Below, one piece after another: positions 1-22,518 of a stretch of 22,518 nt of DNA. The number at the start of each line of letters is the position of its first letter. Positions within the stretch are counted from its first letter, which is position 1. Made by a program: the position numbers and the translations under genes. The notes beneath the pieces are model-generated. The model did no database searches and had not been told where the DNA came from. It saw nothing but the letters and a program-made list of their open reading frames with translations. The DNA is from a virus, in the IMG/VR virus record IMGVR_UViG_3300042090_001335, positions 1-22,518 of that record; one strand, written 5' to 3'.

Positions 1-2
1 CA

Positions 3-95
3 ACGACGGCCGATGCTTCACAAGCTGCCGCGGCAGCCGCCGACGCTGCTCAAGCCGCAGCCCTGGCCGCAACGCCTGCACCAGCCGCGCAATAA
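3..95 (+). CDS. C-terminal end of an Ala-rich protein (5' end outside window)
   Basis: An open frame runs from the window edge to a TAA at 93-95. The 30 visible residues are mostly alanine with a few Gln, Asp, Pro and Thr, ending A-P-A-A-Q. This looks like a low-complexity C-terminal tail. The stop lies 16 nt before a strong terminator, which fits the last gene of a rightward unit. Nothing catalytic is visible and no family can be named. The Ala-rich character recalls the tail of the o-spanin-like lipoprotein at 10473-10880, but composition alone does not show homology. Confidence 0.6.
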   Translation, partial: TTADASQAAAAAADAAQAAALAATPAPAAQ

Positions 96-111
96 GCATC
101 ATGTAGTGTAG

Positions 112-135
112 AAAAGGACCTCTCGGGGTCCTTTT
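112..135 (+). terminator. Rho-independent terminator
   Basis: A perfect 9-bp stem (AAAAGGACC at 112-120 with GGTCCTTTT at 127-135) closes a 6-nt loop. The right arm supplies the T-run. It follows the stop codon at 95 and precedes the late promoter at 172, so it separates the upstream unit from the five-gene late operon. Confidence 0.85.
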
Positions 136-171
136 CGTGCTTCTGTTCTGTGCAGTGAATAACCTGCCATC

Positions 172-179
172 TATAAATA
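172..179 (+). promoter_or_regulatory. T4-type late promoter (TATAAATA)
   Basis: This is an exact match to the T4 late promoter octamer TATAAATA. In T4 it spans about -13 to -6 and is read by the gp55 late sigma factor. Transcription would begin near 185. That leaves a leader of about 20 nt with an AGG at 196-198 and ATG at 206. The GTG at 137 lies upstream of the expected start site, so it cannot be the start codon of the late message. Confidence 0.8.
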
Positions 180-205
180 CACCGTTGACTCTCGCAGGTA
201 AGTTC

Positions 206-3200
206 ATGCGCACCCTTCTAAGTACGGCTGTACTCATGGAAGCTATCTCGCACATAGAGGATCTGCCTCTACGACAGTTCGTGCGCACTATAGAATCACT
301 TAAGAACAAGATCGTCACCGAGAAGCTGGACGGAGCTAACCTCTGGTTCGGCATCGATGACAAGGGTCTCTTCACGTCACGTGAGGGCAAGTCCGCAAAG
401 GGCACCCGCTTCTACAAGGTCAGCGACTACGCGATGGTCGCAGCCTACAACTCCTTCCGCGCCGCCCACCTTGCCATCGAAAAGGTTGGCCCGACGATTC
501 GCAAGTTCCTAAAGCCGGGTGACACAGTCGAGATTGAAGTTCTCTATGGTCGCCAGCCAAACACGGTAACTTACGGTCACCAGAACAAGAACTTCATCAT
601 CATTCTTCGCGGCGTCAACAACACGCCAAGCGATCGCGTCCAGCAGCTCTCAGACGCCCTCAACAACAAGCAAGTGGCAGTCGATTCAACCGTCATCAGT
701 TCTCCAGATGGCGACGAGCTGCAGCAAAATCAAGAAAAGTTCATTTGGGAATTTACCAAGGTCGAACCAATCCCGGGTCAAAATATCAACACGAAGGAAG
801 CGATGGCGCTTCTTGAGCGCCTTAAGCAGTACGCTGACGAAAAGAACGAAGCTTTCCCTGATCTTACGAACGACCAAGTTGCTGAGCTTAACCTCACCTC
901 CCTTCCAAAGGAACAGAGGGACGAGGCGAAGCAAGAACGTGAGAGAGTCAACGCCTACATCATGAACGAGTTCAAGGTTCCCATCAAGGAACTTCTGCTC
1001 AGCAACTTCGTTCGTAAGATCAAACCTTTTCTGCAAGACGAGACCGTCGAACCATCCGAGGATATCGGGGTTGAAGGGGTTGTCGTTCGCGACCCAGTAA
1101 CCGGAAGCCAGACGAAGATCGTCGACAAGGATGTCTTCACCGCCATCAACGCGTTCAACGCGGCGGTTCGCACTAGCATCTCCGGACTGGTACGAACAGC
1201 AGATGAGGGCGCGCCGGTAGAAGCAAAGGGCGGCGTCTTTGGTAAGGCAAAGATCGACATTGCCAACGTTCTTGGCATGCCAGATCTCGCGGTGTCTTCC
1301 TCAGGGAAGCGCACCATCAAAAAGTTCGTGAAGTCCGATCCACAGTCTACCGCGGTGGCGCTCGCGAAGGCAATGAATCTTCAAAGCCTACCCGCAGCTC
1401 GCACCAAGATCTCGAGCATCCTTAAGAACGCTCTCACGGAGATCAACGGACTATTGGGTTCCTTCAAGAAGGAAGCGGGCGAGTTCAAGCTGACGCTGAA
1501 AACTGGCAAGGAAATCGGAATCACTCCCGAAGTTATGAAGCGGACGCTGACCGCTTTCGCTGAAACAAAGAAAGAAATCGCTGAGATCAACGACAAGGTT
1601 CTGCACAGTCGAACAGCATCCGAACTGGTGCTCGCGCTTTATGGCAGAACAATCAACTCGCTGTTCAGCGAAGGAGAAAAAGACGTGAATGAATCATACA
1701 GCTTCATCAAGAGTATCTCCGAAGCCGGGGGCGGCGGAGGTGGAGGCGGCGCTGGAGGTGGTGGAGGCGCTGCCGGCGGAGCAGGTGGTGCAGGTGGTGC
1801 AAGTGGTGGAGCTGCGGCTGGTGGCGGAGCGGCTGTTTCGGCTGGTCCTTCCGGTGGAACGACTACAGCGGGCGCGATTGCTTCATACGCTGGTAAGCTC
1901 GGCATGCCGAGCGGTAAGGAAGCCAAGATGGCTGACCCAAGCAAGAACCTCAAGCAGCCTACCGCTAAGGGTACTGGCGCGAAGGCTGGGTCATTTACCG
2001 CAGTCGCGAAGAACCGAGTAGTGATGAAGAAGATTCGCAACTTCGTCAAGCCACGTAAGTTCGAACCACCAAAGCCAGAAGTTTCGGCGGTTGGTGCAGG
2101 CGCTATCACTCCATACAAGCACAAGAAGCTTCCGCTCATCGCTCAGCTCGAGCACGCGGCGCAAGTTAAGGAAGACTGGGCTCACCTATCTGACATGAAG
2201 TTTGCAACTGACGTTGATCAATCCGCGCAGGCAAATGCCGATGTCGAGTTCAAGCAGCTCCGCAACAACGTGAACAGCATTGGCGACAATGTTACCCCTC
2301 TCGACGTAGATCGTTATCTCGACAAGGCGCATGAGCTTAACGACGAAGTCGACAGCGTTTGCTTTGGCATGGAGATGGATGACGGCAGTGTTGTTAAGGT
2401 CTTCGTTAATGCTACGCAAGCAGATGACTTTGAGAAGGCCCTTGCTGACATGCTAGGCACTGAGGGTCAAGTCGAAGACGTTATCAATGACCTTGCAAAC
2501 CGCTTCGACATCATCGACGTTGAGTGGCCTGGCTCTGGGCAGCCAGCGATGACCGACATGGAGACGACACCGGTTGGTGCGCCAGATGGTGAGAACGCCC
2601 TTGACGGTGAGAACATCGATCTAGGAACAGAAACTACAGGTGAGCAGCCAAGCGACGAAATGCCTGGTGAGGTTGGCGCTAACGAACCGGTTCCAGCTGA
2701 CGGGGAAGATACTCCGCCGGCAGACGATGTAGAGCAGCCAACAGACGATGGAGTTATTCCATCGGGTGAAGATAGTGGTGCTGAAGGAGAGAGCGGCGCA
2801 GAAGATGAAGGATCCGGAGAAGATACTGGGGCAGAAGAACCCGCATCCGATTCTTCCGAAGAGCGCGACGAATTCGGCCAGATCATCAAGAAGAAGCCAA
2901 AGAAAAAGAAGGCTAAGAAGGCCGAAGAACCAGCAGAAGAGGAACCGAAGGTCGAGGAAAGCGTTACGCTTACCGAAGACATTCGCCAGGCAAACAAGGT
3001 TATCCTCCGCCTGCTCGAGACTCTTGGCTTCAATCCAAAGCTGAACCGTTCCATCGAGCTTCAGATGGCGCGTCCTCAGGTTCGCCTGAAGATGCTGCAG
3101 CTTGGCTCATCCTCATCGATCCAAACGCGCCTACAGATTTTGACCGACTTGATCGCCGCTCGCGTCGAACACGTTAAGACTCCGCGCTCGAACACGCAGC

Positions 3201-3565
3201 CACTTCCAAAGATCATGAAGGAATCTCTGCTCAAGAATGTTGTTGCTGAAGAAGCTGTAGAAGGCAAATGGGTTTTCGGTGATGTCGCTTCGCGCGGCTT
3301 CATGATGAAGACCGTAGGTCTAAACATCCGAGTTCCAGACTCTGAGGTTGCAAAGATCCACACCGGCCTTGGTGGTAAGAAGGCGTTCTCAATTCTCGGT
3401 AAGGATGATAAGTTCTACACCTTCACACCAGCTCAAAAGGGCTGGGTGATCACGAAGCAGGATTCAGCTCGTGGTGGTGACAAGGAACAACCGGATGGAG
3501 TGCTGCTTGACGGAGATCAGCTCGTCAAGGTTCGCGACATGCTCATGGTAAAATTTAAGGACTAA
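206..3565 (+). CDS. Giant protein with RNA-ligase-like nucleotidyltransferase domain plus Gly-rich and acidic linkers
   Basis: A 1119-aa multidomain protein. Residues 38-62 hold a nucleotidyltransferase motif I (E-K40-L-D-G43-A-N) and a motif-Ia-like R59-E-G. Residues 109-116 are motif-III-like (E-I-E-V-L-Y-G-R), 290-297 motif-IV-like (E-G-V-V-V-R-D-P), and K304/K308 motif-V-like. This order matches the Rnl2-type RNA ligase/DNA ligase fold, with a longer III-IV spacing than in T4 Rnl2. Then come a Gly/Ala-rich tract (about 508-551), a middle domain, a long Asp/Glu/Gly/Pro tract (about 776-890), a Lys cluster (about 895-910) and a C-terminal domain of about 100 aa. Start 206 is chosen because the late promoter and SD lie just upstream; 236 (MEAISH...) is an alternative. 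It is first in a late operon, 2 nt before the nuclease gene. The ligase-like fold is fairly sure; ligase activity is not. A virion role would also fit late expression. Confidence 0.75.
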   Translation: MRTLLSTAVLMEAISHIEDLPLRQFVRTIESLKNKIVTEKLDGANLWFGIDDKGLFTSREGKSAKGTRFYKVSDYAMVAAYNSFRAAHLAIEKVGPTIRKFLKPGDTVEIEVLYGRQPNTVTYGHQNKNFIIILRGVNNTPSDRVQQLSDALNNKQVAVDSTVISSPDGDELQQNQEKFIWEFTKVEPIPGQNINTKEAMALLERLKQYADEKNEAFPDLTNDQVAELNLTSLPKEQRDEAKQERERVNAYIMNEFKVPIKELLLSNFVRKIKPFLQDETVEPSEDIGVEGVVVRDPVTGSQTKIVDKDVFTAINAFNAAVRTSISGLVRTADEGAPVEAKGGVFGKAKIDIANVLGMPDLAVSSSGKRTIKKFVKSDPQSTAVALAKAMNLQSLPAARTKISSILKNALTEINGLLGSFKKEAGEFKLTLKTGKEIGITPEVMKRTLTAFAETKKEIAEINDKVLHSRTASELVLALYGRTINSLFSEGEKDVNESYSFIKSISEAGGGGGGGGAGGGGGAAGGAGGAGGASGGAAAGGGAAVSAGPSGGTTTAGAIASYAGKLGMPSGKEAKMADPSKNLKQPTAKGTGAKAGSFTAVAKNRVVMKKIRNFVKPRKFEPPKPEVSAVGAGAITPYKHKKLPLIAQLEHAAQVKEDWAHLSDMKFATDVDQSAQANADVEFKQLRNNVNSIGDNVTPLDVDRYLDKAHELNDEVDSVCFGMEMDDGSVVKVFVNATQADDFEKALADMLGTEGQVEDVINDLANRFDIIDVEWPGSGQPAMTDMETTPVGAPDGENALDGENIDLGTETTGEQPSDEMPGEVGANEPVPADGEDTPPADDVEQPTDDGVIPSGEDSGAEGESGAEDEGSGEDTGAEEPASDSSEERDEFGQIIKKKPKKKKAKKAEEPAEEEPKVEESVTLTEDIRQANKVILRLLETLGFNPKLNRSIELQMARPQVRLKMLQLGSSSSIQTRLQILTDLIAARVEHVKTPRSNTQPLPKIMKESLLKNVVAEEAVEGKWVFGDVASRGFMMKTVGLNIRVPDSEVAKIHTGLGGKKAFSILGKDDKFYTFTPAQKGWVITKQDSARGGDKEQPDGVLLDGDQLVKVRDMLMVKFKD
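1727..1857 (+). repeat. Gly/Ala-rich low-complexity tract inside the giant protein
   Basis: Repeated GGN and GCN codons encode runs of up to eight glycines followed by GGA/GGAG-type units, about 44 residues in all. It most likely acts as a flexible linker between the N-terminal ligase-like part and the middle domain. The complement gives a long Pro/Ala-rich antisense frame that is only a by-product of this tract. Confidence 0.8.
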
Positions 3566-3567
3566 CG

Positions 3568-4236
3568 GTGAAATTCAACTACCCACACCTGGAGACAGTT
3601 CCTGTAGATGGCATGCGTTTCTACGAAACGCCTGAAGGAAAGTTCTACCCGTCGATTACGACGGTGCTGGGTGGTACCATGTCCAAGGAAAAGGAAGCCT
3701 CGCTCAAGTCGTGGCAGAACTCCCTTGGCATGACGAAGGCGATGCAGGTAACGCAAGACGCGGCTGATCATGGCACCGCGGTTCACCTAATGATCGAGCG
3801 CTTCCTCAAGGGAGAGCAGATTGATCAGGGGGAGAAGTTCGACTCAAAGCGAGTCAGCGCGTTTAACGCGCTCAAGACGGCGCTGAAGAAGATCGATGAG
3901 GTGTGGTGCCAAGAAGCGGCGCTCTACTCTGACATCATCGAGGTAGCTGGTCGCTGTGATTGCGTTGGTGTTTACAAGGGTGTTCCATCGATCATCGACT
4001 TTAAGACCTCGATGTCGATAAAGAACAATGAGCGGGTTGAGGACTACCGTCTTCAGCTCTGCGCCTACGCGATCATGCACAATGAAATGTTCGGAACGGA
4101 AATCACCAACGGCGTGATCATCATGTCATCTGATGGTGGGTTCCCGCAAGTATTCAACGTAGACCTTCTGGAATACGTCGATAAGCTGATGGTTCGTGTT
4201 GATCAGTTCTACCAGAAACTTTCATCATCCTTGTAA
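3568..4236 (+). CDS. PD-(D/E)XK superfamily nuclease (RecB/Cas4-like)
   Basis: A 222-aa protein with the full set of RecB/Cas4-type exonuclease marks: H68-G-T-x-x-H73, E116, A-G-R-C-D131, I-D144-F-K146-T, and Q163-x-x-x-Y167 (motif QxxxY). These place it in the PD-(D/E)XK superfamily, with D131, D144 and K146 as the expected metal-binding/catalytic residues. Related phage proteins are usually annotated as exonucleases in recombination or DNA processing; which substrate applies here is unknown. It starts with GTG two bases after the stop of the ligase-like gene, with AAGGA at 3557-3561 as SD. Co-transcription from the late promoter suggests a job late in infection, such as genome processing before packaging, rather than early host-DNA breakdown. 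That last point is inference. Confidence 0.85.
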   Translation: MKFNYPHLETVPVDGMRFYETPEGKFYPSITTVLGGTMSKEKEASLKSWQNSLGMTKAMQVTQDAADHGTAVHLMIERFLKGEQIDQGEKFDSKRVSAFNALKTALKKIDEVWCQEAALYSDIIEVAGRCDCVGVYKGVPSIIDFKTSMSIKNNERVEDYRLQLCAYAIMHNEMFGTEITNGVIIMSSDGGFPQVFNVDLLEYVDKLMVRVDQFYQKLSSSL

Positions 4237-4245
4237 GGTGACGCT

Positions 4246-4851
4246 ATGGACTTCGCTCTTCCTCTTCCAGCTTTCAATCTCACGCCGCTACCAGCGATGG
4301 AGCCTACAGTTCCGCCTGAGCTGGAACCGATAAGCCCGCTAGGTGCGCTGCTGGATCCGGCGATGAATAAGATGGCGCAAGCTCCCGTCTGCGAGGACGC
4401 CTCTGTCAGCTTCAAGGACTGCACTCTTGTCTCAGTTGAAGATGGAACGACGACCTTCGACATCGCCTTCAACGTAAGCGTGTATCCTCACTCAGAACCG
4501 GGGATGCCTTCGGGACCCGCAATCTCAGGCGTCGTTTGCCGCCGCATCGTCGTGAACAACTCCGCTCTTGGCTGTGAAGCTAAGGAGAAGGTTGCCACGA
4601 TGAAGACGATTACCGTTGAGGCGGTAGAGCACCCATCAAAGCCAGGATTTGAATACGATCCAGAGCTTAGCGATGAAAAGACCGCCGGCTTCTGCGATGA
4701 ACACGGCGAACAGGTGCATGTGCCACGTCACAAGCTGCCAACTGATCACGCCCAGTACAAGCCACTCAAGAGTGAGCCTGTTAAAGAAGCGGAAGCAACA
4801 AAGCGCTTCCGTGAACTCGCGGGCATCCCACACAAGAGGAATTTCGTATGA
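4246..4851 (+). CDS. Unrecognised protein, Pro-rich N terminus
   Basis: A 201-aa protein, not recognised. The first 45 residues are rich in Pro, Leu and Ala. The middle (about 50-120) alternates like a beta-rich domain and includes several cysteines (C-E-D, D-C-T, V-V-C-R-R, G-C-E). A further segment (about 140-165) has C-D-E-H-G-E and a His/Pro-rich stretch. The C terminus is charged and helical (E-A-T-K-R-F-R-E-L-A-G). Cys and His are unusually frequent, so metal binding is possible but unproven. The SD AAGGTGA at 4235-4241 overlaps the upstream TAA, and the stop overlaps the next start (ATGA). Both place it firmly inside the late operon. Confidence 0.75.
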   Translation: MDFALPLPAFNLTPLPAMEPTVPPELEPISPLGALLDPAMNKMAQAPVCEDASVSFKDCTLVSVEDGTTTFDIAFNVSVYPHSEPGMPSGPAISGVVCRRIVVNNSALGCEAKEKVATMKTITVEAVEHPSKPGFEYDPELSDEKTAGFCDEHGEQVHVPRHKLPTDHAQYKPLKSEPVKEAEATKRFRELAGIPHKRNFV

Positions 4852-5345
4852 TGAACGTGGAAGAGCTGCTCAAGCAGCTTCAGGATCTCGGTGAGAAAAT
4901 CAACTCACTGAAGATGTACGTGCAGGGCGGCGAGTCCGATGTAAAGCCACAAGACACTCCAGTGGAAGTGCCAAAGGCTGAAGTATTTTCCGATGAACCA
5001 GACGCTATCGACCTCGATAAAGAAGAGCCGAAAAAACCAGAAGAGAATAAGCCACAGGATATTTCTGTGCTCAGCTTTAGCCAGCAACTCCCATTCACAA
5101 TTGGCGAAGGTCTTGAGCAAGACGAGCTTCGCGTTTCTGGGGTTCGCTACGAGGGGGATGTCGTGTGCTTCACCCTTAACGACATCCAATACCGCTATCC
5201 GCTTTCAGAAGGCTCACTAATTCGGATCGTGGTTGAGAATGATGGTGGGCAACGTCCTCTCCTAGTCAAGGTTGTTGAGAAGACGGAGAACAGTGAAGCT
5301 CTCTTGGCGTTCAAGATGACGCCAAAGGAAGCGTCGGAGAAATAA
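4848..5345 (+). CDS. Unrecognised acidic protein with N-terminal coiled coil
   Basis: A 165-aa protein of unknown function. Residues 1-25 look like a short amphipathic/coiled-coil helix (V-E-E-L-L-K-Q-L-Q-D-L). Residues 30-70 form an acidic Pro/Glu/Lys linker. Residues 72-160 look like a compact beta domain with alternating hydrophobic strands (V-V-C-F-T-L-N-D-I and L-I-R-I-V-V-E-N). The start overlaps the previous stop (ATGA); a second ATG at 4851 is equally possible. An AGAGGA lies upstream at a workable distance. The next gene starts on the base after its stop, so translation of the trio is probably coupled. Confidence 0.75.
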   Translation: MMNVEELLKQLQDLGEKINSLKMYVQGGESDVKPQDTPVEVPKAEVFSDEPDAIDLDKEEPKKPEENKPQDISVLSFSQQLPFTIGEGLEQDELRVSGVRYEGDVVCFTLNDIQYRYPLSEGSLIRIVVENDGGQRPLLVKVVEKTENSEALLAFKMTPKEASEK

Positions 5346-6071
5346 ATGATCAAGTACCACCGTAACAACATCGTGTTTCGAATCGCGTCGGCAGACGCCA
5401 TCGGCAAGTTCAAGCAGATTCAGGCTCACTCGTTCATGCAGCTTTCCCGCAAGGAGCTTTGCTTTGACGAGAGCGCGCGTGAAGCGGTTCTTCTTGAGTA
5501 TGATCGGCTTTCGCAGTGGATCTTCCGCATCGAAAAGATCTGCATGTACGCAGGCGAGGACAAGGTTTCGGCACAGCTTCGTAACGCCATCCTTGAATCC
5601 TTTCACGACGAGATCGCCGTGATCGAGAGCGTGCTTGAGACTAACACCGAGATTTTCTCTCGTCAGGTGTTTGAGTTCATGCGCACGATACACGGCTACA
5701 GCAATCACATCACCCATGACTTCGTGAAGGCGGAGATGAACTTCCGCACAGATCAGATGTACACCGCGGTCGTGAGCACCATTTCGAATTATCTGCAGCA
5801 CACGCTCATCGCGCTGCACGAGTTCAACAACAACTGCATCACGAAGACTGAAACGCCTTTTGTGTGCCTAACCGACTTTTGCGCTGAGTCTGACACCCGA
5901 TTTGTTGGGCTGTCTAAGCGCGCGATGTTCTTCAAGAGCGCCGGATGTGGTTCCACATTTGTGCTCAAGAACTATTCTAAACCGGAATACTTTGATGAGG
6001 CAAAGGAATATCTTGCCGGACTCGGATTTGCTGTTGAGCCAGAGCCGGAATTAGAATTTGCACGTGTTTGA
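5346..6071 (+). CDS. Unrecognised 241-aa protein, last gene of the late operon
   Basis: Not recognised. Most of the chain (about 10-165) looks helical, with long amphipathic stretches (E-S-F-H-D-E-I-A-V-I-E-S-V-L-E-T). The last 75 residues have more Cys, Phe and Gly and a segment resembling a small alpha/beta domain. No membrane segment or catalytic motif stands out. The ATG follows the upstream TAA directly; the SD (GGAG) lies within the end of the previous gene. The stop TGA at 6069-6071 is two bases before an inverted repeat that spans the next late promoter. Its job is unknown; context says late expression. Confidence 0.75.
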   Translation: MIKYHRNNIVFRIASADAIGKFKQIQAHSFMQLSRKELCFDESAREAVLLEYDRLSQWIFRIEKICMYAGEDKVSAQLRNAILESFHDEIAVIESVLETNTEIFSRQVFEFMRTIHGYSNHITHDFVKAEMNFRTDQMYTAVVSTISNYLQHTLIALHEFNNNCITKTETPFVCLTDFCAESDTRFVGLSKRAMFFKSAGCGSTFVLKNYSKPEYFDEAKEYLAGLGFAVEPEPELEFARV

Positions 6072-6072
6072 G

Positions 6073-6109
6073 ATCCCATCGGATAAATATCGGTAGGAGA
6101 GAATGGGAT
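6073..6109 (+). promoter_or_regulatory. Inverted repeat spanning late promoter and next to the RBS
   Basis: ATCCCAT (6073-6079) is perfectly complementary to ATGGGAT (6103-6109), and the late promoter lies in the 23-nt loop. In a read-through transcript from the upstream operon the right arm, including GGGA just before ATG 6114, would be paired. A transcript starting at the late promoter lacks the left arm and leaves the RBS free. T4 genes such as e and soc are known to use this layout to block translation of early transcripts. Applying it here is inference. Confidence 0.5.
6082..6089 (+). promoter_or_regulatory. T4-type late promoter (GATAAATA)
   Basis: It matches TATAAATA at seven of eight positions. 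It sits between the stop of the upstream gene (6071) and ATG 6114, with an expected start site near 6095. AGGAGAG (6095-6101) and GGGA (6105-6108) are the candidate SD elements. Confidence 0.65.
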
Positions 6110-6113
6110 AAAC

Positions 6114-6689
6114 ATGGACGTCATTTTTGATCTGCTAAAAGAGCTCAGCACCGGAATCGGCCCGACGCAGTACTTGATTATTGTTTTGCTAATCGTCGTC
6201 GCGTCATTCTACCTAGCTCGCTATCTCGCTCGTAATTCCCGCAAGAAGGGTGGTAGTGGATTTGTGCGCTTCTTTCTGGGTAATGGCGAGAGCGACGATG
6301 CCTCGGCAGACATCGTCAAGGAAGTACGCGCTAAGCTTGAAAGCATCCACGAAGAAATTGAAGAGCACGCCACCAAGATTGCCGAGCTGTGCGAGGCAAA
6401 TAACCGCGAGCTCGTTGAAATTCGCCAAGACCTCAAGCTTCACCAGCTAGGCGATGCGCAGGCGTTTGAAGTACTGCGCGAGAACTTCACTCGCATCAGC
6501 GAGGCGCTTACCCGTCTCACAAGTCAAATCGACAAGATTGATGAGTTTACGCGAGCTGCTATCCCAGAATTTCGGGCGTACCACAAGGACATTAGTAACG
6601 ACCTTAGCGACCTGAGCCGTGACGTGGCGCTGGTTGAGCGAAGCATTCAGGTTCAGCTCAACAGCATCAACGCCGTCAAGCTTCGCTAA
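6114..6689 (+). CDS. Membrane-anchored coiled-coil protein of unknown function
   Basis: A 191-aa protein. Residues 19-38 form one clear membrane segment (L-I-I-V-L-L-I-V-V-A-S-F-Y-L), followed by a basic patch (R40-N-S-R-K-K). By the positive-inside rule this puts the long C-terminal part in the cytoplasm. Residues 60-191 are almost all heptad-like helix (I-H-E-E-I-E-E-H-A-T-K-I-A-E-L), so an extended coiled coil is likely. It has its own late promoter and a probable RBS-occluding hairpin upstream. A T4-like holin is unlikely because the predicted topology is opposite; an i-spanin is unlikely because a better spanin pair lies at 10473-11305. No family recognised. Confidence 0.75.
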   Translation: MDVIFDLLKELSTGIGPTQYLIIVLLIVVASFYLARYLARNSRKKGGSGFVRFFLGNGESDDASADIVKEVRAKLESIHEEIEEHATKIAELCEANNRELVEIRQDLKLHQLGDAQAFEVLRENFTRISEALTRLTSQIDKIDEFTRAAIPEFRAYHKDISNDLSDLSRDVALVERSIQVQLNSINAVKLR

Positions 6690-6691
6690 CC

Positions 6692-6699
6692 CATAAATA
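6692..6699 (+). promoter_or_regulatory. T4-type late promoter (CATAAATA)
   Basis: Seven of eight positions match TATAAATA, three bases after the stop of the coiled-coil gene. The expected start is near 6705; AGAGG at 6716-6720 is the SD for ATG 6731. A small hairpin (GGCT-TGT-AGCC, 6719-6729) lies between SD and start and may shorten the effective spacing. Confidence 0.7.
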
Positions 6700-6730
6700 C
6701 CTAAACGAATATCACAGAGGCTTGTAGCCC

Positions 6731-7369
6731 ATGCACAGTCCATTCTTGATTTGCCCTGACTTTCTCTCTCCGCTCCAGTGCGAGCAGATCATCGAGAAGG
6801 TTGGCATCGCAGCCCCTGACGTTGAAGCTGATGGCACCACTCCTAAGAAGATGGAGCGTCACTCGCTGTTGCTCGAGCAAGATATCGCTGAGCGCTTCCG
6901 CCCACTGATTCCTGAGATTGAAGAGCGCTATGACTGCGAGTACCGTGGTCTCGAAAAGCCGCTCTTTCAGTTCTACCCAGAGAATGCCAAGGCGCCGGCT
7001 GAACCACCTGGCTGCGAGAACTCGAAGTACATCCGCAAGAAGTGGGTGATGTACAAGGACGTCGATCTCGTTGGCTTCATCTGGCTCAAGGACTACAACG
7101 AGAGCGTTCCACTGGATCCAAGGCACGAGGTCTTCGGCGGCAAGCTTGAATTTCCCGCCTACAACTTCAGCCTAGTTCCTCAGCGCGGAACTCTGGTGAT
7201 GTTCCCAGCTGGTCCGCACTTTATCACCGTCATCTCGCCCATTATGGTTGGCGATCTCAATCAGATCAAGCTGACCGTAGCCCTCAAGCAGAAGGGTGGG
7301 GGTCGCTGGTTCTATCAGCCGTCCGCATTCCCTGGCACCTGGCAAGAGTGGTTTGAAGGGCAATTCTAG
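6731..7369 (+). CDS. 2OG-Fe(II) oxygenase-fold protein with non-canonical metal site
   Basis: A 212-aa protein. The order of features in residues 105-185 resembles phage prolyl-4-hydroxylase-type dioxygenases. There is a strand with D110-V-D112 where H-x-D is usual, then L-K-D-Y-N, then G-G-K-L-E-F-P (136-142). P-Q-R-G-T-L-V-M-F-P (150-159), the distal histidine H163, and G-D-L-N-Q-I-K180 (where Arg normally binds 2-oxoglutarate) follow. The N terminus (F-L-S-P-L-Q-C-E-Q-I-I) also fits the family. The double-stranded beta-helix fold is likely. Catalysis is uncertain because the first ligand is Asp, not His, and the Arg is replaced by Lys. Late promoter and SD are upstream; it is a single-gene unit. 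Protein modification or a structural role are both possible. Confidence 0.65.
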   Translation: MHSPFLICPDFLSPLQCEQIIEKVGIAAPDVEADGTTPKKMERHSLLLEQDIAERFRPLIPEIEERYDCEYRGLEKPLFQFYPENAKAPAEPPGCENSKYIRKKWVMYKDVDLVGFIWLKDYNESVPLDPRHEVFGGKLEFPAYNFSLVPQRGTLVMFPAGPHFITVISPIMVGDLNQIKLTVALKQKGGGRWFYQPSAFPGTWQEWFEGQF

Positions 7370-7398
7370 TTTACTTTCAACCTGACACGTGCTATAAT
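7370..7398 (+). promoter_or_regulatory. Sigma-70-type promoter with extended -10
   Basis: TTTACT (7370-7375), a 17-bp spacer and a perfect TATAAT (7393-7398), preceded by TG one base upstream (extended -10). It lies between the stop at 7369 and the TTG start at 7429. Unlike its neighbours this gene block therefore looks ready for unmodified host RNA polymerase, so the genes after it are probably early. Confidence 0.75.
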
Positions 7399-7428
7399 GC
7401 TTCACTGACAACCTCACTGGAGCAAGCC

Positions 7429-7821
7429 TTGAAGGGAATCGTCTACATCCGAGTCGTCACGCAGGACCGCGATCGCGGTTACATGCTCCTCGTCGGTTAC
7501 TACCCTGACATCGTTCAGCGGACCGCCACCCAGATCACCACGCTTTCCAATCCCACCCGCGAATACCTGAACAAGTTCATCGAGCGCGCTCGCGTCGACT
7601 ACAACGCCAGCGAAATTCGCGATGTGACCGCGCCGGGCATCAAGAAGCAGCTTGCCAAGCTTTTCGGTGAGGAGATTCCGAAGGCGCCTAAGGTCAAGAA
7701 GCCGAAGGTTGAGGAGTCCCCAGCCGCCCGCTATGTGCCGACTGAGCACAACCGCGGCGATCTGGATGATGAAGACGATGAAGTTGGCGTCGTTCAGGAC
7801 ACCACCACGCCTCAGCGGTGA
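7429..7821 (+). CDS. Unrecognised protein with charged C-terminal tail, first of an early gene cluster
   Basis: A 130-aa protein starting with TTG, with TGGAG at 7418-7422 as SD; no ATG is better placed. Residues 1-75 look like a small folded alpha/beta domain (I-V-Y-I-R-V-V-T-Q-D, then an amphipathic helix with Y-L-N-K-F-I-E-R-A). Residues 80-97 are Lys/Pro-rich (K-A-P-K-V-K-K-P-K-V-E). Residues 108-121 are very acidic (D-L-D-D-E-D-D-E). The family is not recognised. It is the first gene after the sigma-70-type promoter and leads a run of small genes. An early host-interaction protein is a reasonable guess from size and position only. Confidence 0.7.
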   Translation: MKGIVYIRVVTQDRDRGYMLLVGYYPDIVQRTATQITTLSNPTREYLNKFIERARVDYNASEIRDVTAPGIKKQLAKLFGEEIPKAPKVKKPKVEESPAARYVPTEHNRGDLDDEDDEVGVVQDTTTPQR

Positions 7822-7861
7822 GGCTTTTCGGGTCAAACACGCCACATCACAACTGGAGAAA

Positions 7862-8062
7862 ATGATGCCCTTCTACCAGAATCCGATCGTCCTGATGATC
7901 GTCGGCATTCTCGCCGTGACCTACATCCCGAGCGATCTCGGCAAGTTCATCTTCTGCGCTGCCCTGGTCGCCTATGACTTTTTCTTCTGCCCGATTTACC
8001 TGCACAAGCCCGATGGGACAGGTGAGTGGGTCAAGCCAGCAGCACCCTGGAGGTCAAAATGA
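7862..8062 (+). CDS. Small protein with two membrane segments
   Basis: A 66-aa protein starting at ATG 7862 (a second ATG follows at 7865), with TGGAGAAA as SD. Residues 7-23 (N-P-I-V-L-M-I-V-G-I-L-A-V-T) and about 26-46 (G-K-F-I-F-C-A-A-L-V-A-Y-D-F-F-F-C) are hydrophobic, separated by a short polar turn. The tail is polar and basic. The frame extends upstream to 7652, but that part is antiparallel in composition to the real gene at 7429 and has no SD. The stop overlaps the next ATG (ATGA). Size and hairpin topology are compatible with a holin or a host-membrane effector. The early-type promoter argues against a simple holin call. Confidence 0.7.
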   Translation: MMPFYQNPIVLMIVGILAVTYIPSDLGKFIFCAALVAYDFFFCPIYLHKPDGTGEWVKPAAPWRSK

Positions 8063-8199
8063 TCCTAGCCCTCTTCCTCATCGTCATCATTTTCGTGTTC
8101 ATCGCCCTTGAGATGGCGTTCCAAAACCGGCGTTTCAAGTATCTCGTAGAGCGCGTCGAAACGCTGGAAAAGAAGACCAAGGACCTCGGCATCGAATGA
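8059..8199 (+). CDS. Tiny one-TM protein (46 aa)
   Basis: ATG 8059 overlaps the upstream stop (ATGA) and its own TGA overlaps the next start (ATGA), so it is locked between two coupled genes. Residues 1-19 are strongly hydrophobic (M-I-L-A-L-F-L-I-V-I-I-F-V-F-I-A-L). Then come a basic patch (R-R-F-K) and a short helix with heptad spacing (V-E-R-V-E-T-L-E-K-K). AGG before the start serves as SD (GGAGG at 8049-8053). It may partner with the two-TM protein before it. No family is recognised. Confidence 0.65.
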   Translation: MILALFLIVIIFVFIALEMAFQNRRFKYLVERVETLEKKTKDLGIE

Positions 8200-8669
8200 C
8201 CTTTGTCGGAACCAAGGTAACGCGAGAGCAGGCGAAGCGCTTAACTGTTCGCCGCCAGCTCTATGAAAAGGCTCTCGCTGGGAAGCTGGAGGGTAAGTTC
8301 GTCCTCGTTGTTGGTGATCGTCCAGGTCCGTCAGCTCCCAAGGATCCCGGCTATCACCACACGCCCTTCTACTCCATCAAGCACTGCTCGGGTTGGCTGA
8401 ACAGGCTGCTCGACGCGCACGAGATACCAGAGGAAAAGCTGCTGTGGATCAACTCCACGCTGGCAGATGGAACCCCATTTGACGCGCGAAAGGTTGAGGA
8501 CAACATTCGCATCATCGTGGCGCTGGGAGGCAACGCTGAAAAGTGGGTCAAGGCGAACTTTGACGATCGTGTCTTCGCCAAGGTTCATCACCCACAGTAC
8601 TGGAAGCGGTTTAGAAGCAAGGAACCGTACCCGCTTATCGAGATCCTAAGGGGAGTGGCGCGTGGTTGA
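8196..8669 (+). CDS. Uracil-DNA-glycosylase-superfamily-like protein
   Basis: A 157-aa protein. Residues 35-48 (F-V-L-V-V-G-D-R-P-G-P) resemble motif 1 of the UDG/family-4 superfamily (G-E-x-P-G). L-W-I-N-S-T (about 83-88) and V-A-L-G-G-N-A-E-K-W (108-117) match the central strand and helix of the fold. V-H-H132-P133-Q-Y-W-K-R-F is a likely C-terminal H-P motif. The acidic Asp41 sits where the family places its activating residue. Family members remove uracil or other modified bases from DNA, but phage relatives may only bind DNA. It is coupled to its neighbours by ATGA upstream and by an overlapping GTG downstream. The assignment rests on motif reading only. Confidence 0.55.
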   Translation: MTFVGTKVTREQAKRLTVRRQLYEKALAGKLEGKFVLVVGDRPGPSAPKDPGYHHTPFYSIKHCSGWLNRLLDAHEIPEEKLLWINSTLADGTPFDARKVEDNIRIIVALGGNAEKWVKANFDDRVFAKVHHPQYWKRFRSKEPYPLIEILRGVARG

Positions 8670-8832
8670 CGTGATCAACAAGCCGCGTCCTCACTGTCAA
8701 AGCGAAGTGATCTGCTGCTTTGAGTCCCTGGCTGATGCGATCAACTCGCTTGATGCTCTTGAGATCGACATCACCGTTCAAAACGAGCCGATGTCCTTCT
8801 GGACGGGTGTCCGCTTCAAATTAGACCTTTGA
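8662..8832 (+). CDS. Small orphan protein (56 aa), last gene of the early cluster
   Basis: GTG 8662 has a strong SD, AAGGGGAG at 8648-8655, six bases upstream, and overlaps the end of the previous gene by 8 nt. The product is soluble-looking, with two adjacent cysteines (V-I-C-C-F) and a mixed alpha/beta pattern (S-L-A-D-A-I-N-S-L-D, then E-I-D-I-T-V). No family is recognised. The TGA at 8830-8832 lies beyond the stop codon of the convergent muralytic gene, so the two genes share 12 bp on opposite strands. The SD and coupling make it credible despite its size. Confidence 0.65.
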   Translation: MVDVINKPRPHCQSEVICCFESLADAINSLDALEIDITVQNEPMSFWTGVRFKLDL

Positions 8833-10476
8833 GCGGTAGTACGCGACACCTTGCTTGTCGATGCCAGCGATTGCATTGCCCACGCCGTCATGGTGAATCA
8901 GCCCGTACATAAACTCCCCCTGCGTGAAGCTCGCGTACTGCGCCGTCCAACCATTCGAGACTGGCGTCTTTCCTGCTATCGTCGTCTTGCTTGAGGCGAC
9001 GTAGTTGTTCCAATACGGTTTGAACTCTGCTAAGTAGAACACGATCATCGCCTGCGTGGCGTAGGTCGGATTGCAGCGATTCTCGCACGTGAATGGAACT
9101 CCTATCGCAGCGTAGTAAACATTGCCAACCTTGTCAAGCATCTGAAAGAGTCCGGTCGCTGAGCTAGTTGGGTTCTTAGCGTATGGATCGTAGTTGCTTT
9201 CGATGTGTGCGACTGTCTGAATGAACTGGATGTCACCGTCGGATAAACCACCGTGACTCACGCAAACGTTCTGAATGATCGCCTGAACCGCGGCAGCATT
9301 TCCGTATGATGGTCCAGTTGCAGCGCATGCGGCTCTGTTTGCGTTCACTACCCCGCCACCTGTTGTAGGTGGCGTTGTTCCGTCTGGAACTTGCGCTGGT
9401 AGTGGACCAGGGAGCTGTCCACCCTGCGTTGATCCCGCGCATCCAGGATTAGGAGTGCTTGCTTCACCACTCGTCATCCCAACTGTTTCTGCAGCCGGAA
9501 CTGAAACAGTGGTGAGGCTTGCGGGAACCCCGAACTCGCCGGGAACTCCATTCGTTGCCACCTGCGTGGTGTTGGTGTTGGTGTCTGATGGGAAAAGGTA
9601 TGGCATCGGATCAACTGGATTGCCAAAGCCACCCTTGTGAAGCTCAAAGTGCAAGTGAGGGGTAGCAACTCCTACAGCTCCCTCGTGCCCAATCGGTTGC
9701 CCGCCAGCAACGATCTGCCCCACCTTAACGTAGAGCTCGTCCATGTGTCCGTACACGGTTGTAGCGACGAGGTTCCCATTAGAGTCGTTGTGATTGATGA
9801 CGATCCAGTTTCCATACCCGGGCTGAGGTCCCACTTGGGATACGACGCCATCGCTAGCCGAGACAACGTCCTCAAGTGAACCGTCAGCCATCGCGATGTC
9901 GAGTCCCTTATGCTGAAAGCTCGAGCCTGTCGGAGAGTTAGCCGGCCCATAGGTCACATTGACTACTCCACCCGGTAATGGGAAGACGAACTTGATCACT
10001 TCGCCAGCTGGAACGTTTGATTTCGGGTAAAATGTAAACGCGCGTGAGTCGATGACGACCGAGCCTGGTCCTACCGCCGTGATAAGAACGCTGTAGTTGG
10101 TGTTCGCAAGGTTGGCTGAGACGGTGCCGCTAAGCACGCCGCCTACCGCGTCGAAGGTAAGAAATCCTGTGAATGGACCAAGACCGCTTGTTCCATTTAC
10201 TGCAATTTCCCAGGCGGTAATGATCGCGGTTGACGCAGGAGTGAGAGTGAAAGTCGTGTTCACCACGCCAGTAAGCGTGCTCGTAAGAGACGTGTTGGCG
10301 ATAAGGTTAGGGATCTTTTCCGATACAGCGTTCTGCTGCGCGGTGGGATTACCCGCGCGCTTCATGAAGCAATCAATGTTTTCGCCGGAGGCTGCTACGA
10401 TGGCGGTGGGCTGCCTAAACTCTGGAATGGGAGTCCAGAGAGAAGTCTTTTCAGTCTTGGAGCAGTTGCATGTCAC
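8821..10476 (-). CDS. Muralytic enzyme: M23 endopeptidase plus lytic transglycosylase domain
   Basis: A 551-aa protein. Residues 57-150 look like an Ig/cadherin-type beta domain. Residues 160-296 are an M23 (LytM-type) peptidase with zinc ligands H189-x3-D193 and H276 (H274-L-H276-F-E) and the catalytic-region H244 (Y-G-H). A Thr/Pro/Gly linker (about 297-395) follows. Residues 415-540 resemble an SLT lytic transglycosylase with catalytic E426 (H-I-E-S-N-Y-D-P-Y) and A-T-G-L-F-Q-M (440-446). The two domains would cut peptide crosslinks and glycan strands of peptidoglycan. The start is GTG, overlapping the o-spanin stop (GTGA), with no good SD, so translation is probably coupled. The spanin context supports an endolysin. 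M23 + SLT architecture and the adjacent fibre genes also fit a virion-associated hydrolase. Confidence 0.85.
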   Translation of the reverse strand: MTCNCSKTEKTSLWTPIPEFRQPTAIVAASGENIDCFMKRAGNPTAQQNAVSEKIPNLIANTSLTSTLTGVVNTTFTLTPASTAIITAWEIAVNGTSGLGPFTGFLTFDAVGGVLSGTVSANLANTNYSVLITAVGPGSVVIDSRAFTFYPKSNVPAGEVIKFVFPLPGGVVNVTYGPANSPTGSSFQHKGLDIAMADGSLEDVVSASDGVVSQVGPQPGYGNWIVINHNDSNGNLVATTVYGHMDELYVKVGQIVAGGQPIGHEGAVGVATPHLHFELHKGGFGNPVDPMPYLFPSDTNTNTTQVATNGVPGEFGVPASLTTVSVPAAETVGMTSGEASTPNPGCAGSTQGGQLPGPLPAQVPDGTTPPTTGGGVVNANRAACAATGPSYGNAAAVQAIIQNVCVSHGGLSDGDIQFIQTVAHIESNYDPYAKNPTSSATGLFQMLDKVGNVYYAAIGVPFTCENRCNPTYATQAMIVFYLAEFKPYWNNYVASSKTTIAGKTPVSNGWTAQYASFTQGEFMYGLIHHDGVGNAIAGIDKQGVAYYRSKV

Positions 10477-10880
10477 GGGAGTAGGGACTTAACGACCTCA
10501 TCCTCGATGCTCGGCTTCTTCTCCACTGGCGGAGCTACGGTCTGAACGGCGGCGGCAGAAGCTGCGGCGGTTGCAGTAGCTGCAGCGGCGTCCGCGTCGG
10601 CCTTAGACTGAACCGTTGCGAAGAACTTGCCGATCTCGACGAGATCATTTTGAACCGCGCGCGTGTAGTTTTCCTTTGAGATCAGCCACTGGGCAACATC
10701 TGCCTGCGTAGCATGATCAACGTCAAGGTTGGGCACTGGCGGTGGAAGTTGAAGAAGCTGCGCTGGTGGCAGAACGACTATGCGCTCATACTGCTTGACA
10801 ACAACTGGTTCTGGCTTTACTGGAGCAGACTGGCAGCCAACGAGGGCTAGCGCAATAAGGAGGGTGGCAGCGAGTTTCAC
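10473..10880 (-). CDS. Outer-membrane lipoprotein, probable o-spanin (Rz1-like)
   Basis: A 135-aa lipoprotein. The signal peptide M-K-L-A-A-T-L-L-I-A-L-A-L-V-G-C16 has a lipobox L-V-G-C, giving a mature chain of about 120 aa. It is Pro-rich early on (P-P-A-Q-L-L-Q-L-P-P-P-V-P), then helical, then Ala-rich (about 90-115). GTG 10880 overlaps the i-spanin stop (GTGA), with GGGAG as SD. Position, overlap and lipobox match the outer-membrane half of a two-component spanin, which joins outer and inner membranes at lysis. It is long for an o-spanin (many are 40-100 aa). A generic phage lipoprotein is the alternative. Confidence 0.7.
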   Translation of the reverse strand: MKLAATLLIALALVGCQSAPVKPEPVVVKQYERIVVLPPAQLLQLPPPVPNLDVDHATQADVAQWLISKENYTRAVQNDLVEIGKFFATVQSKADADAAAATATAAASAAAVQTVAPPVEKKPSIEDEVVKSLLP

Positions 10881-11305
10881 TTTGAGGCTCCCTGAATGGA
10901 ACGAATGGTCTCACGCAGATCTGGTGCGACGACTCCGTTGTTCTTTGGATCCTTGGCAAGCTTATCGAGGGTCGCTTGAGTAGCAGCAAGCGCTTGGCGG
11001 TTCTGCTCAGCCTGCTTGGCGAGCTCACCGACTACCTTCTCGGCAGCAGCGTGGTCAGCTTTTAGACCTTCGATCGTCTGCGCGTCGGTAGCGTTTGCAC
11101 CTTCAAGGGTGGTTACGTTGGACTTCAGCGTGGCGTTGTTGATAACCAGCTGCGCGTTGTCGGCCTCGAGCTGTTGATAGTGCTCGTAAAGGGAGTAGCC
11201 CTTGTAGACGCCAAACCCGACACCAGCGAGGATAACTACCGCGAGAACGATGGACAAGCCGAGCTTTGCTTCCGCCCAGCCTGGGATGAGGTCAGTGACT
11301 GCCAT
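10877..11305 (-). CDS. Inner-membrane coiled-coil protein, probable i-spanin (Rz-like)
   Basis: A 142-aa protein. A short N terminus is followed by one membrane segment (about 15-36: L-G-L-S-I-V-L-A-V-V-I-L-A-G-V). A periplasmic coiled coil follows (about 42-112; L-E-A-D-N-A-Q-L-V-I-N-N-A-T-L), then a short tail. This is the standard i-spanin layout: N-in, C-out, single TM and coiled coil. The SD AGGAGA lies 5-6 nt before ATG 11305. The stop overlaps the lipoprotein gene start, and a muralytic enzyme follows, so the three form a coupled lysis block. No sequence signature beyond topology supports the name. Confidence 0.7.
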   Translation of the reverse strand: MAVTDLIPGWAEAKLGLSIVLAVVILAGVGFGVYKGYSLYEHYQQLEADNAQLVINNATLKSNVTTLEGANATDAQTIEGLKADHAAAEKVVGELAKQAEQNRQALAATQATLDKLAKDPKNNGVVAPDLRETIRSIQGASK

Positions 11306-11338
11306 GAATATCTCCTATGCATTATGAGGTGCTGCGTA

Positions 11339-12100
11339 TTACTCTTCGTCTGGCTTGAAGCGCTTGATGGCGTCAACGAGACGAGCCATCGTGCGAGTAG
11401 GACCGAAGGCATTGCGAAGAATAGTTTCGCTGGACTTTGCATCAACCAGATCTGAACCATCAAAGTAGACCTTAACGCCAGTTTCCTTCTTAAGGAACTT
11501 CGTCATGTCAGACTGCTCTGGACCATTCGTCTTGGTGTCCATCGTGATAGGCTCACGCGCTTCCTTGACTTCCTTCTTCTCACCGCCCTTGACTTCAGAC
11601 ACGAGCGCGAACGAAAGAGGCTCAGCGCCAGAACCACGGACCCAGCGGCCTTCTGATGGGTAGTACCACGGACCTTCGTCGCCATCCTTCAGATCCTTGA
11701 CAACCAGATTTGGGTGGTGACCGTATGGAAGCTTCTTCTCTTCAGCGTGGGCGTCATGATCCTTCAGGCTCTTAAGACCCTTCGCTTTGAGGAAGGCCTC
11801 GACGCTTGGGAACTTTACACCACCTTCACCGTGCGCTACGTCATCGTCGGTGACCCCGAGGATCTCGACGAGCTCAGCGCCTTGGTTGTACTTGTTGTAC
11901 GAAGCGATAACGACCATGCCCTTAGCGAGCTTGGAGCCGTTGATGTTCTTCTCGAACTTGAACTTGCGGCCATTGTCGAGGTCGTAGGTTTCTTCGCCTG
12001 CCTTGAAGGCTTTGACAAGTGCCTTAGCGTCCTGGCTCTTAAACATTCCAGAGCTAAACTTGTGGGCCGCTGCCATTTCCATGAGTTCTTTGATGAGCAT
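11339..12100 (-). CDS. Unrecognised 253-aa protein
   Basis: Start 12100 (M-L-I-K-E-L-M-E-M-A) is chosen because AAGGAAGAG lies just upstream. The frame continues to an ATG at 12172, but that would overlap the preceding gene by 62 bases and lacks an SD. The protein is charged and has a helical N terminus, a likely beta domain (about 38-80; F-K-F-E-K-N-I, M-V-V-I-A-S-Y-N-K-Y) and a His/Asp-rich stretch (H-G-E-G-G, D-H-D-A-H-A). A W-Y-Y-P-S-E-G-R-W segment follows, then a Lys/Glu-rich linker and a C-terminal helical part (T-R-T-M-A-R-L-V-D-A-I-K-R-F). Function is unknown. It lies between fibre-tip modules and the spanins with 10-nt and 33-nt gaps. Confidence 0.7.
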   Translation of the reverse strand: MLIKELMEMAAAHKFSSGMFKSQDAKALVKAFKAGEETYDLDNGRKFKFEKNINGSKLAKGMVVIASYNKYNQGAELVEILGVTDDDVAHGEGGVKFPSVEAFLKAKGLKSLKDHDAHAEEKKLPYGHHPNLVVKDLKDGDEGPWYYPSEGRWVRGSGAEPLSFALVSEVKGGEKKEVKEAREPITMDTKTNGPEQSDMTKFLKKETGVKVYFDGSDLVDAKSSETILRNAFGPTRTMARLVDAIKRFKPDEE

Positions 12101-12110
12101 GTTCTCTTCC

Positions 12111-12347
12111 TTATTGTTCTGCTGAGAGGATTGCATATCCCGCTCTAGCAGAGGTCCAGGTAATCTGCACATTATTTACGTCAACGTGCGTAACGGTATA
12201 GGGGAAAGCCTTCGTCAGGTTGCTGCTGTCATCGTACGCGTTGACCTCAACGATCGGCATCTTCCCGAAGTTGTGAGCAATGTTCCACGTTGAAGCTGGA
12301 GACGATTGCTGATAGTCCAGGTACAGAACTCCAGATTGAATCGGCAT
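12111..12347 (-). CDS. Stand-alone HNLG-type fibre-tip module (78 aa)
   Basis: The whole protein is one beta-rich module: S-T-W21-N-I-A-H25-N-F-G28 near the start and N-N-V-Q-I-T-W-T near the end. The same module occurs in the four preceding fibre-type genes. SD AAGGA precedes ATG 12347 by 5 nt. No signal peptide or TM is present. Because two copies of this module form the C termini of long fibres, this short protein may be a separate tip, an adhesin subunit or a decoration protein. It could also be a leftover from fibre-gene recombination. Its intact frame and SD argue for real expression. Confidence 0.75.
   Translation of the reverse strand: MPIQSGVLYLDYQQSSPASTWNIAHNFGKMPIVEVNAYDDSSNLTKAFPYTVTHVDVNNVQITWTSARAGYAILSAEQ
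12120..12314 (-). repeat. HNLG module, copy 1
   Basis: It encodes Y12 to about A76 of the 78-aa protein. Key residues: W21, H25, N26, F27, G28 and the terminal strand V-Q-I-T-W. A stand-alone copy. Confidence 0.75.
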
Positions 12348-12355
12348 CTTCGTCC

Positions 12356-12604
12356 TTATTGCACCACGACCGCGAAGCCGGTTTCGGCGTTCGTAAACGT
12401 GACTGTCAGGTTGTTGTTGTCGACGATCGTTGTTTCAAGCGGGATGATCTTCGAGTACGTGCCGGAGTTGTTGATGTACACGTCAACAACGGGCGCGAAC
12501 CCGTTGTTCCCACCAAGATTGTGGGCGATGGTCCACGTTGACGCAGCGGTTGACTGCGTGTGACGGTACGCCGAAGGTACGAAGAAGCCGCTTGCGTTGG
12601 TCAT
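12356..12604 (-). CDS. Stand-alone HNLG-type fibre-tip module (82 aa)
   Basis: Twelve leading residues are followed by one module: A-S-T-W24-T-I-A-H28-N-L-G31, ending N-N-L-T-V-T-F-T-N-A-E-T-G-F-A-V-V. It includes a 4-5 residue insertion (G-N-N-G-F) after the H-N-L-G turn that the other copies lack. ATG 12604 shares its first base with the last base of the previous stop (TAATG), with AGGA eight bases upstream, so translation is likely coupled. As with its neighbour, the protein consists of little else than the shared module. A virion tip or accessory adhesin is the best guess. Confidence 0.75.
   Translation of the reverse strand: MTNASGFFVPSAYRHTQSTAASTWTIAHNLGGNNGFAPVVDVYINNSGTYSKIIPLETTIVDNNNLTVTFTNAETGFAVVVQ
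12359..12568 (-). repeat. HNLG module, copy 2
   Basis: It encodes Y13 to the end of the 82-aa protein. Key residues: W24, H28, N29, L30, G31 and the terminal strand L-T-V-T-F. A stand-alone copy with a small insertion after the turn. Confidence 0.75.
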
Positions 12605-13206
12605 TAGATCAGTCCTGCAAAACCAGTCTGTGCGGTAGCGAACGTGATGGTCAGCTGATCAAGCGAGTTGAACGTAATCGACTGTGGCTGAACTTCTTGG
12701 TAACCGACAAACGCGCGAACGGTAGGGTAGCGACCGAGATTGTGCGTGATGACCCAAGTCGTTGATGGCGATGACTGAACGTACTCGTAGGAGTAGGTCG
12801 GCTTTTGGTTACCCTGCAGGCAGCCAGAAACCAGAACCGCCTTACCTTGCTGACCCGCGCCAAACGTGATCGTGATCTGCGAGTTGCTATTGATCGTAAT
12901 GCTGTCTGGAAGAATGACTTGGCTTGACAGATTGTACACCATCACCTGCACAGCAGACGTGTTAAGTGGGTGCGTGATAGTCCACGTCGTTGACGCGGCT
13001 GGCTGGTTGTATGTGTACGCGGTGATCTCATTAGTCAGCGGGATCCAGATAGGAGTGCCGCTGTTGAGGCTCACGCAGATGTAAAGAATGCCGCTGGTAA
13101 AGACGAGCTGTCCGACCACCGGAGATGTTGGGAAGGCTGACTCAACCGCGAGAGCCGGTTCAGTCACGTAGTTTTGCTGCAGTTCCGCTGATCCGTAAAA
13201 CTTCAT
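12604..13206 (-). CDS. Tail-fibre-like protein with two tandem HNLG modules
   Basis: A 200-aa protein. Residues 25-60 resemble the short phage-fibre motif V-V-G-Q-L-V-F...L-Y-I-C-V...W-I-P-L. Module 1 (about 64-128) contains T-T-W75-T-I-T-H79-P-L-N, in which the usual N-L-G is altered. Module 2 (138-200) contains T-T-W151-V-I-T-H155-N-L-G. Both end with a strand of type Q-[IL]-T-I-T-F. It is the first gene after the terminator at 13225-13252, with SD GGAGAG before ATG 13206. A short adhesin or fibre tip with doubled receptor-facing domains is likely. No receptor can be inferred. Confidence 0.75.
   Translation of the reverse strand: MKFYGSAELQQNYVTEPALAVESAFPTSPVVGQLVFTSGILYICVSLNSGTPIWIPLTNEITAYTYNQPAASTTWTITHPLNTSAVQVMVYNLSSQVILPDSITINSNSQITITFGAGQQGKAVLVSGCLQGNQKPTYSYEYVQSSPSTTWVITHNLGRYPTVRAFVGYQEVQPQSITFNSLDQLTITFATAQTGFAGLI
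12607..12795 (-). repeat. HNLG module, copy 3
   Basis: It encodes residues 138-200 of the 200-aa protein. Key residues: W151, H155, N156, L157, G158, then P-Q-S-I-T-F and L-T-I-T-F. The second of a tandem pair. Confidence 0.75.
12823..13017 (-). repeat. HNLG module, copy 4 (altered turn)
   Basis: It encodes about residues 64-128 of the 200-aa protein. W75 and H79 are kept, but the turn reads H-P-L-N instead of H-N-L-G. The later strands L-P-D-S-I-T-I and I-T-I-T-F align with the other copies. Confidence 0.7.
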
Positions 13207-13224
13207 TTGTCTCTCCAGAGAGAA

Positions 13225-13252
13225 AGAAGGGACTCCCGCAGGAGTCCCTTCT
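13225..13252 (-). terminator. Strong intrinsic terminator after the large fibre gene
   Basis: An 11-12 bp perfect stem (left arm 13225-13236, right arm 13241-13252) with a 4-nt loop. Read on the minus strand the loop is C(TGCG)G, a UNCG-class stable tetraloop, followed by TTTCTCTCT. It lies between the fibre stop at 13286 and ATG 13206, and the SD of the next gene begins directly after its T-rich tail. Confidence 0.85.
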
Positions 13253-13285
13253 CATTTAGCTAAGGCTAACTGATCAGGGATCAGC

Positions 13286-16159
13286 TTAGTTCAGCGGTAC
13301 GCCCATCACAACAACGCGGCACTGGATCGAAGACGTGAACGTTACGGTCAGCGTGTTGGTATCAGTGAACGTGATCGACTGAGGAATGATCACGTCGTCT
13401 GAGTAGTCAACAACCGTTACGTTGCAGTACTTTTGACCGAGGTTGTGCACAACGGTGAAGGACGAAGCAGCGGTTGAACCGTTGTAGAGGTAGTAGATCG
13501 AGTCGTTCGTCCACTTGCTGGTTGTAGCGTCGTAAACGAGAACTTGACCAGAAGCTGGGGTTGTGTCAGCGACGTCAGACAGGTCACCAATCGACTGGGT
13601 CGACAGCACAGAGGCGCGAGTAGCGTTGGTCCACTTGGTGCCGTTGAAGGTCAGAAGATCGTTCGTTGCCGCCGTATCGACTGAAGCATTGACGTTCGTG
13701 ATGTTTCCACCGCCGAGAGTCGTGCTGACAGCGAGGGCGCCAGACGTGTTCGTAAGACCGCTGAGTGACGCACCAGCAGAAACCAGACCGAGAGCGCTCG
13801 AAGTTGCGGTAGCAACGTTGATCGTCAGGGTGCCAGCGCTGGAAACCGTCGTGACTGGGGAAGAACCGCCAACGATCGAAAGCGTATTACCCAGGTTGAT
13901 TGCTTGGGCGCCGCCTGTAGTACCCGAGACGCTGAAGGAGCTGTGCGCCAGCATTGCGTTCGTGACACCAGCAGAAGCGATGTCGACGTTACCAGCGGTA
14001 ACTGCGAACGTGTTTGCAAAGCTTGCAACACCCTTCTGGCTGTTCGAAGCATTGGATGCGGTAATCGTGACTGCGCTGCCAGTTACAGAGGTAGAGATAC
14101 CCTGTGCCGAAGTGCCGAACACGCTAGCCGTACCACCCAGGGAAACTGAACCCGTACCAGCGTCAGCGTCAAGGGTGAACGAGCTGTTTGCCAGCATTGC
14201 GTTCGTCACGCCAGCTGCAGAGATCGTCAGACCAGATGCGCCCTGAGAAAGACCGCTACCCGATGCCAGCAGAAGGAACAGTCCAGCGCCGACTGTGTCG
14301 GAACGGGTTGAGCCGTCTTGCGTAAGGATCAGAGCAGAAGTGCTTTCGTCAAAGAGGTCAACACCGATGTCACCCGTTGGGTTAGCGGTGATACCTGCAC
14401 CGTAGACGGCAGAGATGGTGTTACCGGAGATGCTGATACCAGTACCGCCAACGTAGACCGCACCGCCAGAGAACTGAACAAAGTTCAGAACGTTCGTGTC
14501 GACAACGCCAGGGTTGGAGTTGCAGAGCCAGCCGGTATCGTGGTTGAGAGTACCATTCTCAACGAAGACAGCTGAGTCATCTGCATTCGAACCAACCGCC
14601 ATGTCAGATGCGCGAGTAAGAACGAATGGAGCGCCAGCATTACCGGTTGCGGTAACGACGTAGATACCGTTCTGGGTCTTGGTGGTTTGACCAGCGAGCA
14701 GAAGGCGGTCATTAACAGCTACGGTGTAGCCGTCAACAACGAGGGCGCCATTTGCAGAAGCTGTGAGGACTGGAGCTGCGTAGGTAGAAGCAAGGTTCGT
14801 GCTCGAGAGAGCTTGAACTGGGTTCTTCCAGGAGAGACCAGAAACTGAAGCGTCGACATAACCCTTCGTAGCTGCATCGGTAGCAGCGACTGGAGTTGCG
14901 AGGTTGGTGATTGAGAAACCACCCATCGCGATACCACCCGTCATCGTACCGCCAGAGGTTGGCAGGTAGTACGTGCCGAGAAGACCGGTCAGATCGCCGA
15001 TGACGACTGGGGTGTTGTCAACGACACGACCATAACCGTCAACCGTGAACTTCAGGAATGAACCAGAAGAACCTTGGGTAACAGTTGCGAGGTCGATCGT
15101 AGGAGCGGATGCAACGCCATCGCCGTTCGTTACCGTGATGCGTGAGGACGAACCAGTAAGGATCGAACGCATCGTTGCGACGCCGTCGGCCGTGAAGACG
15201 ACGAAGCCGTATGGTGAGGAAAGGCTTTCGATTGCAGCGAGGTTGTGCGTGACTGAAAGGGTTGGGTTGCCTGCAACACCATTGCCATTTGCAATGGCAA
15301 GACCCGTACCGGAAACAGCGATCGAAACGTCAGTGACCGTGTTGACGCCAGTCTGAACGATCAGACCAGTACCAGCACCACCAAGCAGAGTAGAAACTGC
15401 TGAGAGACCAGCGTTGCTTGCTTGCTTGTTATTCAGCTGCGTTTGGATGTTGCTGGTTACGCCGCTGAGGTAGCTCAGCTGAGTCGACGTGATTGCCGCG
15501 CTTGCGAAAGAACCCGTACCAGCAGCAGCGCCAGTCAGAAGGTTCAGATCAGAAGAAGAGGCCGTGACACTGAACATTCCGCTCAGCGTTGGGGTGTAGT
15601 TGACCCACTGTGAACCGTTGTACTCGAGGATCTGACCACTTGCTGGTGACGTCAGCGTGACATCAGATGCGTCAGCAAGAACGAGCGTGTGGTTCATCCA
15701 GTACGTGCCATTCCACTGGAGGAACTGCCCCGACGTGAGGGTGCCAGACCAAGTAGCATCACCACCTGCAACGTCCTTCAGGTACTGAAGGTAGTCGTCG
15801 GTCTTGATTTGACCGTCGAGGGTGATAAGCGCGTTGGTGACTGAGGTTGCGCCGGTCAGGTAGTTGGTTGTCGAGAATGCCGAAGCGTTCCAGACACCAG
15901 TTGTACCATTGACCATCGTACCGAGGGATGCCAGCGTGTTTGACAGGTACGTTGCCGTCTGGGAAGCATTGCCACCAGAAGCAAACGTCTGCCATGCCGT
16001 ACCGTCGTTGTACTTGAAAACGCCGGATGTCGTGTTGAAGTAAATGCGGCCCTTGTCATTCGCGGTGAACGATGGGTCAGAGGCGAGCTGTTCGAAGAAC
16101 GCATTGTAGATCGCGCCAGAACCGCCTGAATTGAGTACTAGATTACCATTAAGTTGCAT
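13286..16159 (-). CDS. Large mosaic tail fibre (957 aa) with C-terminal HNLG tip
   Basis: It is built from units common in phage fibres. Residues 28-60 carry a G-R-I-Y-F-N-T-T...W-Q-T-F motif. L-Q-W-N/L-E-Y-N/L-V-Y-D with S-G-Q occurs at about 142-150, 172-186 and 868-884. D-L-N-L-L-T-G and L-S-Y-L-S-G-V-T-S-N-I-Q-T-Q-L fall in 204-242. T-K-G-Y-V-D-A is at 431-437, N-D-R-L-L-L-A-G-Q and Q-N-G-I-Y-V-V-T at 483-503, and G-V-T-N-A-M-L-A-x-S-S-F at 650 and 731. Residues 890-957 are an HNLG module with Phe in place of the usual Trp. The expected shape is a long trimeric beta-structured fibre with a receptor-facing C-terminal tip. SD GGGAGAG precedes ATG 16159. Transcription probably comes from the late promoter at 16476. 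No chaperone domain is seen in the protein itself. Confidence 0.85.
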   Translation of the reverse strand: MQLNGNLVLNSGGSGAIYNAFFEQLASDPSFTANDKGRIYFNTTSGVFKYNDGTAWQTFASGGNASQTATYLSNTLASLGTMVNGTTGVWNASAFSTTNYLTGATSVTNALITLDGQIKTDDYLQYLKDVAGGDATWSGTLTSGQFLQWNGTYWMNHTLVLADASDVTLTSPASGQILEYNGSQWVNYTPTLSGMFSVTASSSDLNLLTGAAAGTGSFASAAITSTQLSYLSGVTSNIQTQLNNKQASNAGLSAVSTLLGGAGTGLIVQTGVNTVTDVSIAVSGTGLAIANGNGVAGNPTLSVTHNLAAIESLSSPYGFVVFTADGVATMRSILTGSSSRITVTNGDGVASAPTIDLATVTQGSSGSFLKFTVDGYGRVVDNTPVVIGDLTGLLGTYYLPTSGGTMTGGIAMGGFSITNLATPVAATDAATKGYVDASVSGLSWKNPVQALSSTNLASTYAAPVLTASANGALVVDGYTVAVNDRLLLAGQTTKTQNGIYVVTATGNAGAPFVLTRASDMAVGSNADDSAVFVENGTLNHDTGWLCNSNPGVVDTNVLNFVQFSGGAVYVGGTGISISGNTISAVYGAGITANPTGDIGVDLFDESTSALILTQDGSTRSDTVGAGLFLLLASGSGLSQGASGLTISAAGVTNAMLANSSFTLDADAGTGSVSLGGTASVFGTSAQGISTSVTGSAVTITASNASNSQKGVASFANTFAVTAGNVDIASAGVTNAMLAHSSFSVSGTTGGAQAINLGNTLSIVGGSSPVTTVSSAGTLTINVATATSSALGLVSAGASLSGLTNTSGALAVSTTLGGGNITNVNASVDTAATNDLLTFNGTKWTNATRASVLSTQSIGDLSDVADTTPASGQVLVYDATTSKWTNDSIYYLYNGSTAASSFTVVHNLGQKYCNVTVVDYSDDVIIPQSITFTDTNTLTVTFTSSIQCRVVVMGVPLN
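13289..13492 (-). repeat. HNLG module, copy 5 (fibre tip)
   Basis: The last 68 codons of the 957-aa fibre. S-S-F901-T-V-V-H-N-L-G, then I-I-P-Q-S-I-T-F and T-L-T-V-T-F. Phe replaces the Trp found in the other copies. Confidence 0.75.
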
Positions 16160-16194
16160 GAATGCTCTCCCTGAGTTTTAGTTCTATCGCTGAC

Positions 16195-16425
16195 TCACAT
16201 CGTTCTGCGGGACGCCGTCGTAAGGGCTTTAATCGCAGAATTGAATTGGACCGGCTCTACCTTGAGGTTGCCGAGGTCATAGTCATTGACAACGCTTTCA
16301 TCGACTTCATTGAAGAAGAAAATACCCTTGTTGCCGATTTTCTGAATGGTGTCGAGCTTATAGCCCAGCACTTTCAGCGTTGCGGCCAACACGATATCTT
16401 GAGTCTCGATAATACGCTTTGACAT
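16195..16425 (-). CDS. Small conserved phage protein, DUF5659-like
   Basis: A 76-aa protein with the pattern T-x-D-I-V-L-A-A-x-L-K-V-L-G-Y near the N terminus. A G-I-F-F-F-N-E-V-D strand, D-Y-D-L-G-N, and F-N-S-A-I-K-A-L-T-T-A-S-R-R at the end follow. This strongly resembles small phage proteins I know as DUF5659; the label is from memory of the pattern, not a search. Function of the family is unknown. It has its own late promoter 50 nt upstream and sits 35 nt before the large fibre gene, so the two are probably co-transcribed. A regulatory or assembly role for the fibre is possible but unsupported. Confidence 0.65.
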   Translation of the reverse strand: MSKRIIETQDIVLAATLKVLGYKLDTIQKIGNKGIFFFNEVDESVVNDYDLGNLKVEPVQFNSAIKALTTASRRTM

Positions 16426-16475
16426 GATCTCGTCACCCTATTGTTCTTGAGTTTTGATAGAAGATGAATCGAGAG

Positions 16476-16483
16476 TATTTATG
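16476..16483 (-). promoter_or_regulatory. T4-type late promoter (CATAAATA, minus strand)
   Basis: The plus strand reads TATTTATG, giving CATAAATA on the minus strand (seven of eight with TATAAATA). The expected start is near 16470, about 45 nt before ATG 16425. It would drive the 76-aa gene and the large fibre gene up to the terminator at 13225-13252. Confidence 0.7.
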
Positions 16484-16506
16484 GGAAGAGGTTTCCCGGA
16501 CTAGAT

Positions 16507-17493
16507 TTAGAACAACACAAGGACAGCCGTTCCTGCCTGCTGGGCTTGGAAGGTTACCTGGATGTTGTTGACGTCTACGATGTGAACCGATTGCGGAATG
16601 ATTTGATCGAAGTTAGTGTCGTAGATGGTAACTTGCACGTTCGTCGTGTTTCCGTTGTGATTTACGGTCCACGAGAGAGCCGCGACCGAAACAACTTGCG
16701 AGAAACCCTTGACGTTGCCACCACCTGTATTCACATTGTTGATGTTCGTCTGCAGGTCTGCAAGGGCTTCTTGAACGTTCGTAGCCCCAGAGAGACCTAC
16801 GATCGGCAGAATGTCAACATCGCCCGCCATGTGGCGGTAGGGAGCTTCACCGGACTGGTGCTCGTAGACTTCATTCGCCAGCGCGATGATGTCAACCCCG
16901 TTTATGAGACCGCCACCCACTACATTGTTTGAACCCGGCAGCAAGCTTTCAATTGTAGAACCAACGGTGAGGTTCTGCGTGAACGTTCCAGCACCGCTTG
17001 CGCTGATCGTAAAGACTGACGCACCGGTGTGGAGGTTGATATTGACGAGGTTTGCTGTCGTCGTGACTTGCGGCTGAATTGTCAGCGCGACCGTGCTTGC
17101 GGATGCTGGCGTCAGTAGCCAGTGATCTGCATCGGTAACGATCGTGTCAATGATCGTTGAGCTACCCTCGACAACGAGGTTACCGGAGATCGTAACTGTG
17201 CCGTTAGCGGCATTGATGCGGAAGAAGTTACCGTCACCGCCGCCAGTCGCGTCAGTGATAAGGAAGTCTTTTCCTGCCTGTAGCTGGATTCCAGCGGCAC
17301 CAGCGACAGTAGGTGAACCTACGTACGCTGACTGCAGCGTAATGCCAGTATTTCCAGTGTCAAGGAGAACCGCAACGCCACCAACCGTGAAGGAGGTGTT
17401 CGTTGTTCCACCGGCGTTGATGAGCCCGCCATCAGGCAGCTGCGCCTGAATGCCATTGGTACCAAGGTAGATTGGTTTGAGGGCGGTCGTCAT
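16507..17493 (-). CDS. Tail-fibre-like protein (328 aa) with C-terminal HNLG tip
   Basis: Residues 1-260 are Gly/Thr/Ser/Ala-rich beta-type sequence. They include G-N-F-F-R-I-N-A-A-N-G-T-V-T-I-S-G-N (about 87-104) and N-L-T-V-G-S-T-I-E (about 175), motifs typical of phage fibre shafts. Residues about 225-258 form a more polar, helical section (I-I-A-L-A-N-E-V-Y-E-H, V-Q-E-A-L-A-D-L-Q-T-N-I). Residues 263-328 are an HNLG module with L-S-W-T-V-N-H-N-G. The start shares one base with the upstream stop (TAATG). It is the last gene of the unit running from the late promoter at 19259. A second fibre or fibre-joint protein carrying the same tip class as the 957-aa fibre is likely. Confidence 0.8.
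   Translation of the reverse strand: MTTALKPIYLGTNGIQAQLPDGGLINAGGTTNTSFTVGGVAVLLDTGNTGITLQSAYVGSPTVAGAAGIQLQAGKDFLITDATGGGDGNFFRINAANGTVTISGNLVVEGSSTIIDTIVTDADHWLLTPASASTVALTIQPQVTTTANLVNINLHTGASVFTISASGAGTFTQNLTVGSTIESLLPGSNNVVGGGLINGVDIIALANEVYEHQSGEAPYRHMAGDVDILPIVGLSGATNVQEALADLQTNINNVNTGGGNVKGFSQVVSVAALSWTVNHNGNTTNVQVTIYDTNFDQIIPQSVHIVDVNNIQVTFQAQQAGTAVLVLF
16510..16707 (-). repeat. HNLG module, copy 6 (fibre tip)
   Basis: The last 66 codons of the 328-aa fibre. L-S-W-T-V-N-H-N-G lacks the Leu of the usual turn; I-I-P-Q-S-V-H-I and N-N-I-Q-V-T-F follow. I-I-P-Q-S is shared with copy 5. Confidence 0.75.
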
Positions 17494-18509
17494 TAGCTAA
17501 GGATCACTGGTGGGAAGATGTTAAGCAGGATCGTATCGGCGCTTACTACCATACCGACTTGCTGAACAAACCCAGCAGTCGGTGGTGTTACGCTGATGTT
17601 ACCGTATGGGTCAAGGAACACCGGCGCGTTGATGCTCGCTCCGAGATTCAGCACCAGCGGCCACTGATCATTGCGAATGATGCCATTGACGATGACGCGC
17701 CCAACTGAATTTTCAGCGAGGGGCTGCACCACCATACCACCAACCCAGTTACCGATCGCGTTGCTTGAGCAGAGACCTATTTGGCCGTTTGGCTGGTAGT
17801 AGACGAGGTAGAAGGCTGGAATCTCGGTGCTAGCTTCAGCGAAGTATACCGCGGCATCAAGCTGAACATTCTGACCATTCGTTTGATTGATCATCAGCTG
17901 AGAGGAAGTCGTGACGAAAGTTCCGTCAGACTGCTTCAGCGGCTGGCTGTTCGTGCCGTAGAGAATGTCGCCAGTCTCGAAAGGACCGCCAGTGATTCCA
18001 ACTTGGGTGCCAGTACCATTTACCGTCAGCGTGCCAGAGTTCCACGAACCAGCGAAGAGACGAACCTTGTCTTGCCAGATTCCTGGATTCGAACCAACTT
18101 GACGGTACACCCGCATGCGCACGTTCGTCGTGTCAAACCAGTGCTGGTCATTGTAGACGCCGACTGGCTGCGATGAGGAAACAATCGGCGCGTATGCCGT
18201 CCAGCCGTAGGCGAGCGCGCCGGTTGAGAGGTCGATGTCCCAGTAAAGGAACGCGTGTCCACTTGCCGGAAGGGCGCCATTCTGACCGCCTGGAGGTGGG
18301 TTACCGTATCCCCAGCCACCTTGCGGATGGTTGGTGATGGTGTTTGTGTTGAGCGTGAATAGGTAGTTCGCTGAGTAGTGAGCGAACGAGATCACGACAG
18401 GGTACAGCGGTGACGCGTTGATGTCGACCGTGGCGGCGCCAGAGTTGGTCTTTGTCAGCCAACCCGCGTTCTGCGCCTTGATAATCCCTTGCCGGAAACT
18501 TACCTGCAT
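17493..18509 (-). CDS. Virion structural protein, tail/baseplate-associated (338 aa)
   Basis: No enzyme motif is present. The N terminus (M-Q-V-S-F-R-Q-G-I-I-K-A-Q) is followed by beta-rich sequence with many aromatic and Gly residues. Examples are H-P-Q-G-G-W-G-Y-G-N-P-P-P-G-G (about 61-75), F-L-Y-W-D-I-D-L-S-T-G (about 87-97), and H-W-F-D-T-T-N-V-R-M-R-V-Y (about 122-134). The C-terminal third is smooth beta sequence. I recognise the general style from structural proteins of large myoviruses but not a named family. It is 2 nt after the upstream gene and overlaps the downstream fibre gene by one base, so it is co-expressed with both. A fibre-attachment or baseplate-periphery role is inferred from context. 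Confidence 0.7.
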   Translation of the reverse strand: MQVSFRQGIIKAQNAGWLTKTNSGAATVDINASPLYPVVISFAHYSANYLFTLNTNTITNHPQGGWGYGNPPPGGQNGALPASGHAFLYWDIDLSTGALAYGWTAYAPIVSSSQPVGVYNDQHWFDTTNVRMRVYRQVGSNPGIWQDKVRLFAGSWNSGTLTVNGTGTQVGITGGPFETGDILYGTNSQPLKQSDGTFVTTSSQLMINQTNGQNVQLDAAVYFAEASTEIPAFYLVYYQPNGQIGLCSSNAIGNWVGGMVVQPLAENSVGRVIVNGIIRNDQWPLVLNLGASINAPVFLDPYGNISVTPPTAGFVQQVGMVVSADTILLNIFPPVILS

Positions 18510-18511
18510 GC

Positions 18512-19219
18512 TTAGCTCACGCTCACGGTCAGAGTGTAGGTGATCACGAGCTCACGATTGCTCGTCTTCAAGATAGGTGAGAAGATGATGTGCGTCAACA
18601 GAAGACCATCGGCGGTAAAAAGACCAAGCTCGTCAAAGGCGTACTGTGAGTTTGTGGTGGTGCCAGTTGGGCTATCGACGGTGAACTCACCTGCCGGTTG
18701 GTTTGCCGCAATAGTTGCAGTTACGATGACGATGGTCGAAATAGCTGGCGCGGGAGACTGCTGGTACGTTACCGAATTCGCTGGGAAATTTGCCTGCGTA
18801 ACCGAGTACGCTTCATCGACTGGCTGCCAGTACGTGAGGTCATACAGCGAAGCAGTAGGAGACGTAACGTTCGGTGGCAGGAAGGTGATTTGATTCAGCG
18901 AGTCAACGCTCGAGCCGCCATTACCGAGGGCGAGCGCAAAGATTTGGTGGGTGCCGACGGACGCGGATGTAAGACCGAACGTCGGGTTGGTTACCGTGAA
19001 GTCCGTGTTAGAAAGGCCGCGCGCGATGGCGATCGCCATGTTCAGGTTATGAACAGCGTTGTCCTTGTCGAGAACGACTTCACCAGTCAGCTTATCGACG
19101 ATGTTGACATGACCCTTCACGCGAGTCGTGAAGCCATCTGTCTTGACAGCTTCAGCGCGCTTAAACGTCGGAATGACCGACCGCGTCTTGTCAAGGATGG
19201 ATTTGAAACGACCGATCAT
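18512..19219 (-). CDS. Probable virion structural protein (235 aa)
   Basis: Basic N terminus (M-I-G-R-F-K-S-I-L-D-K-T-R). Then a conserved-looking segment at about 36-69 with D-K-x-T-G-E-V-V-L-D-K-D-N-A-V-H and M-A-I-A-I-A-R-G-L. The rest is beta-rich with F-A-L-A-L-G-N-G-G and a C-terminal stretch Y-A-F-D-E-L-G-L-F-T-A-D-G. The D-E-L-G-L-F pattern and N-x-V-H-x2-N-M-A helix recur in structural proteins of tailed phages in my experience; no name is safe. First gene of a late unit; SD GGAG is 5 nt before ATG 19219. Confidence 0.7.
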   Translation of the reverse strand: MIGRFKSILDKTRSVIPTFKRAEAVKTDGFTTRVKGHVNIVDKLTGEVVLDKDNAVHNLNMAIAIARGLSNTDFTVTNPTFGLTSASVGTHQIFALALGNGGSSVDSLNQITFLPPNVTSPTASLYDLTYWQPVDEAYSVTQANFPANSVTYQQSPAPAISTIVIVTATIAANQPAGEFTVDSPTGTTTNSQYAFDELGLFTADGLLLTHIIFSPILKTSNRELVITYTLTVSVS

Positions 19220-19237
19220 TGTGTCTCCAGTTCTGAT

Positions 19238-19253
19238 TGACCACTTCCGGTCA
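19238..19253 (-). other. Hairpin at the expected 5' end of a late transcript
   Basis: TGACC and GGTCA form a 5-bp stem around a 6-nt loop. With the promoter at 19259-19266, the message would begin almost exactly at this hairpin. It could protect the 5' end; it does not include the SD. Confidence 0.4.
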
Positions 19254-19258
19254 TTGGA

Positions 19259-19266
19259 TATTTATG
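19259..19266 (-). promoter_or_regulatory. T4-type late promoter (CATAAATA, minus strand)
   Basis: The plus strand reads TATTTATG. It lies in the 58-nt gap between the stop of the giant virion gene (19278) and ATG 19219. It would drive the 235-aa, 338-aa and 328-aa genes. Confidence 0.75.
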
Positions 19267-19277
19267 GGTTGTAGGCT

Positions 19278-22200
19278 TCAAATCTGAAGAAGGATTTCGT
19301 TGTTCAGACTGTCGAAGATCGTAAGATTTTCGCTTACCTTCACCGCCGAATCTTGACGGAAACTATCTTGCTGCTGGAAAAGCAGCGAGTATTTCGTACC
19401 AAACGGCACGAACGAAGCGAAGAACGTGTCATCAAACGTAATTGTCGCTGAAGCCGGACGGTTAGTGAGGGCGTACCGTGGCTGGATGACGGTGAATACA
19501 GGTTGAGTTGGATCACCGCCAGAGTACGCGACCATGTAGGTCACGAGATCTGAGAAGGCAGCGCTAGAAACCGGGGTGTTGATCGAGTCATAGCCCAACG
19601 CCACATCAACGTTCGGCTTGATCGCGGTTACTTCCACGCTGAATCCAGAACCTACACCGCCCAGATAACCGGCAAGAGCGGTAAGAAGATCAGTTTGCAC
19701 GTATCCAGTTCCACCATCTGAGAGCACGACGCTAGAAACTTGGCTGTTGAACACGGTGATGGTTGCTGTGCAGCCAGCCCCAGAACCACCGGATAGAGGA
19801 ACGTTAGGATACGTTCCATTGACATACCCAGTTCCTACATTTTGGACCGTAAGCGCGGTGACTTGACCGGAGATAAGGTGGTCGTATGGTAGCTCGTCAT
19901 ACGACCCCGTAACAACGGTGTCATAGTACTTAAACGTCAGTGGAACCCAACCGTTAGAGCTACCAAGCTGCGGGTAAAGAACGTCAGCATTGTCGATGTA
20001 GAGGCGAATGCTTTCTGCAAACGCCTTGTCGATGACGATCGCGTCTCCACTTGCGACTGGTGAAAAGCCAGCATCTGTGAATCCCGCAAGCTGCATTGGC
20101 GATGTCTGCGGGAAAATTACCGCTGACTGACTGTGATACAGCGGGTACACCTGCTGCGAGTACATGTATGGCTGCGGAAGATCTGTGAACGTTGAGTCAT
20201 ACGCGCTAGTGCTGTATGGGGTCTCATCATACGCCGAGTTGACCTCGGTATCTGTTTGAGGCGCGATGTAGACGACGACTTGATCACCTACAGAATACGG
20301 ATTACCAGCGACATCATTAAGAGTAAATGCGACGAGATTATCGGTCCACTGCTGGCCAATAACCAGGCCCTGAAGATAGCCAGTGATATTGCTTTGCACC
20401 GTCGCGGTCGTAGGAGACGTGAAGGTAATGGTGTACTCGCACGGAACAGCCATTGAGCTAACGTAGTTCATCGTAAACGAGAACGCGTCGTTGATCGCCG
20501 TGCCGCCGCCTACCGCGACAAACTGTCCATCGCCATACGTGATCGCGTTAAAGCCGCTCGTTGCTGTTTGAGTCCACACTGAACCGTCTGATGACACGGC
20601 TGTTACGAGAGGACCAACAGCTACAAACTTTTCTGCTGCACCTACAGTTCCAGCCGCCACGGAGAAAAGATCTCCAGTTATCGGCTGGTTTAGGTTAGTC
20701 CAGATAACATCTGTGCCATTCCAGGTTCCACGAACGATCGTCCCAGCGTTACCCACCGCGATGAAGGCGTTGGTGACTGGGTCATAGATGACATCGTTAA
20801 GATCCTGTGAAGTTCCTGATGAGTTTACCGTCCAGGTAACTCTATCTGTGGAGGATACGATTGTTCCGCTATCGCCAACCACCACGATGACCCAGCCAGG
20901 GTTGACCGCCGTAATCGCGTTTGGCGCGGCTGGGATTGCTGCACCACCGCCTGCCTGCAATGAAGTCTGTTGGACTTGAGCGTACGCAACGGAGTTCAGG
21001 CTGTTGGAAACGCCAGAGGTTTGAAGAGACCACCCGAGGGTCGCTGTCGACGTAAGGATGGTTCCATTGTCGCCAACCGCGATGATAAGATTTGTGTCGT
21101 AGTAGCCGTTGCCACCGCTGTACCCAAGTGGATTTGTATTTCCAGTGAGCGATGAAAGGAAATAAGGAACGAAGGTATCGTCGTTGAGCTGCTGCGAGGT
21201 GCCTGTGTTTTGTGGAACCCAGTTCACGCCGTCGCTTGTTGTGTAGAGAGCCCCCGCTCCGCCTAGAGCGACAAGAAGTTCACCAGCCGGTAGTGGAAAA
21301 AGATTCAAGCTAGCAAGGTTATCACTCCACGATGATCCATTGTCCGACCCAGCCACAACGTTACCCTCACCAGACGCAAAGAAGCCAAAGTTTGCTGGGT
21401 TGGTTGGGCTCTGGAAGAATGTTACGTCATTAAGAACCTGTGGACCGTTGAATACGCTCGTGAAGGCGGTGCCATTCATCGAGGTAGAGATCATCGTGTC
21501 AACTGGGGCCGCGGATCCCGTCAGCGCCGGGATCTTGAAACCGATTTTTCCATTCCAGTACCACTGTCCTACGGCCGCCGGTCCCTGCCATCCAGTAACG
21601 CTGCCAAAGACGGCGTAATTGTACTGCCCTTGGTGGCTTGAAGTAGTCCCATCAAACTGCCACGAGAACGTGTCGCCCTGGTTCCAGCCATTGACGGTTG
21701 GAAGAAGAGTAAAGCCAATGTCTTCGTTCTGAAATGAGCAGCCCTCAATGAGGTTGACGGTGATAGGATAAGTTCCCTTGAGCGCGGCAGTTGGCGCTGC
21801 ACTTAGCGTGTAGGTTCCGTCGCCATTGAAGACAACTGACCACGATGTTACCGCACCAGTAGCGGCGGGTAGACCTTCACTGTAAAGCGTGTAGACTTCA
21901 ATGCCGGGAGTATCACTTCGTGGCTGTCCAGGGAAGAACTCTGGCGCGGTCTTGAAGATGATTGGGTTTGTTTTAATGAGCGTCCACGTTTCCGCTGGAG
22001 CCGTGGGTGACACAACAAAGAGGTTGGACGGAGTGAGAACAAACGTATCACCTATCGACGTAATGCTGCTCGTGTTTACAGACGCCACAGTTACCGTGAA
22101 TTGGGTGTATGTGACTTGGTGCGGAACATTTGCGGTTAGACTGTCACCCGGCTCGTAACCAACGCCACCATCATTCGATACGACCACGCTTGAGACAACA

Positions 22201-22518
22201 CCAGACCCATCCACCGTGATTGTGGCATTTGCTCCATATCCCTTACCGGTCACAGCGACTAGAGGAACCTCATAGAACGTGCTCGTGGTTGAAACTGCGG
22301 TCACTGAGAATCCTGCTCCACCAGCGAGTGATGCAGTCAGAACATCACCAGTGTTGTAGCCACGTCCACCATCGGAGAGAACTACATTTGTGACTTGACC
22401 ATTAGCAACTGTGATCCACGCCATCGCCCCAACACCAGCGCCACCGCTAAGGGAATAGATCTGCCCCATTGGTTGGCCATTACGTGGATCAACAGGGCTG
22501 TCAGTGTAGCCACTTCCA
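19278..22518 (-). CDS. Giant virion protein with Gly-rich repeats and probable beta-propeller (5' end outside window)
   Basis: The frame is open to the window edge. The ATG at 22469 is not the start, because 16 sense codons upstream continue the repeat pattern (G-S-G-Y-T-D). Counting from 22469, residues 1-115 hold G-x-G-Y-x-x-G-D-x-L-T repeats (V-V-L-S-D-G-G-R-G-Y; V-V-V-S-N-D-G-G-V-G-Y). About 325-660 carry six or seven propeller-like blades: A-V-G-D-N-G-T-I-L-T-S, V-V-G-D-S-G-T-I-V-S-S, A-V-G-N-A-G-T-I-V-R, each with a W and an L-N-D/S-V. About 745-760 and 855-862 are Tyr/Asp-rich (A-Y-D-E-T-P-Y). About 875-950 are a second G-x-G-Y block. Probably a tail-side fibre or baseplate adhesin. 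The propeller type (BNR-like) is an interpretation of repeats; no sialidase catalytic set is seen. Confidence 0.8.
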   Translation of the reverse strand, partial: GSGYTDSPVDPRNGQPMGQIYSLSGGAGVGAMAWITVANGQVTNVVLSDGGRGYNTGDVLTASLAGGAGFSVTAVSTTSTFYEVPLVAVTGKGYGANATITVDGSGVVSSVVVSNDGGVGYEPGDSLTANVPHQVTYTQFTVTVASVNTSSITSIGDTFVLTPSNLFVVSPTAPAETWTLIKTNPIIFKTAPEFFPGQPRSDTPGIEVYTLYSEGLPAATGAVTSWSVVFNGDGTYTLSAAPTAALKGTYPITVNLIEGCSFQNEDIGFTLLPTVNGWNQGDTFSWQFDGTTSSHQGQYNYAVFGSVTGWQGPAAVGQWYWNGKIGFKIPALTGSAAPVDTMISTSMNGTAFTSVFNGPQVLNDVTFFQSPTNPANFGFFASGEGNVVAGSDNGSSWSDNLASLNLFPLPAGELLVALGGAGALYTTSDGVNWVPQNTGTSQQLNDDTFVPYFLSSLTGNTNPLGYSGGNGYYDTNLIIAVGDNGTILTSTATLGWSLQTSGVSNSLNSVAYAQVQQTSLQAGGGAAIPAAPNAITAVNPGWVIVVVGDSGTIVSSTDRVTWTVNSSGTSQDLNDVIYDPVTNAFIAVGNAGTIVRGTWNGTDVIWTNLNQPITGDLFSVAAGTVGAAEKFVAVGPLVTAVSSDGSVWTQTATSGFNAITYGDGQFVAVGGGTAINDAFSFTMNYVSSMAVPCEYTITFTSPTTATVQSNITGYLQGLVIGQQWTDNLVAFTLNDVAGNPYSVGDQVVVYIAPQTDTEVNSAYDETPYSTSAYDSTFTDLPQPYMYSQQVYPLYHSQSAVIFPQTSPMQLAGFTDAGFSPVASGDAIVIDKAFAESIRLYIDNADVLYPQLGSSNGWVPLTFKYYDTVVTGSYDELPYDHLISGQVTALTVQNVGTGYVNGTYPNVPLSGGSGAGCTATITVFNSQVSSVVLSDGGTGYVQTDLLTALAGYLGGVGSGFSVEVTAIKPNVDVALGYDSINTPVSSAAFSDLVTYMVAYSGGDPTQPVFTVIQPRYALTNRPASATITFDDTFFASFVPFGTKYSLLFQQQDSFRQDSAVKVSENLTIFDSLNNEILLQI

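Follow-up and report, generated by a model that had tools for sequence, protein, structure and literature searches.

Why should a phage whose long fiber ends in a small domain also carry, just behind that fiber, genes that encode little more than the domain itself, and what might their products do? The question arises from a 22.5-kb virus record (analysed whole and here called the window), in which the earlier note had reported six copies of one tip domain in five neighboring genes.

A fiber gene row that shares one domain

In the window, minus-strand transcription runs through genes of 1063 aa, 235 aa, 338 aa, 328 aa (A), 76 aa, 957 aa (B), 200 aa (C), 82 aa (S1) and 78 aa (S2) to a 277-aa ORF (likely start at 12100), downstream of which lie two Rz-like spanins and a peptidase/endolysin. 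The six copies are real: a tblastn search of the record by itself with the 78-aa protein found all of them (E 5e-52 to 1.5e-4), each on the minus strand and without internal stops, and an HMM made from the six recovered the same set. The positions given earlier were also correct, as was the statement that four copies lie outside the long fibers. Each copy is an all-beta domain of ~60 residues, and their places are listed in the table. The 76-aa gene, which has a below-threshold match to Pfam DUF5659, sits between A and B, so that the five domain genes are near neighbors and not strictly adjacent.

Table. Positions of the domain-bearing genes, their domain copies and the associated signals in the window
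Feature	Position	Strand	Details
Gene A, 328-aa fiber-like protein	16507..17493	(-)	domain copy at residues 265-325 (~16519-16701)
CATAAATA, T4-type late promoter-like	16476..16483	(-)	51 nt before the 76-aa gene, upstream of B
76-aa gene upstream of B, domain absent	16195..16425	(-)	conserved in relatives
Gene B, 957-aa long fiber	13286..16159	(-)	domain copy at residues 891-951 (~13307-13489)
Terminator-like hairpin between B and C	13224..13253	(-)	sequence
Gene C, 200 aa, N-terminal module and two domain copies	12604..13206	(-)	sequence and relatives
Domain copies of gene C	residues 65-125 (~12832-13014); residues 141-199 (~12610-12786)	(-)	
Gene S1, 82 aa, one domain copy at residues 14-80	12356..12604	(-)	overlaps the C stop codon
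Gene S2, 78 aa, one domain copy at residues 11-74	12111..12347	(-)	

The short ORFs have Shine-Dalgarno sites and are tightly packed (the 200-aa and 82-aa genes overlap in TAATG, and an 8-nt gap precedes the 78-aa gene); together with their conservation in many phages, these features make them convincing genes.

In profile searches the domain matched no family of Pfam or NCBIfam; plasmid and NCBIfam searches returned nothing useful for it, sequence profiles run against the PDB gave nothing credible, and the literature that we searched does not describe it. Several PHROGs of unknown function do cover it: phrog_28944, a 73-aa family that is the domain alone, matches the 82-aa protein (E 2.7e-10) and the 78-aa protein (E 4.6e-8), while phrog_21918, a 200-aa family also of unknown function, matches the 200-aa protein over residues 1-196 (E 2.3e-49). 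The PHROG library assigns these two families no function and states no link between them (i.e., the shared domain and fixed order); they cover the single-domain and two-copy genes, and the window has one more gene of the single-domain kind. A scan of genome contigs gave a single match, a Pseudomonas MAG with a different gene pair.

The AlphaFold model of S1 is a confident all-beta fold (pLDDT 90.3, pTM 0.76), and both copies in C have the same strand order as S1 in a model that leaves the relative placement of the two domains uncertain (pTM 0.47). Foldseek found no solved structure in the PDB at E<=0.001 (the best weak match being a CBM32, E 0.1), so the structure offers no inference about ligand binding. 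It did match 37 viral models, including Yoloswag S1, PaBG B and A, and SNUABM_5 B and C as well as fiber proteins of collagen-repeat, S74 and pectate-lyase type. Other phages carry the domain internally, at the N terminus or in up to 9 copies per protein. Repeated, internal and found in many fiber types, it is an all-beta module of general use in building phage fibers; the word “tip” holds for its C-terminal place in this window and not for the domain at large. A domain family common to many phage fibers thus has neither a Pfam entry nor a solved relative.

Recurrence in jumbo phages and descent of the copies

A row of tip-only genes had seemed unusual from the single record; in one group of jumbo phages it is the rule. 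Among isolates it is carried by PaBG, Yoloswag, SNUABM_5, Y3, Alexandra, AD1, fHe-Yen9-02 and NCTB (hosts named are Erwinia for Y3, Alexandra and Yoloswag, Dickeya for AD1 and Yersinia for fHe-Yen9-02), where it consists of an A-type protein, a fiber B of ~500-570 aa, a two-copy C of ~200 aa and a single-domain S1 of 70-78 aa. Jumbo-phage isolates and metagenomic virus contigs together yielded 54 loci with C (42 distinct sequences), and stand-alone copies, for which the earlier note had proposed a search, do recur beside fibers. At all 54 loci a B ending in the domain lies upstream of C and an S1 downstream, A is present at 53 and a second single-domain gene, S2, at 21 (single-domain genes being ~70-80 aa long), these counts being conditional on C and not on B or S since C was the search query. 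When searches were begun from S1, 17 of 17 Erwinia-type matches adjoined C. One lineage (L127-L130) departs from the row, having a single-domain gene but lacking C. In general, C and S1 tend to be gained or lost together.

The window contains all that defines this C-S cassette, namely a domain-ended long fiber, a two-copy gene of ~200 aa and a single-copy gene on the same strand. The fiber cassette of PaBG, Y3, Alexandra and Yoloswag (the “Lupandier” group of hairy Myoviridae) has the same gene order at 30-39% identity, but these phages have one single-domain gene, not the tandem pair of the window clade, and their fiber B is ~530-570 aa long as compared to 957 aa in the window. Terminase and capsid genes are absent from the window, and its likeness to this group is one of fiber cassette alone.

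JA29, Lu11 and Sen-NF keep copies of B and A and have neither C nor S. Absence of the short genes from related phages, with no effect on virions, had been named in the earlier note as what would refute its reading; the absence does occur, in phages that keep their fibers, which marks the short genes as accessory and indicates that the end domain of B does not need C or S.

The nearest neighbor in another phage belongs to the same positional class for 207 of the 222 copies, and each of the six copies in the window (A, B, C1, C2, S1 and S2) has its best match in a same-class copy of another phage. Mean identity is 0.33-0.50 within a positional class and mostly 0.23-0.30 between classes (0.35 for S1 versus S2); class identities are equal within one phage and between phages, which argues against gene conversion. 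B (39/39, support 0.996) and C2 (42/42, support 0.99) are monophyletic in the tree and A forms largely one clade (34/40); none of C1, S1 and S2 resolves into one clade, S1 and S2 being intermixed. These last two, still 44% identical to each other, are consistent with a tandem duplication pair. They alone look like one, and the class identities bear out the earlier view of old copies that did not arise by recent duplication. As far as can be read from the sequences, descent of the copies is vertical and without exchange.

This pattern bears directly on two simpler accounts of the short genes. The first, put forward in the earlier note, is that S1 and S2 serve as donor cassettes for fiber-tip exchange, as their homology to the fiber ends (its one supporting observation) might suggest. 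Yet not one single-domain copy, out of 59, has a fiber-end copy as its nearest neighbor, there is no sign of gene conversion, and exact DNA identity between S genes and fiber ends extends to at most 11 nt in the same phage and 16 nt in different phages. Since S1 is, in addition, under purifying selection as an expressed protein, the donor account is extremely improbable, and at present sampling we reject it on the nearest-neighbor classes and the short DNA matches. The second account, that these small, domain-only genes are decaying fiber remnants, is very improbable and is also rejected: the genes are intact in 54 of 54 loci, constant in length and provided with ribosome sites, and S1 has a median dN/dS of 0.127 (76 pairs). 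S1, the end domains of B and A (dN/dS 0.074) and gene C (0.084) are all under purifying selection.

Fiber B, gene C and the transcription of the row

If the end domain of B were a variable receptor-binding tip, it should be the most variable part of the fiber. It is the most conserved part (identity 0.56 versus 0.33 elsewhere; in the Erwinia set, 0.83 versus 0.69), and a role in assembly or docking therefore fits better. Homology between C and B extends to their N-terminal ~60 residues (hhalign E 1e-4, as compared to E 0.12 for A, the control), so that C resembles a fiber without its shaft.

Several signals set C and the short genes off from B. A terminator-like hairpin, the sequence of which varies between loci, follows B in 38 of 43 distinct loci (versus 2.5% of random windows), C in one of 43 and S1 in none of 43. 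C, S1 and S2 are packed together, with gaps mostly of -1 to 13 nt. The T4 late promoter is TATAAATA; of 18 close relatives, 14 have a similar site, of the form [AC]TAAATA, in the space ahead of C, in most cases 23-70 nt from its start. The window has no ATAAATA site before C; besides the copy listed in the table, CATAAATA is found 40 nt before the 235-aa gene. The hairpin after B, the packing and the ATAAATA-type sites together suggest that C, S1 and S2 form a late transcription unit separate from B.

As to the virion, the PaBG orthologue of B, gp257, is abundant and one of 14 Coomassie-visible bands, which include gp257, gp261 and gp263 and do not list gp258-gp260 (PMC7412058 Table 1). The literature that we searched gave no proteomics with C or S products. 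The proteins encoded by C and S might be assembly or folding helpers of B (similar to Tfa or gp57) that bind its end domain and perhaps leave the particle. Their position just after the fiber gene, their small size and their co-occurrence with B would all suit such helpers, as does their absence from the PaBG band list, on a 10% Coomassie gel that would lose an 8-kDa protein. However, C and S are homologous to the fiber's own domain, the lectin, F5/8C or propeller domains borne by S2 in relatives would be odd for a chaperone, and phages without C and S still have a domain-bearing B; profiles of chaperone families (Tfa, gp57) gave no match in PHROG, Pfam or NCBIfam. We regard the helper role as unlikely.

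S2 extensions and the proposed appendage

In five relatives (L028, L036, L122, L027 and L139) the protein in the S2 slot continues past the domain with a C-terminal extension. Pfam identifies a Laminin_G_3 lectin domain in L028 (E 2.9e-19), PKD and FG-GAP repeats in L036 (E 4.7e-101) and an F5_F8_type_C domain in L122 (E 2.4e-9); the extensions of L027 and L139 have no Pfam match. These fusions are the best evidence on function, and suggest that, in some phages at least, the S2 slot has a role in surface binding. They concern relatives, and do not show binding by the bare 78- and 82-aa proteins.

Given that the row is conserved across dozens of giant phages and that a sugar-binding domain has been added in some, we conclude that the small genes are probably real accessory attachment proteins, neither scraps nor spare parts. 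The fuller reading that we favor, with modest confidence, is that C and S are accessory late appendage subunits built from the fiber's own module. The small late unit, set off from B by the terminator, would make appendage proteins of the virion: C as a shaft-less fiber (a B-like N-terminal module followed by two domain modules) and S1 and S2 as one-module subunits. The module itself would most likely be a handle that joins the subunits to one another or to the end of fiber B, while S1 and S2 would form the outward, variable part, with S2 stacked as its exposed end and in some phages bearing a glycan- or surface-binding domain. The lectin, F5/8C or beta-propeller extensions on the second short gene in relatives favor subunits of surface binding or decoration.

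Such subunits have a parallel in the Ig-like and lectin decoration domains of tailed phages (e.g., T4 Hoc), which are small accessory beta modules, lost and gained, found in tandem and joined to carbohydrate-binding domains. The window domain is like them in all these respects but, unlike Ig-like decoration proteins, has no Pfam homology (Ig included) and no PDB match at E<=0.001.

S1 and S2 might also decorate some other part of the particle (the capsid, the sheath or hairs) and not fiber B. Their own transcription segment would allow a copy number unlike that of the fiber, and some PHROGs that contain the module are labeled virion structural or head decoration (library labels). The relatives Y3 and AD1 have a hairy morphology, with no protein assigned to the hairs, and Lu11 and the JA phages are reported to be hairy as well (PMC6143709). 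A hair protein should occur in every hairy relative; C and S, missing from Lu11 and the JA phages, are thus not required for hairs. This absence weakens hair proteins as a candidate role and counts against decoration away from the fiber, which we think rather improbable. For hairy jumbo phages, the conserved late mini-operon of fiber-end modules provides a short list of genes for deletion and localisation.

A further reading, possible though doubtful, treats the S2 slot as a socket for plug-in domains: a one-domain adaptor would sit where the jumbo-phage appendage ends and would bear unrelated carbohydrate- or surface-binding domains (laminin-G lectin, F5/8C, or PKD with an FG-GAP propeller) in different phages. 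If so, the long fiber would stay constant, and binding specificity would shift through one small late gene apart from it. The row also varies in gene number: L122 has two further single-domain genes, and L143 two extra C-like genes with one domain copy each.

Late-promoter-like sites and the hairpin after fibre gene B

When up to one mismatch was allowed, five matches to TATAAATA were counted in the window, a number not above chance; yet, with intergenic DNA making up only ~4% of the window, all five precede a likely gene start by ~25–55 nt, the site at 172–179, which lies within a GTG-started ORF, being counted as upstream by assuming a downstream ATG start. These five sites resemble T4-type late promoters. 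After the long fibre gene B comes a terminator-like hairpin, whose position following the fibre gene is kept in 38 of 43 relatives; its sequence is not.

Features located in the window
Feature	Position	Strand	Remark
TATAAATA-type site	172-179	+	≤1 mismatch, before likely gene start
Homologue of the ~250-aa PHROG 19088 protein	5346-6071	+	
TATAAATA-type site	6082-6089	+	as first site
TATAAATA-type site	6692-6699	+	as first site
Terminator-like hairpin	13224-13253	-	separates fibre gene from mini-operon
TATAAATA-type site	16476-16483	-	as first site
TATAAATA-type site	19259-19266	-	as first site

Placement of the PHROG 19088 protein

Directly upstream of fibre B in the Erwinia, Yersinia and PaBG phages is a ~250-aa protein of PHROG 19088, which carries the label ABC transporter; the homologue in the window is distant from fibre B and on the opposite strand.

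Variant genes and arrangements carrying the domain

The domain (an all-beta module of ~60 residues) is not always terminal in B, since in the relative L056 (7538–9943) the fibre continues for ~270 residues beyond it, a stretch with no Pfam assignment. L143 (6216–7089) carries two 142-aa genes in tandem, each consisting of the N-terminal module of the two-copy gene C plus one domain copy. A different domain-bearing gene pair was seen in smaller phages and a Pseudomonas MAG (L067–L101 and L201), in which a ~100–310-aa protein is directly followed by one of ~263 aa, both with the domain at the C-terminal end. Giant fibre-like proteins of L164, L185 and L191 hold five to nine internal copies, in L164 alongside collagen repeats.
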